Shown here: positions 1 to 64,000 of the stretch, one piece after another
How positions within the stretch are numbered: position 1 is the stretch's first letter
Layout: each line of letters starts with the position of its first letter
Source: Anaerolineae bacterium
Lineage (GTDB): Bacteria > Chloroflexota > Anaerolineae > Aggregatilineales > Phototrophicaceae
Reading direction: 5' to 3'
Assembly (NCBI GenBank): GCA_013360465.1
Contig: JABWBO010000002.1
Location: 62,001-126,000 of the forward strand
DNA length: 64,000 nt
The notes under the pieces: generated by a model
What the model was told of the DNA's origin: nothing
Seen by the model: only the letters and a program-made list of their open reading frames with translations
Database searches by the model: none
Program-made: the position numbers and the translations under genes

Positions 1-1606
1 TGACATCTACACGCACAGCCCCTCCCGCCGGCGTAAACTTGATCGCGTTCTCGCCGAGGTTTACCAGCGCGCGTTCTAGCTGTCCGGCATCGCCGAGTAC
101 TTCCAAGTACTCCATGCTCTGAGAAATCTCAACCCTTAGATCGATATGATTGTCCTTCGCCTGTTCCGCAAGCTCATCCCGAAGGCGACTAAGCAACTCA
201 TCTACCGGTACAGGTGACAAGCGAAGCTTACCTTCGCGAATCTTCTCAAGGTCCAGGACGCCGCGAATGATTCGGGTCATCCGGCGAAGTTGTTTGTCGA
301 TTACATCGATGAACTCCAGCGCGCCCAGCCGCCCTTCTTCCATCAAGTCATCTCTGAGGAGGTCGAGATACGCCATCGATGCCTGCAACGGATTCTTAAG
401 ATCATGACTCGCCATGCGAAGCATCTCGTTCTTGAGGCGATCAAGCTCTTGCTGGTGTTCAAACAACCGCTGGTAGATGATAGCGACAGCAATCTGCGTC
501 GCCAACATCTCTAGCATATGCTTGTCTTCATCGCGAAACAGCCGTCCTTGGCGCGCCGAGACAACCATCAGGACACCGAGAGCTTCGTCGGCATGTATGA
601 TGGGCGTACAAATCACCGATCCAAAAGTCTCTCTTGCGAAAGGAAAGTCGTCGTATCCACGCCACTCTCTTCCGTAATTATCAACATGAATGGTGCGCCG
701 CGTAGTCAGCGCGATGGCAGCCATTCCAGAATCAGACTTATTGCTTGTCCGCTCGTCTATCTGTGGGAGTCGCCATGAGTAGATGAGTTTCGGCCCATGC
801 CCAGACGAAACGTAGATCCCGGCGCCGTCTGCGCGGAGAAGCGACGCCGCATAGCGAACGATCTTGTCAAGCTGCGTATCGAGAGACTCCTGGTTGGCGA
901 TTGCCGCACTGACTGTACGGAAAGTTTCTACCTGAGATGTTCGATCCGCAAGTGGGCGAATGATCTCCTGTTTGATCAATGCGAAGCTGATGAGCAGTGA
1001 CGCCAGCGCCCCCAGGTTGTTCGCGATGACCCACAGACCTAGTTCTGGATTCACAAAAGCAGAAAGCTGCGCGAAAACCAGCAGCAGCAGCCCAATTTGC
1101 AGCATTCGGGATCGAACCGATCGCCTGCTGCGCCACAGAAGAACCAGCGTGCCACCGCCAAAAAGAAGAGAAAACAGCACCAGTAAGGGCTGCTCCCGAT
1201 AGTTCAGCGGTAGATCCATCAAGATAGCGTCAGTTGACCCGGCAAGGAGTGCCAGTCGGTAAGCAGCAATAGTCAGCACGGTCATGACCGCTAGACCGCG
1301 AAGCCTGCGCGTATAGGCTCTTACGATGACAACGGTAAGCGAAAACCCGGAGACGCTGGCGCCAATGAACCCAAGATCAAGTGCCATTCGAGCAACGCGC
1401 GTCACATCTGGGGGCATTTCGGCAAGTGCCGCTGCCTGAACGATCAGAGCGCTGCTGTTCCAAATGATGACAAAGGCAAGAAAAATGCCCAGGAACTGGT
1501 TGATTTCACGACGAAAGTCGCTCCACAGCATGACAATGAGAAATGCCAGCGCCAATGGAGCCGCCACCGCGTTGATGATCAGGCTGGCTGGGGCGCTGTC
1601 GATCAC
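1..1606 (-). CDS. membrane histidine kinase with GAF domain (3' end cut by window edge)
   Basis: Sensor histidine kinase that should autophosphorylate and pass phosphate to the regulator encoded just upstream. Reading the minus strand from a GTG at 1606 gives 535 codons that run off the window. The first ~230 residues are strongly hydrophobic with about seven membrane segments. A GAF domain follows (about 250-380), then the HisKA H-box, with His401 inside MASHDLKNPL, and the start of the ATPase domain, with N-box Asn520 in LGENAIKF. The G-boxes lie beyond the edge. The GTG is preceded by a GGGGAAG ribosome-binding site and lies 29 bases after the regulator's stop, so the two form an operon. 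The signal sensed cannot be read from the sequence. Confidence 0.85.
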   Translation of the reverse strand, partial: MIDSAPASLIINAVAAPLALAFLIVMLWSDFRREINQFLGIFLAFVIIWNSSALIVQAAALAEMPPDVTRVARMALDLGFIGASVSGFSLTVVIVRAYTRRLRGLAVMTVLTIAAYRLALLAGSTDAILMDLPLNYREQPLLVLFSLLFGGGTLVLLWRSRRSVRSRMLQIGLLLLVFAQLSAFVNPELGLWVIANNLGALASLLISFALIKQEIIRPLADRTSQVETFRTVSAAIANQESLDTQLDKIVRYAASLLRADGAGIYVSSGHGPKLIYSWRLPQIDERTSNKSDSGMAAIALTTRRTIHVDNYGREWRGYDDFPFARETFGSVICTPIIHADEALGVLMVVSARQGRLFRDEDKHMLEMLATQIAVAIIYQRLFEHQQELDRLKNEMLRMASHDLKNPLQASMAYLDLLRDDLMEEGRLGALEFIDVIDKQLRRMTRIIRGVLDLEKIREGKLRLSPVPVDELLSRLRDELAEQAKDNHIDLRVEISQSMEYLEVLGDAGQLERALVNLGENAIKFTPAGGAVRVDV

Positions 1607-1634
1607 TAGAACTTCCCCTACTCTTTGACGAGCT

Positions 1635-2339
1635 TCAAGTAAGGTTGCTGCTGATTTGCTTCTCGAATCGATAGCCGATCCGATGTTCCGTGAGGATGTA
1701 AACGGGGTTTGCTGCGTCGCGTTCAATCTTGCGGCGAAGCTGGCTGATGTATACGCGAGGATAATATATATCGTCGATGTACTCTCTGCCCCACACCTGT
1801 TCAAGAAGGTCGCGCTGGGATACGACCCGTCCAGCGTTCTCCATCAATACCGCCAGCAGCTTAAACTCCGTAGGCGTAAGATGTACCCGTATCGACTGCA
1901 CATGCACTGTTCGGCGATGCAAATCAACGTTCAGGTAACCATCGTCATATTGTTGTTCGCTTTCCGCTGTGGAAAGAATAGAGCGCCGGCGCAGCGCGTG
2001 TACACGCGCTGCGAACTCGTTTAAGCCAATCGGCTTCTCAAGATAATCATCCGCCCCAGCCATCAATCCGGCGACAACATCGTCTTCACTTACTGCTTGC
2101 GCCGAAAGCATAATGATTGGTGCGTCCGAAACCTCCCGGATACGTCGACACACTGTAAGTCCATCGAGGTTATTTGGCATAACAATATCCAGAACAACCA
2201 TCTCCGGGCGCTCGGCGTGAAATCGTCGCAGTGCTTCCGTGCCATCAGCGCACAGAATCACCTCGAAACCTTCGCGTTTCAGGCGCTTGCCCAACGCTTC
2301 GCGAATGGGCGCTTCATCGTCCACGATCATGATCTTCAT
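1635..2339 (-). CDS. OmpR/PhoB-family response regulator
   Basis: Two-component DNA-binding regulator, presumed partner of the adjacent histidine kinase. From the ATG at 2339 it is 234 residues, normal for the family. The receiver domain comes first, with acidic pair Asp7-Asp8, phospho-acceptor Asp51 (VVLDIVMPN) and conserved Lys102 (YLEKP). It is followed by a winged-helix effector domain ending in the typical RVYISQLRRKIE and HRIGYRF motifs. The MPNNLDGL stretch carries one residue more than the usual MPxLDG. A TTG at 2366 and an ATG at 2357 are possible earlier starts, but 2339 matches where the family begins. No clear ribosome-binding site is visible. Confidence 0.9.
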   Translation of the reverse strand: MKIMIVDDEAPIREALGKRLKREGFEVILCADGTEALRRFHAERPEMVVLDIVMPNNLDGLTVCRRIREVSDAPIIMLSAQAVSEDDVVAGLMAGADDYLEKPIGLNEFAARVHALRRRSILSTAESEQQYDDGYLNVDLHRRTVHVQSIRVHLTPTEFKLLAVLMENAGRVVSQRDLLEQVWGREYIDDIYYPRVYISQLRRKIERDAANPVYILTEHRIGYRFEKQISSNLT

Positions 2340-2474
2340 AATAAGAGAGTGTAGCATCGTGGACAAAACGCAACAAGTGGGCTGTCCCTCCTACTCGTGA
2401 ATACGGGGAGACGCAGGTTCGAGAAAATGAGGCATAATTATGAACGCTTTCACCATGAAGAGAGGCTATAGCTG

Positions 2475-5207
2475 ATGACAGCTTTACCTAAGCACTTTTC
2501 TGCATGGTTCTTGGCGCTGCTGGGGTTGACAGTGCTGATACTGGTCAGCGGATGCAATCTGAGCGGATCGCCAGAACAGCAGGATATAATCCAGACAGAG
2601 ACCCCGGCACTCACGCTACTGCCATCACGCACGCCTGTGTCTACAAGCGGCTTACCTGCAACGGCGCAGTTCCCAACGCTCCTGCCGACATCAGGAGCAG
2701 CAACAGCGATTGTCGTATTCCCGACATCGCCGCCAACTGCCATCCTGCCGCCAACTGCCGTTTTCCCCCTCAATATCGCGATTCTGTCACCAGCACCAGG
2801 CAATATTGTTGCTGGCAATGTGCAGGTACTCGGATCTTCCAGTCATCCACAGTTTTTGCAGTATCAGCTGGAGTTTGGTCCAGATCCCAATCCAGGCAAC
2901 CTGTGGTATCCGGTCAATGCGCCGCTCTTCTCACCCGTTCTGAACGGTTTGCTGGGTGTCTGGAACACCATTGGCGTGCAGGACTCGCGCTATCAGCTCC
3001 GCCTGCGCGTGTATCTGCGTGATGGGCGCGTCGAACAGACTGTTGTGAGCAACATCACCGTCCAGAATCGCATCAGCACGCCGGTTCCGTCGCCTACTCA
3101 GGCGATCCCACGTCCAATTGCCGCGTTCACACAGGACGTCACCGGTGGGCAAGTTCCATTGACGGTGAGATTCGTCAATCAATCGACCGGCAGTATCAAC
3201 AGTATCGCTTGGAGCTTTGGGGATGGAACAACCAGTTCTGAAGCCAACCCGGTTCATGTTTTTGGTAGCCCTGGATTGTATACGGTCACGCTGACGGTGA
3301 ATGGTCCTGGCGGGTCCTCGAATGTGTCTCGCCAGATCAGCGTAAACAGCCCCAGCGCGCCAGTCGCAGGTTTCACTCAGGACCGCGTTGGTGGCGTTGC
3401 ACCGCTGACGGTCCAATTTATCGATCAGTCGAGCGGCGCTATCACCAGTTATGCCTGGAACTTCAGTGATGGGCAGATCAGCGCCGAGCGCAACCCGATA
3501 CATGTCTTCACAACTCCAGGAACGTACAATGTCATCCTGACAGTAACTGGACCGGGCGGATCATCCAGTGTGGTACGTCAGATTAGCGTAAGCAGCGCCA
3601 TCCCGCCGACCGCCACATTTACGGTGACTGCAACAGCGCAGCCCACACAGGCAAACACGAACACATTCACGCCGACATTTACCGGCGTACCCGTGACGGC
3701 AACGCCGACGCAGACTTTGACCATGGTTCCGCCAACCGACGCGCCAACGGCTACCTCTACCCCAGTGCCGACGGCTACCTCTACTGAAACGCCGATACCG
3801 CCGCCAACACTGGTTGCAGGATTTACCTTCTCTGGTGATGTCAGCAATGGGCTGGGTATCCAGTTCTTCGATCAGACTGTTGGTGGTGTCCCACCCTACT
3901 CATTCGTCTGGGATTTCGGCGATGGGCAGATATCAAACGAACAGCATCCCTATCATCTGTATGCATTTCCGGGCACATACCTCGCTCGATTGATGGTCCT
4001 GGACTCTTCAGGCATCGCCGACGATGCAAATGCGGATGTCTTCGTGATCGGACCGCCGACGGCTACCTTCACGGAAACAGCAGCGCCGCCCACGGCAACC
4101 GAGACGCCGATTCCCACGCCGACAAGCACAGAGACGCCGATCCCGCCGGAACTTCTCGCCGGCTTCGCTGCCACGCCTGATGCACTTGATCTGCTCACCG
4201 TACAGTTCACCGATCAAACTTCGGGTGGAATCCCGCCATATGTCTACACGTGGGATTTTGGTGACGGGCAGATCTCGAATGAACAGAACCCATTGCATGT
4301 CTATGCAAGTTCTGGCACATACCAGGTCCGTCTGCTGGCACTGGATTCTTCCGGTTTGGCGGATGACTTCACCATTGATGTCGTTGTAATGGGTCCGCCG
4401 CCAACCGCAGCATCGCTTCCAGGTACCGCCGATCTCGCTCCGGTCTTCCCCGACCTCAGCGATCCGCGAATCGGTCAGTTATTCCAAGCAGGTGCGGCTG
4501 CCGGCAACTTGCCCTACACATTTGCCCATATCGGCGGCTTGCCACTGGCTCAGACGGAGGTCATTCGGGCGTTCGCTCCAGGCAAATCCTATAACTTGGC
4601 ATCTCAAGGCGATCTCCAGGCGGTCATCGACTGGTTTAACCAGATGCTCGGCGATGGCACGACCAGCTTCTCGCGGTCAAGCGTTGCTTCTACATTTGAC
4701 TGGACTGTGATCGATTTGCTCGACCCCAGCCGTGCTAACCCAAGTGCATGCGCACCGGGCGAAACACCTCTGGACTGTGAGCTTAGGATGACTCAACCCG
4801 TTCTTGTTTTCGTCAGTGTCGGATTCAACGATGCGCTGCGCGGAATGGATCTGGGGACCTTCGAAGCTCAGCTGCGACAGGTTGTTGCTACGGTGGCGGG
4901 GCGCGGCGTCGTCCCAGTACTCCTGTCACTTCCACGTTCAAACGTCGTCGATGTAACCGTCGCTCAAGGCTTCAATGAAGCCATCTTCCGAGTGGCTCAG
5001 GAGTCGGGCGCGCCAGTCCTGAATGTCTGGCGGCTTTTGTCTGAGGTTCCAGGCTTTGGCAGTAATGGCGAAATGCTTTCAGTCTCACCTTCTGGTGAGG
5101 GCGATCTCGATCCATCTGCGACAGGAAACTTTGGAGTCAATGCGCTGAACAATGCTTTGCTGCGCTTCTTGTCCGAGTTTCGAGCCATAGTCCTGACCGG
5201 ACTATGA
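2475..5207 (+). CDS. PKD-repeat lipoprotein with degenerate SGNH-hydrolase-like domain
   Basis: Exported lipoprotein of 910 residues. The signal peptide ends in lipobox LVSGC (Cys27). A Thr/Pro-rich linker and a ~100-residue beta-rich segment come next, then four PKD domains in two pairs, each with a WxFGDG- or WNFSDG-type core. They are separated by T/P-rich, low-complexity linkers typical of Chloroflexota surface proteins. The last ~250 residues resemble an SGNH/GDSL hydrolase: GFND fits the block-III GxND motif. However, the expected GDS is GGL (687-689) and the DxxH region reads NGEML (864-868), so the triad looks lost. Probably a surface adhesin or polymer-binding protein. It heads the exopolysaccharide cluster. 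Confidence 0.8.
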   Translation: MTALPKHFSAWFLALLGLTVLILVSGCNLSGSPEQQDIIQTETPALTLLPSRTPVSTSGLPATAQFPTLLPTSGAATAIVVFPTSPPTAILPPTAVFPLNIAILSPAPGNIVAGNVQVLGSSSHPQFLQYQLEFGPDPNPGNLWYPVNAPLFSPVLNGLLGVWNTIGVQDSRYQLRLRVYLRDGRVEQTVVSNITVQNRISTPVPSPTQAIPRPIAAFTQDVTGGQVPLTVRFVNQSTGSINSIAWSFGDGTTSSEANPVHVFGSPGLYTVTLTVNGPGGSSNVSRQISVNSPSAPVAGFTQDRVGGVAPLTVQFIDQSSGAITSYAWNFSDGQISAERNPIHVFTTPGTYNVILTVTGPGGSSSVVRQISVSSAIPPTATFTVTATAQPTQANTNTFTPTFTGVPVTATPTQTLTMVPPTDAPTATSTPVPTATSTETPIPPPTLVAGFTFSGDVSNGLGIQFFDQTVGGVPPYSFVWDFGDGQISNEQHPYHLYAFPGTYLARLMVLDSSGIADDANADVFVIGPPTATFTETAAPPTATETPIPTPTSTETPIPPELLAGFAATPDALDLLTVQFTDQTSGGIPPYVYTWDFGDGQISNEQNPLHVYASSGTYQVRLLALDSSGLADDFTIDVVVMGPPPTAASLPGTADLAPVFPDLSDPRIGQLFQAGAAAGNLPYTFAHIGGLPLAQTEVIRAFAPGKSYNLASQGDLQAVIDWFNQMLGDGTTSFSRSSVASTFDWTVIDLLDPSRANPSACAPGETPLDCELRMTQPVLVFVSVGFNDALRGMDLGTFEAQLRQVVATVAGRGVVPVLLSLPRSNVVDVTVAQGFNEAIFRVAQESGAPVLNVWRLLSEVPGFGSNGEMLSVSPSGEGDLDPSATGNFGVNALNNALLRFLSEFRAIVLTGL
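3740..3795 (+). repeat. short tandem repeat in Thr/Pro linker
   Basis: The linker between PKD pairs contains near-identical direct copies of a segment encoding PTATST (gacggctacctctac and its neighbour). It is low-complexity coding sequence inside the lipoprotein, not a mobile repeat. Confidence 0.5.
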
Positions 5208-5224
5208 GCCGTTCGATGAAGTTC

Positions 5225-5260
5225 ACCCACCGGGCAGACGGATTCGTCTGCCCGGTGGGT
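5225..5260. repeat. perfect 16-bp inverted repeat (hairpin) between two lipoprotein genes
   Basis: The arms 5225-5240 and 5245-5260 are exact reverse complements (core CCGGGCAGACG / CGTCTGCCCGG) around a GATT loop. It follows the stop at 5207 and precedes the preferred next start at 5279. No T-run follows, so it is not a classical terminator; it may protect the 3' end of the upstream mRNA, attenuate, or be a REP-like element. Confidence 0.75.
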
Positions 5261-5278
5261 AGTGCGAGTCCGAAACCC

Positions 5279-6865
5279 ATGAATCGACGTACGGTGTCCA
5301 CCTTCGTTATATGTTTGTTGCTCCTGGCGCTTGCGGCTTGCACGCCCCCTGAAGACAGCACAACCTTGATTGTCTCTCTGGTGGTCGATGGACGTGAGCG
5401 AACCTATCCACAATCGGTTTCACTTACCGTCGGCGAATTTCTCTCGCAGACCGATATTGAGCTAGGCGCTCTGGATGAAGTGACGCCTCCGCTGTTTTCG
5501 CAAATTGTCGATGGTATGCGCATCACAGTGGTCCGTGTCCAGCAAATCGAAGAATGCAGTCAGAATGAGATTCCCTACGCAGAACGACGAATTCTCAATG
5601 AAGGGCTACAGCCCGGTGAAGAGCGCGTGGCACAGCCTGGACAGAACGGTATCGAGGAACTGTGCAATCGAATCACAATTCGTGATGGTCAGCGCATGGA
5701 GGCTGCGCCTATCCGCTCAACTGTGATCCGCGCAGCACAGGATGCCGTGATCTATATAGGACCAACGGGTCAGCTCGATCCGGTGCAAATTGAAGGAACA
5801 CTCTATTATCTTAGTAACAAGAATCTCTGGATGATGCGCGGAAGCAGCGTCAACAAGCGCCCACTGACTACGACAGGAGATATTGAGGGGCGAGTCCTCA
5901 GCATCGCTTCTGACGGTCAGCGTATTCTATTCACTCGAGAGACGGATGAAGCGGAGTTAGCCACGTCATTCAACCGACTGTGGATGCTCGCAAACACAGA
6001 TGCGCGGTCAGAACCCGTTATGCTGCGCCCGGAAAATATACTCTATGCAGACTGGGTCCCGGGTCAGGAAAATATGATCAGCTACTCGACGGGCGAGATC
6101 ACCGAGAACGCGCCGGGTTGGCAAGCGTACAACGACCTGTGGATCGCGCGGCTCGATTCAATCTCAGGCGAGTTGCTCAATGCCCGTGAGTTCGTACCGC
6201 GCTCTACTGGCTGGCTTTACAGCTGGTGGGGGACAGTTTTCACATGGTCGCCCCTTGGCGATCAGCTTGCCTGGGTTCGCGCGGACTCGATGGGCTTGAT
6301 CGATCTGGCAAACGGTCAGTTTGAGACTTTGCTCACCTATCCAGTCTTCAGCACACGACAGCCATGGTCGTGGCGTGCTGATGTGTCATGGTCTGGTGAC
6401 AGCAGTCTGGTCCTGACGACAGTACATGGGCAACCGATTGGTAGTGAGCCTGCCGAGACGAGTCCGGTTTTCCATGTTGCGGCGGCAGCATCTGATGGCA
6501 GCTTTGCTGCCGATGTGGTTCGTAATGCTGGGATTTGGTCAAAACCCCGGTATTCGCCAGTGCAGGCAGATGGAAATATGAGCATTGCTTATCTTCGTGC
6601 GCGCGATATTGCCAACAGCATAAGCGCATCGGCAGAGTATGATCTTGTCGTTGCGGACAGTGACGGCAGCAATGCCCGTGTCATCTATCCACCACCCGAT
6701 CAACCAGGGCTAACTGCTGATAAACCGTTTTTTGCATGGAGTCCCACAGGCAGGCAGATCGCCCTCATTTATGGCGGTAATCTCTGGGTAGTCGATGTTC
6801 AGTCGGGTATTGCTCATGCCCTTACCCTTGACCGCGCAGCTTCCAACCCAATCTGGACACAATGA
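5279..6865 (+). CDS. lipoprotein with DUF348/G5-like N-terminus and WD40/TolB-type beta-propeller
   Basis: Exported lipoprotein of 528 residues from the ATG at 5279, which gives a clean signal peptide with lipobox ALAAC (Cys21). The reading frame stays open upstream to 5204, but that part only translates the hairpin at 5225-5260. After the Cys comes a ubiquitin-like DUF348 segment (VVDGRERTYP...) and then a G5-like segment rich in E, R and G, an arrangement known from RpfB and YabE proteins. The rest looks like a beta-propeller with recurring LAWVRAD, YADWVPG and SPTGRQIALIY blades, as in TolB. The gene overlaps the next one by ATGA. Probably a cell-surface binding or assembly factor for the polysaccharide made by its neighbours. 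Confidence 0.75.
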   Translation: MNRRTVSTFVICLLLLALAACTPPEDSTTLIVSLVVDGRERTYPQSVSLTVGEFLSQTDIELGALDEVTPPLFSQIVDGMRITVVRVQQIEECSQNEIPYAERRILNEGLQPGEERVAQPGQNGIEELCNRITIRDGQRMEAAPIRSTVIRAAQDAVIYIGPTGQLDPVQIEGTLYYLSNKNLWMMRGSSVNKRPLTTTGDIEGRVLSIASDGQRILFTRETDEAELATSFNRLWMLANTDARSEPVMLRPENILYADWVPGQENMISYSTGEITENAPGWQAYNDLWIARLDSISGELLNAREFVPRSTGWLYSWWGTVFTWSPLGDQLAWVRADSMGLIDLANGQFETLLTYPVFSTRQPWSWRADVSWSGDSSLVLTTVHGQPIGSEPAETSPVFHVAAAASDGSFAADVVRNAGIWSKPRYSPVQADGNMSIAYLRARDIANSISASAEYDLVVADSDGSNARVIYPPPDQPGLTADKPFFAWSPTGRQIALIYGGNLWVVDVQSGIAHALTLDRAASNPIWTQ

Positions 6866-9800
6866 AACGCGCCGGCGCAATTGCCCTCGCGTCGCTTTTT
6901 GTCCTCCTTGGCGGGCTGACCACGTTCGGATCGACGATCCGAGTTCGCAGCGAGATGCTGCGCGGGGTTGTCGATGCAACGCGCTCTGGACCCCTTCCCC
7001 TCCGTATGCCACGTCTGGGGGTGAACGCAGATCTCACGATATACGGACGGGATCTGTTGTTACAGCAAATCGGACAAATGCAGGCGATGCATGTACGCTG
7101 GATCCGCCAGTTTTTCCGATGGGATGTCGTTGCCCGTGAAGACGGCGGGCTGGATTGGTCGGCATACGATACTCTCATTGAGACTCTCGACACTTTTCAT
7201 GATATTGAACTGATCGCTGTCCTTTTCGGCGCGCCTTCGTGGGAAGGCGATCCACGCGCGACCAGTACAGCGACAGCCCCACCCGCCTCTCCGGAAGCGT
7301 TTTCGGTGTTTGCCGGTGAATTTGCTGCACGTTACGGCGACGTTATCGATGTTTATCAAATCTGGGATGAGCCAAATTTGGGCGCGGCATGGGGAGGACT
7401 GTCGCCACAACCGGCAGATTACCTTGCTCTTCTGGACGCCGCCTATCGGAGTATACACTCAGCCGATCCCGACGCAGCGGTCGTTGCCGCTGCGCTCGCG
7501 CCAACGACCGAGCAGACCGAGGATAATTTAAGCGATTGGGCTTATCTCGAGGCGCTATACCACCTTGGAGGAGCATCATCATTCGACGCTGCCGCCGGAA
7601 AACCTTACGGTTTTTCGTATGCGCCCGAAGATCGCGTGGTCCATCAGGATCGCCTGAATTTTTCGCGGGTTATCGGACTTCGCGAAATCATGGAAGCTCA
7701 CGGAGATGCGGGTAAGCCGTTATGGCTCAGCAATTTCGGATGGAATACGCTCCCGCAAAGTTGGCAGGGCGACCCATCCATCTGGGGACAAGTGACTGCC
7801 GAGCAGCAGATCGACTACACAGTCCAAGCAATTCAGCGTATCGACCAGGAGTGGGCATGGGCAGGTGGCGCAATCCTTCAGCTTTGGGAACCAGACGCAC
7901 CATGCGACGATCCCGAATGGGGTTTTGCGCTGAAGGAGTGCGGTGATACATCCAAACAAACCTCGCTTTATCATGCGTTAGCGGAGCGTAGTCAGTCAGA
8001 TATAGCGGCAAAACCGGGCCTCCACTCACCTCTGACGCCCTATACGGTCTATCGCGGAGTATGGACTTTCAGCCCTCTGGGTGCGGATATCGGGTGGATA
8101 CATGATTCTCGTCTCACCTTCACCTTCGAGGGCAGAGATATCGCTCTTTTACTGCGCGAAGATGACTATGTTGCCTTTCTCCATGCGTGGATTGATGGCA
8201 TGCCAGCCAACGCGCTCCCGCGAGACTCGGAAGGGCGCGCCTTTGTCAACCTGACCAGTTCCACCCGATCTCCTGAGACAAATCTGGTGCTGTTGGCGAC
8301 CAATCTTTCGGATGGTCCACATTCTCTGGAAATCGTTGCTGACGGAGGTTGGGATCGTTGGGCGCTCGCTGGCTTCGCGGTTGGTGCAGGCGACCAGGGT
8401 GCGCCCTATGATCAGCAGATCGGTGTGGCATTGCTGACCACGCTGATTGGTGCCCTGGGGTTCACCCTCGGCATTGCTCAACTGGGCTTCTCGAAGATAA
8501 CACATTGCTTTTCACACAGGATTCCCGCGCTCCAGACCACCCAACGTACGTTGATCAGCTTTATCTCGTCGTTGGGGGTGACAATTGGTATGCTGCTGAC
8601 ATTTGGCGACGGCGTACCCAGCATCTTGCGTAGAGAACCGGCACAAATAACCTTGGCAATCCTGACCGCAGGAATAGTGTATCTTCAACCGCACGTGATC
8701 CTGCTGGCTGTGAGTTTATTGCTTCTCTCCATTCTGCTCTATCAGCAGCCTCAGGTGGGGCTTCTCCTGACTCTGTTCTACGCCCCGCTATTCTTATTTC
8801 CGGTGGAGCTGTATCAGTTTGCCTTCCCAATGTCAGAGCTGGTGATCCTTCTCACGACAACTTTGACTGCGCTCCGAGTGTTCGTGCAGTGGTCGAAGGC
8901 GCGGCGATCACCATCAATGGCAGGGACATCTAAAGTCAGGCTCAATGCTCTGGATGCGGCGCTTGTTGTCTGGCTCGCTCTTGCGTTGATTTCGGTATCT
9001 TGGGCTGCCTACCCTACTCGTGCGATGACCGATCTGCGTGTGATATTCGTGGAACCACTTTTGTTCTATGCTCTCTTTCGCGTCTATGGCAGAGAGAGAC
9101 GGTTCTTGCAGGTCGCTGCAATAGTACTCGTGACGGCAGGCATCGTCGTCGCAGGTATAGGATTGTTCCTCTACGTTGGAGGGCAGGCTGTTATCACTGC
9201 TGAGGGCGGCGTCCAGCGCATGGCGAGCGTGTATGGATCGCCCAACAATGCAGCCTTATTCCTGGGGCGATGTATACCATTTGCGCTAAGTTTCGCGCTG
9301 ATAACCGATCGACGACGGAATCGGTTGGCTGCCGGGTTTGCGCTTGCACTGATGCTTGCTGCGCTGATTCTCACACAGAGTGCTGGTGCGCTTCTACTTG
9401 GACTCCCTGCATCGACCATTCTGGTCATTCTGCTGATGATGGGGCGTCGGGGGTGGTTGGTCATCGGGGGGATTGGCATGTTGGGCGTCACGGCGTTCTC
9501 CGTGGCTTTGAATTCAGCGCGATTTCAGCGCCTCCTCGACTTCACGCAAGGGACCAACTTCTTCCGCCTACGTGTGTGGGAAAGTGCCGTGAACATGATC
9601 ACGGATCATCCAATAACCGGGCTGGGGCTTGACCAGTTCCTCTATGCCTATCGAAATCGGTATCTCCAGCCTGATGCTTGGCAGGAACCGAACCTATCTC
9701 ACCCCCACAACTTTCTGCTGGATATCTGGCTGCGCCTGGGTATCGCTGGACCGTTGGTCTTCCTGGTGTTGCAGGCGGTTTACTGGCGCAGCGCGGTACG

Positions 9801-10002
9801 GCTGATTCAAGCCCTGCGGAGAACTGACGGGATGTCCTATGCCCTCGTTGTTGGTGCGGCGGGATGTATGGTTGGTTTGTTGGCACATGGTATAGTCGAC
9901 AATAGTATTTTCGTCAACGACCTGTCGTACGTATTCGTACTTCTGGTTGGGATGATTTCGAACTTACGCGCTGTGAATGCCTCATCTGTACCGGAAGCGT
10001 AA
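6862..10002 (+). CDS. fusion: glycoside-hydrolase-like domain + O-antigen ligase/polymerase (Wzy/WaaL-like)
   Basis: Protein of 1046 residues in two parts. Residues ~40-370, after a signal-anchor-like N-terminus, resemble a clan-A glycosidase barrel (GH39/GH5 style), with YQIWDEPN carrying the acid/base Glu170. The expected nucleophile motif TEFGW reads SNFGW, with Asn at 291. A beta-rich linker leads to residues ~520-1035, which hold about a dozen membrane helices and the O-antigen-ligase signature ITDHPITGLGLDQF...SHPHNFLLDIWLRLG. The likely role is polymerising or transferring surface glycan, with the N-terminal part outside the membrane as a binding module. The start overlaps the previous stop (ATGA), so translation is probably coupled. 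Confidence 0.8.
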   Translation: MKRAGAIALASLFVLLGGLTTFGSTIRVRSEMLRGVVDATRSGPLPLRMPRLGVNADLTIYGRDLLLQQIGQMQAMHVRWIRQFFRWDVVAREDGGLDWSAYDTLIETLDTFHDIELIAVLFGAPSWEGDPRATSTATAPPASPEAFSVFAGEFAARYGDVIDVYQIWDEPNLGAAWGGLSPQPADYLALLDAAYRSIHSADPDAAVVAAALAPTTEQTEDNLSDWAYLEALYHLGGASSFDAAAGKPYGFSYAPEDRVVHQDRLNFSRVIGLREIMEAHGDAGKPLWLSNFGWNTLPQSWQGDPSIWGQVTAEQQIDYTVQAIQRIDQEWAWAGGAILQLWEPDAPCDDPEWGFALKECGDTSKQTSLYHALAERSQSDIAAKPGLHSPLTPYTVYRGVWTFSPLGADIGWIHDSRLTFTFEGRDIALLLREDDYVAFLHAWIDGMPANALPRDSEGRAFVNLTSSTRSPETNLVLLATNLSDGPHSLEIVADGGWDRWALAGFAVGAGDQGAPYDQQIGVALLTTLIGALGFTLGIAQLGFSKITHCFSHRIPALQTTQRTLISFISSLGVTIGMLLTFGDGVPSILRREPAQITLAILTAGIVYLQPHVILLAVSLLLLSILLYQQPQVGLLLTLFYAPLFLFPVELYQFAFPMSELVILLTTTLTALRVFVQWSKARRSPSMAGTSKVRLNALDAALVVWLALALISVSWAAYPTRAMTDLRVIFVEPLLFYALFRVYGRERRFLQVAAIVLVTAGIVVAGIGLFLYVGGQAVITAEGGVQRMASVYGSPNNAALFLGRCIPFALSFALITDRRRNRLAAGFALALMLAALILTQSAGALLLGLPASTILVILLMMGRRGWLVIGGIGMLGVTAFSVALNSARFQRLLDFTQGTNFFRLRVWESAVNMITDHPITGLGLDQFLYAYRNRYLQPDAWQEPNLSHPHNFLLDIWLRLGIAGPLVFLVLQAVYWRSAVRLIQALRRTDGMSYALVVGAAGCMVGLLAHGIVDNSIFVNDLSYVFVLLVGMISNLRAVNASSVPEA

Positions 10003-10096
10003 TGCCATGAAGCGAATATCCAGGATCTAAGCTCCCGTCTTTGTCGACAATCTGGTAAACTCCACGTGTCATCTATGGGCACCATCAGGAGGCGCT

Positions 10097-11041
10097 GTGC
10101 GTGTCTTGATCACTGGTGGAGCGGGCTTCATTGGCTCCCACCTTACCGACCGATTCCTGAGAGAAAACCACTGCGTCATTGGCGTCGATAACCTGATCAC
10201 TGGCAATACTCGTAACATTGCCCATCTGGTGGGTCACGAGAAATATACTTTTGTACGACAGGATGTGACGCACTATCTTTACTTCGACAAGCAGATTGAC
10301 GCGGTCCTGCATTTTGCCTCACCAGCAAGCCCCGTCGATTACCTCAAATACCCAATACAGACACTCAAGGTGGGAGCGCTTGGGACTCATAACGCCCTGG
10401 GGCTGGCGATGGCGAAAGGCGCGCGCTTTCTTCTCGCCTCAACATCCGAAGTCTATGGTGATCCTCTCCAGCACCCTCAGCGCGAAGACTATGCCGGCAA
10501 TGTAGACCCCATTGGTCCGCGTGGGGTCTACGATGAAGCCAAACGTTACGCTGAAGCGTTGACGATGGCATATCATCGGCAGCATGGTCTCGATACGCGT
10601 ATCGTTCGCATTTTCAACACCTACGGTCCTCGTATGCGTCTTGATGATGGACGTGTCGTACCGAATCTCATCGGGCAGGCGCTGCGCGGAGAACCGCTTA
10701 CCGTATACGGTGATGGCAGGCAAACGCGGAGCTTCCAGTACATCAGCGATCTGGTTGAAGGCGTATATCGCCTGCTGATGAGCGACTTCAGCGAACCGGT
10801 CAATATTGGCACTACGGAAGAGATGTCCATCCTGGATTTTGCGCAGCATGTCTCCGTGCTAACCGGAAGCGGCGCAGGAATCGTGCTGAAGGCGGATGAT
10901 CGCGTTGTGGGCGATCCACAGACCCGACGTCCAGATATTTCGCGTGCGAAGGCAGTACTGAATTGGTCGCCACAGGTTACACTGAGCGAGGGTCTGCCGC
11001 CTACAGTAGAGTACTTCCGTCAAATTCTCACATCGAGTTGA
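10097..11041 (+). CDS. NAD-dependent epimerase/dehydratase, UDP-glucuronate decarboxylase-like
   Basis: Extended short-chain dehydrogenase of 314 residues that makes an activated sugar for the polysaccharide cluster. Gly-rich GGAGFIGS (7-14) binds NAD. The catalytic YxxxK is Tyr145/Lys149, with Ser117-Glu118 in TSEVYGDP. The substrate-loop motifs NTYGPRM and GDGRQTRSF are those of UDP-glucuronate decarboxylase (UDP-xylose synthase). A related dTDP-glucose dehydratase or epimerase activity cannot be excluded. It starts at GTG 10097 after a strong AGGAGG site. The stop TGA overlaps the ATG of the next gene by one base. Confidence 0.85.
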
Positions 11042-12498
11042 TGATGGCGCAGCGGAGAGCGATCTGGGTCTTCCTCGCCCTTGGCGCTGGCGTCGCTCTC
11101 TCGTATGCAGAACTACCTGCTTTGCTGATAGTCGTGACTCTGGCGGTTATCACCGTGGGCTGCTTGACAACGCCGTTAGTTCCATTTGCGGTGATGTTGT
11201 TGATTTCCCCGCTTCGCGCATTAATCTTGACGGAGTCACCGGACGCCCTGCCCTTCGATGTTGGACAAATGCTCTTCGTGTCGTTCGTGATCTCCTGGTT
11301 CCTGCATCTTCTCATCCACAAGCGGAGCTTGAGAGGGGTATTGCGCCGATCACCGGTCCTGGCAGCGGTCGGACTATTCCTTATCGGTGCTGGTGGCAGT
11401 GCATTCGCCGCGATTTCGCTGCATGCCTGGATGACCGAATGGCTCAAATGGTTTCAGATCGCTGGTATCACAATCATTGTGGTCGATATCGTAAGAACCG
11501 AAAGTGCGGCTTGGCTGGCATTTGCGGTCGTCGCAGCGGCGCTGGCGAATGCTGGGGTTGGCATTTACGAGTACTTTGGGGGCAGCGGCGCCCTACATCT
11601 TCTCATTAACGAGCAGAACTTTCGTGCCTTCGGGACATTCGGGCAGCCCAATCCCTTTGGTGGATTCATGGGCATGGCGGCGCCGATAGCGATTGCGATG
11701 ACCGGTTTCTCCGCGTATCGGCTCTGGCAGCGGCGTGCCTTTCATGACGAACTGGTGTGGCGCACGGCAGCAGTTGCATTTTATTGTCTGGCAGCGGCGA
11801 CGATTACCTTCGCGTTATTTGCTTCCTGGAGTCGGGGCGCATGGCTGGCATTTGCTGTCTCTCTGAGTGTGGCAGCTATTGCCCTCCCCCACCGCCTGAC
11901 ACGTGCGGGTATCATGCTTGTGTTGGGGCTGACAGTCTTGGGTTTCATCTCCGCTGGGGGATTCCTACCGACTTCCATCATGGCGCGTATCAGCAGCGTC
12001 ACAAACGAGTTTTCCGCCGCAAGTGATGTTCGTGGCGTTGACGTTACACCGGAGAATTACGCCAACCTTGAGCGGTTAGCACACTGGCAAGCCGCGGTAA
12101 GTATGGCGACAGTAAACCCTTGGCTGGGCATCGGGTTTGGTAACTACGAGATCGCTTACTTGGACTATTCTCTGCTTTTCTGGGACATGCCGCTGGGGCA
12201 CGCACACAATTACTACTTGAATGTTCTGGGAGAGACTGGCATGATCGGCGCAATAACATATGTTATTATGTTTTGCACGGTTGCGATCTGCGCCTGGCGG
12301 TTACGCCGGCATCCAGATTCTGCGTTTCGACTGATTGGAATTGGGACGTTGTGTTCTTGGGTGTACTTAGCGGTTCACAGCCTGACCGATAATCTCTATG
12401 TCAACGCTCTTTTTCTCCATATCGGTACTATCATTGCGCTAGTTGCAGTACTCTACGATGATCTGTTTGCACGACGAAAATGGCTGAGGAACGCATGA
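11041..12498 (+). CDS. O-antigen ligase family membrane protein
   Basis: Polytopic membrane protein of 485 residues with about 12 hydrophobic helices. A large extracytoplasmic loop and the signature NPWLGIGFGNYEIAYLDYSL...GHAHNYYLNVLGETG match Wzy/WaaL-type ligases that join glycan units to a lipid carrier or acceptor. The ATG at 11041 shares a base with the previous stop. An in-frame GTG at 10963 would overlap that gene by 79 bases and adds no membrane segment, so it is rejected. This is the second ligase-like protein of the cluster and lacks the glycosidase-like domain of the first. Polymerase versus ligase cannot be separated from sequence. Confidence 0.85.
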   Translation: MMAQRRAIWVFLALGAGVALSYAELPALLIVVTLAVITVGCLTTPLVPFAVMLLISPLRALILTESPDALPFDVGQMLFVSFVISWFLHLLIHKRSLRGVLRRSPVLAAVGLFLIGAGGSAFAAISLHAWMTEWLKWFQIAGITIIVVDIVRTESAAWLAFAVVAAALANAGVGIYEYFGGSGALHLLINEQNFRAFGTFGQPNPFGGFMGMAAPIAIAMTGFSAYRLWQRRAFHDELVWRTAAVAFYCLAAATITFALFASWSRGAWLAFAVSLSVAAIALPHRLTRAGIMLVLGLTVLGFISAGGFLPTSIMARISSVTNEFSAASDVRGVDVTPENYANLERLAHWQAAVSMATVNPWLGIGFGNYEIAYLDYSLLFWDMPLGHAHNYYLNVLGETGMIGAITYVIMFCTVAICAWRLRRHPDSAFRLIGIGTLCSWVYLAVHSLTDNLYVNALFLHIGTIIALVAVLYDDLFARRKWLRNA

Positions 12499-13091
12499 GT
12501 CAGACCACTGGCACCGTCAAAACCCAGGCGGTTTCTATTCGCGATACCATCGACGCTCCCATTGCGGCGTTATCTAGCCGCATCGGCGGCAGCAAATCCA
12601 AAGAAGTTGAGCGCTTCATCAAGTTCGCCATCGTAGGCTCTATCGGCGCAGTCATCGATGCCGGTACGCTGTTCATCCTTCAAGCAACTGTCCTTCCGCC
12701 AACACTCCGTGACCCCGACATGAATGTTGCGGTCGCCCAGACTGTCGCCTTTGTCGCAGCCATTCTGAGCAACTTTACCTGGAATCGCCTCTGGACCTAT
12801 CCGGACTCACGCTCTCGTTCGGTGCGACATCAAATGGCGCTGTTTGTGCTGATCAGCGTGATCGGATGGGTTGGACGCACTATATGGATCACATTTGCGC
12901 ATCAGCCCCTTGGCGAATATTTGATGCCCGCTGTGCTGCCGCTGATACATCTGCTGCGCCCCGGCTATGTTGCTTCGGCAACGGCTGCTGCGAAGCTGGG
13001 CACGATGACTGCATGGCTGGTCGGTGTTGCAGTTGTGATGGTCTGGAACTTTATTGCCAATCGTCTGTGGACATACAACGACATTGAATAG
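12495..13091 (+). CDS. GtrA-family membrane protein
   Basis: Small polytopic protein of 198 residues with four membrane helices. The family motifs FIKFAIVGSIGAVID in helix 1 and two NRLWTY repeats (after helices 2 and 4) mark the GtrA/DPMS family, whose members are thought to move lipid-linked sugars across the membrane or anchor glycosyltransferases. The ATG at 12495 overlaps the preceding stop as ATGA. An in-frame ATG at 12480 is less likely. The stop TAG shares its last base with the GTG of the next gene, so these genes are tightly coupled. Confidence 0.85.
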   Translation: MSQTTGTVKTQAVSIRDTIDAPIAALSSRIGGSKSKEVERFIKFAIVGSIGAVIDAGTLFILQATVLPPTLRDPDMNVAVAQTVAFVAAILSNFTWNRLWTYPDSRSRSVRHQMALFVLISVIGWVGRTIWITFAHQPLGEYLMPAVLPLIHLLRPGYVASATAAAKLGTMTAWLVGVAVVMVWNFIANRLWTYNDIE

Positions 13092-14236
13092 TGTCTGAGG
13101 CACAAGCACCCATTGCCGTTGGCATCGACTATACGCCTGCCCATGAGCAGGGCGGTGGTATTGGGCGCTATGTTCGTGAGTTGACGGCGGCGCTGGCAGA
13201 ATCGCCAGAGGAGTTCAGGTTCAGCTTGTTCGCCGCTGGTGCCGTTGGCTGCGCTTCGCCATTTGCGAACCACCCGCGATTCACATGGCACCCTACCCGC
13301 CTGACACCCCAATGGTGGGCAAGAATATGGCACAGGCTGCGGCTTCCAATCCCGATAGAGGCGATTGTAGGAAACGTCAAACTTTATCATGCAACGGACT
13401 TCGTACTTCCTCCTGTTCAGGCGCGCTCGCTGCTGACCGTTCATGATCTGTCCTTTGTGCGCGTGCCGGCGACAGCCAGCCCACCGCTGAAGAGATACCT
13501 CGACCGAGTAGTTCCACGCTCTGTGCTGCGGGCTGATCATATCCTCGCAGACTCTGCTGCAACAAAAGATGACTTGATAGAACTCTACGGAACCCCGTCA
13601 TCCAAGATTACGGTGCTATACAGCGGCGTCGGAAGTCGGTTTTCGCCTACCAAAGACAGTCATATACGTCGAATGGTGCTGGAGAAGTACCACCTGCCTG
13701 ATCGCCCGTATATCCTTTCGGTGGGTACGGTTCAGCCGCGGAAGAACTATGCGCGTTTGGTCCGTGCCGTTGCCGTCCTACGCGAGCGCGGGATAGATAT
13801 CGATGTCGTCATTGCTGGCGGTCGTGGTTGGCTTGAAGATAGCATTTACCAGGCAGTAGATGAAACCATGATGACCGAGCATGTTCATTTTGCTGGCTTT
13901 GTCGATGATGTGGATCTCCCCGCACTGTATAGCGCGGCGCTTGTGACTGCACTTCCATCGCTTTATGAAGGATTTGGAATCCCTATCTTGGAATCAATGG
14001 CTTGTGGTGTTCCGGTGATCACATCAAATGTCTCGTCGTTACCCGAAGTCGGCGGTGATGCCGCTGTGACCATTTCCCCTACCGATTTGGATTCCATCAT
14101 TGATGGGCTGCAACGAGTGCTTGAGGATCAGTCGCTGCGTGACCAGATGATAGCACGCGGTTTTTCCAGAGCTGCTCAATTCTCCTGGCGATCTGCCGCG
14201 GCGCATCTTCGGCAGGTATATCGGAGTCTTCTCTAG
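13091..14236 (+). CDS. GT4-family glycosyltransferase
   Basis: Retaining GT-B glycosyltransferase of 381 residues, the last gene of the polysaccharide cluster. The N-terminal half holds the acceptor-side Gly-rich loop (EQGGGIGRYVREL). The C-terminal half has ILSVGTVQPRKNY and the nucleotide-sugar EX7E motif in LYEGFGIPILESMACGVPV, followed by SSLPEVGGDAA. These are classic GT4 (mannosyl/glucosyltransferase-like) features. There is no membrane segment, so it is probably cytoplasmic or peripheral. It starts at GTG 13091, overlapping the gtrA-like stop. The donor and acceptor sugars cannot be inferred. Confidence 0.88.
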   Translation: MSEAQAPIAVGIDYTPAHEQGGGIGRYVRELTAALAESPEEFRFSLFAAGAVGCASPFANHPRFTWHPTRLTPQWWARIWHRLRLPIPIEAIVGNVKLYHATDFVLPPVQARSLLTVHDLSFVRVPATASPPLKRYLDRVVPRSVLRADHILADSAATKDDLIELYGTPSSKITVLYSGVGSRFSPTKDSHIRRMVLEKYHLPDRPYILSVGTVQPRKNYARLVRAVAVLRERGIDIDVVIAGGRGWLEDSIYQAVDETMMTEHVHFAGFVDDVDLPALYSAALVTALPSLYEGFGIPILESMACGVPVITSNVSSLPEVGGDAAVTISPTDLDSIIDGLQRVLEDQSLRDQMIARGFSRAAQFSWRSAAAHLRQVYRSLL

Positions 14237-14258
14237 CTGAAGTCTGCGGACTTCCTGA

Positions 14259-14264
14259 TATAAT
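14259..14264 (+). promoter_or_regulatory. putative -10 box (TATAAT)
   Basis: A perfect TATAAT lies 38 bases before the ATG at 14302 and just after the end of the polysaccharide cluster. No good -35 is visible at 16-18 bases, so this is weak support for a new transcription unit beginning here. Confidence 0.3.
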
Positions 14265-14301
14265 GTTTGGTAATCTCTCGCTTTCAGAGGAGTCATCAAA
14301 A

Positions 14302-14697
14302 ATGGCGCGGAAGTTCGCTGTTGACCCCAACAAGCCATTTTTCATCTTCGATACCGCTGGTGATTGGCATGCAACTATGCTGAACTGGTATATCTTTGAT
14401 GCGCGAGGTGATTACATCGGTTTCGTTCGAAACGCGGACTACGACGTATTCACCCGGTCTGGCGAGTGGATCGGCAACCTCTTTCCCGATGGTCGCATCA
14501 TTCGCAATCGTAATGCCGATAGACCGCCGCTCCTGAAGCAGCTTCCCCCAGTGCCATCCAAGCCAAAACTGCCGGCACGTGCCCCTCTCCCCCCTATCAA
14601 TGGCGATCTTGGGTATAGCAGGATCGACGTTCTTGAATGGGACCCTGAGATTTTCAAGCGCCTATCCGATCTCGTCCCCGATGCTGGCGAAGAATGA
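14302..14697 (+). CDS. small conserved-looking protein with repeated D-x-x-G-x-x-I-G motifs
   Basis: Protein of 131 residues without signal peptide or membrane segment. The first ~70 residues repeat a pattern: DTAGDWHAT, DARGDYIGF and TRSGEWIGN, each followed by a short strand. This suggests a small multi-bladed beta fold like the '4-fold beta flower' family seen in other bacteria, though that is recognition by pattern only. A Pro-rich linker (PPVPSKPKLPARAPLPP) and a short acidic tail follow. The ATG at 14302 has GAGGAG 10 bases upstream; an in-frame ATG at 14263 overlaps the TATAAT box and is rejected. It overlaps the thioesterase gene by ATGA. Function unknown. Confidence 0.7.
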   Translation: MARKFAVDPNKPFFIFDTAGDWHATMLNWYIFDARGDYIGFVRNADYDVFTRSGEWIGNLFPDGRIIRNRNADRPPLLKQLPPVPSKPKLPARAPLPPINGDLGYSRIDVLEWDPEIFKRLSDLVPDAGEE

Positions 14698-15176
14698 CGT
14701 CGCCAGCGCATGGTGAAAAACCAATTTCTGCGTCGCGCTGCACGTTGAGCGCCCTTATGGGACCGCAGGAATCTAACACTCATGGTAACGTTCACGGCGG
14801 CGTCATCATGAAAATGGTTGACGAGGCGGGTGCGCTGGCAGCGATGCGCCATGCCAATCGTCTCGTTGTGACCGTAGCTATTGACTCGATGACCTTCATG
14901 GAACCTATCCGGTTGGGTTACCTGGTTGTATGTCGCGCAGAGCTGACGTATGTCGGGCGTACATCAATGGAGGTTCGTGTGGAAGTGACGACTGAAAACC
15001 CGCTGGAAGGCACACCAAAGACGACCAACGTTGCGTATCTCGTGTATGTGGCACTTGGCGATGATGCGCGTCCTGCTCAGGTCCCCAAGCTCGTCTATGA
15101 AACGGCAGAAGAACGTGCCAGCGCTGAGATGGCTCGTCAACGTCAGGAGTACCGCAAACAGCGGCGAGATCTATGA
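14694..15176 (+). CDS. acyl-CoA thioesterase (hotdog fold, YciA-like)
   Basis: Predicted acyl-CoA hydrolase of 160 residues. The hotdog-fold signature is clear: NTHGNVHGGVIMKMVDEAGALAA around residues 28-50, with Asn32, HGG 34-36 and Asp43, then VTVAIDSMTFMEPI, AELTYVGRTSMEV and the NVAYLVYVAL strand. Length and motif order match the YciA/BACH single-domain group, which cleaves medium- to long-chain acyl-CoA. The charged C-terminal tail is probably helical. It starts by ATGA overlap with the previous gene and its own stop overlaps the next start, so it is translated as part of one operon. Confidence 0.88.
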   Translation: MTSPAHGEKPISASRCTLSALMGPQESNTHGNVHGGVIMKMVDEAGALAAMRHANRLVVTVAIDSMTFMEPIRLGYLVVCRAELTYVGRTSMEVRVEVTTENPLEGTPKTTNVAYLVYVALGDDARPAQVPKLVYETAEERASAEMARQRQEYRKQRRDL

Positions 15177-16363
15177 TGGAACCAATCCCTGCCGATGACT
15201 CTGCCGATGATGCAGACAGCAGGCAGCACCACGCCTCTTCGCTCCTGACTATCCTCAGCGACGCAGGCGCCAAGCGAATTCTGAGTGCAGCGGCTCCTGA
15301 TCTGGGACTGTCAGATGCCCAGCCCTACCCTTTTATGGCGATTGTAGGACAGCTTGAGATGCGAATTGCGCTTCTCCTCGCTGTAATCAATCCGGCGATA
15401 GGAGGTGTTCTGCTCGTTGGACCCCGTGGCACCGGGAAAACGACCGCTGTACGAAGCCTTACTGAGCTGCTTCCCGATGTCGAGGTCAGTGATTGCGAGG
15501 AAGGCGTCCTCCCCGAAGAGATGAAGCGCATCAACGCAGCAGTTCTTTATCCAGATTGCTTTGAGAAGCACACGCAGGGCCAGCAGATATCCCACTTTGA
15601 ACCAGTCCGGTTGGTTGAACTGCCGCTCAACGCTCGACTTGAAGATGTTGTCGGCGGCGTCAATGAGCGTATTGCTGTTCAACAGCAGCGAGTGAAGCTG
15701 GAACGCGGCATCCTCTCCAGGGCAGACAACAACCTTTTGTATATCGATGAAGTCAATCTGCTGCGTGACGAAATCATTGATGTCATTCTGGATGCCGCAG
15801 CGCAGGGGAACTTTACCGTTCGACGGGGAGCGATGGCTGGAACATTTCGCTCGCGTTTTGTACTGATTGGCTCCATGAATCCTGAGGAGGGGCGTCTTCG
15901 ACCTCAGATTCTGGATCGTTTTGGACTACGCGTGAACGTCCGCGGGCTGATGGATACTGATGAGCGGCTAGAAGTTTACCGACGCGTGCGCGACTATCGG
16001 CAGAATCCCCCGTTGTTCGTACGTCAGTGGGCACAGGTAACGACAGAGACTCGTGAAGACATCCTGATAGCGCGTGAAATACTCAAACAGACGACTCTGG
16101 ATGATGCTGCTGTAGCTTTGGGGCTTAGGGTTGTTCGAGATCTTGACATTGACTCGCATCGGGCGGAGTACACTCTTTTTGAGGCAGCGCGTGCCTACGC
16201 GGCGATGGATGGACGTGATCTGGCGCAGTCTTTCGATGTTCGTGCGGTTGCCTCTCTAGCATTACGACAGCGCCGCAGCGAATTCATGGTGAACTTTGCA
16301 GAAAGTCAGCGTGAAGAAGATGATCAAATTCGCCGCCGCATCGATAATATTCTATCAGAATAA
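15173..16363 (+). CDS. magnesium-chelatase ATPase subunit I family protein (BchI-like)
   Basis: AAA+ ATPase of 396 residues. Walker A is GPRGTGKT (83-90) and Walker B LLYIDEVNLL. The BchI-specific motifs VELPLNARLEDVVGG, RGAMAGTFRSRFVLIGSMNPEEG and LRPQILDRFGL are all present. In chlorophyll synthesis BchI works with BchD and BchH to insert Mg into protoporphyrin IX; neither partner lies in this window, so it could instead serve a MoxR-like chaperone role. The N-terminal ~50 residues are an extension beyond the core. It starts by overlap with the thioesterase stop (ATGATGG). It alone does not prove phototrophy. Confidence 0.8.
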   Translation: MMEPIPADDSADDADSRQHHASSLLTILSDAGAKRILSAAAPDLGLSDAQPYPFMAIVGQLEMRIALLLAVINPAIGGVLLVGPRGTGKTTAVRSLTELLPDVEVSDCEEGVLPEEMKRINAAVLYPDCFEKHTQGQQISHFEPVRLVELPLNARLEDVVGGVNERIAVQQQRVKLERGILSRADNNLLYIDEVNLLRDEIIDVILDAAAQGNFTVRRGAMAGTFRSRFVLIGSMNPEEGRLRPQILDRFGLRVNVRGLMDTDERLEVYRRVRDYRQNPPLFVRQWAQVTTETREDILIAREILKQTTLDDAAVALGLRVVRDLDIDSHRAEYTLFEAARAYAAMDGRDLAQSFDVRAVASLALRQRRSEFMVNFAESQREEDDQIRRRIDNILSE

Positions 16364-16967
16364 AGACGGCACGAGATTCAAGAGGATCGTGGCTATTGGG
16401 CTTGTTTCTTTGCTGCTGGGGCTGATCATTCCCTGGGTTGTGACTCCTGGCGCTGGCACAACAATGGGCGCTCAGGATCTTGCTGAGTGGATGTCGCTTC
16501 ATCCTGTGGTCCGTGCGGAGTTCCCAGGCATGTTCTCCGCGTTGTCCTTGCGCGCGGCTGTTGTCTGGGTGTCGATCTTTTTGGCGCTCGCCAGGTTTCC
16601 TCTGAAGACGATGCTTGCTGGAAGTTTTCTGCTCAGTATTGCGTCGCTCCCACCGATTGAAATGCTTCAGTATCCACAGGATGCCAACTATTTGCAGCAG
16701 GTTCTTATATCCTTAGCGACGGCGGTTCTGGGACTGGTTGCATTCCGGGTTGTTCGGAAAACCCGCGCATGGGGTGCTGTTTTGACCGTTCTTGCGACTG
16801 CTGGCGCAATGACCGTGCTTTTCGGCGTCTGGCGAGGAGTAGCACTGCTGAACGGTTTTGGACTGCCGGTGAATCTGGGCGGCGGGGCTGTTCTCTATGG
16901 GCTGGGAGCGTTGGTTATGGGGATTTCCCTGTTTCTATCGAACCGAAATGAAAGACAGGACACGTAG
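16320..16967 (+). CDS. hypothetical polytopic membrane protein
   Basis: About 215 residues with six predicted membrane helices, including IVAIGLVSLLLGLIIPWVV, AVVWVSIFLALARF, VLISLATAVLGLVAFRV and a Gly-rich last helix. No conserved family motif is recognised. The start is uncertain: ATG 16320 overlaps the BchI-like gene by 44 bases, TTG 16296 overlaps more, and GTG 16389 would avoid overlap but has a short spacing to its AGAGGA site. It ends close to the convergent acyl carrier protein gene. Role unknown. Confidence 0.6.
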   Translation: MIKFAAASIIFYQNKDGTRFKRIVAIGLVSLLLGLIIPWVVTPGAGTTMGAQDLAEWMSLHPVVRAEFPGMFSALSLRAAVVWVSIFLALARFPLKTMLAGSFLLSIASLPPIEMLQYPQDANYLQQVLISLATAVLGLVAFRVVRKTRAWGAVLTVLATAGAMTVLFGVWRGVALLNGFGLPVNLGGGAVLYGLGALVMGISLFLSNRNERQDT

Positions 16968-17022
16968 CTCTTACGTACCCTGCCCTTCCAAGCTGAACCA
17001 CGACAATATCGCGCAGAGAAGC

Positions 17023-17262
17023 TTAGCTCATGCGTTCATTGATGTAGGTTACTGCTTCTCCAAACGTGGTGATCTTCTGTGCGTCTTCATCACTGATTTC
17101 GCCGCCGAATTCCTCTTCGAAGCGCATGATCAGTTCGACAAGATCGAGCGAGTCGGCTTCGAGATCCTCACGGAAGCGAGCTGGCGGGGTAACCCGCTCT
17201 GGCTCGACACCAAGTAGCTCCACGACGATGCTGCGAACACGCTCTTCGGTACCAGCCGCCAT
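17023..17262 (-). CDS. acpP: acyl carrier protein
   Basis: Small acidic carrier of 79 residues that holds growing acyl chains on a 4'-phosphopantetheine arm in fatty-acid synthesis. The attachment site is Ser38 in [18 protein letters not shown], the classical ACP helix-II motif. The ATG at 17262 has a GGAGG site eight bases upstream, and the frame upstream of it has no ACP-like sequence. The gene stands alone and divergent from the isopentenyl-diphosphate isomerase gene. It could serve another ACP-dependent pathway, since no fab gene is nearby. Confidence 0.9.
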
Positions 17263-17326
17263 AATGAAAACCTCCAGTGGCGTATGAGATGGTTGCCGTG
17301 AACTTTCTAGCCTAAAGCAGTTCCAC

Positions 17327-17332
17327 ATTATA
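17327..17332 (-). promoter_or_regulatory. putative -10 box for acpP
   Basis: On the minus strand this reads TATAAT, 65 bases before the acpP start. A poor -35 (CTAGCA) lies 17 bases upstream. It overlaps no gene and faces the divergent isomerase promoter. Confidence 0.4.
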
Positions 17333-17357
17333 CAGAATGTGTGGTTTGCTGCTAGTG

Positions 17358-17387
17358 TTGACAGAACGAGAAAGCCTAGGCTACGAT
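17358..17387 (+). promoter_or_regulatory. sigma-70-type promoter for the isopentenyl-diphosphate isomerase gene
   Basis: Perfect -35 TTGACA at 17358-17363 and -10 TACGAT at 17382-17387 with an 18-base spacer, 33 bases before the ATG at 17420. It marks the likely start of the isoprenoid transcript and argues against the longer frame starting at 17339. Confidence 0.5.
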
Positions 17388-17419
17388 TTCGTATTGTTCT
17401 ATTGAGGAAACACTTGTCG

Positions 17420-18466
17420 ATGACTAAAGTGACACCTGATACGCAGATTGAATCCCGCAAGGCGGATCATATTCGCATTAATCTGGAGGAGGACGTACAG
17501 TTTCCTCGGCTAAAGACCGGGCTGGAGCGGTTGCGTTTTTTGCATCAAGCGCTGCCGGAACTAAATCTATCGGAGGTGGATACCTCTATTGATCTGTTTG
17601 GCAAGACACTTGCGTCTCCATTGCTCATATCATCAATGACGGGCGGCACAGAATTGGCGCAGCGCCTCAATGAGAATCTGGCGGTTGCTGCACAGACGAA
17701 TCGAATTGCGTTGGGTGTGGGGTCGCAGCGCGCGGCGCTTCGTGATCCAGGCTTGGCGAGGACATACCAGGTGCGTCATCTCGCGCCCGATGTATTGTTG
17801 CTGGCAAATGTGGGGGCTGTTCAGCTCAATTATGGCTATGGGACAGATGAGTGTCGTCGTGTGGTTGACATGATTGAGGCGGATGCGCTGATTCTGCACT
17901 TCAATGTTTTGCAGGAAGCTGTTCAGCCAGAAGGCGATACGAACTTTGCTGGGCTTCTCCGGCGTGTGGAAGTGGTGTGTCGAGAACTAGAAGTTCCGGT
18001 GATTGCCAAAGAGGTGGGATGGGGATTTTCTGAGCAGAATGTGCGTGATTTGGCGAATGCCGGTGTAGGTGCTATTGATGTGGCGGGTTCTGGTGGCACG
18101 TCGTGGAGTGAGGTCGAGTATCATCGTGCGCCGACAGCATTTCATGCTCAGGTGGCAGCAGCATTCTCTGATTGGGGAATTGCTACGGCTGATGCTGTTC
18201 GCTTTGCGGTGAGAGGGGCGCCAGATCTCCCTATTATTGCGAGTGGTGGGCTTCGTGATGGGATTGATGTTGCTAAGTGTATTGCATTGGGTGCATTGTT
18301 AGGTGGGTTGGCGGGTCCATTTCTGAAGGCAGCTAATGAGTCTGTTGATGTTGTTGATGAGTTGATAAGAGTGCTGAGTACTCAGCTTCGTGTGGCGATG
18401 TTGTGTTCTGGTGTGAGTTCGATTGCGGATCTACAGCAGGTGCATTTGCTTGAGGTGATCTCTTGA
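17420..18466 (+). CDS. fni: type 2 isopentenyl-diphosphate delta-isomerase
   Basis: FMN-dependent enzyme of 348 residues that interconverts isopentenyl and dimethylallyl diphosphate. Family motifs run in order: [14 protein letters not shown] near the N-terminus, [40 protein letters not shown], the lysine in [11 protein letters not shown], and the FMN phosphate loop [10 protein letters not shown] with [10 protein letters not shown]. The ATG at 17420 has GAGGAAA upstream and follows a good promoter. The second half of the gene is unusually rich in G- and T-ending codons compared with its neighbours. Its stop overlaps the TTG start of the prenyl synthase, which uses its products. Confidence 0.92.
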
Positions 18467-19479
18467 TTGCTGATCTTGAGCTATATCTGAGTTCTGTGTC
18501 AATGACTATGCGAAGCGGGTTGGACAGATGGACGGATGGCTTCTCCGAACAGCTAAACACGATGCTTCGCTTTCCACTGGGTTGGGTGAATGCTGACGGA
18601 AGTCCTAACCATATCCCGACTGGCAAGCGCATCCGTCCAATACTGCTGCTGCTGTGTACACAGGCTTCTGGCGGTGACTGGAAGCAGGCACTTCCCGCTG
18701 CTGCGGCAGTAGAGTTGCTGCACAACTTTTCGTTGGTGCATGACGACATCCAAGATGATAGCCCTACCAGGCATGGACGCGACACGGTTTGGCGTATCTG
18801 GGGAAAGCCGAACGCCATCAATATTGGTGACGGGCTTTTTGCTATTTCATATGCGGCATTGAGCGAACTTCCCCAACAGGGTGTTTCGCACGAAATCGTC
18901 CATCAGGTCATGAATATCTTTAATCGCACCAACCTCGAACTCATTCGAGGTCAGTACCTTGATATGGCTTTTGAACGGCAAGAACTTGTATCCCTCGAAG
19001 AGTACGTTTCCATGATTCGCGGCAAGTCGGCAGCCCTTATTGCAGCCTGCGCGCAGATCGGAGCGTTAATCGGGTCTGGTGATTCGGTGTGCGCGGCGCA
19101 ATACGCTGAATTTGGGCTGAATCTCGGTCTGGCATTCCAGATCCGTGACGATATTCTCGGCGTTTGGGGTGATCCCTCCGTCACCGGAAAATCTACGGCA
19201 ACCGATATCCTTGCACGAAAGAAATCGCTTCCCATTCTACACGGGCTGCATGCTGACGCGAGGCTCCTCAGCTTCTATCGCAATAGCGATATGTCTGCAG
19301 CGCTTGTAGCAGAAGTTATCACACTCCTTGAGCAGTGCGGCTCTCTTGACTACGCGAAGCAACAAGAGACTGAGTACTATGAGAAGGCGATCAACGCACT
19401 CCATAAAACAGGCTCGTCGGGTGAAGGAGCTTCAATCTTGCGAAATCTGGCGCGCCAGCTCCTTGGAAGGAGTCACTAG
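18463..19479 (+). CDS. polyprenyl (geranylgeranyl/farnesyl) diphosphate synthase
   Basis: Trans-prenyltransferase of 338 residues that condenses isopentenyl diphosphate with allylic diphosphates. First Asp-rich motif DDIQD at 94-98 ([15 protein letters not shown]). Second is [13 protein letters not shown] near 216-228, and GKRIRP near 54-59 binds diphosphate. Length fits a short-to-medium chain synthase, but chain length cannot be fixed from the motifs alone. It starts at TTG 18463, overlapping the isomerase stop, so the two are coupled. It meets hemW tail to tail with a four-base overlap. Confidence 0.88.
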
Positions 19480-20759
19480 ACCAGCTCTCGAAAGATGAGA
19501 TTGCTGAGAAGTCTCCCCCTGGAGCTGAGGCAGACATGGCTCTCGGTCATCGAAACCAGACCCTGATCGGAGAATCGGCGAAGAATCTCCCCAAAACGTT
19601 CCAGCAGCGAAATCCCAAAACGGGCTTCAAATGACCGCAGACCTATCCCCTCTTCGGTCAAGCGTAACCCCATAATGAGCGTTTCGCTTATCTCATCGTC
19701 GGCGCTCAGAGTGGTCCACTCGGCGACTGCGGGGCTAAGGGGAAAGAGGACTTCCTCAGCCGGCATCTCATTGAGGGACTGAATATATCGTTGTGGCGAC
19801 AGGGTTGTCGAATAGCGCACCATGTCTGCGAAGCCGTGCGCTCCTGGACCCAGTCCCAGATAAGGCAAGCTCCGCCAGTACTGAAGGTTGTGACGACACG
19901 CGCGACCAGCCTGCGCCCAATTACTGATCTCGTATTGATGCATTCCAGATGCAGTCATCAGCGCCTCAGCATCCTCATACATGTCGGCAGCGAGATCATC
20001 CTCTGGCACAGGAAGCACACCGCGCTCCACCCACGTCTTCATCGGCGTGTGTTCCTCAACTGACAGCGCATACAGCGAGATGTGGGCAGGACCAAGAGCA
20101 AGCGCTTGCTGAACGGTGTTCACCCATTCGTCTCGCGTCTGATGCGGAATACCGTAGATAAGATCAAGATTGATATTGTCAAATCCTCCCATCCGCGCCG
20201 CTGAAACTGCGCGGGTGACATCATCTACATCATGGCGGCGGCGAAACAAGGCAAGGTCGCGGGGCGTCGCCGACTGCATGCCCAGGCTGATTCGGTTGTA
20301 CCCCATCTCCCGCAGCGCCTCTGCATAACCCGATGAAATGTCGTTAGGATTGGCTTCAAGCGTAATCTCACAGTCCGGCGCGAGTTCAAATGCTGTGCGC
20401 AGCGCTGAAAGGATTGCCTCATGCTGCTCGACCGACAGAAGACTCGGTGTGCCACCACCCAGAAAAATGGTTCCTACCCGGCGTTGTGGTGACCGTACAG
20501 ATACAAACGCGATCTCTTTTGCCAGTGCATCGACAAAAGCTGGGACTAGATGATCGAGGTTGGTATAGGTGTTGAAAGCGCAGTAGGAGCATTTCGTCGC
20601 GCAGAACGGTATATGTACGTACACGGACAGAGGATAGACCAGCGTCAGTTCTTCACGCGAAACAAACCTGTTATTCTGATTGCCACATTCATCTGACTCC
20701 AATATAATGGCGGTAGTTGATTCAACGCTCATCATCACCTCTTCATCTCGTGTCTTCAT
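19476..20759 (-). CDS. hemW: HemW-like radical SAM protein (heme chaperone)
   Basis: Radical SAM protein of 427 residues. The [4Fe-4S] motif is CATKCSYC just after VYVHIPF, followed by FLGGGTPS, ITLEANPND, RISLGMQSA and NINLDLIYGIPHQT. The C-terminal HNLQYWRSLPYLGLGPGAHGF block is typical of HemW, formerly annotated as oxygen-independent coproporphyrinogen oxidase. HemW binds heme and is thought to deliver it to apo-proteins. The N-terminus is ~45 residues longer than the core; Met-Met at codons 9-10 could be the true start. A strong promoter on the opposite strand lies within these first codons. Confidence 0.88.
   Translation of the reverse strand: MKTRDEEVMMSVESTTAIILESDECGNQNNRFVSREELTLVYPLSVYVHIPFCATKCSYCAFNTYTNLDHLVPAFVDALAKEIAFVSVRSPQRRVGTIFLGGGTPSLLSVEQHEAILSALRTAFELAPDCEITLEANPNDISSGYAEALREMGYNRISLGMQSATPRDLALFRRRHDVDDVTRAVSAARMGGFDNINLDLIYGIPHQTRDEWVNTVQQALALGPAHISLYALSVEEHTPMKTWVERGVLPVPEDDLAADMYEDAEALMTASGMHQYEISNWAQAGRACRHNLQYWRSLPYLGLGPGAHGFADMVRYSTTLSPQRYIQSLNEMPAEEVLFPLSPAVAEWTTLSADDEISETLIMGLRLTEEGIGLRSFEARFGISLLERFGEILRRFSDQGLVSMTESHVCLSSRGRLLSNLIFRELV
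20680..20708 (+). promoter_or_regulatory. strong sigma-70-type promoter of the phospho-signalling cluster
   Basis: -35 TTGCCA at 20680-20685 and a perfect -10 TATAAT at 20703-20708 with a 17-base spacer. It points to the kinase gene starting at 20780 and lies inside the first codons of divergent hemW, so the two transcripts would overlap at their 5' ends. Confidence 0.5.
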
Positions 20760-20779
20760 GAGTCAGTAGGGCAAGTCCT

Positions 20780-22726
20780 ATGCCGGAAACTACACAGTTC
20801 CCTAACGCTGGGCGTGAGAATGCGCAGGACAATTCTCTCAAGAGCAATTTTGTCCTGCAGAACCGCTACAAAATCATCGGCGTAATTGGCAGTGGCGGCA
20901 TGGGTATGGTGTATCAAGCACGTGACCTCAATTTCACAGATGTCCGCAAGCTGGTTGCCATCAAGGAAATGCAGACCAATACTGCGGATCCAGCCTTGCG
21001 TTCCTCGATGCTCAAGACATTTCGTCGCGAAGCAAATATCTTAGCTGCATTGAGTCACCCGGCAATTCCGAAAATCTTCGATTTCTTTGACCTCAATGAC
21101 CGCGCTTATCTGGTCATGGAGTACATCAATGGGAGTGACCTGGAAGCGCTTCTGACCAAGACACGTGAGCTTCCTATCGACAAAGTCATCGACTGGGCAA
21201 TTGAACTGTGTGACGTACTCCATTTTCTCCACACACAGAAGCCAGACCCGATCGTGTTCCGAGACCTCAAACCCTCCAATGTGATGATCGACAACCTGGG
21301 GAAGGTCCGGTTGATCGATTTTGGCATCGCCAAGGCATTCGTAAGTGGCGTCAAGCATACGATGATCGGAACGGAGGGATACTCCGCCCCGGAACAATAC
21401 AAAGGTGACATGACCCCCCAAAGCGACATTTATAGCCTTGGGGCAACGCTCCATCAACTCCTCACCCGGAAAGATCCGCGGCTTGAAACGCCGTTCACCT
21501 TCCACGAACGCCCCATCAGCAAGTTCAACACATCTGTACCTGCAAACCTCATTCAGGTTGTCGAGCGCGCTTTAAGTTTCAGGATCGAAGAACGTTTCGC
21601 CTCGTGTGCCGACATGAAAGAGGCTCTGGAGCTGCTTAAGCAGGTCCCTAGTGCCCCCGGTGTTCTTCCCGTACAATCACGACCGCAGGCAGCCACAATT
21701 GTTCAGCCAACGGAAACTCTGTCGCCGACACAAAATGTCGAACTCTCCGGTGTCCAGCCCAAATGGACGTTTTCCGCTGAAGACGAAATCCGCAGCGGAC
21801 CTGCTACCGCAGGTGAGATAGTGTTCGTTGGTGCCTATGATACCAATATGTGGGCTGTCAGCCTCAACAGCGGTGAATTGGTCTGGAAATACCCCACGAA
21901 AGGAGGCGTCGCCTCAACGCCAACTGTCGATGAATCGAACAAGCTCGTGGTGTTTGGCTCTGAGGACTCTTCCATCTATGCGGTAGATTATCGTAGTGGG
22001 CGGTTGAGTTGGACACATCAAACTAAGGATCGAGTACGCTGCAGTCCCCGCATAGAACATGGTCATGCCTTCATTGGAAGTGATGACGGCAAGATGTATG
22101 CCCTCAATGCTGGAAACGGACGGCTGCTATGGGCATACGACGCGGGTGCGCCAGTTCGAAGCAGACCCTTTGTCACCGCCGAATTGGTGATCTTCGGGTC
22201 CGAGTCCGGTGAAATAACAGCGGTAAGCCTTTCGGGAAACCGCAAATGGACCTATCGCACCAAGCGCGCGGTGATGTCGGGACCTGTTGTCGATCAGCAG
22301 GAGGGAATCTGTTATGTTGGTTCAGGCGATGGTTTTGTTTACGCACTTGATGCCAACACCGGATTTAACTCCTGGCGGTTCCGGACGAATGGCGCTATCT
22401 ATGCCTCGCCATCCGTCTACAAAGGGCTGATTGTCGTCCCATCTACGGACAATTTCATCTATGCCATCAACGCGCAGACCGGGCGAGAGCGGTGGCGTTT
22501 TCAAAGCGACTCGGCTTTCGTCGGGGCAGCACTTGTCCACCAGGAACTTGTCTACCTGGGAAATACCAACGGAATCCTGTACTGCTTGAGCGCCGATACA
22601 GGCAAAGAAAGATGGCGCTACAAGACTGGGCGTTCCATTACATCTGCACCGCTTGCTGCGGCAGGTGGAACTATTCTTGTTACATCAATGGATCGCAAGC
22701 TCTATGCTTTCCCCCATATCGTCTAA
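20780..22726 (+). CDS. Ser/Thr protein kinase with C-terminal PQQ beta-propeller
   Basis: Hanks-type kinase of 648 residues. Gly loop IGSGGMGMVY (37-46), catalytic Lys62 (VAIKEM), catalytic loop VFRDLKPSNV (Arg161, Asp162; Phe replaces the usual His), DFG 180-182 and the APE-like APEQY. After a short Pro/Thr-rich linker, residues ~325-648 form about eight PQQ-type blades, recurring as YALDANTG.WRF.T or close variants. There is no membrane helix, so unlike PknB the propeller is cytoplasmic and probably recruits partners or a ligand. It is the first gene of a tight run with PP2C, DnaJ-vWA and FHA genes, its likely functional partners. Confidence 0.9.
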   Translation: MPETTQFPNAGRENAQDNSLKSNFVLQNRYKIIGVIGSGGMGMVYQARDLNFTDVRKLVAIKEMQTNTADPALRSSMLKTFRREANILAALSHPAIPKIFDFFDLNDRAYLVMEYINGSDLEALLTKTRELPIDKVIDWAIELCDVLHFLHTQKPDPIVFRDLKPSNVMIDNLGKVRLIDFGIAKAFVSGVKHTMIGTEGYSAPEQYKGDMTPQSDIYSLGATLHQLLTRKDPRLETPFTFHERPISKFNTSVPANLIQVVERALSFRIEERFASCADMKEALELLKQVPSAPGVLPVQSRPQAATIVQPTETLSPTQNVELSGVQPKWTFSAEDEIRSGPATAGEIVFVGAYDTNMWAVSLNSGELVWKYPTKGGVASTPTVDESNKLVVFGSEDSSIYAVDYRSGRLSWTHQTKDRVRCSPRIEHGHAFIGSDDGKMYALNAGNGRLLWAYDAGAPVRSRPFVTAELVIFGSESGEITAVSLSGNRKWTYRTKRAVMSGPVVDQQEGICYVGSGDGFVYALDANTGFNSWRFRTNGAIYASPSVYKGLIVVPSTDNFIYAINAQTGRERWRFQSDSAFVGAALVHQELVYLGNTNGILYCLSADTGKERWRYKTGRSITSAPLAAAGGTILVTSMDRKLYAFPHIV

Positions 22727-22765
22727 CCGGGTGGACGTCTCGCGTCTTGCCAATTGGAGCCATTC

Positions 22766-23740
22766 ATGAATTTCCTTCGGCGCTTCCTTGAGCGGTCCGA
22801 CACAAAGAAACTTGAATTGAAGCCCACAACACCGATCGCCCAACCTGAACCGTCAACGGCGCCTGCTGCCGAGAGTCCCTATGCTCCAGCACCTCCCTCA
22901 ACTGCGGAACTCCATTATGGTGATGGGGTGACTCGTCCGCTCAACGAAGAGGTACTCATCAGCTTCCTGACACCTCGCCACATTACTTTCGGGCAGATCA
23001 CTGATACCGGTTCCGTTCGGGGTAACAACCAGGATGCAGCCGTCTCCTTCTTTGCTTCGAGTCGAAGTTCGGAAGAACGTCCAGATTTCGGTCTGTTCAT
23101 TGTCGCCGACGGCATGGGCGGTCATCACGATGGCGAGAAAGCCTCAGCGATTGCGGCGCGTACCGTTGCCGATGCGGTCCTGACCTCTATCTATATCCCG
23201 ATGCTCAAGGATGTCTACGACAATCAGACGCCAATTACGGAAACCTTGGTTGAGGCAATCGAAGCTGCCAATGTTCAGGTACATAGTTCTATTCCCGATG
23301 GCGGCACAACGCTGACATGCGTCATACTCATCAATGACCTGGCATATCTGGCTCACGTTGGCGACAGCCGTCTTTATTTGATCAGCAAGGGCAGTACTGA
23401 GCAGCTCACCCGCGATCACTCGCTGGTGCAGCGCCTCATCGAACTCGATCAACTGACTCCCGACGAAGCTGTAGAACATCCGCAAAAGCATGTTCTCTAT
23501 CGCGCACTTGGCCAAAACGACAATGTTGAAGTCGATGCGTTGACCCGACGCTTACCCCCCAGGTCCAGGTTGCTGCTATGCAGTGATGGCTTGTGGGGGC
23601 TGGTCGAACAGTCTGACCTAATGGATATTGTCAACCAGGCGGCGCAACCGCTGGATGCATGCCAGAAGCTGGTTGCGCTCGCCAACAAGCGCGGAGGACT
23701 GGACAACATCACGGTCATAGTCATTTTCCTTCCGGACTAG
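22766..23740 (+). CDS. PP2C-family Ser/Thr phosphatase
   Basis: Metal-dependent phosphatase of 324 residues. The catalytic motifs are intact: GNNQDAA, FIVADGMGGHHDGEKAS, TLTCVILINDLAYLAHVGDSRLYL, LLLCSDGLWGLV and GGLDNITVIV, providing the usual metal-binding aspartates. The first ~75 residues are a Pro/Ala-rich tail outside the domain. The ATG at 22766 has GGAG six bases upstream; a TTG at 22754 is unlikely. It is expected to reverse phosphorylation by the kinase encoded 39 bases upstream. The next gene starts 13 bases after its stop. Confidence 0.92.
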   Translation: MNFLRRFLERSDTKKLELKPTTPIAQPEPSTAPAAESPYAPAPPSTAELHYGDGVTRPLNEEVLISFLTPRHITFGQITDTGSVRGNNQDAAVSFFASSRSSEERPDFGLFIVADGMGGHHDGEKASAIAARTVADAVLTSIYIPMLKDVYDNQTPITETLVEAIEAANVQVHSSIPDGGTTLTCVILINDLAYLAHVGDSRLYLISKGSTEQLTRDHSLVQRLIELDQLTPDEAVEHPQKHVLYRALGQNDNVEVDALTRRLPPRSRLLLCSDGLWGLVEQSDLMDIVNQAAQPLDACQKLVALANKRGGLDNITVIVIFLPD

Positions 23741-23753
23741 AGGCGCAAGCGCC

Positions 23754-25247
23754 ATGGATGCGACGATCAACCCCTACATGATTCTCGGCGTCGCGCAGGA
23801 CGCTCTAACCGAGGACATCAAACAAGCCTATCGCCGCATTGCTATGCGACTGCACCCTGACAAAAACCCGAATGTTGGTGCCGTTGTCCAGCTTCAAGAT
23901 GTCAACGCCGCGTACGACCTTCTGATCGATTCGGCAAGCCGCGCTCAATATGATGAGGTGGTGCGTCAACGAACAAGCGCGCAGCAAGCAGAGTTTCTGT
24001 TACGCGTTACGCCCAGCAAGCGCTATGTCCACCCTATCCAGGAACCACAGATCATCTACATGCTGGCGGAGATCTATACCGGACAATCGACCATCGAAGA
24101 AGCCGACCATCGCCGGCAAACAGCAAGACTGAACCTCACGCTGCTGCTGGATCGCAGCAACTCGATGAATGGTACACGCCTCGATCGAGTTAGAGCCGCT
24201 GCGCATCAGATCATCGACATGATGAACGATGGTGATTTTCTTTCTGTTGTCGTGTTCAATGATTTTGCGGAGGTAGCGGTCGAAGCTGCCCCCCTTGAGG
24301 ATCGCGCACTCATGAAGGCGCGAGTCAGCATGATCAACGCGTCGGGAGGGACTGAGATCTACCGTGGATTGAGGCTGGCGGTGGAGCAGAATCGAAAGAA
24401 TCGCGCCAACCAGTTTGTGAATCATATCATCATGCTGACCGACGGAAATACTTACGGCGATCAGCCGGACTGCCTGGCGCTTGCCCAAGAAGTCAACGCC
24501 GAAGGCATTGGTATCAGCGCAATGGGTATCGGGCAGGAATGGAACGATGAATTCCTCGATAAGCTCACCGGCTTAACCGGCGGCGGCGCGGAGTTTATCA
24601 TGAGTCCAAACGCTGTCGGAAGATTTTTGAATGACCATGTGCGTAACCTCGCAAACACTTTCGCCGAGCGAGTCGTAGTGTCTATCGCTCCAGACGCTGA
24701 AATCAGCCTGGAATCCGCATTTCGCCTCTCGCCAAAACCGCAACCCCTTCCTATTGACAACCCGCTTATTCCTGTCGGCAATCTCCAATATCATCGGATG
24801 ACCAGCATCCTGTTTCAATTGGAACTCCCTGCTAACCTCTCCCCTGGTTTCAGGTCCATCGCACGAATATCGGCGCGTGGAGATATACTCCAGGAAAACT
24901 CCTATCCCTTCATCGCGGTGAGTGATATTTCGCTTGGAGTCACGTCGGAACTGGCAGACGAGGAACCACCTGCAAACGTGATCGACGCCCTCGGCAAGCT
25001 TACGCTCTATCGTATGCAGGAACGTGCGCACGAGGCTTTAGAACGCGGTGACACGCGAGAGGCAACCCGGCGGCTGGAAAAGCTGGCAACCCGATTACTT
25101 GAACAGGGCGAAGCAGAGCTGGCTCAACAGGCCCTGGCTGAAGCACGCCAGGTCGCCTATACGAACACCCTTTCCGACAGAGGTCGAAAGACGCTAAAAT
25201 ATCAGACCCGTTCCTTGCTGCTAGGTTCGGGGGATCACGACGAGTAG
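23754..25247 (+). CDS. fusion of DnaJ J-domain and von Willebrand factor A domain
   Basis: Protein of 497 residues. Residues 1-72 are a J-domain with intact HPD (34-36), which should stimulate a DnaK ATPase. Residues ~125-300 are a vWA domain with MIDAS motif DRSNS (Asp133, Ser135, Ser137), the SGGTEIY Thr loop and LTDGN. A beta-rich segment and a helical C-terminus with TPR-like repeats (ALERGDTREATRRLEKLATRLLEQGEAE) follow. No signal or membrane segment. vWA proteins encoded beside PP2C and kinase genes are known from TerY-P-type triads; the fused J-domain is the unusual part. Likely a scaffold linking a chaperone to phospho-signalling. Confidence 0.85.
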   Translation: MDATINPYMILGVAQDALTEDIKQAYRRIAMRLHPDKNPNVGAVVQLQDVNAAYDLLIDSASRAQYDEVVRQRTSAQQAEFLLRVTPSKRYVHPIQEPQIIYMLAEIYTGQSTIEEADHRRQTARLNLTLLLDRSNSMNGTRLDRVRAAAHQIIDMMNDGDFLSVVVFNDFAEVAVEAAPLEDRALMKARVSMINASGGTEIYRGLRLAVEQNRKNRANQFVNHIIMLTDGNTYGDQPDCLALAQEVNAEGIGISAMGIGQEWNDEFLDKLTGLTGGGAEFIMSPNAVGRFLNDHVRNLANTFAERVVVSIAPDAEISLESAFRLSPKPQPLPIDNPLIPVGNLQYHRMTSILFQLELPANLSPGFRSIARISARGDILQENSYPFIAVSDISLGVTSELADEEPPANVIDALGKLTLYRMQERAHEALERGDTREATRRLEKLATRLLEQGEAELAQQALAEARQVAYTNTLSDRGRKTLKYQTRSLLLGSGDHDE

Positions 25248-25268
25248 CGGCTGGACTGCCCAACCAAC

Positions 25269-25778
25269 ATGCCAATATGCCCGTACTGCGCATACAAAAA
25301 CAAGGAAGGGTTGATCTTCTGTGAGGACTGTGGAAGACGGTTGACCGGATCCGATCCAGCCGCCACGCTGCCGACTCGGAAAGTCGATGAAGGTTTCGAT
25401 AATTTCGCATTGAGAACAACCTGGGGTACCGCGAGATTCGAACCAGAAGCTTCGGTCGTTCTACATATTCGTGATGCCACCCAGCCTATCTCGTTCAAAC
25501 CGAAAGACCAGACTATCCTCGGTCGAAGCGACACGAGCAGTGCAACTAACCCCGATCTTGACCTCACTCCATATGGAGCGCTAGAAAAAGGCGTCTCCAG
25601 AGTCCATGCTGCGGTCTTTCGCAGTGAGGACACCTTGATGATTGTGGACAAAGGCAGCTCCAACGGCACACATCTGAATGGTCAGCGGCTCGTCCCGAAT
25701 CAACCACGCGTATTGCGCAATGGCGATGAAATCCGTCTTGGCAAGCTAATCGCCCACATCTACTTCAAATCGAGCTAG
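25269..25778 (+). CDS. zinc-ribbon and FHA domain protein
   Basis: Adaptor of 169 residues. An N-terminal zinc ribbon uses Cys4, Cys7, Cys18 and Cys21. The C-terminal FHA domain has the phosphothreonine-binding residues: Gly85-Arg86 (TILGRSD), Ser110-Arg111-x-His113 (VSRVH), Asn132-Gly133 (SSNGT) and Asn137-Gly138. FHA domains bind phospho-threonine peptides, so this is a probable reader of marks placed by the PQQ kinase and removed by the PP2C enzyme. The gene starts 21 bases after the DnaJ-vWA stop. Its partner protein is unknown. Confidence 0.9.
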   Translation: MPICPYCAYKNKEGLIFCEDCGRRLTGSDPAATLPTRKVDEGFDNFALRTTWGTARFEPEASVVLHIRDATQPISFKPKDQTILGRSDTSSATNPDLDLTPYGALEKGVSRVHAAVFRSEDTLMIVDKGSSNGTHLNGQRLVPNQPRVLRNGDEIRLGKLIAHIYFKSS

Positions 25779-25813
25779 TTCGTGAACCTTATGAACAGGG
25801 ATGCGCTCCTCAC

Positions 25814-26059
25814 ATGATCACAGTACTGGTGCACATCAACAACGCAGATGCGGTAAAGGGCGACATCGAGGACCTCCCGAAGTCGAATGACAATGTTCTG
25901 ATCCTCAAGAATCCTCGTGAGAAGACCGATCGCGAGGCAACCTGGATCGAAGACGGCGTGTCCACTCTAATCGTACCGTGGTGGCGCATCACATTCGTGG
26001 AAGTACTACCATCCGGCTCCGATGCCGAGGAATTCCCCCTTCCGTTCCGTGATGATTGA
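25814..26059 (+). CDS. small protein of unknown function
   Basis: Eighty-one residues, acidic, no membrane segment or known motif. It looks like an alpha/beta protein with strands ITVLVHIN and [17 protein letters not shown]. It is kept because it fits the spacing of the operon, sitting 35 bases after the FHA gene and 32 bases before the response-regulator ATG. The amphipathic double-Trp stretch near residues 55-57 may form an interaction surface. Confidence 0.6.
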
Positions 26060-26091
26060 CTTCAGACGCTGTAATCTGGGACGCTATTGAA

Positions 26092-26835
26092 ATGACCGCT
26101 CGTACTGCTCGCCCCACCGGTAAGCGCATTTTGGTCGTGGACGATGAGCCACGCATGATCAATTTCATCCGCATGAACCTGGAGCTTGATGGGCACCAGG
26201 TGTTGGAAGCGCACAACGGTTTGGAAGCTCTTGAAGTTGTGCGCACTCGTTTGCCGGACATCATCCTTCTGGATGTCATGATGCCTGAGCTTGACGGGTT
26301 CGAAACGTTGCGGATGCTGCGCGAGTTCTCATCTTTGCCGGTGATCATGTTGACTGCAAAGGGCGAGGAGAACGATAAGGTATATGGTCTCGAACTTGGC
26401 GCTGACGATTACATTACCAAGCCGTTCGGACCGCGCGAACTTTCCAGCCGCATAAAAGCCGTGCTGCGAAGAGCGGATATGCCCGCATCCACTCCGGATG
26501 AAGCAGTGCTGCGCATTGATGACCGCCTGAGTGTGGATTTCAACCGCCGCGAGGTGATCGTCAACGACGAACGTATTAAGCTCCGCCCTACCGAATATCG
26601 CCTGCTCTATCATCTAATTGAGAATGCCGGTTGGACAGTTTCACACGATCAGTTGCTCGCTAAGGTATGGGGTTACGAATACCGCGATGAAGCCCACTAT
26701 GTGCGGTTGTACGTCAACTATCTGCGCGAGAAGATCGAAGAGGACCCATCACATCCCCGCTACATTCTCACCGAGCGCGGGGTTGGATATCGATTCATTG
26801 ATTTCAAACGAGCCAAAACCGCACAAGGACTTTGA
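26092..26835 (+). CDS. OmpR/PhoB-family response regulator (no adjacent kinase)
   Basis: DNA-binding regulator of 247 residues from ATG 26092. Receiver domain with Asp17-Asp18, phospho-acceptor Asp61 ([13 protein letters not shown]) and Lys110 (YITKPFG). The winged-helix domain ends in [13 protein letters not shown] and ERGVGYRF. No histidine kinase gene is next to it, so it is an orphan or is fed by a distant kinase. A TTG at 26056 is in frame but has no support. It ends the phospho-signalling cluster and is followed by a strong bidirectional hairpin. Confidence 0.92.
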
Positions 26836-26846
26836 AGCTACTCCTT

Positions 26847-26896
26847 GACAAGAAGACAGCGCCGGTTCTGGGTGGAACCGGCGCTGTCTTCTTGTC
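26847..26896. terminator. bidirectional terminator hairpin (22-bp perfect stem)
   Basis: Arms 26847-26868 and 26875-26896 are exact reverse complements with a six-base loop. It separates the response regulator from the convergent adenosine-deaminase-like gene and touches that gene's stop codon. T-rich sequence follows on the plus strand (TCTATTT). It can end transcripts from both sides. Confidence 0.85.
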
Positions 26897-27942
26897 TATT
26901 TCCCCTCAGGAGTGAGGTGTTCCACAACGAGCGTTTCGATTTCATCCAGGAATGCCTGCCGAAGGCTTTCCTTTTCCTCAATAGGCAGCGCAGAATGGGT
27001 GATCGCCGTCAACGCCATATCTGTGATCTCTTCAGAACTGAGAGTGTCCGCCTCTGCCGCCAGAATGTACTCCTGGTTGAGACTCGTCTGATAGAGCGTT
27101 GATTGATCGGAACTGACAGTGAGTTTGACGCCGCGATCCAACAACTTTCGGATGGGCAGCCTTGCCGAATTCTCGATCCACTTCTGTTTGATTAGACGCG
27201 ATGGGCTGAATGAGACCAATACGGACTGCTGCACGACCTGCGCCATGACATCATCGTCTTCCCAAAGTTCCCGCGCATCGAGTATGCGCGAAGGATTCAG
27301 ACTCGCCAGCGTATCAGAAATCCCAGCGCGTCCGGTGAGTTCTCCAACGCGAACCACCCGAACAAGCTCCCGCTTTTCCGCAGATCGAAAGGGCTTCTCG
27401 AACTGCGCGGGAGAATGCAGATCGTCCCGCCCGATGAGTCCGACGCCAATCACACCGGCGCGCTGGGCAGGAATCGACGATCCCCAGCGCACAGTGTCTT
27501 CTACACGGCGGGGTTCATCACGAAAGGTGTTCAGTATCCACTGCATCCGAATGCCCCACGCTCGCTCTGCTCTCTGACGCCCATCGTTGATGGCAGCAAA
27601 GAAGCCTTCGAAATCCAGGTTGCAGTCTGGATAGTACGCCGGACATACTCCGACCTCCGCATATCGCACACGCTGCTTGTGAAGCTTGGTAGCCAGATCA
27701 TAGGCTAAGCGGGAAAGATCATCCCCGTCACGAACCCACGAATTCGCCACTCGCAGAATATCGTACAAACGGGCATAGTCCGGTTTTCGTATCAAGCCTA
27801 CCCAATCATTGTAGTGCTTGAGCGTTTCAGGTATCTCGTATTGTTCGGAGATGAAAAGCAGGCGGCTGATCTCGAAACTTCCCTCGAGCTGGACGTTCAG
27901 CTCAATTTTCGGCATCGCCTCAATGAATGATCTCAGTGACAT
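26896..27942 (-). CDS. adenosine-deaminase-like protein lacking the zinc-ligand histidines
   Basis: Protein of 348 residues with adenosine/AMP deaminase organisation: PKIELNVQLEGS at the N-terminus, VRVGE near 197-201 and TVSSDQSTLYQTSLNQEY near 275-291. In active enzymes these read PKAELHxHLDG, VHAGE and TLNSDDPxxF. The zinc-binding HxH is Asn16/Gln18, the third His is Arg198, RIGHG is RILDA and the second Asp of SDD is Gln280. Only Glu201 and Asp279 remain. It probably cannot bind zinc in the usual way, so it is a pseudoenzyme, a binder, or has a different chemistry. It lies 21 bases downstream of pyrG in the same direction. Confidence 0.75.
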   Translation of the reverse strand: MSLRSFIEAMPKIELNVQLEGSFEISRLLFISEQYEIPETLKHYNDWVGLIRKPDYARLYDILRVANSWVRDGDDLSRLAYDLATKLHKQRVRYAEVGVCPAYYPDCNLDFEGFFAAINDGRQRAERAWGIRMQWILNTFRDEPRRVEDTVRWGSSIPAQRAGVIGVGLIGRDDLHSPAQFEKPFRSAEKRELVRVVRVGELTGRAGISDTLASLNPSRILDARELWEDDDVMAQVVQQSVLVSFSPSRLIKQKWIENSARLPIRKLLDRGVKLTVSSDQSTLYQTSLNQEYILAAEADTLSSEEITDMALTAITHSALPIEEKESLRQAFLDEIETLVVEHLTPEGK

Positions 27943-27963
27943 AACGGATTCACCTCTCTTGCG

Positions 27964-29595
27964 TCAGTCGCTGCCTGCTGCAGATTGCTGATGCGTGATT
28001 GCAGACCTTATGAAGCTAACAAATAACGGGTGCGGCGCGTTGGGACGGCTCAGAAATTCCGGATGGAACTGCGTTCCGAGCATGAACGGATGACCGGCAA
28101 GTTCCGCAATCTCTACAAGCTCATGGGAAGGGCTGAGTCCGCTGAACTGCATGCCATGTGCTTCAAACTGCTCACGATAGTTGTTGTTGAACTCGAAGCG
28201 ATGCCGGTGACGTTCTTCAATAGTCCCCTCGCTACCATAGGCTGTCGCCGCCACCGACTGAGGTTTGAGTTCGCAGGGGTAAACTCCCAGGCGCATTGTG
28301 CCACCAAGATCAGTGATCCCGCGCTGGTCCAACATCATGTCGATGACGAAATGCTCGCTGTTCGTCTCAAATTCCGAACTATTGGCATCTTCATAGCCAA
28401 GGACATCCCGAGCAAATTCGATACACATCGTCTGCATCCCCAGGCATAAACCCAGGTAAGGGACCTTATTTTCCCGCGCAAAACGCGCCGCGAGGACTTT
28501 TCCTTCGACGCCGCGATAGCCAAACCCGCCCGGAACGACAACGCCGTTCACTGCCTTGAGCTGCTCCCAGGCGCGTTCTTTTTCCAGGTCTGTGGAGTTG
28601 ATCCACTGAATCTCGAGTTTCCTGTCACACAAAGTCGCCGCGTGAAAGAGGGCTTCTTTCACGCTCATATAAGCATCGTGAAGCTCAATATACTTACCAA
28701 CGACACCAATCCGGATAGGTTCCCTGACCACGCGCATCTTGCTGACCATGCTCCGCCATTCAGCGAGGTCGGGTTTGCGCACCTCCAGACGTAGCTGTTC
28801 TACCAGATAATCGCCTAAGCCTGCATCTTCCAATACAAGGGGGACATCATAGATTAGGTCCGTTGTCTTGAGGGCAATTACTGCTCGTTCTTCGACATCG
28901 CAGAACAACGCGATCTTTGACGTGACATCTTTGCCAACCTCGTAGTCGGTTCGCGCAATGATCACCTGAGGTTGAATACCGATTCCGCGCAATTCTCGCA
29001 CACTGTGCTGTGTTGGCTTCGTTTTTAGCTCGCGTGTTGCGCCGATATAGGGAAGAAAAGTCACGTGGATGAACAACGAGTCGTTCCGCCCCACCGTTGT
29101 CCGCATTTGGCGAATCGCCTCAAGAAACGGCTGTCCTTCGATATCGCCGACGGTGCCGCCCACCTCAACAATGACGATATCAGCGTTTGTCTCCTTGCCA
29201 ACCATCAGGATACGCCGCTTGATCTCGTTCGTGATGTGTGGGATGACCTGGATCGTACCACCCAGGTAATCACCGTGACGTTCCTTGTCAATCACATGGC
29301 TGTAGACCTGTCCAGCAGTCACATTGCAGGTTTTGTCCAACCGCTCGTCGATGAATCGCTCATAGTGCCCCAGATCAAGATCAGTCTCCGCACCGTCGCT
29401 GGTGACGAAGACTTCGCCGTGCTGATACGGACTCATCGTTCCAGGATCGACGTTCAGATACGGGTCGAGTTTCTGAATCGCCACCTTGAAACCGCGCGCC
29501 TTCAAGATACGCCCAACTGCGGCAGCGGTTACGCCCTTGCCCACCGAGCTGACAACGCCACCAGTGCAGAAGATGTACTTGGGATTACTCACCAT
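27964..29595 (-). CDS. pyrG: CTP synthase
   Basis: CTP synthase of 543 residues, converting UTP to CTP using glutamine. The N-terminal synthase domain begins IFCTGGVVSSVGKG (P-loop-like) and holds DPYLNVDPGTMSP and VEVGGTVGDIE. The C-terminal class-I glutaminase has VPGGFGYRG, the nucleophile Cys in YLGLCLGMQ and the FHPEF His/Glu pair. Length and motif order are normal. The ATG at 29595 is followed by GTG, a second possible start. A terminator-like hairpin separates it from the Roadblock gene upstream. Confidence 0.97.
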   Translation of the reverse strand: MVSNPKYIFCTGGVVSSVGKGVTAAAVGRILKARGFKVAIQKLDPYLNVDPGTMSPYQHGEVFVTSDGAETDLDLGHYERFIDERLDKTCNVTAGQVYSHVIDKERHGDYLGGTIQVIPHITNEIKRRILMVGKETNADIVIVEVGGTVGDIEGQPFLEAIRQMRTTVGRNDSLFIHVTFLPYIGATRELKTKPTQHSVRELRGIGIQPQVIIARTDYEVGKDVTSKIALFCDVEERAVIALKTTDLIYDVPLVLEDAGLGDYLVEQLRLEVRKPDLAEWRSMVSKMRVVREPIRIGVVGKYIELHDAYMSVKEALFHAATLCDRKLEIQWINSTDLEKERAWEQLKAVNGVVVPGGFGYRGVEGKVLAARFARENKVPYLGLCLGMQTMCIEFARDVLGYEDANSSEFETNSEHFVIDMMLDQRGITDLGGTMRLGVYPCELKPQSVAATAYGSEGTIEERHRHRFEFNNNYREQFEAHGMQFSGLSPSHELVEIAELAGHPFMLGTQFHPEFLSRPNAPHPLFVSFIRSAITHQQSAAGSD

Positions 29596-29623
29596 CTATT
29601 TACCCCATGCCCCAAAAAGCGAA

Positions 29624-29644
29624 GCGGGGAGATGCACTCCCCGC
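29624..29644 (-). terminator. rho-independent terminator after the Roadblock gene
   Basis: On the minus strand GCGGGGAG, a five-base loop and CTCCCCGC form an 8-bp GC stem, followed after a few bases by a run of five T (plus 29614-29618). It sits between the Roadblock gene stop and pyrG. Confidence 0.65.
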
Positions 29645-29683
29645 CCAAGCTACGAGCCAACATGTAAGGCGCAGCATCGAGTG

Positions 29684-30055
29684 TTATACGAGGCGCTCAA
29701 GATCGTCGGCGGTGCGACGCATATCCAGGAGTATCAAACCCAGCCGCGCGCCTTCGCGTGCGAGCGTAGTCAACACGGCTTCTTCACCGATAGACATCAG
29801 GATGACCAGTCCGGCTTCACCACGAATGTAAACCTGATCCAGTTCGCCGCGGCGAAGCTCAGTTGCGATACGCTCGCCCAGCGAGAGCATCGCAGCGGAC
29901 ATGGCGGAAACGCGATCTTCCTCGATTTCGCGCGGCAGCGACGAAGCCATTGCTAAGCCATCAACGCTCACCACTGCGGATGCTTCGATTTCGGGCGTGG
30001 TCGCCTGGAGCTCGCGGAGGCGGTCGACCATCAATTCTGTCCGCGACTTTGCCAT
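29684..30055 (-). CDS. Roadblock/LC7-domain protein
   Basis: Protein of 123 residues. It has the Roadblock/LC7 alpha-beta pattern with EIEASAVVSVDGLAMASSLP, VSAMSAAMLSLGERIATEL, QVYIRGEAGLVILMSIGEEAVLTTLAREGARLGLILLDM. In bacteria such proteins regulate small GTPases such as MglA, but no GTPase gene is present here. The ATG at 30055 has AGGAG nine bases upstream; the frame upstream is Lys/Arg-rich and not family-like. It has its own promoter and is transcribed away from the MoxR gene. Confidence 0.85.
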   Translation of the reverse strand: MAKSRTELMVDRLRELQATTPEIEASAVVSVDGLAMASSLPREIEEDRVSAMSAAMLSLGERIATELRRGELDQVYIRGEAGLVILMSIGEEAVLTTLAREGARLGLILLDMRRTADDLERLV

Positions 30056-30115
30056 GAAAAGCAACTCCTGTTGCGTGGTCACTGATGGAACTGCGGCATA
30101 CGACTTCACACGACG

Positions 30116-30143
30116 ATTATACATGACGCCTTCCAAACGGCAA
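30116..30143 (-). promoter_or_regulatory. sigma-70-type promoter of the Roadblock gene
   Basis: On the minus strand TTGCCG (plus 30138-30143), a 16-base spacer, then a perfect TATAAT (plus 30116-30121), about 60 bases before the ATG at 30055. Confidence 0.55.
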
Positions 30144-30240
30144 CTGGGTGGATCATCAACCATCAGCAAACCAGGGTGTCACGTCGAGGGGGGTTTCAGC
30201 TATACTGAACAAGGTTCGTTGACAAAAAGCTGCCTGCCGT

Positions 30241-31242
30241 ATGCATAACCATCCTAAAGATAGTCACCCGCCCACTGACAACCGCCCGCGCCACATCGAG
30301 ATTGTTCAGCAGGTCGCAGAGCGGATAACCCACAATGTCAACCAGGTCATCATCGGCAAGCGTAACGAGATCCGCTTGACTGTGCTGGGGCTGATCAGCC
30401 AGGGACATATCCTCATCGAGGATATTCCAGGCGTCGGCAAAACGATGCTCGCGAAGGCACTCGCCAGATCGATTGGCAGTACGTTCAGCCGCATCCAGTT
30501 TACGCCGGATATGCTGCCATCTGACGTGACCGGGGTTTACCTCTACAATCAGAAGAATCACGAGTTTGAGTTTCGTCCCGGTCCCATCATGGCTCAGATT
30601 GTCCTCGCCGACGAAATCAATCGAGCCAATCCCAAGACGCAGTCGGCACTCCTGGAAGCAATGGAAGAGAAGCAGGTCACAGTTGACGGCAAAACCCACC
30701 CGCTTCACGAACCATTCCTGCTCCTGGGAACCCAGAATCCCATCGAATACGAAGGCACTTTCCCACTGCCTGAAGCTCAGCTAGATCGTTTCATGCTCCG
30801 TATCCACCTGGGCTACCCTGCCCCAGCGGAAGAGCTGGCAGTCTTGACCTCGCAGCAGCACTCGCATCCAATCGCTGCTCTTTATCAGGTCGTCAGTGTT
30901 CAGGAATTAGTTGCGGCGCAGCAGGCTGTGCGCGAGGTCTACGTCGCAGACGAAGTGAAGCGCTACATTGTCGATATCGTCAATGCTTCCCGGCAGCACC
31001 CTGATGTCTATCTGGGCAGCAGCCCTCGTGGCTCACTGGCGCTGTTTCGATGCTGCCAGACACGCGCAGCGATGGCGGGCAGAGAATATGTTATTCCCGA
31101 CGACGTGAAGGCACTCGCCGAGGTAACGCTCTCCCACAGGATCATCGTAGGACCCAGCGCCCGTATTCGCGACATTTCTTCGCGCGCCATCGTTCAGGAC
31201 ATCTTGGCGTCGACTCCGGTTCCAGGCGCTTCCGCGCGCTGA
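30241..31242 (+). CDS. MoxR-family AAA+ ATPase
   Basis: AAA+ chaperone-type ATPase of 333 residues. Walker [68 protein letters not shown] and the sensor [24 protein letters not shown] are the hallmark MoxR motifs. MoxR proteins help assemble or activate partner proteins, usually with a DUF58 and a vWA protein. The next gene is DUF58, which supports this pairing. A TATACT box lies at about 30202-30207. ATG 30241 is the first start in the frame. Confidence 0.92.
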
Positions 31243-31250
31243 ATCAAATC

Positions 31251-32504
31251 ATGCGGAGTCGACGCAGTGCCGTATACTTCTTCATCTCGGCAAGCCTGCT
31301 GGCAGGGCTGCTGACCGGAAGGGCATTCTTCTTCAATCTCGCCTACTTGCTTGGGGCGATGCTGTTGTTTTCGCTGGTGTCGGCATGGCTGTCCATTCGC
31401 TGGATCGGAATCACCCGGCGGACCAGTTCAGCCAGATCGCAGGTCGGGCGCCGATTCGATGAGATGTTTCTCGTCCAGAATCGCAGTATCCTCCCAAAGC
31501 TGTGGCTCGAAGTTGTGGATGATTCCACGCTTCCGGGGCATCGCGCCAGCCATGTCGTCCCTTGGCTGAACTTTCGCGCCAGTTATCGTTGGTACGTCGA
31601 GACGATCTGCCAGGTGCGTGGCGAATTCCGCCTCGGCTCGCTCAGTGTGGGCAGCGGAGATCCTTTTGGACTGTTTCTGCTCAGGCGCAATCTTGCAGCA
31701 ACATCGAGACTGATCGTATATCCGGCAATAGTTCCCGTCGTCAAGCTCACCATCCCGGTCGGAGTCCTGACCGGCGGTGAACACCAACGGCAGCGCGCCC
31801 ATGTGATCACGACAAACGCTGTAGGTGTCCGGGAGTACGTGGTCGGCGACAGCCTCAACCGCATCCACTGGCCCACAACTGCTCGAAGGAATCAGTTGAT
31901 GGTCAAAGAGTTCGAGATCGAACCCAAAGTAGATGTCTGGCTATTCGTGGATTTTTCCGCCGCCAGCCTTGTCGAGTTCCCAGGGCTTAGGCGGGCAAAC
32001 GGTACAGGGGCAGTCATCCATAGTAGCGGCGTCTTTCCGCCGAGCAGCGAGGAATATATGGTGACCATCGCCGCTTCACTCGCCCAGTACTTCATCGACG
32101 GAGATCGTTCTCTTGGATTTGCCGCCTATACGCCGAACCGGGAAGTCTTGCAGCCGGAACACGGCTCCCGTCAGATACTCCGAATTCTTGAGATCCTTGC
32201 TGTCGCCCGCAGCACTTCTCAACGGTCCCTGACAGAAATGCTTACGCTGGAGACACCATTTATCGAACGTGGCGCAACACTACTCGTCATTACGTCATCG
32301 CTCGACTCGGCATGGATCACCGAGGCACAAATCACTGCGCGTAAGGGCATTCGTCCAGTGTGCATTCTGCTCGATCCTCAGTCCTTCGGCGGGACAGTTT
32401 CGACGGACGATGCGCGGACCATGCTGCGCCTCGCGAATATCCCAACGTTTCTGATACGCTGCGGTGATGATTTGACGGCTGCCTTGGCGCAGACACCCAT
32501 CTGA
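31251..32504 (+). CDS. DUF58-family membrane protein
   Basis: Protein of 417 residues with two N-terminal membrane helices (YFFISASLLAGLLTG, NLAYLLGAMLLFSLVSAWLSI). A beta-sandwich domain (GDPFGLFLLRR) and the DUF58 signature REYVVGDSLNRIHWPTTARRNQLMVKEFE follow. The C-terminus has a degenerate vWA-like fold without an obvious metal site. Usual partner of MoxR, encoded nine bases upstream. ATG 31251 is preferred; the frame extends upstream to 31050 only inside the MoxR gene. The exact role is unknown, but such pairs often act in envelope protein assembly. Confidence 0.88.
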   Translation: MRSRRSAVYFFISASLLAGLLTGRAFFFNLAYLLGAMLLFSLVSAWLSIRWIGITRRTSSARSQVGRRFDEMFLVQNRSILPKLWLEVVDDSTLPGHRASHVVPWLNFRASYRWYVETICQVRGEFRLGSLSVGSGDPFGLFLLRRNLAATSRLIVYPAIVPVVKLTIPVGVLTGGEHQRQRAHVITTNAVGVREYVVGDSLNRIHWPTTARRNQLMVKEFEIEPKVDVWLFVDFSAASLVEFPGLRRANGTGAVIHSSGVFPPSSEEYMVTIAASLAQYFIDGDRSLGFAAYTPNREVLQPEHGSRQILRILEILAVARSTSQRSLTEMLTLETPFIERGATLLVITSSLDSAWITEAQITARKGIRPVCILLDPQSFGGTVSTDDARTMLRLANIPTFLIRCGDDLTAALAQTPI

Positions 32505-32526
32505 CACCGATCAGACGAGAGAGACA

Positions 32527-34140
32527 ATGAATCTCGACAGGCACTCACATGATGCTGAAATGACCGTCTTTGGCAGGCGCTTCATTCAGCTTGTCGTATT
32601 CGTCAGCGGCATGACCACCCTGGCGGTCGAAATGGCAGCCTCCCGCTTGATGGGCAGTGTGTTTGGCAGCAGCAATCTCATCTGGGCAAACATCATAGGC
32701 ATGATCCTGCTGTATCTCGCCGTAGGCTACTATGTGGGCGGGCGTTGGGCAGATCGATCCCCTCATCCGCTTATCTTCTACCGCATCATCCTGGTGAGCG
32801 CCTTTCTTTGTGCGCTTACCCCTTTCGTAGCCCGCCCGGTGTTAACCGCTGCCGCCAATGCCGTTGTCAGCGTGGATGCGGGGATTGCACTCGGCTCGTT
32901 CCTGACGGTAATCATTCTGCTCGCGATTCCTATCACCCTCTTGGGGACTATTTCGCCCTTTGCGATCCGCCTGCTCGTTTCTGACGTCGCGGGGACCGGA
33001 AGAACTGCAGGACAGCTCTATGCCGTGAGTACCATCGGCAGTTTGCTGGGCACCTTTCTTCCCGTGCTGCTGATCATCCCTGAAGCCGGCACCAGTGCCA
33101 CATTTCTGCTATTTTCCGGCATCCTCTACCTGACCGGCTTGATCGGTCACGCGGTTCATGGTGGACCAAGGAGTCTGCTTCCATTTCTCATCCCCGTTCT
33201 GCTGGTCGCCGGCTTAACATTGACTGCCCGCGCGGAGCCGCTCCGAGACCCATTGCCCGGCGCAGTTCTCCTCCATGAAGACGAAAGTGCCTACAACTAC
33301 ATACAGGTCCAAGAAACCGCTGACGGCTATCGTTACCTGTATCTGAACGAGGGTCAGGGTATTCACAGCGAGTGGCACCCGACGCGCATCGGAAGCGGAA
33401 GAACATGGGATTTCTTCCTGGTCGCGCCGTATTTCAGTCGCCCGCCGGTCGCACCTCAGAGCATCGATTCGATGCTCATCGTCGGTCTGGCAGCCGGTAC
33501 AATTGCGCGACAGTACACATACGTCTATGGGTTGGTGCCAATTGACGGGGTCGAGATTGACCCTGCAATTATCAGCGCTGCGGCAGAATACTTTGATTTG
33601 AACGACGCAGTTCTACCGAATGTAAATGTCATCATTGAAGACGGTCGCTATGCCCTACGCGCCCTGGAGCGCCGGTACAGCATCATCGCGCTCGATGCCT
33701 ATCGCCCTCCCTATATTCCCTGGCACCTCACTACAGTCGAGTTCTTCCACGAGGTACGCGCCAGACTTGCGCCAGGTGGTGTGGTCGCCATCAATGTCGG
33801 ACGCACGCCCCAGGACCGCCGCTTGGTTGAAGCATTGACGGCGACCCTGTTGCGCGTCTTTCCATCGGTACACACAATCGATGTGCCTTTTTCCTTCAAC
33901 ACGATTCTGGTTGCCACACTGGAGCCATCGGAATTCGCAGACTTCGTGAACAACTTTGATGCGCTCCCATCTGACGCAAACTCCCTCCTGCGGACGACCT
34001 ATTCAACAGCGCTGGAATCGGTTGTGCCAACTCGTGCATCCGATATTGTCTTCACTGACGAGCGCGCTCCTTTGGAGACGATCGTCGACTCGCTGGTGCT
34101 GAATTTCCTGCTATCGGGCGGCGCCGACCAGCTTCGCTAG
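32527..34140 (+). CDS. membrane-anchored spermidine-synthase-like methyltransferase fold protein
   Basis: Protein of 537 residues. The first ~235 form about seven membrane helices, starting VVFVSGMTTLAVEMAASRLMG, a motif shared by fused transporter/spermidine synthases. Residues ~240-530 are a Rossmann-fold aminopropyl/methyltransferase domain: ESAYNYIQVQE, LNEGQGIHSEWHP, MLIVGLAAGTIARQY (nucleotide loop), VDGVEIDPAIISAA and DGRYALRA with LDAYRPPYIPWHLTTVEF. Related proteins occur widely, but their substrates are mostly unproved. It sits 22 bases after DUF58 and probably shares that transcript. Confidence 0.82.
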   Translation: MNLDRHSHDAEMTVFGRRFIQLVVFVSGMTTLAVEMAASRLMGSVFGSSNLIWANIIGMILLYLAVGYYVGGRWADRSPHPLIFYRIILVSAFLCALTPFVARPVLTAAANAVVSVDAGIALGSFLTVIILLAIPITLLGTISPFAIRLLVSDVAGTGRTAGQLYAVSTIGSLLGTFLPVLLIIPEAGTSATFLLFSGILYLTGLIGHAVHGGPRSLLPFLIPVLLVAGLTLTARAEPLRDPLPGAVLLHEDESAYNYIQVQETADGYRYLYLNEGQGIHSEWHPTRIGSGRTWDFFLVAPYFSRPPVAPQSIDSMLIVGLAAGTIARQYTYVYGLVPIDGVEIDPAIISAAAEYFDLNDAVLPNVNVIIEDGRYALRALERRYSIIALDAYRPPYIPWHLTTVEFFHEVRARLAPGGVVAINVGRTPQDRRLVEALTATLLRVFPSVHTIDVPFSFNTILVATLEPSEFADFVNNFDALPSDANSLLRTTYSTALESVVPTRASDIVFTDERAPLETIVDSLVLNFLLSGGADQLR

Positions 34141-34166
34141 AAGCTGAACCGCTGCCAGGAGCCTTC

Positions 34167-34826
34167 ATGTTGACGCGGTTTCTCATGCTGATTGTGACCC
34201 TGCTCATCCCTCCCCTACTCTGCCTGGTGGCAGTGCGGGCGATCATGTCACCGCTCTTCCTCCAGGTCGAATACACACGCGCCGGATTCCCTGACGATCC
34301 TTACGGGATGACCCTGTCGGAAAGGCTGTCGCTTGGTCCGCGCGCTGTCGACTACCTGATCTACGACGAGTCGCCTGAGTTCCTGAGTGCTGCGACATTC
34401 TCGGATGGCACACAGCTCTTCAATGAGCGAGAACTCATTCACATGCGTGATGTGCAGACGGTCACCAGGGTCGCCTTCTCCATCAGTGCAGCTCTCGGCG
34501 CAATATGCATTGCATCCGCCCTTTGGCTCTACCGAAAAGAACGCGTACGCCTCGCAGCAGCACTCCGCCGAGGTGCAGTCACCACCGTGAGCATACTCGC
34601 CGCAATCGTTGTCCTTGTGGTCACGGCGTGGGATCGCTTTTTCGTACTTTTCCACACGCTGTTCTTTGCTGACGGGACCTGGTATTTTCCAACCTCGGAT
34701 ACCTTGATCCGGCTGTTTCCTGAACAGTTCTGGTTTGACGCAGCGATTGCGGTTGGAACTCTTACGTTTCTTGGCGCAGGTACACTCCTGCTTCTAGCAC
34801 GACGACTCGCGCTCAATTCCGATTAA
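34167..34826 (+). CDS. DUF1461-family integral membrane protein
   Basis: Protein of 219 residues with an N-terminal helix, a ~65-residue extracytoplasmic loop (YTRAGFPDDPYGMTLSERL ... LFNERELIHMRDV) and three further helices. The motif FHTLFFADGTWYFPTSDTLIRLFPEQFW between the last helices is the signature of the DUF1461/TIGR01906 family. Function is not known. It starts 26 bases after the previous gene with an AGGAG-like site (CAGGAGCC). Last gene before the yvcK promoter. Confidence 0.85.
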   Translation: MLTRFLMLIVTLLIPPLLCLVAVRAIMSPLFLQVEYTRAGFPDDPYGMTLSERLSLGPRAVDYLIYDESPEFLSAATFSDGTQLFNERELIHMRDVQTVTRVAFSISAALGAICIASALWLYRKERVRLAAALRRGAVTTVSILAAIVVLVVTAWDRFFVLFHTLFFADGTWYFPTSDTLIRLFPEQFWFDAAIAVGTLTFLGAGTLLLLARRLALNSD

Positions 34827-34842
34827 AATATCTTAATGCGCT

Positions 34843-34871
34843 TTGACAGAATCGCCCGTCGGTGTTAATCT
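34843..34871 (+). promoter_or_regulatory. promoter of the yvcK-glycolysis unit
   Basis: Perfect -35 TTGACA at 34843-34848, a 17-base spacer and a weak -10 TAATCT at 34866-34871, 35 bases before ATG 34906. The TTG at 34843 is part of the -35 rather than a start codon. Confidence 0.4.
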
Positions 34872-34905
34872 TATATCCCGTGATCATTCAAACACGGACT
34901 CAGGG

Positions 34906-36234
34906 ATGAACCGAGCTACTCCGATAGTGAAATGGTTCACGCCTGGCATCGGGGTCAAACGATGGCTCGTGCTGCTCATTCTGGGCGTTATCCTTGAGGC
35001 ATTCGCCATCACGTTTGGCGCGCTTCCGCTGCTCTATCCTGAAACAACTCCCGACTCTCCTATCCACCGACTCCTTCTCGCCGGAGTCCTGCTAGGTATT
35101 GGCGGTCTGGTCATCCTGATTGCGCTAATTGGCTTCTCACGAAACATCCTCGCGCCCTATCGCGCCTACTATCCCACCACCTTCATTGATGCCGTCTACT
35201 CCCATAGCCGACGCAACAAGGGCATCAAAGTCGTGGCGGTCGGTGGCGGCACAGGTATGCCCGCAGTGCTGAAAGGGCTTAAGGCGGTCACGAGCAATAT
35301 CACTGCGGTTGTCACAGTTGCCGACGATGGCGGAAGCTCAGGACGACTCCGTCGCGACCTGGGGGTACTCCCCCCCGGCGATATGCGCAATAACATCGCA
35401 GCCTTGGCTGACGATGAACGCCTGATGACACGGTTGTTTCAGTATCGATTCAACGGCGGTGAACTCGAGGGACATGCCTTTGGCAATCTCTTCATCGCAG
35501 CACTCGCGGGCGTGACCGGGAGTCTTGAAACCGCCCTTGTGGAGATTGAACGGGTACTGAACATACAGGGCAGTGTCTTGCCTTCCACGCTCGAAGATGT
35601 CACGCTCTCAGCAAACATCTACACCGGTAGTCATCCTCGCGCCGTTACAGTGATCGGCGAGTCACAGATCACCGCCATGAACGGTAAGATCGAGAAGGTC
35701 TGGATTTCTCCTGCTAATGCGCAGGCGTTTCATGGCAGCGTCGAAGCGATTCGTCATGCCGATATTGTTATCATCGGTCCAGGGAGTCTTTACACCAGCA
35801 TTTTGCCAAACCTCCTGGTCGAAGGAATCATTGAAACGCTGCGCGACTCGAAAGCACTGAAGGTTTACGTCTGTAATATCGCCACGCAGCCCGGAGAGAC
35901 AACAGACTTCACCGTCGCCGACCATCTTATTGCACTGGAACGACATATCGGTCGCGGGGTGATACAGCTTGTGCTGGCAAACAACTCATATCCGGCAGAA
36001 AACGCGGGCAAGAACACGCATTATGTCCAGCCCACGCCTGCCGAACACGAAGTGTGGCAGCGTTATGCTGTCCACTACACGGATCTGGTTGACACAGAAC
36101 GTCCTTGGCGTCATGATCCACAGAAGCTCGTCGAGGCAATTCTGTTCTTGAGCGAAGCGGCGCGTTCGGGAAGCCTTGTCACAAGCCGAACCGCAGTGCC
36201 AGATGCTCATTTGAAAGCATTCACTGCCAGTTAA
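34906..36234 (+). CDS. yvcK: YvcK/CofD-family gluconeogenesis factor
   Basis: Protein of 442 residues. Two N-terminal membrane helices ([38 protein letters not shown]) precede the YvcK domain: [35 protein letters not shown] and [12 protein letters not shown] near its N-terminus, then [12 protein letters not shown] and [17 protein letters not shown]. In Firmicutes YvcK binds UDP-sugars and is needed for growth on gluconeogenic carbon; the mycobacterial homologue affects cell-wall synthesis. Both are kinase substrates. The N-terminal helices are an addition to the Bacillus form. GAPDH follows 22 bases downstream. Confidence 0.9.
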
Positions 36235-36256
36235 CTCACTACTGAGGAGAATCCGC

Positions 36257-37270
36257 ATGGCTATTCGTATCGGCATCAACGGTTTTGGTCGCATTGGACG
36301 CCTGGCGCTCCGCACGCTGCGCGAACGCTACGCTGGCGAAATCGACATCATCGCGTTCAATGATCTGGGCGACCTCGACACCATGGCGCATCTGTTCAAG
36401 TACGACTCTAACTACGGACGCTATTCCGGCACGATTGAGAAACGTGCGGGCGCGCTGATCATCGATGGCGACGAACTCAAGGCGCTTTCCGAAAAGGATC
36501 CCGCCGCGATTCCTTGGGGCGATCTGGGCTGCGACATCGTGATCGAGAGTACCGGACGCTTCACCGACAAGGAAACCGCCTCCAAGCATCTCGCAGGCGG
36601 TGCCAAGAAGGTCATCATCTCAGCTCCAGCCAAGAACGAAGACATCACCATCTGCCTCGGTGTCAACGAAGAGATGTACGATCCATCGAAGCATCACATC
36701 GTGTCGAATGCTTCCTGCACGACCAACTGCCTTGCTCCAGCGGCGAAAGTCGTCAACGACAATTTTGGTATCCAGCGCGCGCTGATGACCACCATTCACA
36801 GCTACACCAACGATCAGCAGATTCTCGATCTGCCGCACAAAGATCTTCGGCGCGCGCGCGCCGCAGCTGTCAGTATGATCCCAACGACGACCGGCGCTGC
36901 CAAGGCGGTTTCGCTCGTCATTCCCGAACTTAAGGGGAAGTTTGACGGTTTCGCAATCCGCGTGCCAACCCCGACCGTCTCGCTGGTGGACTTCGTGGCT
37001 GATCTCGAAAAGCCCACCACCACCGCCGATCTGATCGCTGCTTTCGAAGCTGCCAGCAAGACCAGCAAGCTTGATGGTATCCTTGGCGTGTCCCATGAGC
37101 CGCTGGTTTCGGTGGACTATCGCGGCGACAGCCGCTCCAGCATCATCGATGCGCAGTCCACGCAGGTGATGGGCGGCACGATGGCAAAAGTCGTCACCTG
37201 GTACGACAATGAATGGGGTTATTCCTGCCGCATTGCCGACTTGGTCAAGTATATGGGTGACCGTCTCTAG
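36257..37270 (+). CDS. gap: glyceraldehyde-3-phosphate dehydrogenase
   Basis: Type I GAPDH of 337 residues. NAD fold [10 protein letters not shown], catalytic Cys154 in [12 protein letters not shown], the His in [10 protein letters not shown], phosphate-binding [20 protein letters not shown] and the C-terminal [12 protein letters not shown] are all normal. It oxidises glyceraldehyde 3-phosphate in glycolysis and works in reverse in gluconeogenesis. GAGGAGAATCCGC gives a good ribosome-binding site. First of three consecutive lower-glycolysis genes, with pgk and tpiA, interrupted only by a kinase gene. Confidence 0.97.
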
Positions 37271-37308
37271 GTCCCATACGTCGCCCACCTGAAGCAATAG
37301 CCATTTCT

Positions 37309-37339
37309 GCAGAGGCGCGGCATTCACCCGCGCCTCTGC
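37309..37339 (+). repeat. hairpin between gap and pgk
   Basis: Perfect 12-bp arms, GCAGAGGCGCGG and its complement, around a seven-base loop, 27 bases before pgk. No T-run follows, so it is more likely an mRNA processing or attenuation element than a full terminator. It could tune gap versus pgk levels. Confidence 0.6.
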
Positions 37340-37365
37340 CTTGTATCAACCGTAGAGGTGCAGCA

Positions 37366-38553
37366 ATGAACAAGATGACCATTCGCGATATCGACCTGCG
37401 GGGAAAGCGCGTGCTGGTTCGGGTAGATTTCAACGTCCCGCTTGACGGCGGCGTCATCACCGATAATACGCGCATTCGCGCCGCAGTGCCGACGTTACAG
37501 CATATCCTCGCTCAGGGTCCTCGTTACATCGCTCTGATGTCCCATCTGGGGCGACCGAAAGACGGTCCTGATCCGAAATTCTCGCTGCGTCCGGTGGCAA
37601 ACGCCCTCGCTGGTTTGCTCGGCAGGGATGTCGCCTTCGCCGAAGACTGCGTCGGCGAGGCTGCCAGGCGCGCCGCCGAAGCGCTTCCCAACGGCGGCGT
37701 TCTCCTGCTGGAAAACACCCGATACTATAAGGGTGAGGAGAAGAACGATCCATCCCTTTCAGCACAGATGGCGGAACTCGGTGACATCTTCGTCATGGAC
37801 GCTTTTGGCTCCGCACACCGCGCCCACTCTTCTACAGTCGGCGTCACGGAACATCTCCCCTCGGTCGCAGGTTTTCTGATGGAAAAAGAGATCAATTATC
37901 TCGCCAGCGCCATCGAAAATCCGAAGCGTCCGTTTGTCGCTATCCTGGGCGGCGCGAAGGTCTCGGACAAGATCGCGGTCATCGAATCGCTTCTCGCCAA
38001 ATGCGATCGCCTGCTGATCGGCGGCGGCATGGCGAACACATTCTTCAAGGCACAGGGATATAGCACCGGCAACAGCCTCGTTGAGGCAGATGCTGTGGAA
38101 ACAGCCCGCCATCTCCTTGCCAAGAGCGGCGGTAAATTGATACTGCCCGTCGACGGTGTACTCGGCGACAAGTTCGCCGATGACGCGCAGACTCAGGTGA
38201 TCGCGGTCAGCGCCGGCGTCCCTGAAGGGTGGGCGATCTATGACATCGGACCGGAAACCATCAGGCAGTTCGCGCAGGAATTGGCATCTGCGCAGACTGT
38301 AGTCTGGAATGGACCAATGGGCGTCTTTGAAAAGGATCCTTTCGCGGCGGGAACGCGCGAAGTTGCCCAACTCCTGGCAAAACGCACCACCGAAGGCGCG
38401 GTGACGATCATTGGAGGTGGCGACTCGGTTGCTGCTGTTGAAGAAGCCGGGCTTGCCGATAAGGTGAGCCACGTCTCGACAGGCGGCGGTGCCAGCCTCG
38501 AAATGCTTGAAGGCAAGACTCTGCCCGGCGTTGCAGCCCTGCGCGACCGCTAG
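37366..38553 (+). CDS. pgk: phosphoglycerate kinase
   Basis: Enzyme of 395 residues transferring phosphate between 1,3-bisphosphoglycerate and ADP. The N-domain has [37 protein letters not shown] and [13 protein letters not shown]. The C-domain has [48 protein letters not shown] and [20 protein letters not shown]. All expected motifs are intact and length is usual. An imperfect GAGGTG ribosome-binding site lies before the ATG. It forms a transcription group with gap upstream. Confidence 0.97.
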
Positions 38554-38566
38554 ACCTACATTCACC

Positions 38567-38605
38567 CCGGCACGCTGCCGCGCAGAAGAGATGGCAGCGT
38601 GCCGG
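38567..38605 (+). terminator. terminator-like hairpin after pgk
   Basis: 13-bp perfect arms (38567-38579 and 38593-38605, core CCGGCACGCTGCC) around a 13-base loop, 13 bases after the pgk stop. No clear T-run follows, so partial read-through into the kinase gene is likely. Confidence 0.5.
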
Positions 38606-38670
38606 ATCTGTAGGCTTTCCTCGCCCCAAACAGCATTACAATAGCTATCTCGTTGATCTATGGATCGGCA

Positions 38671-40422
38671 ATGGCGCTCTCTCCTGGAGATCGAATCGGG
38701 TTGTATATCATCCAGGGTGTTCTGGGCTATGGCGGTATGGCATCGGTCTATCGCGCTATCCACGATCGCATGAATCGCACTGTTGCCCTCAAGGTGATCC
38801 ATGCGGGCGTAGACGCTGACTTCCGTCGGCGATTCGTACGCGAGGCGCAGATCATCGGCGCGCTAGACCACCCGAATATCGTCCCCATCTATGATTTCGA
38901 TGACTCGGACGATACCCCATTCCTGGTCATGAAATTGATCGGCGGTCCAGCTCTGAAATCGGTGCTGGCGCTGCGTTCCCTCTCGCCTGACAGGATAATA
39001 GAGATTTGCAGACAGGTTGCTGCTGCGCTTGACTATGCCCACGACAGCGGCGTACTCCACCGCGATGTCAAACCGTCGAACATCCTTCTGGATGAACAAG
39101 GAACACCGTATCTGAGCGACTTCGGATTGGCGCGAGTGATGCACGCTCCCGACAGCACGATAAGCGAGGGAATGATTCTTGGCACGCCCTACTATATTGC
39201 ACCGGAACAGGTCCTGGGACACGATATTGATCGCCGTGCCGACAATTATTCTTTGGCAGTGGTGGTATACGAAATGCTGACTGGCAGAGTCCCGTTCAGC
39301 GGCGGGACCCCCTACACAATTCTTCAGGATCATGTCCATGCCGACTTACCGCGACCCCGCCTGGTCAACCCGAGCATTCCTGATAGTGTCGAAGCGCTGC
39401 TGCTGCGCGCACTGGCAAAAGAACGTGAGCAGCGGTTTGACCGCGCCGGAGAGATGATCGCTGCGTTTGAAGAGGCTTACCGTTCCGGATATCGGCTCAC
39501 TGCAACTGTACCTTCAAAGCGAGGAGATCGCGGCGAAGCACCTCACATCGCGCAGGCGGGAGAACCTGCCCTTCCCCCTCAACCCTACCCCGCTCGCCCA
39601 ATGCCTGCCTCAAGCAGCACTACTCAAACGGGATCGTCACCATCGCGCCGAACTCGCCTGTCCCAAGCAGTCGTCGTCGTTCTTGCGGTGTGTCTGATTG
39701 CCGCAATCCTCGTTAGATTCACGGTGATGAGACACGGGTCTGGCGCACCAGATCAAGAAACCGCCAGGATACCCGTGATGGAGCTTCGGGAGGTGAGTCT
39801 CATCGAAGCTCAGAAGAACCGCCGCGCAATGCCAGAGAATCCCGTTGTCTATTTGGAATTGGCGCGAGCGCAGTTTGCCGACGGTCTGGCTCGCAGAGCC
39901 GAAGCAACCTTACAGGAAGGCGCGGCTTACGCGGACAGACCGCTGTCTTACTGGCTCACCGCAGCCGAAGTCACGCTCGAGTCTGAACAGTACTCAACAG
40001 CGATCCGCATCTTCGCACAGATTCTCAACGATGTCAGCACAACCAGCCAGTATCCAGCCGTACGGAACCAGGTGGGACAAATCCTCTATCGCCTTGCCGG
40101 TGAGGCGAGCCATCTTTCTTCAGGGGAAATCCTGGGCATTTCTCAAGAACTGCTACAGGGAGACTCGCCTGTGATCGAGTCTCTGCTGGCGCGTGCGTTC
40201 ATCGTGACTGAGAACTACCGACTCGCTGAGCTAATGCTTTTTCGGGCGGTTGCTCAAGACAGCACCCTGCCGGAAGCTCATCTCATCCTGGGTGAGCTTC
40301 GCTTCCAGCAGCAGGAGTTCGAGCAGGCAAGTGCCGAATGGAATCTTGCGCGTAATGCCGTCGATGCGCCAGAATGGGTTCAACAGACCACACAGCAGCA
40401 CCTGAACACCTTACCTCAGTAG
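38671..40422 (+). CDS. membrane Ser/Thr protein kinase with TPR-like extracellular domain
   Basis: Hanks-type kinase of 583 residues. Gly loop VLGYGGMASVY, catalytic Lys in VALKVI, HRDVKPSNILL, DFGLAR, GTPYYIAPEQV and an APE-type loop are intact in the first ~270 residues. A Pro/Ser-rich linker is followed by one membrane helix (AVVVVLAVCLIAAILV). The C-terminal ~210 residues face outside and contain TPR-like helical repeats (PENPVVYLELARAQFADGLARRAEATLQ). Start ATG 38671; a TTG 18 bases earlier is weaker. It sits between pgk and tpiA, and a plausible substrate is YvcK in the same block. Confidence 0.9.
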   Translation: MALSPGDRIGLYIIQGVLGYGGMASVYRAIHDRMNRTVALKVIHAGVDADFRRRFVREAQIIGALDHPNIVPIYDFDDSDDTPFLVMKLIGGPALKSVLALRSLSPDRIIEICRQVAAALDYAHDSGVLHRDVKPSNILLDEQGTPYLSDFGLARVMHAPDSTISEGMILGTPYYIAPEQVLGHDIDRRADNYSLAVVVYEMLTGRVPFSGGTPYTILQDHVHADLPRPRLVNPSIPDSVEALLLRALAKEREQRFDRAGEMIAAFEEAYRSGYRLTATVPSKRGDRGEAPHIAQAGEPALPPQPYPARPMPASSSTTQTGSSPSRRTRLSQAVVVVLAVCLIAAILVRFTVMRHGSGAPDQETARIPVMELREVSLIEAQKNRRAMPENPVVYLELARAQFADGLARRAEATLQEGAAYADRPLSYWLTAAEVTLESEQYSTAIRIFAQILNDVSTTSQYPAVRNQVGQILYRLAGEASHLSSGEILGISQELLQGDSPVIESLLARAFIVTENYRLAELMLFRAVAQDSTLPEAHLILGELRFQQQEFEQASAEWNLARNAVDAPEWVQQTTQQHLNTLPQ

Positions 40423-40440
40423 AACAAGGACTAGAGACAA

Positions 40441-41211
40441 ATGCGGATCCCGATTGTCGCCGGCAACTGGAAAATGTTTAAGACGAACAGCGAGGCGGTG
40501 TCTTTCGTCAGAGAACTTGCGCCGCGTATCGCCGGATTCTCGAATGTTGAGCGAGTCGTCTGCCCGCCATTCGTCGCCCTCGCTGGTGTTGCCGAAGCGG
40601 CAGCCGGAACGCCTATCAAGGTGGGAGCGCAGAACGTACACTGGGAGGATCAGGGAGCGTATACATCCCAGATTGCGCCTCGTATGTTGGTGGGACTGGC
40701 GGAATACGTCATCGTTGGACATTCTGAGTGCCGCGCCTATCTCGGCGAAACAGATGAGATGATCAACCGCAAGGCAAAGGCGCTCCTGGCGCACGGTCTG
40801 AAGCCGATTGTTGCCGTTGGGGAAAGCTTGGCGCAGAATGATGCTGGCGAAACCGATGCCTTCGTGAGCGGACAGGTTCGCGCCGCCTTACAGGGAATTG
40901 ATTCCCAATCCATGTCCGACGTTGTACTCGCCTACGAACCAATTTGGGCAATTGGCACCGGCAAAAGCGCAAGCAGCGCTCTGGCGCAGCAGATCATTGG
41001 CGGCACGATCCGCAGGACCCTGGAAGAACTCTATGGGGTGCAGGTTGCAGATGTCGTACGCATTCAGTACGGCGGCAGCGTGAAGCCGGACAACATGGCA
41101 GATTACATGAGCCAGCCCGATATTGACGGCGCACTGGTTGGAGGAGCGTCGCTCAAGTTGGATGACTTCACCAAGCTTGTCGAGGCTGCATCGCGCGCGA
41201 AAGGCGGTTAG
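40441..41211 (+). CDS. tpiA: triosephosphate isomerase
   Basis: Enzyme of 256 residues interconverting dihydroxyacetone phosphate and glyceraldehyde 3-phosphate. The catalytic residues are present: Lys in GNWKMFK, His in VIVGHSECR, Glu in AYEPIWAIGTG, with the phosphate-binding YGGSVKPDN and GALVGGASL loops. Normal length. It begins 18 bases after the kinase stop, consistent with one transcript. Confidence 0.97.
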   Translation: MRIPIVAGNWKMFKTNSEAVSFVRELAPRIAGFSNVERVVCPPFVALAGVAEAAAGTPIKVGAQNVHWEDQGAYTSQIAPRMLVGLAEYVIVGHSECRAYLGETDEMINRKAKALLAHGLKPIVAVGESLAQNDAGETDAFVSGQVRAALQGIDSQSMSDVVLAYEPIWAIGTGKSASSALAQQIIGGTIRRTLEELYGVQVADVVRIQYGGSVKPDNMADYMSQPDIDGALVGGASLKLDDFTKLVEAASRAKGG

Positions 41212-41258
41212 GTCTGTCTCTGATCGAGGTCGTCGCTCCCTGGCTCATCACCGCCGTA

Positions 41259-42485
41259 TTGCTTTTCGCGATGCGGCGTCTTGAGCGCTGGTTGCACGAA
41301 CACGTCTTCAAGGTCGGTTGGCTCATCACCAAAAAGCAGCGGACAACCACCCTGCTCTACTACACATTCTTCCTGCCGGGAGTCATCCTGCATGAGCTGG
41401 TGCGCTGGTTGGTTGCAGGGTTGCTGAACGTTCGCGCAGACCGCGCAATCAAGCTGCCGGACGAGCAGCAGATTGCTGAATTGAAACTCAACTTCGTCCG
41501 AGTCCATCGCAGTGCTGGTGAGTTTCGCTCGGCGATCATCAGCGCAGCACCTTTCTTGGTCGGACTGGTCCTCGTCTACGCCGTCAACCAAAGTGTGCTT
41601 CGCGTCCCAGAAGCACTGGTTATCCTCAGCTCCGGCACTTCAGATAACCTGTCAGGAGCGCTCTCCATCCTGTTGAGCGCTCCTGATGTCTGGCTCTGGA
41701 TCTACCTTGTCTTCACCGTCGCCAACACCATGATGCCCTCCTGGGCTTCACTGCGGGGATGGCGTATCGTTGGCATTGTTGTTGCCATTGGTATCGGCAT
41801 CCTTGCGCTGCTGGGTGTCGCCGATGAAATATTCAACAATACAATCGCCGCCCCATTGATGACCGTGGCGAATGTCCTGAGTTTCACATTTGCCTTTGTG
41901 ATTGGGGTGGACCTTATCGTCACTGCTGCCCTGGGCACGATTGAAGCAGTCATTGAGCGCATTACTGGAGACAGCGCCACTTTTCAGAATGGGAAGCTCA
42001 TCGCTGTGACGCGGAAGGAGCGCATCCGCCAGCAGGAACAAGAGCGACTGCGCCGCGAACGACAGCAGAAGGCTGCCTCCAAACGGTCGGTCTCCGGTCC
42101 GCCTTCGATCTACAATCTGCCGTTTCCTATCCCGGATGCGCCCGAAAAAGGCGCATCACAGACGGTTACCGTTCGCCGTGATGAACAATCCACCTTGACA
42201 CAGGGGGCAGCCCCGCCAGGAGGATCGCCACGTCAACCACCATCGGTCATCTCTGGCGCAGCCCCGGAGAAGCCTGGCATGGCGGTTTCAGTTTCAAAGG
42301 CATCGAGGGACACAGAGGATCGTTCGAAGCCCATACAACGAGATTCGGTCACGCAGCAAAACACGCCCGATCACTCAAAGGGACGTGGCGCAGGCTCTGC
42401 TATTTCATCCGAGGTGGCGAAAGACGAAGGGACGGGCGCAGTCGGCGCGGCTACTGCGCCTGAGGAGGAAGCAGCGCCTGAATAG
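41259..42485 (+). CDS. hypothetical membrane protein with charged and disordered C-terminus
   Basis: Protein of about 408 residues, unknown family. About five membrane helices in the first ~250 residues include LYYTFFLPGVILHELVRWLVAGLL, AIISAAPFLVGLVLVYAV and IVGIVVAIGIGILALLGV. The HELVRW sequence resembles a zinc-metalloprotease HExxR-like helix, but this is weak. A coiled, Arg/Gln-rich stretch (RIRQQEQERLRRERQQ) and a Pro/Ser/Ala-rich tail follow. Start TTG 41259 is the first standard start. Upstream codons in the same frame read IEVVAPWLITAV, which extends a membrane helix, so the true start may be a non-standard CTG near 41214-41220. The 3' end overlaps the opposite gene by 115 bases. 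Confidence 0.6.
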   Translation: MLFAMRRLERWLHEHVFKVGWLITKKQRTTTLLYYTFFLPGVILHELVRWLVAGLLNVRADRAIKLPDEQQIAELKLNFVRVHRSAGEFRSAIISAAPFLVGLVLVYAVNQSVLRVPEALVILSSGTSDNLSGALSILLSAPDVWLWIYLVFTVANTMMPSWASLRGWRIVGIVVAIGIGILALLGVADEIFNNTIAAPLMTVANVLSFTFAFVIGVDLIVTAALGTIEAVIERITGDSATFQNGKLIAVTRKERIRQQEQERLRRERQQKAASKRSVSGPPSIYNLPFPIPDAPEKGASQTVTVRRDEQSTLTQGAAPPGGSPRQPPSVISGAAPEKPGMAVSVSKASRDTEDRSKPIQRDSVTQQNTPDHSKGRGAGSAISSEVAKDEGTGAVGAATAPEEEAAPE

Positions 42486-43522
42486 TAGCGGCGGTTCACG
42501 AACCAGAAACCGATCACCGCGATGACCGCCATGAGGCTCATGACGATGAACTTAAAAACCTGGCTCGTAGTGACAAGTGTCAAGCCGCCAAACACCGCAC
42601 AGAATACATAATAGCCGACCACCATCACCTTCGTGCTGACGCCCATATCCTGGAGTCGGAAATGCAGGTGACCACGATCCCCCTGAAAGGGATTCTTTCC
42701 CTGCCGAAGCCGGCTGAAGACCTGCCACATGCTGTCCAGGAGCGGCAAACCCATTACAAGCAGGATGGTCGCCATCTTCGCGCCGCCGATGATCGAGAGC
42801 GAGCCGAGGGCAAAGCCCAAGAACGGCGCGCCTCCGCCCATGATGATCCGCGCCGGGTGGAAGTTGAAGACCAGGAACCCCAGAGAAGCGCCGACCAGAG
42901 CAAGGTGAAGCAGGCTCACGCTGGCTTGAGGCGGGTTGACGCGAAATGCGCTGTTCGCGAAGAGGATCACTCCGGCAATACATGCGACACCGGCTGCCAG
43001 ACCGTCGGCACCATCCAGCCAGTTGACCGTATTCATCATGCCAACGAGCCAAAAGAAGCTGATCCCGACGGTCACAAGAAAGGACCAGGGTGCAGTTTGC
43101 GCACCGGTGAACGGATTATTCACAAACTCGATGAAGATTTGAAAGACGATGGCGATAGCCGCCGCTGCAAACTGCCCCAGGAACTGTTGCAGGGGCGACA
43201 GCTCAAAAATGTCATCCAGCAGCCCGACTGCAAAGATGACTGTGCCGCCGAATAGCAGTCCCGTCAGACGGATAACTTCATACGGGTCTAGACGAGGGAC
43301 AGGGAGAAGCTGCGCCGCCAGCACCGACATTGTGAAAGCACCGTATAATGCCAGTCCACCCAGCTTGGAGACGCGCCGCGCATCGCCTTGGCTCAGGCGT
43401 CGTCCGCCAAACCTGGCGGTAATCCTCCAGCGTCTTCCTGCCACATCAGCGAGCGGCGTCAGGACGAGCGAAATCCCGATTGCCAGCAGCAGCACCAGCA
43501 GGTAGCTATCGGAAGTATTCAT
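42371..43522 (-). CDS. glycosyl-4 / WecA-MraY-family undecaprenyl-phosphate sugar-1-phosphate transferase
   Basis: Polytopic membrane enzyme of 383 residues that transfers a sugar-1-phosphate to undecaprenyl phosphate, the first step of envelope polysaccharide synthesis. Motifs: [13 protein letters not shown], the Asp pair in [28 protein letters not shown] (catalytic NxxNxxDGxDGL), [15 protein letters not shown] and the HLHFRL loop. About ten helices. WecA-like (GlcNAc) is more likely than MraY. The last ~40 residues are a Ser/Ala/Pro-rich tail that overlaps the opposite gene. It may supply the carrier-linked sugar used by the glycan cluster at 6862-14236. Confidence 0.88.
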
Positions 43523-44142
43523 GTACCGAACTGACGATCCCCTGCATCGCCCAGACCCGGAACGATGAATCCCACTTCATTCAGGCGCTCGTCAATCGCC
43601 GCGATGTGAATCGGCACATCAGGATGCGCTTCACCCAGCCGCTTGACTCCTTCTGGGGCGGCGATCAATCCAACGTATTTGATGCGTGGGACCCCCCACT
43701 TCTTGAGAATATCTACAGTAGCAACTGCCGATCCGCCCGTCGCCAGCATCGGGTCGAGTATTAGGCAAACCTCGACAGTCGGCGCATCTGGCAAGCGGTT
43801 GTAGTACTGCACCGGTCGCAGGGTATGCTCATCGCGATACAAGCCGATGTGCCAGACCTGCACACTCGGTAGGAGCATCAGCGCCCCTTCGACCATGCCC
43901 AATCCTGCCCGCAGTACCGGCACGAGTCCGATAGCATCGACAAGCTTGCTGCCCTGTGCATAGCCCATCGGCGTCTTGACCTGCCGCGGGTTCAGTCTCA
44001 CATCCTGCGTCGCCTCGTAGACCAGCAGAAGTGCGAGTTCACGCATCAATTCGCGAAAGCTGCGATGATCGGTTTGCTCATCGCGAAGTACCGTAAGTTT
44101 GTGCGCCACTAGCGGATGCTGGGAGACAAAAATCTGCGACAT
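43519..44142 (-). CDS. upp: uracil phosphoribosyltransferase
   Basis: Enzyme of 207 residues forming UMP from uracil and phosphoribosyl pyrophosphate, a pyrimidine-salvage step. Motifs [32 protein letters not shown], the PRPP loop [16 protein letters not shown] and the uracil-binding [13 protein letters not shown]-terminus are intact. Normal length. Its stop overlaps the following transferase start by four bases. It has a strong promoter divergent from ruvB. Confidence 0.96.
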
Positions 44143-44179
44143 CGACGCTCCGTCCTTATCATACGGTCAACCTGGGCGA

Positions 44180-44208
44180 ATTGTACGTCGCAGGATCGGT
44201 GAAGTCAA
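44180..44208 (-). promoter_or_regulatory. upp promoter
   Basis: On the minus strand TTGACT (plus 44203-44208), a 17-base spacer and TACAAT (plus 44180-44185), about 40 bases before the upp ATG. Confidence 0.6.
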
Positions 44209-44219
44209 AGCTTCACATA

Positions 44220-44247
44220 TTGCTTTCGTCCCTCCATCCGCTATACT
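44220..44247 (+). promoter_or_regulatory. ruvB promoter
   Basis: -35 TTGCTT at 44220-44225, a 16-base spacer and -10 TATACT at 44242-44247, 48 bases before ruvB. It is back to back with the upp promoter, so the two could compete. Confidence 0.5.
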
Positions 44248-44294
44248 AAACTCTCGAACATTTATGCAGTTTACCCAACCATGAGACAGATGTA

Positions 44295-45335
44295 ATGGCG
44301 GATGATGGGCGTGTGGTGAGCGGAAAGCGGCTGTCGGATGAGCGCGACAATATCGCCCTGCGTCCCAAGATGCTCCACGACCTCATCGGGCAAGATCGGG
44401 TTCGAGAGAATCTCAAGATCATGCTGGAAGCGGCAAAAGCTCGCAGTGAACCGCCCGACCATATGCTGTTCTACGGTCCTCCGGGTCTGGGCAAAACCTC
44501 GCTTGCACACATCATCGCCAACGAGCTGGGCGCCAATATCCGCATCACTGCCGGTCCCTCGATTGAGCGCGCAGGCGACCTGGCGGCGCTTCTGACCCAC
44601 ATGAAAGCCGGTGATGTCCTCTTCATTGACGAGATACATCGCCTGGGTCGCGCTGTGGAGGAAATTCTCTACCCTGCTATGGAGGATTTCGTACTCGACA
44701 TCGTCATCGGTAAAGGTCCCGCAGCCAAGAATGTTCGGCTCAACCTGCCCCGTTTCACGGTCATCGGCGCGACCACGCAGCTTGCGCTGCTCGCCGGACC
44801 GCTTCGCGACCGCTTCGGCGCACGTTTTCGGCTCGACTTTTACGATCAGCAGTCAATGGAACTGATCGTGGCGCGCGCCGCACAAATGCTGAACATAGAG
44901 ATCACCGCTGAGGGATTGACCGAAATCGCCCGACGCGCACGGGGAACACCGCGCGTAGGACTGCGGCTTCTGCGCCGCGCCCGCGACTTCGCCCAGACGC
45001 GCGCTGGAAGCATCATCACAGGTCCCGTTGCCGGAGAAGCGCTGGCGTTGATGGGTATCGACTTTCTGGGTCTCGATGACATCGACCGTCGGGTGCTTGA
45101 CGCGATCATCAATGCCTACGAGGGTGGTCCTGTCGGGCTGCCGACCATTGCAGCGTCGATCAACGAGGACAGCAGCACCATCGAAGACGTTTATGAACCC
45201 TATCTGATGCAGCTGGGATTTCTGAAACGCACGCCTCGCGGGCGGGTCGCCACTGCCCGCGCCTATGAACACATGGGAATCCCCTACAGCGCCCCCAATC
45301 GTTCAGATGACGGTGGACAAACCCGTCTCTTCTAG
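44295..45335 (+). CDS. ruvB: Holliday junction DNA helicase RuvB
   Basis: AAA+ ring motor of 346 residues that drives branch migration with Ruv[19 protein letters not shown], Walker [13 protein letters not shown], Walker [11 protein letters not shown], the RuvB-specific [36 protein letters not shown] and the C-terminal winged helix ending [12 protein letters not shown] are all present. ruvA and ruvC are not in the window. It is followed 16 bases later by queA, a common neighbour. Confidence 0.97.
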
Positions 45336-45350
45336 TCTTCAGTGAAGTTC

Positions 45351-46418
45351 ATGAAACTAAGCCAGTTCGACTACGATCTTCCCGATCACTATATCGCCCA
45401 GACGCCTGCTGATCCGCGCGACGCCTCGCGGCTGATGGTCCTTGACCGCGCATCAGGTGCGGTAGCGCATCATCGTTTCTATGAGCTTGGACGCTTCCTA
45501 CAACCGAGCGATGTCCTGGTATTGAATACTACCCGCGTTATCCCTGCGCGACTTCACGCCTACAAAGCCGGCTCAGGCGGCAAGGTTGAAATCCTGCTCC
45601 TGCGCCAGATCGATAGTTCCCAGTGGTACACCCTGGTAGGCGGGCGGAATGTGCGCGTCGGCACGCGACTGCGCTTTAATCATCTGGACCTTGAGGCGGA
45701 AGTCATCGATACTCATGCAGATGGCGAGCGGACGCTTCGGTTCAGCCAACCGCTTGGTGAATACCTCCCGGAGCTAGGCGTGATGCCGCTGCCCCCATAC
45801 ATTTCTGCGCCTCTCACTGATCCTGAACGCTATCAGACGGTCTACAGCAGGGAAGCAGGATCGGCAGCGGCGCCCACCGCCGGGCTTCATTTCACATCCG
45901 ACCTGCTGCTCAGTCTCAAGCAGCAAGGGATTAAAATCGCCCAATGTGTCCTTCACATTGGCTTAGATACCTTTCAACCGGTGAAGGTTGAAACGATCAC
46001 CGACCACAGGATGCACAGCGAACGCGCGTCTTTGTCGTCAACCGATGCGAAGATCATCAACGATGCCAAGCTGGCGGGCGGGCGTATCATCGCAGTCGGT
46101 ACGACCTCGGCACGCACACTCGAAACAGCAGGCATCCTTAGTGAGGGCGGTAATCCGGAACACCCGGAGCTTTCGCCTGACACCTGCCCCTGGCGACCGG
46201 TCACCGCCTTCGAAGCTGATACACGGCTTTTTATCTTCCCTGGTTACCGTTGGCGCGTCGTCGATGCGATGATCACCAACTTCCACCTGCCTCGCTCGTC
46301 CCTCCTGATGATGGTCAGTGCATTCACCGGGCTGGAGCAGATGCGCGCCGCCTACGAAACCGCCAAGCGCGAAAGATATCGGTTCTTCTCCTTCGGTGAC
46401 GCCATGCTGATCGTGTGA
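45351..46418 (+). CDS. queA: S-adenosylmethionine:tRNA ribosyltransferase-isomerase QueA
   Basis: Enzyme of 355 residues that moves the ribosyl group of S-adenosylmethionine to 7-aminomethyl-7-deazaguanine in tRNA, giving epoxyqueuosine. Motifs FDYDLPDHYIAQTPADPRDASRLM, VLVLNTTRVIPARL, SAAAPTAGLHFT, VLHIGLDTFQPV and NFHLPRSSLLMMVSAF are intact. ATG 45351 fits the family start (MKLSQFDY); a GTG at 45342 in the same frame is also possible. Forms an operon with ruvB. Confidence 0.95.
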   Translation: MKLSQFDYDLPDHYIAQTPADPRDASRLMVLDRASGAVAHHRFYELGRFLQPSDVLVLNTTRVIPARLHAYKAGSGGKVEILLLRQIDSSQWYTLVGGRNVRVGTRLRFNHLDLEAEVIDTHADGERTLRFSQPLGEYLPELGVMPLPPYISAPLTDPERYQTVYSREAGSAAAPTAGLHFTSDLLLSLKQQGIKIAQCVLHIGLDTFQPVKVETITDHRMHSERASLSSTDAKIINDAKLAGGRIIAVGTTSARTLETAGILSEGGNPEHPELSPDTCPWRPVTAFEADTRLFIFPGYRWRVVDAMITNFHLPRSSLLMMVSAFTGLEQMRAAYETAKRERYRFFSFGDAMLIV

Positions 46419-46442
46419 CGCCGAAAATGACGAAACCGTGCA

Positions 46443-46471
46443 TTGACCTTCGCACGCGCCAAACGTACAAT
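46443..46471 (+). promoter_or_regulatory. rplU (ribosomal operon) promoter
   Basis: -35 TTGACC at 46443-46448, a 17-base spacer and -10 TACAAT at 46466-46471. It gives a leader of about 97 bases before the L21 start at 46575 and begins just after queA. The TTG at 46443 belongs to the -35 rather than to the L21 gene. Confidence 0.65.
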
Positions 46472-46496
46472 TTCGCCCTTGTTAACTCTTTTTCTC

Positions 46497-46512
46497 GCTG
46501 AGCTTTCTCAGC
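46497..46512 (+). promoter_or_regulatory. hairpin in the rplU leader, possible L21 autoregulatory element
   Basis: GCTGAG-CTTT-CTCAGC forms a perfect six-pair hairpin 20-odd bases after the expected transcript start, followed by a T-rich stretch and a GC-rich segment. L21 leader RNAs are known in other bacteria, but I cannot match this one to a described family. Confidence 0.35.
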
Positions 46513-46574
46513 CAATTTTCCCCGTCGTTCCTGCACGGCATGGGCGGCGGCGAAAAGTGAAGATTGGGGATACT

Positions 46575-46886
46575 ATGTACGCAGTAGTACGCGTCGGCGG
46601 ACGCCAGTATCGGGTAGAAACCGGCTCGATCATCGATGTCGAGCGGATGCCGAACGTTATCGACGACAAGCTTGTCCTGAACGATATCCTCCTCATTGCC
46701 GATGGCGATGCGACGGTCATCGGTCAGCCAACTGTCAGCGGGGCATCGGTTGCAGCCACGGTCGTTGCGCAGTTTCGCGCTGCGAAGGTCATCGTATTCA
46801 AGTACCGTCAGCGCACCAATTTCCGCCGCAAGCGCGGTCATCGGCACTATTACACCCGCCTTCGTATTGACGGAATCAGCGTCTAA
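46575..46886 (+). CDS. rplU: ribosomal protein bL21
   Basis: Large-subunit protein of 103 residues that binds 23S rRNA. MYAVVRVGGRQYRVETG at the start and FKYRQRTNFRRKRGHRHYYTRLRID at the end are the bL21 signatures. ATG 46575 fits the family; the frame stays open to 46443 only because it reads through the promoter and leader. rpmA follows 23 bases later, the usual order. Confidence 0.96.
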   Translation: MYAVVRVGGRQYRVETGSIIDVERMPNVIDDKLVLNDILLIADGDATVIGQPTVSGASVAATVVAQFRAAKVIVFKYRQRTNFRRKRGHRHYYTRLRIDGISV

Positions 46887-46909
46887 AGTCAGATTGATCG
46901 AGGTGAAGA

Positions 46910-47200
46910 ATGGCTCACAAAAAAGGCGGTGGTTCCAGCCGCAACGGGCGTGACAGCAATTCGCAGCGTCTGGGTGTGAAGCGTTTCGGCGGCGAGCTGG
47001 TCATTCCGGGCAACATCATCGTTCGCCAACGGGGAACCGAGTTTCACCCTGGTGAGAATGTCGGAATCGGTAAAGATCACACGATCTTCTCCAAGATACA
47101 GGGTTACGTGGTGTTCGAAAAAGTGCGTGGTAAGCCCGGGCGCCAGCAGATCAGCGTCTACGAACAGCTTCCGCAAAAGAAAGATACGACTGTTCAGTAG
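46910..47200 (+). CDS. rpmA: ribosomal protein bL27
   Basis: Large-subunit protein of 96 residues near the peptidyl-transferase centre. [20 protein letters not shown] is the typical N-terminus, with no cleaved extension of the Firmicute kind. [22 protein letters not shown] and [14 protein letters not shown] follow. Good GAGGTGAAG ribosome-binding site. Co-transcribed with rplU. Confidence 0.97.
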
Positions 47201-47276
47201 CGTCTGAAAGTCGGCAGCATCGTTCTCCAATTTATCCCAGTGCATACGGACAGACCGTATGCCAAAAAGGATCACC

Positions 47277-47747
47277 ATGAAGCAGTCGATTCATCCCTAC
47301 TGGTACCCGGAAGCAACCGTCACCTGTGCTTGTGGCAACACCTGGAAGACTGGCGCAACCGTCGCAGAAATTCGTACTGACATCTGCTCGGCATGCCACC
47401 CTTTCTTCACCGGCGAGCAGCGCATCGTTGACACCGAAGGTCAGGTGGACCGCTTCCTGAAGCGCCTGCAGGTGCGCGACAATAAGCGCGCAGAGCAGCA
47501 GCAGCGTGACGCCGCCCGCGAGCCAGAAAATGCACCGATCAGCGAGTTTGGTCTGGAACGCAAGTTCGTGACCGCACTGAACGAGGCGGGTTATCAGACC
47601 GCCGGCGATCTGGTCCGACTCCTCACTGAGCGCGGCGAAGAAGCGCTGCTGGAGGTTGCGGGGATCGGTCGCAAGGCAGTCGCTGATGTCAAGAAGGCTC
47701 TCTCATCGCGTGGTTTCGAACTTCCGGCTGCCGATACCGCCAGCTAG
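47277..47747 (+). CDS. rpmE: ribosomal protein bL31 fused to an RNA-polymerase alpha-CTD-like domain
   Basis: Protein of 156 residues. The first ~65 are zinc-type bL31: Cys17, Cys19, Cys37 and Cys40, with HPFFTGEQRIVDTEGQVDRF. After a charged linker, residues ~88-150 read ISEFGLERKFVTALNEAGY, LVRLLTE, GIGRKAVADVKKAL. This matches the helix-hairpin-helix C-terminal domain of RNA polymerase alpha (usually LxxRxxNxLxxAGIxTVxDL and IxNFGxKSLxEVxxxL). Ordinary L31 is 65-90 residues. Start ATG 47277 has AAGGA seven bases upstream; an ATG at 47259 is less likely. A strong terminator follows. Confidence 0.85.
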   Translation: MKQSIHPYWYPEATVTCACGNTWKTGATVAEIRTDICSACHPFFTGEQRIVDTEGQVDRFLKRLQVRDNKRAEQQQRDAAREPENAPISEFGLERKFVTALNEAGYQTAGDLVRLLTERGEEALLEVAGIGRKAVADVKKALSSRGFELPAADTAS

Positions 47748-47767
47748 AGAACGCTGTGAGTCCTTTC

Positions 47768-47810
47768 AAGCAGGCAACCGTCCACCCGACGGTCTGCCTG
47801 CTTTTGTTTT
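47768..47810 (+). terminator. rho-independent terminator after the L31 gene
   Basis: AAGCAGGCAACCGTC pairs with GACGGTCTGCCTGCTT (one bulged base) around a five-base loop, followed by TTTTGTTTT. Ends the rplU-rpmA-rpmE transcript. Confidence 0.85.
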
Positions 47811-47860
47811 GAGTCGCCCCTGGTACGACTCCCAGGCACGATCACAAGGAGCGTTTGAGA

Positions 47861-48430
47861 ATGCATCACGTCGGTCAGATCGAGGTGATTTGCGGCAGCA
47901 TGTTCTGTGGCAAAACCGAGGAGCTTATCCGGCGCGTGCGCCGCGCGATCATCGCGAAACAGACAGTGCAGGTTTTCAAGCCTGCCCTGGATGATCGCTA
48001 TGGCGTCCAGACCATCAACAGCCACACCGGTCAGCAGCACCATGCCATCGCGCTCGACTCGGCATCCGAGATTCTCCGCCGTCTTGATCCAGAGACTACG
48101 GTGGTGGCGGTTGATGAGATTCAGTTCTTCGATCCCTCCATCGTTGAGGTGATCGAAACCCTCGCTAATCGCCGCGTTCGCGTGATCTGCGCCGGGCTTG
48201 ATCTCGATTTCCGGGGAGAACCTTTCGGCTCAATGCCGCAGATTCTCTGCCGTGCAGAGGAAGTACTTAAACTCCATGCGATTTGTGTGGTCTGTGGTGA
48301 ACGTGCCAGCCGCACCCAGAGGTTGGTCAACAACCTGCCCGCGCGCTACAACGATCCCGTCATTTTCGTCGGCGCGTCCGAGTCCTATGAAGCGCGCTGC
48401 CGTGAACATCACATCGTGATTCGCGATTAG
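47861..48430 (+). CDS. tdk: thymidine kinase
   Basis: Type II thymidine kinase of 189 residues phosphorylating thymidine for salvage. P-loop GSMFCGKTEELIRR, VVAVDEIQFFD, GLDLDFRGEPFGSMPQ, and the zinc-binding C-terminal part CVVCGERASRTQR with CREHH. ATG 47861 has AGGAG upstream; a TTG two codons earlier is weaker. It is downstream of the L31 terminator, so it has separate or read-through transcription. Confidence 0.95.
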   Translation: MHHVGQIEVICGSMFCGKTEELIRRVRRAIIAKQTVQVFKPALDDRYGVQTINSHTGQQHHAIALDSASEILRRLDPETTVVAVDEIQFFDPSIVEVIETLANRRVRVICAGLDLDFRGEPFGSMPQILCRAEEVLKLHAICVVCGERASRTQRLVNNLPARYNDPVIFVGASESYEARCREHHIVIRD

Positions 48431-48515
48431 GGAATAGCACTGATCGGGGTTTCGGGTTACACTTATTTAGGCGCACTAAGCATTCCCGATCAAGTGTGGT
48501 TAAAGGAGACTCTGC

Positions 48516-49649
48516 ATGGGTGTAGCGAGCGCGAAACTTGCGCCCTCCACGTTTGCCGCCGACGGATCAAGTCTGTGGCTGCGCAATCGCAACTGGGACC
48601 TGATCTTCATCTCTCTGAGCGTCATCCTCGTCCCCCTGCCCTATCTCTTCTACCTCCTGATGGTGCAGATGGGTGTCAATGCCGATGTCAGCCGCAACCT
48701 TGTTAATGGTTTCGTCGCCATCGCCGTCGGCGGACCGCACATGATGTCCACATTCCTGCGGACTGGACTGGACAGGGAATTCGTTCACCGCTATCCGATG
48801 CTGATCCGCTCCTCGATCATCATTCCGATCGTGGTGATCTCACTCGCTTTCCTGAATCTCAACCTGCTTCTCACCGTCTTTTTCTTCTGGGCGTCCACCC
48901 ATGTTCTGCATCAGGTGGCGTACATCGTCGAGCTTTACAACCACAAAGAGACAAAAATTGTTCGGGGCAGCACCGTCACATTCTGGTCTCGAATGATCGA
49001 TTATGCTGTCGTCATGACCTGCCTGTTCCCATTTGCCGCGCTCAAGATCAGTCAGGGTAGTTTCGACATCGGAACCAACGATCTCACCGCGGTCATCCCC
49101 GATCTATTCGAAGCCGAGTGGTTCTTCTACTTCATGGCAGGCTTATTTCTGCTCGCCCTCGCTGCTTATGTCGTGAAGACCTATCGCGAGTATCGCGGCG
49201 GCTACATCAATTGGCCCAAGACCATTTTCATGACTCTGACCGTTGCCGTCGCCTTCGTCATCCCCTCGCTGCCCAATCTGGACACGGCATTTCAGGGGAT
49301 GAACTGCTGGCATTCCTTCCAATACCTGGCGCTCACCTTTTACATAGTCAAGATCCGCCAGCAGTACGGACTGCTCGAAACGAACGCTCCGCTGGTCGCC
49401 CGTTTCGGCAAAGGTAAGGACTCGCGCGGGCTGTTCGTACTCAGCACCCTCATGCTCGTCGGTTCAGTAGTAGTCTTCGCAGTTGTCTACACGCTGGCGG
49501 GCATCATCCGACCGGACATCGAGGCTAATCAGCATTTCGATATTGCCTACTACACGGCGATCCTATCCTTCCTGTGGATTCACTACTACCACGACCACTT
49601 CCTCTTCACCAACTTTGAAGCACTGGACATGGCATACGGAAAGAAGTAG
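48516..49649 (+). CDS. polytopic membrane protein with conserved-looking histidine motifs, unknown function
   Basis: Protein of 377 residues with eight or nine helices. It is marked by His motifs placed at membrane edges: VGGPHMMST, STHVLHQVAY, NCWHSFQYLALTFY and WIHYYHDHFLFTNFEAL. Repeated His pairs such as HxxxH and HxxHxH often bind iron in membrane oxygenases or desaturases, but no known family pattern is complete here. Start ATG 48516 follows AAAGGAG. It is a single gene ending at a strong terminator. Function unknown. Confidence 0.7.
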   Translation: MGVASAKLAPSTFAADGSSLWLRNRNWDLIFISLSVILVPLPYLFYLLMVQMGVNADVSRNLVNGFVAIAVGGPHMMSTFLRTGLDREFVHRYPMLIRSSIIIPIVVISLAFLNLNLLLTVFFFWASTHVLHQVAYIVELYNHKETKIVRGSTVTFWSRMIDYAVVMTCLFPFAALKISQGSFDIGTNDLTAVIPDLFEAEWFFYFMAGLFLLALAAYVVKTYREYRGGYINWPKTIFMTLTVAVAFVIPSLPNLDTAFQGMNCWHSFQYLALTFYIVKIRQQYGLLETNAPLVARFGKGKDSRGLFVLSTLMLVGSVVVFAVVYTLAGIIRPDIEANQHFDIAYYTAILSFLWIHYYHDHFLFTNFEALDMAYGKK

Positions 49650-49676
49650 GCGTTCGTTTTCTTCAGGTCTATCTGG

Positions 49677-49720
49677 CAAAACCGGGAGGACGCTGCGGCG
49701 TCCTCCCGGTTTTGTTTTTT
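49677..49720 (+). terminator. rho-independent terminator (17-bp perfect stem)
   Basis: Arms 49677-49693 and 49698-49714 (core AACCGGGAGGACGC) with a TGCG loop, then six T. It lies between the His-rich membrane protein and the convergent LysM/M23 gene and can serve both. Confidence 0.9.
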
Positions 49721-49742
49721 GTCTGGTAAATCCTCTCAAGCC

Positions 49743-51239
49743 TCAGTAGCCCAGCGGTTCACTCACCCACTGCATGGGATCGACCGGCACACCATCAATC
49801 CACAGTTCCCAGTGCAGATGGGCGCCTGTCGCTCGCCCTGTGCTGCCGACAGTGCCGATCATCTGTCCTTCTTCGACGAAATCCCCCAGGTTCACATAGC
49901 GCTCGGTCTGATGCCAATAGCCGGTATAAACTCCCCAACCGTGATCAAGGATGGTCGCCACACCGCGCACGTTCAGCGTATCCGCCAGAACGACTCGTCC
50001 AGATGCCGGTGCAAAGACCGGCGCCCCAGCCGGCGCGGCGAAATCTGTGCCTGTGTGGGTGTTCTCGTAGATACCCCCGTTGTACGTCCGATGATTTCCA
50101 AACGGAGATGATAGCGGTGCGGCAGCAGGCAGCCCAAAGAGCGTTCCAAATGTGCGTTCAGCCGAAAATCCCGACATGACCTGTCGCACTATTGCCATCT
50201 CAGCCGCATCGACATCTGCATCAATCAGTCCGAGCTGATCTGCCGCCAAGGTAAGCGATTCCTGATGATAACCACCAGGATTGACCTGAACGTTGGCTTC
50301 GAAGGGCATCGCCGCACTGCTGCCGGTCACGATCAGGGTCAGCGGATAAACCCCTTCAACCGTCCCTAGCGGCACCGCGATGAGCATAGAATGCAGTCTG
50401 CCCCCGTTCTGGCTGATCGCATGAAGGGAGCGATTGAGAAACTGTCCCTGCACGCTCACCGGTTCGGTGGTAGCAAAATCAATCCGCGCCGAACGCCCTT
50501 CAACGAATATCAGGGGCATAATCGTCAGTCGCTCTATCGGCTGCGGCAGGACCCCCGCATACTGAGGCGGGCTGACACCTGGGATTACCAGTTCTTGTCC
50601 GGGATAGATCAGCGATGGATCGGCGAACTGGTTCGCCTGGATGAGGTCGTTGACGCTGACGCCATATTTCTTCGAGATTTCGAACAGACTCTCGCCGCGC
50701 TGGACGATATGCACCATCAACCTGGTTGGATCAAGCACTTCCGAGACATCTGCCGATGAGGATTCTTCAACGCCTGGTGAAGCGGACTCGGCATCTATCG
50801 CGGCTGCGGCAGATGCTATTTCAGCCCCAGGGATGATCAGGGTTTGACCAACGTAGACTTCGGCGGAACTGGTGATTCGATTTGCTGCGCCCAGGATATC
50901 CTCGTTGATCTGGTACAGTGCCCCAATGCTCTCCAAGGTCTCCCCAGGTTGAACAATATGGACAATCGCCAACACCGACTCCTCGGCGCTGTTTGGAGGT
51001 GGGATCAGGAGCCGCTGTCCGACTGAGATTGCGTCAGGATTAGATATGCCATTTGCATCAGCGATCTGATCCACCGTCAAGCCGTACTGAAGCGAGATTC
51101 GATACAGATTCTCTCCACGCTGAACGACATGCACCGCAATGCCAGGGACATCCTGAGCCAGAACATGCCACGACGTCAGGACAATGAAGAGGAGGTGTGT
51201 CAGAATCACACGCCCCCCACTCGCCGACGATCTATCCAT
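49743..51239 (-). CDS. LysM-repeat M23 peptidase (NlpD/DipM-type cell-wall hydrolase)
   Basis: Secreted protein of 498 residues. A signal peptide (ILTHLLFIVLTSWHVLAQ) precedes three LysM repeats, each VxRGExLxxIxxxYG-like with a (V/I)GQxLxIP end. A beta-rich domain and a C-terminal M23 peptidase follow: HTGTDFAAPAGAPV, GVYTGYWHQ and GATGAHLHWEL contain the zinc ligands His/Asp/His. It should bind and cut peptidoglycan cross-links. Start ATG 51239 lies eight bases after the DUF192 stop; the longer upstream frame is not preferred because it lacks a signal. Coupled with the genes upstream. Confidence 0.88.
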   Translation of the reverse strand: MDRSSASGGRVILTHLLFIVLTSWHVLAQDVPGIAVHVVQRGENLYRISLQYGLTVDQIADANGISNPDAISVGQRLLIPPPNSAEESVLAIVHIVQPGETLESIGALYQINEDILGAANRITSSAEVYVGQTLIIPGAEIASAAAAIDAESASPGVEESSSADVSEVLDPTRLMVHIVQRGESLFEISKKYGVSVNDLIQANQFADPSLIYPGQELVIPGVSPPQYAGVLPQPIERLTIMPLIFVEGRSARIDFATTEPVSVQGQFLNRSLHAISQNGGRLHSMLIAVPLGTVEGVYPLTLIVTGSSAAMPFEANVQVNPGGYHQESLTLAADQLGLIDADVDAAEMAIVRQVMSGFSAERTFGTLFGLPAAAPLSSPFGNHRTYNGGIYENTHTGTDFAAPAGAPVFAPASGRVVLADTLNVRGVATILDHGWGVYTGYWHQTERYVNLGDFVEEGQMIGTVGSTGRATGAHLHWELWIDGVPVDPMQWVSEPLGY

Positions 51240-51246
51240 CTCTTCT

Positions 51247-51624
51247 TCAGCCCGCTCCCTCGTCGAAACGTAGGCGATCGCCGATTTCGACGCGATCCAG
51301 GACATCAACGTTTGCTTCAAGATAGTATTGCGCTGGCGCTCGTGGCGCGTACATAGGTCTCCAGGGTCTGGCAAGCTGCTTATCGACGACCCTGGCTTCG
51401 CTGTCGAGCCAGATCACGCCAATGCTGAACAACATGAAAAACATGTGTATGGTCGTGTTTGTCCGGCTCTCTGACCGCGTGACGAAAAGCAACCCTTCAT
51501 CGCTGGGAAGACGCGGGACAAACTGTAAGCCCTTCAAATGACAAAGAAAGCTTTCACACAGTCTGACCCGCGCCAGAATTACGCCGTTCGTGTCGGCATT
51601 ACGCAGGATGCGCCGGCGACTCAC
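51247..51624 (-). CDS. DUF192-family protein
   Basis: Protein of 125 residues. The family signature is visible: RVRLCESFLCHLKGLQFVPRLPSDEGLLFV, then IHMFFMLFSIGVIWLDSEARVVD and a PAQYYLEANVDVLDRVEIGDRL end. DUF192 proteins are small beta-rich domains, often exported, of unproved function. There is no signal peptide here, so it is probably cytoplasmic. It starts at GTG 51624, overlapping the LysM-lipoprotein stop (GTGA), and its stop is close to the M23 peptidase start. Confidence 0.82.
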   Translation of the reverse strand: MSRRRILRNADTNGVILARVRLCESFLCHLKGLQFVPRLPSDEGLLFVTRSESRTNTTIHMFFMLFSIGVIWLDSEARVVDKQLARPWRPMYAPRAPAQYYLEANVDVLDRVEIGDRLRFDEGAG

Positions 51625-53474
51625 GGGACGTAGAGAATTTGACCGACGAAGATACGGTTTGCGTCCGCAATGCGGTTGATGCGGATCAGGTCGGATATCC
51701 GCACGTTGAGCCGGATTGAGATGAGGTACAAGGTGTCCCCAGGCATCACCCGGTACGTCCGATATATCGGCGTGGACGTCGGCGGAATCGGTGTCGGTGG
51801 ACTTTGAGTGATCGTCGGCACAACTGAGGTTGGCGTCGGCATACCAGATGTCGGGATCAGCAGCACCTGTCCGGCATAGACCAGATTGGGATTGACGATA
51901 CGATTGAACCGGGCAAGGTCGCGGGAAGAAACACGGAACGCCGACGCAATCGACGACAGGGTGTCACCATATCGCACGACATAGCGAACGGGTTCGGCGG
52001 GCGGCACAGTTGGCGCACCTGCTTGCACGACAGCCGTCGGTTCGACAACCTGCGCCTGTACGACTGCGGTTGGCTCTATCACGATCACCTCAACCGCTTG
52101 CGTAACTTCAGTCACAACTGCTGTGGGACTCGGCAGTGCCGCGACCGGGATGATGAGCTGCTGTCCAATCGAAATGGCAGCGGTCTCATCAAGTCCATTG
52201 GCGATGATGATCGCCTCGGCAGTTGTATTGAACTGCCCGGCGATTGCAGAAACAGAATCGCCGCTGACGACCGTATAGGAGATCGCAAATGGGAACACCG
52301 TCAAATTGAGCGTCGGCGAAGGAGTCGGCGGAATCGGTGTTGTCGTCGGTGGTTCAGCGGTTGGGGGCACGGGTGTCGCAGTTGGCGGCTCAGCGGTTGG
52401 GGGCACAGGTGTAGCAGTCGGGGATTCCAGGGTAGGAACTGCGGTTGGGATGAGCGTAGAAGTTGAACTCGGCTCAATGATCACAACCTGAACGGTCGCC
52501 TCTTCGGTGATCTCCGCTGGCGGTTCGGTCATCAGGACAGTAGCAACAAGCGCCGTTTCTTCTGTGGCTTCAGCGATGACCACAACGGTAGCCTCAGCAG
52601 TTGCTGCATCCGGCGATACCACTTCCGTGACCTCGATAGTCGCTTCCGGCGTCTGCTCGGTCGCAGGAGCCACAACCGTTGGTTCCGTCATGACCTCGAT
52701 GGTCGCCTCTTGCGTGGCAGATTCTTCTGTTGCGACCTCTGGCACCGGTTCCTGAGTCGCTGCCTCTTGCGTCACTTCTGGCTCGGCACTCACCTCTTCC
52801 GTCGGCTCGACCGCCGGAGCTTCGCCCGCGGCTATCAGCGAGGCGTCATCCAGGTAGACGACATTGTTCATCATGACCTGAAGGACTGTCGAGCGAACAA
52901 ACACGGTCACGGAATCGCCTTCAGCAGTCGCCGTAACGGAAAGCTTGATGAATTCGTCGTAGGTACTCTGCGGTTCAGACCAGACAATGGTGTCGCTTGT
53001 TGCCTCGTCTCCGCCTGTGGGGTCGATGCCGATCTCAATCGTCATGTCGGCTTCAGCGGCGCTTGCGGATGTGTCATCGGCGCTGGAGGACCACAGCCAT
53101 GCATGAATGCTGAATTCGAGCGGCGTGTCAGCCTTCAGCCCGGACACACGCTGATAGACCCCAGCAACATGTGCCGCGAAGAACGTGAAATACTGCTGCG
53201 CATCTGCGCCGCTCAGGATGCGAGGCGATCCCATACCGCTGATCGTATCGGATGCGGGGTAATATTCAGGCTGAAGTGCGCCTTCCGTTGTCAGAGACCA
53301 GGGAGTCCACCCTTCCGCAATTTGCCCCGGTACGACGCCGGCAACAGGATCAAAGGGCGCCTCAAAGCCAGGATTCACAAGCAAATTATCTTGACCGAAT
53401 ACCGAGCCAATCGGCAGACTTAAGCTGAGTAGTGCAAGCGCCAGCAGCAGCAGCCGTGCTTGTCCGCTTTTCAT
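51621..53474 (-). CDS. secreted LysM-repeat protein with carbohydrate-binding-like N-terminus and Glu/Val/Thr-Pro linkers
   Basis: Protein of 617 residues. A signal peptide (LLLLALALLSLSLPIGSVFG) is followed by a ~200-residue beta-sandwich-like domain beginning NLLVNPGFEAPF, a carbohydrate-binding-module pattern. Long acidic Glu/Val/Thr and Pro/Thr low-complexity linkers follow, then three LysM domains (VVSGDSVSAIA, VRYGDTLSSIA, VMPGDTLYLIS) that should bind peptidoglycan. It is preceded by an AGGAGG ribosome-binding site. Likely a wall-attached surface protein. Probably transcribed with DUF192 and LysM-M23 genes downstream. Confidence 0.8.
   Translation of the reverse strand: MKSGQARLLLLALALLSLSLPIGSVFGQDNLLVNPGFEAPFDPVAGVVPGQIAEGWTPWSLTTEGALQPEYYPASDTISGMGSPRILSGADAQQYFTFFAAHVAGVYQRVSGLKADTPLEFSIHAWLWSSSADDTSASAAEADMTIEIGIDPTGGDEATSDTIVWSEPQSTYDEFIKLSVTATAEGDSVTVFVRSTVLQVMMNNVVYLDDASLIAAGEAPAVEPTEEVSAEPEVTQEAATQEPVPEVATEESATQEATIEVMTEPTVVAPATEQTPEATIEVTEVVSPDAATAEATVVVIAEATEETALVATVLMTEPPAEITEEATVQVVIIEPSSTSTLIPTAVPTLESPTATPVPPTAEPPTATPVPPTAEPPTTTPIPPTPSPTLNLTVFPFAISYTVVSGDSVSAIAGQFNTTAEAIIIANGLDETAAISIGQQLIIPVAALPSPTAVVTEVTQAVEVIVIEPTAVVQAQVVEPTAVVQAGAPTVPPAEPVRYVVRYGDTLSSIASAFRVSSRDLARFNRIVNPNLVYAGQVLLIPTSGMPTPTSVVPTITQSPPTPIPPTSTPIYRTYRVMPGDTLYLISIRLNVRISDLIRINRIADANRIFVGQILYVP
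52324..52420 (-). repeat. 36-base tandem repeats in the LysM protein linker
   Basis: Near-identical copies encode a 12-residue unit close to PPTAEPPTATPV. They sit between the Glu/Val-rich linker and the first LysM. In-frame coding repeats of this kind vary by slippage. Confidence 0.65.
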
Positions 53475-53663
53475 AGCCCTTCCTCCTAACGCACATCAAT
53501 GCGTTTCTAAGTTTACATCGATTCACGGCAAACCGCCGTAAGCATCTCTATCGTCTATCGAAGTGTCCAACATCCATATGGAACTGTCTATGGGAAGACT
53601 GTCGGTTCCACCGTATACTGTTTGATAGACAATTCGCAAACCCATCGGCTTCGCCGCGAACAA

Positions 53664-53957
53664 ATGCCAACGATCAAAATTGCCCTTTGTACTCTCGAGC
53701 TTGATCTGGCAGGTGTGGAAACATTGAAAGACAAGCGCAGCATCATCAAGTCGCTCCTCGCGCGCCTGCACAACACGTTCAACGTCTCTACATCCGAAGT
53801 GGATTTCCACGATCTCCCCGGCAGCAGTGTTATCGCCTTCGTCGTCGTGACAACCGCGACGAATCATGCGCACAGCACCGTTTCGACGATCCTGAATTGG
53901 ATTGAGAAGCATTGTCCAGAGGCGGAGATCGTCAACCAGCATATCGAGATTCTGTAA
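53664..53957 (+). CDS. DUF503-family protein (YlxP-like)
   Basis: Protein of 97 residues. The family signature is LELDLAGVETLKDKRSIIKSLLARLHNTFNVSTSEVDFHD, then SVIAFVVVTTATNHAHSTVSTILNWIE. DUF503 proteins are small ferredoxin-like folds, often near ribosome-maturation genes; here the neighbour is the succinyl-CoA-ligase-like gene. ATG 53664 matches the family start. A good ribosome-binding site is not seen. About 190 bases before it are non-coding and shared with the LysM gene promoter. Confidence 0.85.
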   Translation: MPTIKIALCTLELDLAGVETLKDKRSIIKSLLARLHNTFNVSTSEVDFHDLPGSSVIAFVVVTTATNHAHSTVSTILNWIEKHCPEAEIVNQHIEIL

Positions 53958-54003
53958 AGTCGACAGTGTGCCGATTCGCGATTCGTTCAACCAAGCCGAG
54001 TCT

Positions 54004-55116
54004 ATGCGCCTACATGAGTATCACACCAAGACACTGTTTGCCCGCTCCGGCATCCCCGTCCTGTCCGGCGAATTGGCTGGTACTCCAGGTGAGGCGCGCG
54101 CCGCCGCCGAAAGGTTCCGCATGCCAGTTGTGGTGAATGCGCAGGTGCTGGCAGACGAACGAGTCTTTAGGGTTGCGCAAACGCCTCTCTTTGTCGAGCA
54201 AATCGCGGCGGAGATGCTTTCCACTCAAATCGCAGGCTATCGTGTACACCAACTTCTTATCGAACCGATGATTGATGTCGCTCGCGAATTCGCCCTGGCG
54301 ATCGAGTTTGACCAGTCACGCGGGCAGGTGGAAATTACGGCTTCAGCCCTCAACAGCAGACGTACCTGTTCAGAACTCCTCGACCCATTTATCGGCGTAC
54401 AGGCTTATAAGTCGCGCTACCTGGCGAGCGGCATCGATCTTCCCAGTGAATTGTGGGCAGATTTTGTCAACATCACCCAAAGGCTGTATCAGTGCTACGT
54501 GGGATACGATGCAACAAGAGCGTCTATCCTTCCGTTGGCGCTGACCAGGGCGGGTGACCTCATTGCTTTGGGCGGCAAGCTTGACATCGATGACAGCGCA
54601 CTTTTTCGCCAGACTGAGATCGCAGCCCTCCGCGACGTGCTGGCGGAGAACGATCTCCCCTCCAGACAGGTTGCCGAACACGTCCGGTTGTCACGTCTTC
54701 TGGGAGATATCGCCTGTATTGCCAATGGCGCGGGGTTGGCGATGATGACCGCAGACTCACTCGCCAATGCCCAAAGTACACTAAACCCCGGAGCAGTGAT
54801 CGAGATTACCGGAGAACCGAATGTCGAACGTCTTCAGGCGGCGCTGCAAAGCTTGCCGTCCAACACGCGGGGCGTGATCATCAATCTTTTTTGTGACCGC
54901 TTCAGCGCCAACGATGCGGCAAAGGCTCTTATGGACTTGCTCGTCCTCGACAGCCTGAGCGTCCCCCTGGTAGTGCGGTTGGCGGGACAGGATGCCGAAC
55001 GCGCGCATGAATGGCTTTCAGCGCAGCCAACCACGCTGTATTCCGTCACTTCGCTTGCTCATGCAGTCGAACTTCTGTCTCATAGCCTCTCTGATAAGGC
55101 GACATGGCAATCCTGA
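54004..55116 (+). CDS. degenerate succinyl-CoA ligase beta-subunit-like (ATP-grasp) protein
   Basis: Protein of 370 residues aligned by eye to SucC: MRLHEYHTKTLFARSGIP, ALGGKLDIDDSALFRQTEI, ANGAGLAMMTAD and the VPLVVRLAGQDAE part of the C-terminal domain. The usual ATP-grasp loop (KAQVHAGGRGKAGG) reads NAQVLADERVFR at 45-56, and the later Gly-rich loops (DVGGGA, NIFGGI) read EITGEPN and NLFCDRF. ATP binding may therefore be impaired or altered. It overlaps the alpha-like gene by 13 bases. The substrate could differ from succinyl-CoA. ATG 54004 matches the family start. Confidence 0.75.
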   Translation: MRLHEYHTKTLFARSGIPVLSGELAGTPGEARAAAERFRMPVVVNAQVLADERVFRVAQTPLFVEQIAAEMLSTQIAGYRVHQLLIEPMIDVAREFALAIEFDQSRGQVEITASALNSRRTCSELLDPFIGVQAYKSRYLASGIDLPSELWADFVNITQRLYQCYVGYDATRASILPLALTRAGDLIALGGKLDIDDSALFRQTEIAALRDVLAENDLPSRQVAEHVRLSRLLGDIACIANGAGLAMMTADSLANAQSTLNPGAVIEITGEPNVERLQAALQSLPSNTRGVIINLFCDRFSANDAAKALMDLLVLDSLSVPLVVRLAGQDAERAHEWLSAQPTTLYSVTSLAHAVELLSHSLSDKATWQS

Positions 55117-55988
55117 TCAATCACGACACGGCGTTCCTTGTCCAAGGAATTACTGAACAGGCAGGGAGCTTCCATACCGCGCAGATGATCGCCTACGGGA
55201 CGCCGATCGTGGCTGGTGTGACGCCTGAGATGGGCGGCGCGTGGGAGCATGGAATACCTGTCTTCGACAATATGCGCACTGCGGTTGAGGCAACCGGCGC
55301 GAACTCTTCCATCATCTTTGGCGATGGACCATCTGCGGTTGACGCCATCTATGAAGCGGTGGACGAGAATTTACGCCTCGTCATCTGTGTCACCGATGGT
55401 ATCCCAACTCAGGATTCCCTGAAGCTGAAGTCCTATCTGGATCGCCATCCGCGCACGCGCCTTATCGGTCCCGGCTCACCCGGCGTCCTGGTGCCGGGAC
55501 GCGCCAATGCGGGGATTATTCCAGGTTTTGTCGCGACAGAGGGTAAGGTTGGCGTTGTCTCGCGCAGCGCTTCGGTCGCCTACGAAGGGATGGAGATGAT
55601 GTCAGCGGTTGGTTTCGGTCAATCGACATTCGTCGGCGTTGGAGGGGACTCCATCGTTGGAACATCGTTCGCCGAGGTACTGGCGCTTTTCGAAGAAGAT
55701 CCCGAAACGTCCTGTATCGTACTTATGGGTGAGGTGGGAGGGGCAGCGGAGATCGAGGCAGCAGCCCAGATCAGCATCCGCATCACCAAACCCGTCATCG
55801 CCTATCTGGTGGGGCGCTCGGCGATTCCGTTTGTGCGAATGGGACACGCCGGGGCGATCATCACGACGCCCGACACTACAGTTGAAGCGAAAGAAGCGGC
55901 GTTGAAAAGCGCCGGTGCATTGATCGCCCACTCGCTGGAAGATATCGTCTCCCTGCTTCACGTTACCGGGCACGCTAGCGACCAATGA
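55104..55988 (+). CDS. succinyl-CoA ligase alpha-subunit-like protein
   Basis: Protein of 294 residues resembling SucD: N-terminal CoA-binding fold (MAILINHDTAFLVQGITEQAG), VICVTDGIPTQD, IGPGSPGVLVPG, KVGVVSRSASVAYE, FGQSTFVGVGGDSIVG and the phospho-histidine His248 in RMGHAGAII. Two CoA-pocket residues differ from typical enzymes: IGPNCPG is IGPGSPG. The pair with the divergent beta-like protein suggests a paralogue of sucCD, perhaps for another acid. A canonical sucCD copy is not in this window. The stop overlaps the opposite gene by 14 bases. Confidence 0.78.
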   Translation: MAILINHDTAFLVQGITEQAGSFHTAQMIAYGTPIVAGVTPEMGGAWEHGIPVFDNMRTAVEATGANSSIIFGDGPSAVDAIYEAVDENLRLVICVTDGIPTQDSLKLKSYLDRHPRTRLIGPGSPGVLVPGRANAGIIPGFVATEGKVGVVSRSASVAYEGMEMMSAVGFGQSTFVGVGGDSIVGTSFAEVLALFEEDPETSCIVLMGEVGGAAEIEAAAQISIRITKPVIAYLVGRSAIPFVRMGHAGAIITTPDTTVEAKEAALKSAGALIAHSLEDIVSLLHVTGHASDQ

Positions 55989-56280
55989 GCGTGCAGAATT
56001 GGGTCGGATTGGTCTCGCAGGATGCAGCCGCTGCGACCAGCAGATAAGCCAGCAGAAGGATCAGCGCACAACCACCGCCCACAACAATACATCCGCACCC
56101 CGGCACAGGTCCCGCACCGAACAAACCGAATATCAGCTCAAATACGCTGCTGATCACTTCGATCCCGACGCCGATAATCTGGAGTCCGAAGCCAAGTACG
56201 AGAGCCAGCACGCAGCACAGACACGCAATTCCCACCGCAAGCAGTACTGGACTTCCCTGGAACACTGTAAGAATATCCAT
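55975..56280 (-). CDS. small hydrophobic membrane protein, unknown
   Basis: Protein of 101 residues with two long helices (LLAVGIACLCCVLALVLGFGLQIIG; CIVVGGGCALILLLAYLLVAAAA) separated by a Gly/Cys-rich hinge (GAGPVPGCGC). It has six Cys in all. No family recognised. Start ATG 56280 is four bases before the stop of the gene upstream on this strand, so the three genes 57222-55975 are probably co-transcribed. The function is unknown. Confidence 0.55.
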   Translation of the reverse strand: MDILTVFQGSPVLLAVGIACLCCVLALVLGFGLQIIGVGIEVISSVFELIFGLFGAGPVPGCGCIVVGGGCALILLLAYLLVAAAASCETNPTQFCTLIGR

Positions 56281-56284
56281 CACA

Positions 56285-56704
56285 TCACTCCGGGCAGTCG
56301 CCTCCCAGGCTGGACACAGAAGACCATTCCTCACTTTCATTGGAACGCCCATAGCACTCGCAGTAGACAGATCCGTCTTCGCTCCCCGCCCACAGCGCGT
56401 AGGTTATCTGCGTTTCAACGCACAAACCCCCTTCGGTCACCGCACGGACAACTCCATTGGAAATGCCGACTCCTCGCGTTTCTGCTTCCATGATCAACCA
56501 CACCCGGAGTTCCTGCCCCGGCGCTGAGCCTGTCGCAATCCGCAGATCCCCTTGGACAGCCAGCACCAGCAGGAGACAGGGCGTCAGCAGAAGCAGAAAC
56601 CAGACGATCAGCGCGACACCACATCCTGCCCGCCTGATCGCTCGCCATCGTGGCGGTTGAACCGCTCGCTCCTGCCTCAAATCATCAGCAACCTCAACAG
56701 TCAT
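56285..56704 (-). CDS. single-pass membrane protein, unknown
   Basis: Protein of 139 residues. A basic N-terminus, one strong membrane helix (CGVALIVWFLLLLTPCLLLVLAV) and a ~75-residue C-terminal domain outside with four Cys that could form disulfides (CVETQ, YCECY, DCPE). It overlaps the Nudix stop by ATGA. No known family. Confidence 0.55.
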   Translation of the reverse strand: MTVEVADDLRQERAVQPPRWRAIRRAGCGVALIVWFLLLLTPCLLLVLAVQGDLRIATGSAPGQELRVWLIMEAETRGVGISNGVVRAVTEGGLCVETQITYALWAGSEDGSVYCECYGRSNESEEWSSVSSLGGDCPE

Positions 56705-57222
56705 TCAACCGAGTCCTCAGCAAACCGCATTATGATCTGATCTTCGGAATCGTAACTCACATGTACAAACCAGGGTACAGCACGGTTCGCATCCAGCACG
56801 CGCGGCAGAATGAGTGGAAGGTCCTCCACCAGATCATATCTGGCAATCTCTGACATAGGAATCCAGTGCAGCGTTCCCTCAGCGCTCTGTGAGAGAACCT
56901 CGCGCGACGGCGCTTGACCAATGAATACGAACAGGATGATGCCTGACGAACCACCTGTATCAATGTTATAGATCGCGCGCAGCTCAAGAACTGTGACGTC
57001 CAGCCCGGTCTCCTCCTGGATCTCGCGTCGCGCGCTGGAGAGCGGGTCTTCGTCGCGTTCGATGTGTCCGCCTACCCCGTTGTACCGATTCGGAAACACG
57101 CGCTTGGTCGGCGCTCGTCTCATCAGCAGGACGTCATCTCCGTGCAAAAGAAAACATAGCGTACGCGGAATAGTTAGCCAGCGTCCTCGTGTCGCATCTG
57201 CGCCCTGCTCGCTCGCCCCCAA
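56701..57222 (-). CDS. Nudix hydrolase
   Basis: Protein of 173 residues. The Nudix box is complete: GHIERDEDPLSSARREIQEETGL, fitting GX5EX7REUXEEXGU, so the metal-binding glutamates are present. Such enzymes cleave nucleoside diphosphates linked to another group; substrate unknown. The start is a TTG at 57222 with GGGAG nine bases upstream, as no ATG lies early in the frame. The gene is divergent from the ACT-domain gene. Confidence 0.85.
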   Translation of the reverse strand: MGASEQGADATRGRWLTIPRTLCFLLHGDDVLLMRRAPTKRVFPNRYNGVGGHIERDEDPLSSARREIQEETGLDVTVLELRAIYNIDTGGSSGIILFVFIGQAPSREVLSQSAEGTLHWIPMSEIARYDLVEDLPLILPRVLDANRAVPWFVHVSYDSEDQIIMRFAEDSVE

Positions 57223-57334
57223 TATCTGCCACTCCCATAACTCCCACGCTGCTGCGTTTGTTTCGCGCGGGGCTGCATGATAACCTTATTGAAGTTGCGA
57301 AACTCACCGCTCAATTGGCTCGATTGTAGCGCTG

Positions 57335-57362
57335 TTGAGTCTTCGCCAACATAGCGTACATT
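57335..57362 (+). promoter_or_regulatory. putative promoter of the ACT-JAMM unit
   Basis: -35 TTGAGT at 57335-57340, a 16-base spacer and -10 TACATT at 57357-57362, 19 bases before ATG 57382. The short leader makes it uncertain. Confidence 0.35.
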
Positions 57363-57381
57363 CAACAAAAGAGGCAGGGCA

Positions 57382-57816
57382 ATGGCTCAGACCGTTGAAG
57401 GCGCGTTGCGCCAGGCAGGCTTTGAAACCGACGGCGTCATCTATGTTATGGTGCGCCTGACAGCCAATGGCACTACGGCGGCGGCAGGGATTCTGGCGCA
57501 GATAGGTGAGCCTTTCGCATCCCTCGTCGCAGATAAACACGAAGTCACTCTGATCATTCCGCAGGAAGTCGTGGAGGATTTCCGTCCCCGCTTCCGTGAC
57601 CACCAGATCAGCGAGACTCTGTACCGACTTATCACCCTGGATGTCGTCCTGGAACCTACGCTCGTTGGTTTCATGGCGCGGCTGAGTACTGCGCTGGCAA
57701 GCGCAAAGATCAGCATCCTGCCGTATGCTGCCTTCAGCCGTGATCATCTCCTGGTTCCGGCGGATCAGTTCGACCTAGCCATGAAGACACTCCGTGATTT
57801 GCAGTCCAGCCTGTGA
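57382..57816 (+). CDS. ACT-domain-like protein
   Basis: Protein of 144 residues with two ACT-like halves. The C-terminal part TLVGFMARLSTALASAKISILPYAAFSRDHLLVPADQFDLAMKTLRDL has the pattern of ACT_7 (CASTOR-like) domains, which bind amino acids. No enzyme domain is attached. It may be a small ligand sensor. It has a ribosome-binding site GAGGCAGG and starts a run of genes to 59654. Confidence 0.75.
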   Translation: MAQTVEGALRQAGFETDGVIYVMVRLTANGTTAAAGILAQIGEPFASLVADKHEVTLIIPQEVVEDFRPRFRDHQISETLYRLITLDVVLEPTLVGFMARLSTALASAKISILPYAAFSRDHLLVPADQFDLAMKTLRDLQSSL

Positions 57817-57850
57817 AGAACGGCTGAGATAAGGGATCGCGCGCACTCGT

Positions 57851-58216
57851 ATGGACATTCACCTGTTTGACTCTGCTCCTGTTCCCAAGGAACAGGTTCG
57901 TATTGAAGAACTTGAAGTCGCTGTCTATCCAGACCATTTCCGTATTTTCATCCATATACGGGTGAGCTTGTTTCAGGAACGCCCTAACCTCCTTTTGGTC
58001 GCGCGCGCCCTCGACGGACGGATTGCCGCTGAACTAAGTATCATCGAAACCATGCACCACGACATGGAATTCACGATGCACCTGCGCGGACGCGATGACA
58101 CCGCGGGGCAATATACTCTTGTGGCGGAACTGTTCTACGACACACGAAATCCTCCGCAGGATATCCGAAAACAACCCTTCACCGTGCCACCAGAAACGGG
58201 CGACACCCAATCGTGA
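57851..58216 (+). CDS. protein of unknown function, beta-rich
   Basis: Protein of 121 residues. Predicted beta strands alternate (IEELEVAVYP, FRIFIHIRVSLF, NLLLVARALDG, YTLVAELFYD) suggesting an immunoglobulin-like or C2-like sandwich. No signal peptide or known motif. Its stop overlaps the GTG start of the JAMM gene (GTGA), which suggests that the two are made together. Confidence 0.6.
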   Translation: MDIHLFDSAPVPKEQVRIEELEVAVYPDHFRIFIHIRVSLFQERPNLLLVARALDGRIAAELSIIETMHHDMEFTMHLRGRDDTAGQYTLVAELFYDTRNPPQDIRKQPFTVPPETGDTQS

Positions 58217-58776
58217 CTCCTCGCCTACTGTGGTTTACCCCAGAGCATTATCACCAGTTGTTGAGCAATGCTCTGGAACATGCGCCCGATGAAGCCTGCG
58301 GCGTCCTCATCGGCGTCACTTCGCATACTGGCATCGTCAATGTCGAGCAGCTCATCATGCTCGACAATATCGCGTCAGATCGCCGTGTAAACTTTCGCCT
58401 TGACGATGAACAGCTTGCCAGAGTCGTCGGAGGGATTGCCTCATCTGACAGGGAGATTGTGGGGTTCTTCCATTCGCACCCGAACGGCGACGTCATCCCG
58501 TCGGAAAGCGACGTTGCCCTAGCAAGCTATCCGGATGTGCCGCAGATTATCGTCGGTCTGCGTCATAGCCCCCCCTCAGTTGCCGCATGGCGCATCGCTT
58601 ACGGGGCGGTGAGCCGAATTGACATTACAGTCGGCGATGTTGCGCCCTCACAAGCACCCCAAGGATTGTCCGATTTCCAGAAAGCACTCATCTTGGTTTC
58701 AGCGGCTTTGGCACTGCTTCTCGTAATTACTTCGGCGCTCGCCCTGCTGCCGCCTGCACCAGAAATTCCACGCTGA
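58213..58776 (+). CDS. JAMM/MPN-type metalloprotease with C-terminal membrane helix
   Basis: Protein of 187 residues. The zinc site is complete: Glu27 (DEACGVLIG), His87 and His89 (FFHSHP), Ser97 and Asp100, fitting HxHx7SxxD. Such enzymes cleave isopeptide bonds or C-terminal tails of ubiquitin-like proteins, or process sulphur carriers. No ubiquitin-like gene is seen beside it. The last helix (ALILVSAALALLLVITSALALL) would anchor it in the membrane, an unusual addition. Starts at GTG 58213. Confidence 0.85.
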   Translation: MTPRLLWFTPEHYHQLLSNALEHAPDEACGVLIGVTSHTGIVNVEQLIMLDNIASDRRVNFRLDDEQLARVVGGIASSDREIVGFFHSHPNGDVIPSESDVALASYPDVPQIIVGLRHSPPSVAAWRIAYGAVSRIDITVGDVAPSQAPQGLSDFQKALILVSAALALLLVITSALALLPPAPEIPR

Positions 58777-58829
58777 TCGCCAGATGGTGCCATCAGGCTA
58801 GAGCGATGGTGTACTCAAGGAGACTCTCG

Positions 58830-59654
58830 ATGCCACTCACAGCCTATATCTTTGCCGCTCTCGCGGGTATCCTCTTAGGAGGTGTAGTCAATATCCTTGC
58901 CGATGACTTACCTCGACGACGGATACCAATCTTCCCGCCCAGGTATCCCGATGGCACGCCCCGACCGATGAGTGCATGGCTGGGGATTAGCGCGTTTCTC
59001 CTAGGGAAACGGGTCACTCCGTCTGGCTCAAGTCTGAGTTGGCGCTACCCGCTGGCAGAGCTGTTCACTGCAGGACTGTTCGTTCTGACGCTCGCCGCCA
59101 CTGCCGACGATCCCAAAATGACTCAGCTCCAACTTGTGTTCTGGCTCGCCTACATGGTCATCTTCGCTTTGATAACCGTGATCGATTTGGAGCATCGTCT
59201 CATCTTGTTTGTCGTAGTCATCCCCGCCTGGGGTATCGCCCTACTGGATGCGGCGACGACAAACTACGGCGCAGATTTTGGACAAGCACTAATCGGCGGC
59301 GCAGTTGGCTTTGGGGTCTTCTTCCTGCTCTACCTTGGCGGCTTCCTGTTTGTCTCTATCAGCGGTACGCTGCGCGGGCACAGCACTACCGAAGTGGCAT
59401 TTGGCTATGGGGATGTGCTGCTGATCACGCTGTCAGGCTTCATGCTCGGCTGGCAACCGCTCATCCCAACGATGTTCCTGACCGTATTCCTTGGCGCACT
59501 TGGGGCTTTAGCCTGGATTCTTTCGCGGTCTTTGTCGCGTACGGGCTACAGTCTTTTTACGCCCCTTCCATACGGACAGTACATCGTCATCGCAACGATC
59601 ATCCTCCTGCTATTTGCGACCGAGCTGACTGCGGTCCTTTATCGTCCGACCTGA
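58830..59654 (+). CDS. type IV prepilin peptidase-like (A24 family) protein
   Basis: Polytopic membrane protease of 274 residues with about eight helices. The two catalytic aspartates are present in TVIDLEHRLI and FGYGDVLLI (GxGD). The N-terminal methylase region lacks the four cysteines of PilD, so it probably only cleaves, or the region differs. It should process pilin-like or secretion pseudopilin precursors, none of which is nearby. ATG 58830 has AAGGAG seven bases upstream; an ATG at 58806 is weaker. Confidence 0.85.
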   Translation: MPLTAYIFAALAGILLGGVVNILADDLPRRRIPIFPPRYPDGTPRPMSAWLGISAFLLGKRVTPSGSSLSWRYPLAELFTAGLFVLTLAATADDPKMTQLQLVFWLAYMVIFALITVIDLEHRLILFVVVIPAWGIALLDAATTNYGADFGQALIGGAVGFGVFFLLYLGGFLFVSISGTLRGHSTTEVAFGYGDVLLITLSGFMLGWQPLIPTMFLTVFLGALGALAWILSRSLSRTGYSLFTPLPYGQYIVIATIILLLFATELTAVLYRPT

Positions 59655-60727
59655 TTTGGCTGACGCTCTATGATACCGCCGCCGAGACAGACGTCTCCAT
59701 CGTAGACGACTGCCCCTTGTCCGGGTGTGACGCCTCGCACAGGATCATCGAATTGAACGCGAATACGCCCATCGTCCATCGGCTCAACAAGGGCGGGAAC
59801 CGGCTTCGCTTTATAGCGAATCTTGACCTCGGCATGAAACGCTGAGTCCGATATCTTCCCGCTGATCCAATTCACGCGGCGTGCAGTGAGCGTCAGATCT
59901 CCGAGCGCATCGGACGCGCCCACAACCAGCAGATTGTCCTCAATGCTCATATGAACTACATAGAGTGGCTCGCGGGAATCCACACCCAGCCCTCGGCGCT
60001 GTCCAATCGTGTAGTTTGCCAGCCCACGATGTTCGCCGACGATCTCGCCAGTCGTCTTCATGATCGGACCAGGAGTCATCACATCCGGCGCGTACTCGCG
60101 CAGGAACCGCCTGTAATCCCCATCGCCTAGAAAACAGAGATCCTGGCTGTCTTTCTTCGATGCCGTCGGCAGCCCGAATCGTTCAGCGATCCGACGCACT
60201 TCTGCCTTTGGCAGCGCACCAACAGGGAACAGCGTCCTGGCAAGCTGCGCCTGTCCCATGACGCTCAGGACGTAGCTCTGATCCTTCCCTTCATCAACTC
60301 CTTTCAGAAGGCGATAGCGTCCTTCGGCGTCGCGTTCGATGCGAGCGTAATGCCCCGTTGCCAGGAAGTCGGCGTCGAGAGCCAGCGCGTTGTTCAGCAG
60401 GAAGTCAAAACGAATCTGGCGATTGCACTCGATGCAGGGGTTTGGCGTATTGCCTTCGCGGTGCTGGTCGATGAAGAACTGCACCACAGTGTTACGGAAT
60501 GTCGACCTGGTATCAAGGACGTAGAACGGAATGCCCAATCTGTCTGCGATCCGCCGCGCGTCCGACATCTGATCAGGGGTGCAGCAGCGATTGTGCGCGC
60601 CCCCAACGCTGGTCTCTTCCGACCAAAGACGCATCATGACGCCGACCACCTCATAGCCCTGTTCGACCAGAAGCGCCGCGGCGACTGAGCTATCTACGCC
60701 GCCGCTCATCGCGACGACTACCCGCAT
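59639..60727 (-). CDS. mnmA: tRNA-specific 2-thiouridylase MnmA
   Basis: Enzyme of 362 residues that adds sulphur to U34 of Lys, Glu and Gln tRNAs. PP-loop AMSGGVDSSVAAALL, the first catalytic Cys in NTPNPCIECNRQIRF and the second in QDLCFLGDGDYRRF, and the GQRRGLGV loop are intact. ATG 60727 fits the family start; ATGs at 60745 and 60757 in the same frame are possible and closer to the cysteine desulfurase stop at 60765. The 3' end overlaps the prepilin peptidase gene by 16 bases. Confidence 0.95.
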   Translation of the reverse strand: MRVVVAMSGGVDSSVAAALLVEQGYEVVGVMMRLWSEETSVGGAHNRCCTPDQMSDARRIADRLGIPFYVLDTRSTFRNTVVQFFIDQHREGNTPNPCIECNRQIRFDFLLNNALALDADFLATGHYARIERDAEGRYRLLKGVDEGKDQSYVLSVMGQAQLARTLFPVGALPKAEVRRIAERFGLPTASKKDSQDLCFLGDGDYRRFLREYAPDVMTPGPIMKTTGEIVGEHRGLANYTIGQRRGLGVDSREPLYVVHMSIEDNLLVVGASDALGDLTLTARRVNWISGKISDSAFHAEVKIRYKAKPVPALVEPMDDGRIRVQFDDPVRGVTPGQGAVVYDGDVCLGGGIIERQPNQVGR

Positions 60728-60764
60728 GTCTCTCACACCCTTCATCGCGTCTTCCATAACGAGT

Positions 60765-61949
60765 CTAGTGGAATTCGTACAACCCACTGCTGGAAAGTGT
60801 TCTGGCGCGCTCAACAGAGGTTCGCAGCGCCTCAACGGCGTACGCCACATCGTCTTCGGTTGTGCTGCGTCCTACTGTCAGGCGAACGCTGCTCAACGCC
60901 GCTTCACGAGACAGCCCCATCGCAAGAAGCACATCCGACGGTTCCGGATTCCCCGTTTTGCAAGCCGATCCGCTGCTCGCCATAACACCTCGGGTATCGA
61001 GGTGCATCAGCAGCGTATTTGCCTCGACGCCATCCACAACAAAGCTTGCGTGAGATGGCAGGCGTTCAGTGCGGTGTCCGGTGAGTGTGGTCCCCGGTAT
61101 ATGAGCCAGAACTTCGTCAATGAGCAGATCGCGCATCCTGAGGTAATGCGCGGTGAACTCGTCGAAACTGTCGTTTGCAATTTCGAGCGCCTTCGCCATC
61201 CCGACAACGCCCGGCGTATTGACAGTCCCAGACCGCCTCCCGCGCTCGTGACCGCCTCCGGTCTGTGTCGGGTGCAGGTTCATGCCGTCGCGGACATAGA
61301 GCAGCCCCACCCCCTTTGGACCGTAGAACTTGTGCGCCGAAAGGCTCAGCATGTCAACATTGAGCTGCTGAACGTCGAGACGCACCTGCCCGCCTGCCTG
61401 CACTGCATCCGTGTGAAACAGTATTCCCCGTGAGCGAGCAAGTGCGGCAAGTTGACCAATAGGTTCGATCGTGCCCACTTCGTTATTCGCTGCCATAACC
61501 GATACCAAACGGGTAGAAGGCTGTATCACCTCAGCGACATCCTCGACATCAACCCTTCCATCCTGATCGACTGCGACCAGCGAATAGGTGCAGCCCGGCT
61601 CGTCGGCTGTCAAAGCCAGAGTTTTGCCAACTGCCGGGTGTTCAACAGCCGAGGCGACCAGGTGAACTTCACTTTGCACGCTTCGCGCATATGATGCGAC
61701 TCCCCGTATTGCCAGATTATCACTTTCTGAACCGCCGCTCGTGAAGATAATTTCATCTGGCTTGCAGTTCAGAATTCTGGCTATCGTTTCGCGCGCCGTT
61801 TCAAGCGCGCGTTCCGCCCGCCGCCCTTCACTATGCGACGAGGAGGTGTTCCCGTATACGTCAGAATAATACGGGAGCATAGCGTCCAGCACACGGGAAT
61901 CCATCGGTGTCGTAGCGGAGTGGTCAAGGTAGACCATGCGTCTCGCCAT
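60765..61949 (-). CDS. cysteine desulfurase (IscS/NifS family)
   Basis: Pyridoxal-phosphate enzyme of 394 residues releasing sulphur from cysteine. YLDHSATTPMD, ASAVEHPAV, ANNEVGTIEP, the PLP Lys in SLSAHKFYGPKGVG, and the persulfide Cys in SSGSACKTGN are present. The sulphur donor for MnmA, encoded directly downstream, so the two probably act as one thiolation module. ATG 61949 has AGGTGA seven bases upstream; a GTG at 61955 is the alternative. Confidence 0.93.
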   Translation of the reverse strand: MARRMVYLDHSATTPMDSRVLDAMLPYYSDVYGNTSSSHSEGRRAERALETARETIARILNCKPDEIIFTSGGSESDNLAIRGVASYARSVQSEVHLVASAVEHPAVGKTLALTADEPGCTYSLVAVDQDGRVDVEDVAEVIQPSTRLVSVMAANNEVGTIEPIGQLAALARSRGILFHTDAVQAGGQVRLDVQQLNVDMLSLSAHKFYGPKGVGLLYVRDGMNLHPTQTGGGHERGRRSGTVNTPGVVGMAKALEIANDSFDEFTAHYLRMRDLLIDEVLAHIPGTTLTGHRTERLPSHASFVVDGVEANTLLMHLDTRGVMASSGSACKTGNPEPSDVLLAMGLSREAALSSVRLTVGRSTTEDDVAYAVEALRTSVERARTLSSSGLYEFH

Positions 61950-61985
61950 GCTCACATCACCTAATCAGCCATTTCGGGAAGAGCC

Positions 61986-61991
61986 ATTGTA
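61986..61991 (-). promoter_or_regulatory. putative -10 box for the cysteine desulfurase gene
   Basis: On the minus strand TACAAT, 37 bases before the start at 61949. The -35 is poor. The ~210-base region 61950-62161 is non-coding and divides csd from enolase; it also holds TATCAT on the plus strand near 62050, a possible eno -10. Confidence 0.35.
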
Positions 61992-62086
61992 CAACGCCTG
62001 GGCTGATGATTGCAGACGGATAATTGCGCCGTGCGAACAGACGCAAACGCGGTATCATAGAGGCGGTTCCGCACAACCCACTGTGA

Positions 62087-63454
<1,368 letters not shown>

Positions 63455-63499
63455 TTCCAGCCACCCATTCCAGGCGCTTTGCACTCGAAAGGTTCAACC

Positions 63500-64000
63500 G
63501 TGATCAGAAGCCGCATCAACGGAAAGCGCACCAAGATTGTCGCGACTATCGGGCCTTCCTCGCGCGATGAGAATACGCTTCGGCAGATCATCCGCGCCGG
63601 CTTGGATGTCGCGCGAATCAACTTTTCGCACGGCGATCACGAAACGCATAGTCAGGCGATTGATGATGTCCGTCGGATCGCTTACGAGGAAAATGCCGTC
63701 GTGGCGATCATGTGCGACATTCAGGGTCCCAAACTTCGGGTTGGGCGCATCGCCAATGAACCGCTTGTCCTGGGCATCGGTGATCCCATCACGCTTTCCC
63801 TTGATCCTGCGGACGGTTCTGGCAACGTCGTTCAGCTGCCACATCCCGAATTCGTTCAGGATATCAAAGCCGGGATGCAGCTCCTGCTCGACGATGGCAA
63901 GCTGGAGTTCAAGGTCAACGCCACAACCGGACGCACGCTCGTTTGTGAGGTTGTCGTACCAGGCGAGCTGTTCAGTCGCAAAGGCGTGAGCGCCCCAAAT
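63500..64000 (+). CDS. pyk: pyruvate kinase (3' end cut by window edge)
   Basis: First 167 codons of pyruvate kinase, which makes pyruvate and ATP. VIRSRINGKRTKIVATIGPSSRDENTLRQII, RAGLDVARINFSHGDHETH and IMCDIQGPKLRVG give the N-terminal barrel; the B-domain begins after LVLGIGD. The GTG at 63500 has AAAGG nine bases upstream and fits the family start. The remainder lies beyond the window. Confidence 0.95.
   Translation, partial: MIRSRINGKRTKIVATIGPSSRDENTLRQIIRAGLDVARINFSHGDHETHSQAIDDVRRIAYEENAVVAIMCDIQGPKLRVGRIANEPLVLGIGDPITLSLDPADGSGNVVQLPHPEFVQDIKAGMQLLLDDGKLEFKVNATTGRTLVCEVVVPGELFSRKGVSAPN

Follow-up and report, generated by a model that had tools for sequence, protein, structure and literature searches.

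A PslG-like glycosidase barrel, mostly without its nucleophile, fused to an O-antigen ligase in Anaerolineae

The 64,000-nucleotide stretch of Anaerolineae bacterium DNA analysed here (the window) encodes a protein of 1046 residues (6862..10002, + strand, as are all features below) in which a GH39/PslG-like barrel stands between a membrane anchor and a beta-sandwich followed by a polytopic ligase/polymerase, and in which an asparagine occupies the position of the barrel's catalytic nucleophile. Within this class, nucleophile loss is associated with fused copies of the barrel, though it is not unique to fusions, and barrels that have lost it are under purifying selection. Why keep a glycosidase fold on a ligase once its nucleophile is gone? 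We favour, with moderate confidence, the reading that the barrel descends from a PslG-like hydrolase that was active and linked to a ligase, and that it now serves, as a pseudoenzyme, to hold or position glycan.

A PslG-branch barrel and a Wzy_C domain in one chain

Hydropathy places a hydrophobic anchor at residues 4-22 (6871..6927), which would put the barrel outside the membrane. The (beta/alpha)8 barrel itself spans residues 48-395 (7003..8046, approximate limits), and is followed by a beta-sandwich at approximately residues 396-515 (8047..8406; Pfam and AF2 model), weakly resembling CE2_N under the Pfam cut-off, and by the polytopic O-antigen ligase/polymerase domain (residues 519-1046, 8416..9999, start approximate). 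Artefact and frameshift were weighed as explanations and rejected.

Residues 48-395 are a GH39-type barrel of the PslG branch. A Pfam search of the window barrel named no glycosidase family; against solved structures, phmmer put PslG first (E 4.7e-15) with GH39 xylosidases next, and a profile of 23 relatives reached PslG at E 2.7e-32. Two AF2 models were built with five sequences, one of barrel and sandwich (mean pLDDT 65.8, pTM 0.54) and one of the barrel alone (mean pLDDT 67.8, pTM 0.75). PslG was the best Foldseek match of the former (E 1.9e-17), and VIA aligned that model with PslG at Z 20.7 and rmsd 3.5 over 225 residues, and the barrel-alone model at Z 19.2 and rmsd 4.8 with 270 aligned, the next non-PslG row standing at Z 15.9.

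PslG, an endoglycosidase of family GH39 that acts in the pathway for Psl exopolysaccharide (PDB 5bx9, 4zn2, 9g17), is thus the best match in both sequence and fold, and its acid/base Glu is in register with E170 of the window protein. It is a separate protein with a Glu276 nucleophile and Asn164, whereas the window protein has N291 and D169 and is fused to a ligase. PMC6813494 describes PslG as inner-membrane-associated in a polysaccharide biosynthesis setting, a further likeness to the window protein; it relates that PslG with a double mutation in the active site failed to bring back Psl synthesis, and cites another group for whom PslG and its activity were dispensable. Structural work (PMC11912335) observed Glu276 in a covalent bond with an inhibitor, with Glu165 close by and Asn164 touching the reacted sugar. 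When six PslG contacts with the -2 to -5 sugars were compared, Asp83 alone was matched in the window protein (D88, a position that is Asp in 44 of 112 fused relatives), so a bound glycan would differ from Psl.

The catalytic segments of the window protein read W168-D169-E170-P171-N172 and S290-N291-F292-G293-W294. The original prediction took Glu170 of WDEPN as a retained acid/base and Asn291 of SNFGW as the nucleophile position, and both assignments hold: four agreeing alignment routes (phmmer, the 23-sequence profile, MAFFT and hmmalign) pair E170 with E165 of PslG and residue 291 with its E276, and a single constant numbering offset fits both pairs. The proposed check of residue 291 by GH39 alignment thereby confirmed it as the PslG nucleophile column (7732..7734). 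Enzymes of clan GH-A carry the acid/base after strand 4 and the nucleophile after strand 7. The AF2 models recover the PslG fold and end strand 4 at 167 and strand 7 at 289-290, with E170 and N291 directly after, while pLDDT falls below 50 at 290-312 in the barrel-sandwich model and at 292-311 in the barrel-alone model; structure prediction thus bears out the fold and the strand placement, and the putative assignment of residue 291 is alignment-based, because the models are weak at about 290-312. Among the features of the PslG branch of GH39, the window barrel has the acid/base Glu and lacks both the nucleophile Glu and the Asn before the acid/base. D169, aligned with PslG N164, is a second change in the active site (7366..7371 for D169-E170) that the original prediction had missed.

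The claim of a complete polymerase/ligase membrane domain also stands. Pfam detects a Wzy_C core at residues 826-968 (9337..9765; E 7.2e-22, 78.2 bits against a cut-off of 31.7), with R902 and H947-P-H949-N inside it, and R902 and H949 are invariant in all 112 fused relatives. The conserved Arg and His of Wzy_C/WaaL proteins act in the outer catalytic loop. A ligase profile had 7tpg as its sole match among solved structures at E <= 1 (E 5.9e-8), and in that alignment both the Arg and the His-x-His-Asn motif are in register. As judged from sequence, the membrane domain is a complete Wzy_C/WaaL-like ligase or polymerase: it shares domain and motifs with WaaL-type O-antigen ligases (PF04932; PDB 7tpg, a putative polysaccharide polymerase/ligase) and differs from them in the 500-residue outer domain attached to it.

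The fusion lies in a polysaccharide gene neighbourhood. Upstream is a gene for a G5/DUF348 and beta-propeller protein (5204..6865), present in all four loci compared (the window, L009, L011 and L012) and overlapping the fusion start by 4 bases in the window, L009 and L012. Downstream, Pfam identifies an NAD-dependent sugar-nucleotide epimerase/dehydratase (10097..11041), a second, stand-alone Wzy_C ligase/polymerase (10963..12498, a mechanical start whose true position may lie further in), a GtrA-like membrane protein (12480..13091) and a family-4-type glycosyltransferase (13091..14236). Pfam names the epimerase, second ligase and GtrA in L009, with a similar-sized frame in fourth place; in L011 a Pfam-named epimerase precedes a frame matching the ligase part and then similar-sized frames, and the downstream genes of L012 are unlike those of the window. 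The presence of two Wzy_C proteins in the window's cluster suggests that one may be a polymerase and the other a ligase.

Distribution of the fusion and states of the catalytic positions

The fusion was originally thought unusual, a view that is not supported within its class. A search matched 61 of 61 family genomes, unfused barrels counted too; among the matches listed, 47 of the 61 carry a full or nearly full-length fusion, five more (G004, G011, G025, G029, G038) carry pieces or a degenerate form, and nine show none. The class search matched 277 of 298 genomes (unfused barrels again included in the tally), and a phylum search 78 of 251 at E <= 1e-40, 11 of those 78, the window's own among them, belonging to the class. 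Among the titles listed from the open-licence literature none reports this barrel-ligase fusion, and one scan of viral contigs for relatives confirmed none.

We read and aligned 112 distinct fused relatives beside the window protein; in each, 120 or more of the 143 columns of Wzy_C are occupied. Loci that duplicate the window or one another were dropped (L001, L009, L010, L012; the fused protein of L009, from the MAG Chloroflexi bacterium OLB15, is identical to that of L029 in the window's genus), as was L093, which is split over three reading frames. We included L090 manually, since BLAST joined its barrel alone; Pfam detects its Wzy_C. L098, a member of the window's family whose fused barrel lacks the WDEPN motif, counts among the 112 and was excluded from the profile, the tree and the class tallies. 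Residue 291 in the 112 is His in 22, Ala in 22, Asn in 21, Glu in 21, Ser in 9, Gln in 8 and another residue in 9; residue 170 is Glu in 100, Asn in 9, Gln in 2 and a gap in 1; residue 169 is Asp in 94, His in 15, Asn in 2 and a gap in 1.

For comparison by taxonomy we used a class set of 115 fusions, made up of the window protein, 111 of the 112 relatives and L154-L156. Position 291 is there Glu in 23, Asn in 22, His in 22, Ala in 22, Ser in 10, Gln in 8 and another residue in 8, next to an almost invariant W288, G293 and W294, while Glu170 is present in 102 and Asp169 in 98. Glu170 and Glu291 are both kept in 19 of the 115, and these, by their residues, might still be active; the full Asn-Glu/Glu set (Asn169, Glu170, Glu291) survives in a single class fusion, L124, from the window's genus.

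The original prediction did not anticipate that the barrel and the ligase are also paired outside the class, mostly with an intact catalytic set. Forty regions were hand-picked from the phylum matches, mostly best first and not at random, 37 of them from outside the class. Barrel and ligase are adjacent genes in the same order at 11 of these loci (L125-L132, L143, L149, L150) and fused at 16, of which 13 have an extra, separate barrel gene, nearly always directly upstream; in the stretches taken, eight loci (L151-L153, L160-L164) show a ligase but no barrel, and L158 and L159 show the reverse. Asn-Glu/Glu is found in 35 of the 42 barrels from outside the class: 12 of the 16 that are fused and 23 of the 26 that stand alone (L158 and L159 included). 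Glu occupies position 291 in 39 of the 42, against 23 of 115 class fusions, and two of the three outside barrels that have lost it are unfused. Every one of the 13 loci with a fusion and a separate barrel (L133-L142, L144, L147, L157) has at least one Asn-Glu/Glu barrel; at L137, L138 and L139 one of the two barrels lacks Glu291, L137 and L139 being of the same genus. The pairs of other phylum classes (L125-L150, L157) have the two domains in the order of the window protein; unlike it, they are mostly intact at Asn-Glu/Glu and often encoded by two genes.

The unfused barrels sampled within the window's family are likewise nearly all of the active type. All 20 that were read, from 19 genomes and chosen from high-scoring matches rather than at random, are Asn-Glu/Glu; for three control genomes of this sample (G003, G037, G058), no fusion was among the matches listed. 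The window's own genome has 11 barrel matches listed, and five of its six unfused paralogs read Asn-Glu/Glu; one unfused paralog, L005, has lost Glu291. Because L005 and two unfused barrels outside the class have also lost this residue, the loss is not unique to fusions.

Constraint and history of the barrel

The variable nucleophile position stands among nearly invariant neighbours. In 117 fusions without Asn169, from the class and outside it, residue 291 has an entropy of 2.82 bits, compared with 0.12 for W288 and none for G293 or W294 (0 each); positions 299 (2.94 bits) and 284 (3.41) are equally variable but lie outside the motif. These entropy groups were set by the state of residue 169, whose loss there is circular, whereas the dN/dS pairs and the tallies of 115 against 42 were grouped by taxonomy. 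In the latter, the sharpest barrel losses are Arg120 (39 of 42 outside, 1 of 115 in the class) and Glu291 (39 of 42, 23 of 115); Glu176 (34 of 42, 0 of 115) lies slightly below the threshold used for the sharpest losses, and Ala317 and Arg367 are lost less completely. Fisher's test of class against outside gives p = 2.9e-17, a descriptive value, since the rows are related.

Selection was estimated in 17 close pairs, which share sequences and in 16 of which the barrel was estimable. In nucleophile-less pairs barrel dN/dS is 0.09-0.24 (13 of 14 pairs estimable), with 0.12-0.18 in the ligase part, and in the three pairs that keep Glu291 the barrel value is 0.11-0.19. The barrel is thus maintained under purifying selection and is not decaying. 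A kept fold, a lost catalytic residue and purifying selection together are the features of a glycosidase pseudoenzyme, and all are found here.

On a tree of 164 barrels from which the trait columns were removed, the fused class barrels fall approximately on one side (two changes), and the minimum numbers of changes, independent of the root, are 15 at position 291 (Glu or not Glu), 12 at 169 and 5 at 170. PslG was tried as a root and rejected, its end branch of 4.46 making that root meaningless. Loss and regain are indistinguishable in these step counts, and some Glu291 residues of the family may have been regained. Asp-Glu/Glu forms lie towards the outgroup (L079, L133, L144, L145), and most simply they would mean that Asn169 changed to Asp first and that Glu291 was lost later; an independent-pairs test of loss at 169 against loss at 291 gave about two pairs that agree and none that disagree out of six, too few for significance.

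Possible roles of the fused barrel

How could a barrel without its nucleophile serve a ligase? We envisage an active PslG-like hydrolase as ancestor, its gene adjacent to or fused with that of the ligase. In the fused copy of the class, Asn169 would have become Asp and Glu291 would then have been lost, probably later and repeatedly, while the fold stayed in place together with many residues of the cleft and, in most cases, the acid/base Glu. The barrel, on the outer membrane face, would no longer work as a retaining glycosidase, to judge from its residues, and would most likely grip the growing or lipid-linked glycan and keep the polymer near the ligase site; alternatively, its binding might set chain length or release. 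The inactive, polymer-holding barrel of the original prediction is accordingly the best-supported reading, through the association of the loss with the fused copy and through purifying selection, while both the inactivity and the binding are inferred. The polysaccharide gene neighbourhood is a further point in its favour. Glu170 and Asp169 (102 and 98 of 115) are more conserved than pure binding may require.

A possible precedent, by analogy, is heparanase 2, a glycosidase pseudoenzyme of GH79 that binds heparan sulfate without cutting it, Glu262 being taken as its kept acid/base and Gly381 as its lost nucleophile. PMC12406646 describes this vestigial pair as devoid of catalytic activity and reports an affinity for heparin and heparan sulfate above that of heparanase 1; the precedent is imperfect, as in the model described there substrate placed in the cleft would collide with a lid. 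Heparanase 2 also differs as an animal protein of likely gene-duplication origin with no ligase fusion and a cleft partly covered by that lid in the model.

Heparanase 2 lends itself to another reading as well, since it has been proposed to contact heparanase 1: by this analogy, the dead barrel might bind no glycan and instead dock a partner, such as the G5/propeller protein, whose gene is upstream at all four loci and mostly overlaps the fusion, or one of the active-type unfused barrels present in family genomes. We consider such docking unlikely, given that the near-invariant W168, N172, W177, W288, W294 and W308 beside the catalytic motifs suggest a maintained cleft. Rather unlikely, too, is a retooled catalysis in which the Asp169-Glu170 pair cuts or transfers N-acetylated sugars by a substrate-assisted route that needs no enzyme nucleophile, as in GH20-type hexosaminidases, which use an Asp-Glu pair in this way. 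Of the 92 class members without Glu291, 76 carry the pair (74 of 90, plus the window protein and L154), and among the columns that are at least 80% acidic in these 92 members, 169 alone is acidic in fewer than half of the 42 barrels from outside the class. The pair nevertheless coexists with Glu291 in 18 class members, and other lineages read His-Asn, Asn-Asn, His-Glu or Asp-Gln, with the motif wholly lost in L098, so that no single mechanism fits the family. That the barrel is converted rather than dead, a substrate-assisted or transfer enzyme working in cis with the ligase to cut or re-join nascent polymer, strikes us as slightly more doubtful still.

It is very unlikely that the barrel remains a working glycosidase with another residue in place of Glu291, the case that would have overturned the original prediction. 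The conserved acidic columns of class members without Glu291 do not support any clear substitute nucleophile. The candidate is Glu343, present in the window protein, and position 343 is Glu or Asp in 14 of the 92 class members without Glu291 and in none of the 23 with it; however, this position comes after what is taken to be strand 8, a strand left unresolved in the models, rather than after strand 7, is Gln in 81 of 115 and has no acid in 78 of the 92, so the family as a whole would not be served. Most improbable of all is that the barrel is a functionless passenger in decay: the missing WDEPN motif of L098 would fit such a course, but the dN/dS values are similar to those of the ligase part, and fold and cleft residues are conserved across the class. 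We therefore return to the pseudoenzyme that holds or positions glycan for the ligase as the preferred reading.

PslG is a debated case in the question of why polysaccharide synthesis clusters contain glycosidases (PMC6813494). The proteins described here amount to a natural experiment on it: elsewhere in the phylum the pairing of barrel and ligase mostly has its catalytic set intact, and across one class it is a single chain that mostly lacks the nucleophile. This contrast between classes allows a direct comparison of catalytic and non-catalytic roles of the barrel.

Other genes in the window

Directly upstream of the cluster, window 2475-5207 (+) encodes a multi-PKD protein whose linkers are rich in Thr and Pro and which ends in a GDSL-type hydrolase domain. 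Further along, an adenosine-deaminase-family protein (26896-27942, (-); PF00962, E 4.4e-46) reads, in sequence comparison with 3ou8, ELNVQLEGS against ELHLHLEGT and VRVGEL against AHAGEE, and the His at the next site after VRVGEL is absent. We take the compared sites to be the metal and catalytic motifs of this family; judged from sequence they look lost, and the protein is possibly a further pseudoenzyme in the window, beside the barrel of the fusion.

An active-type paralog and its membrane partner

The gene for an unfused, active-type barrel paralog in the window's own genome (L003) overlaps by 4 bases with one encoding a PMT_2 membrane glycosyltransferase (region L166 on contig C148, 8481-12181). 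As in the fusion, a membrane enzyme is coupled to a PslG-like barrel, and it belongs to a type that works with lipid-linked sugar.

Variant fusions and paired barrels

The fused relative L098, from the window's family, has lost the WDEPN motif from its barrel and keeps the beta-sandwich and ligase. L124, a fusion from the window's own genus, carries the full Asn-Glu/Glu set, either retained or regained, and clusters with Asp-Glu/Glu rows in the barrel tree.

Outside the window's class, three loci (L137, L138 and L139) pair a separate barrel with a fused one, such that one member lacks Glu291 and the other is Asn-Glu/Glu. The Glu291-less partner may be either the fused or the separate barrel, as both directions occur. 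A division of labour, in which separate and fused barrels at these loci share out roles, is possible.
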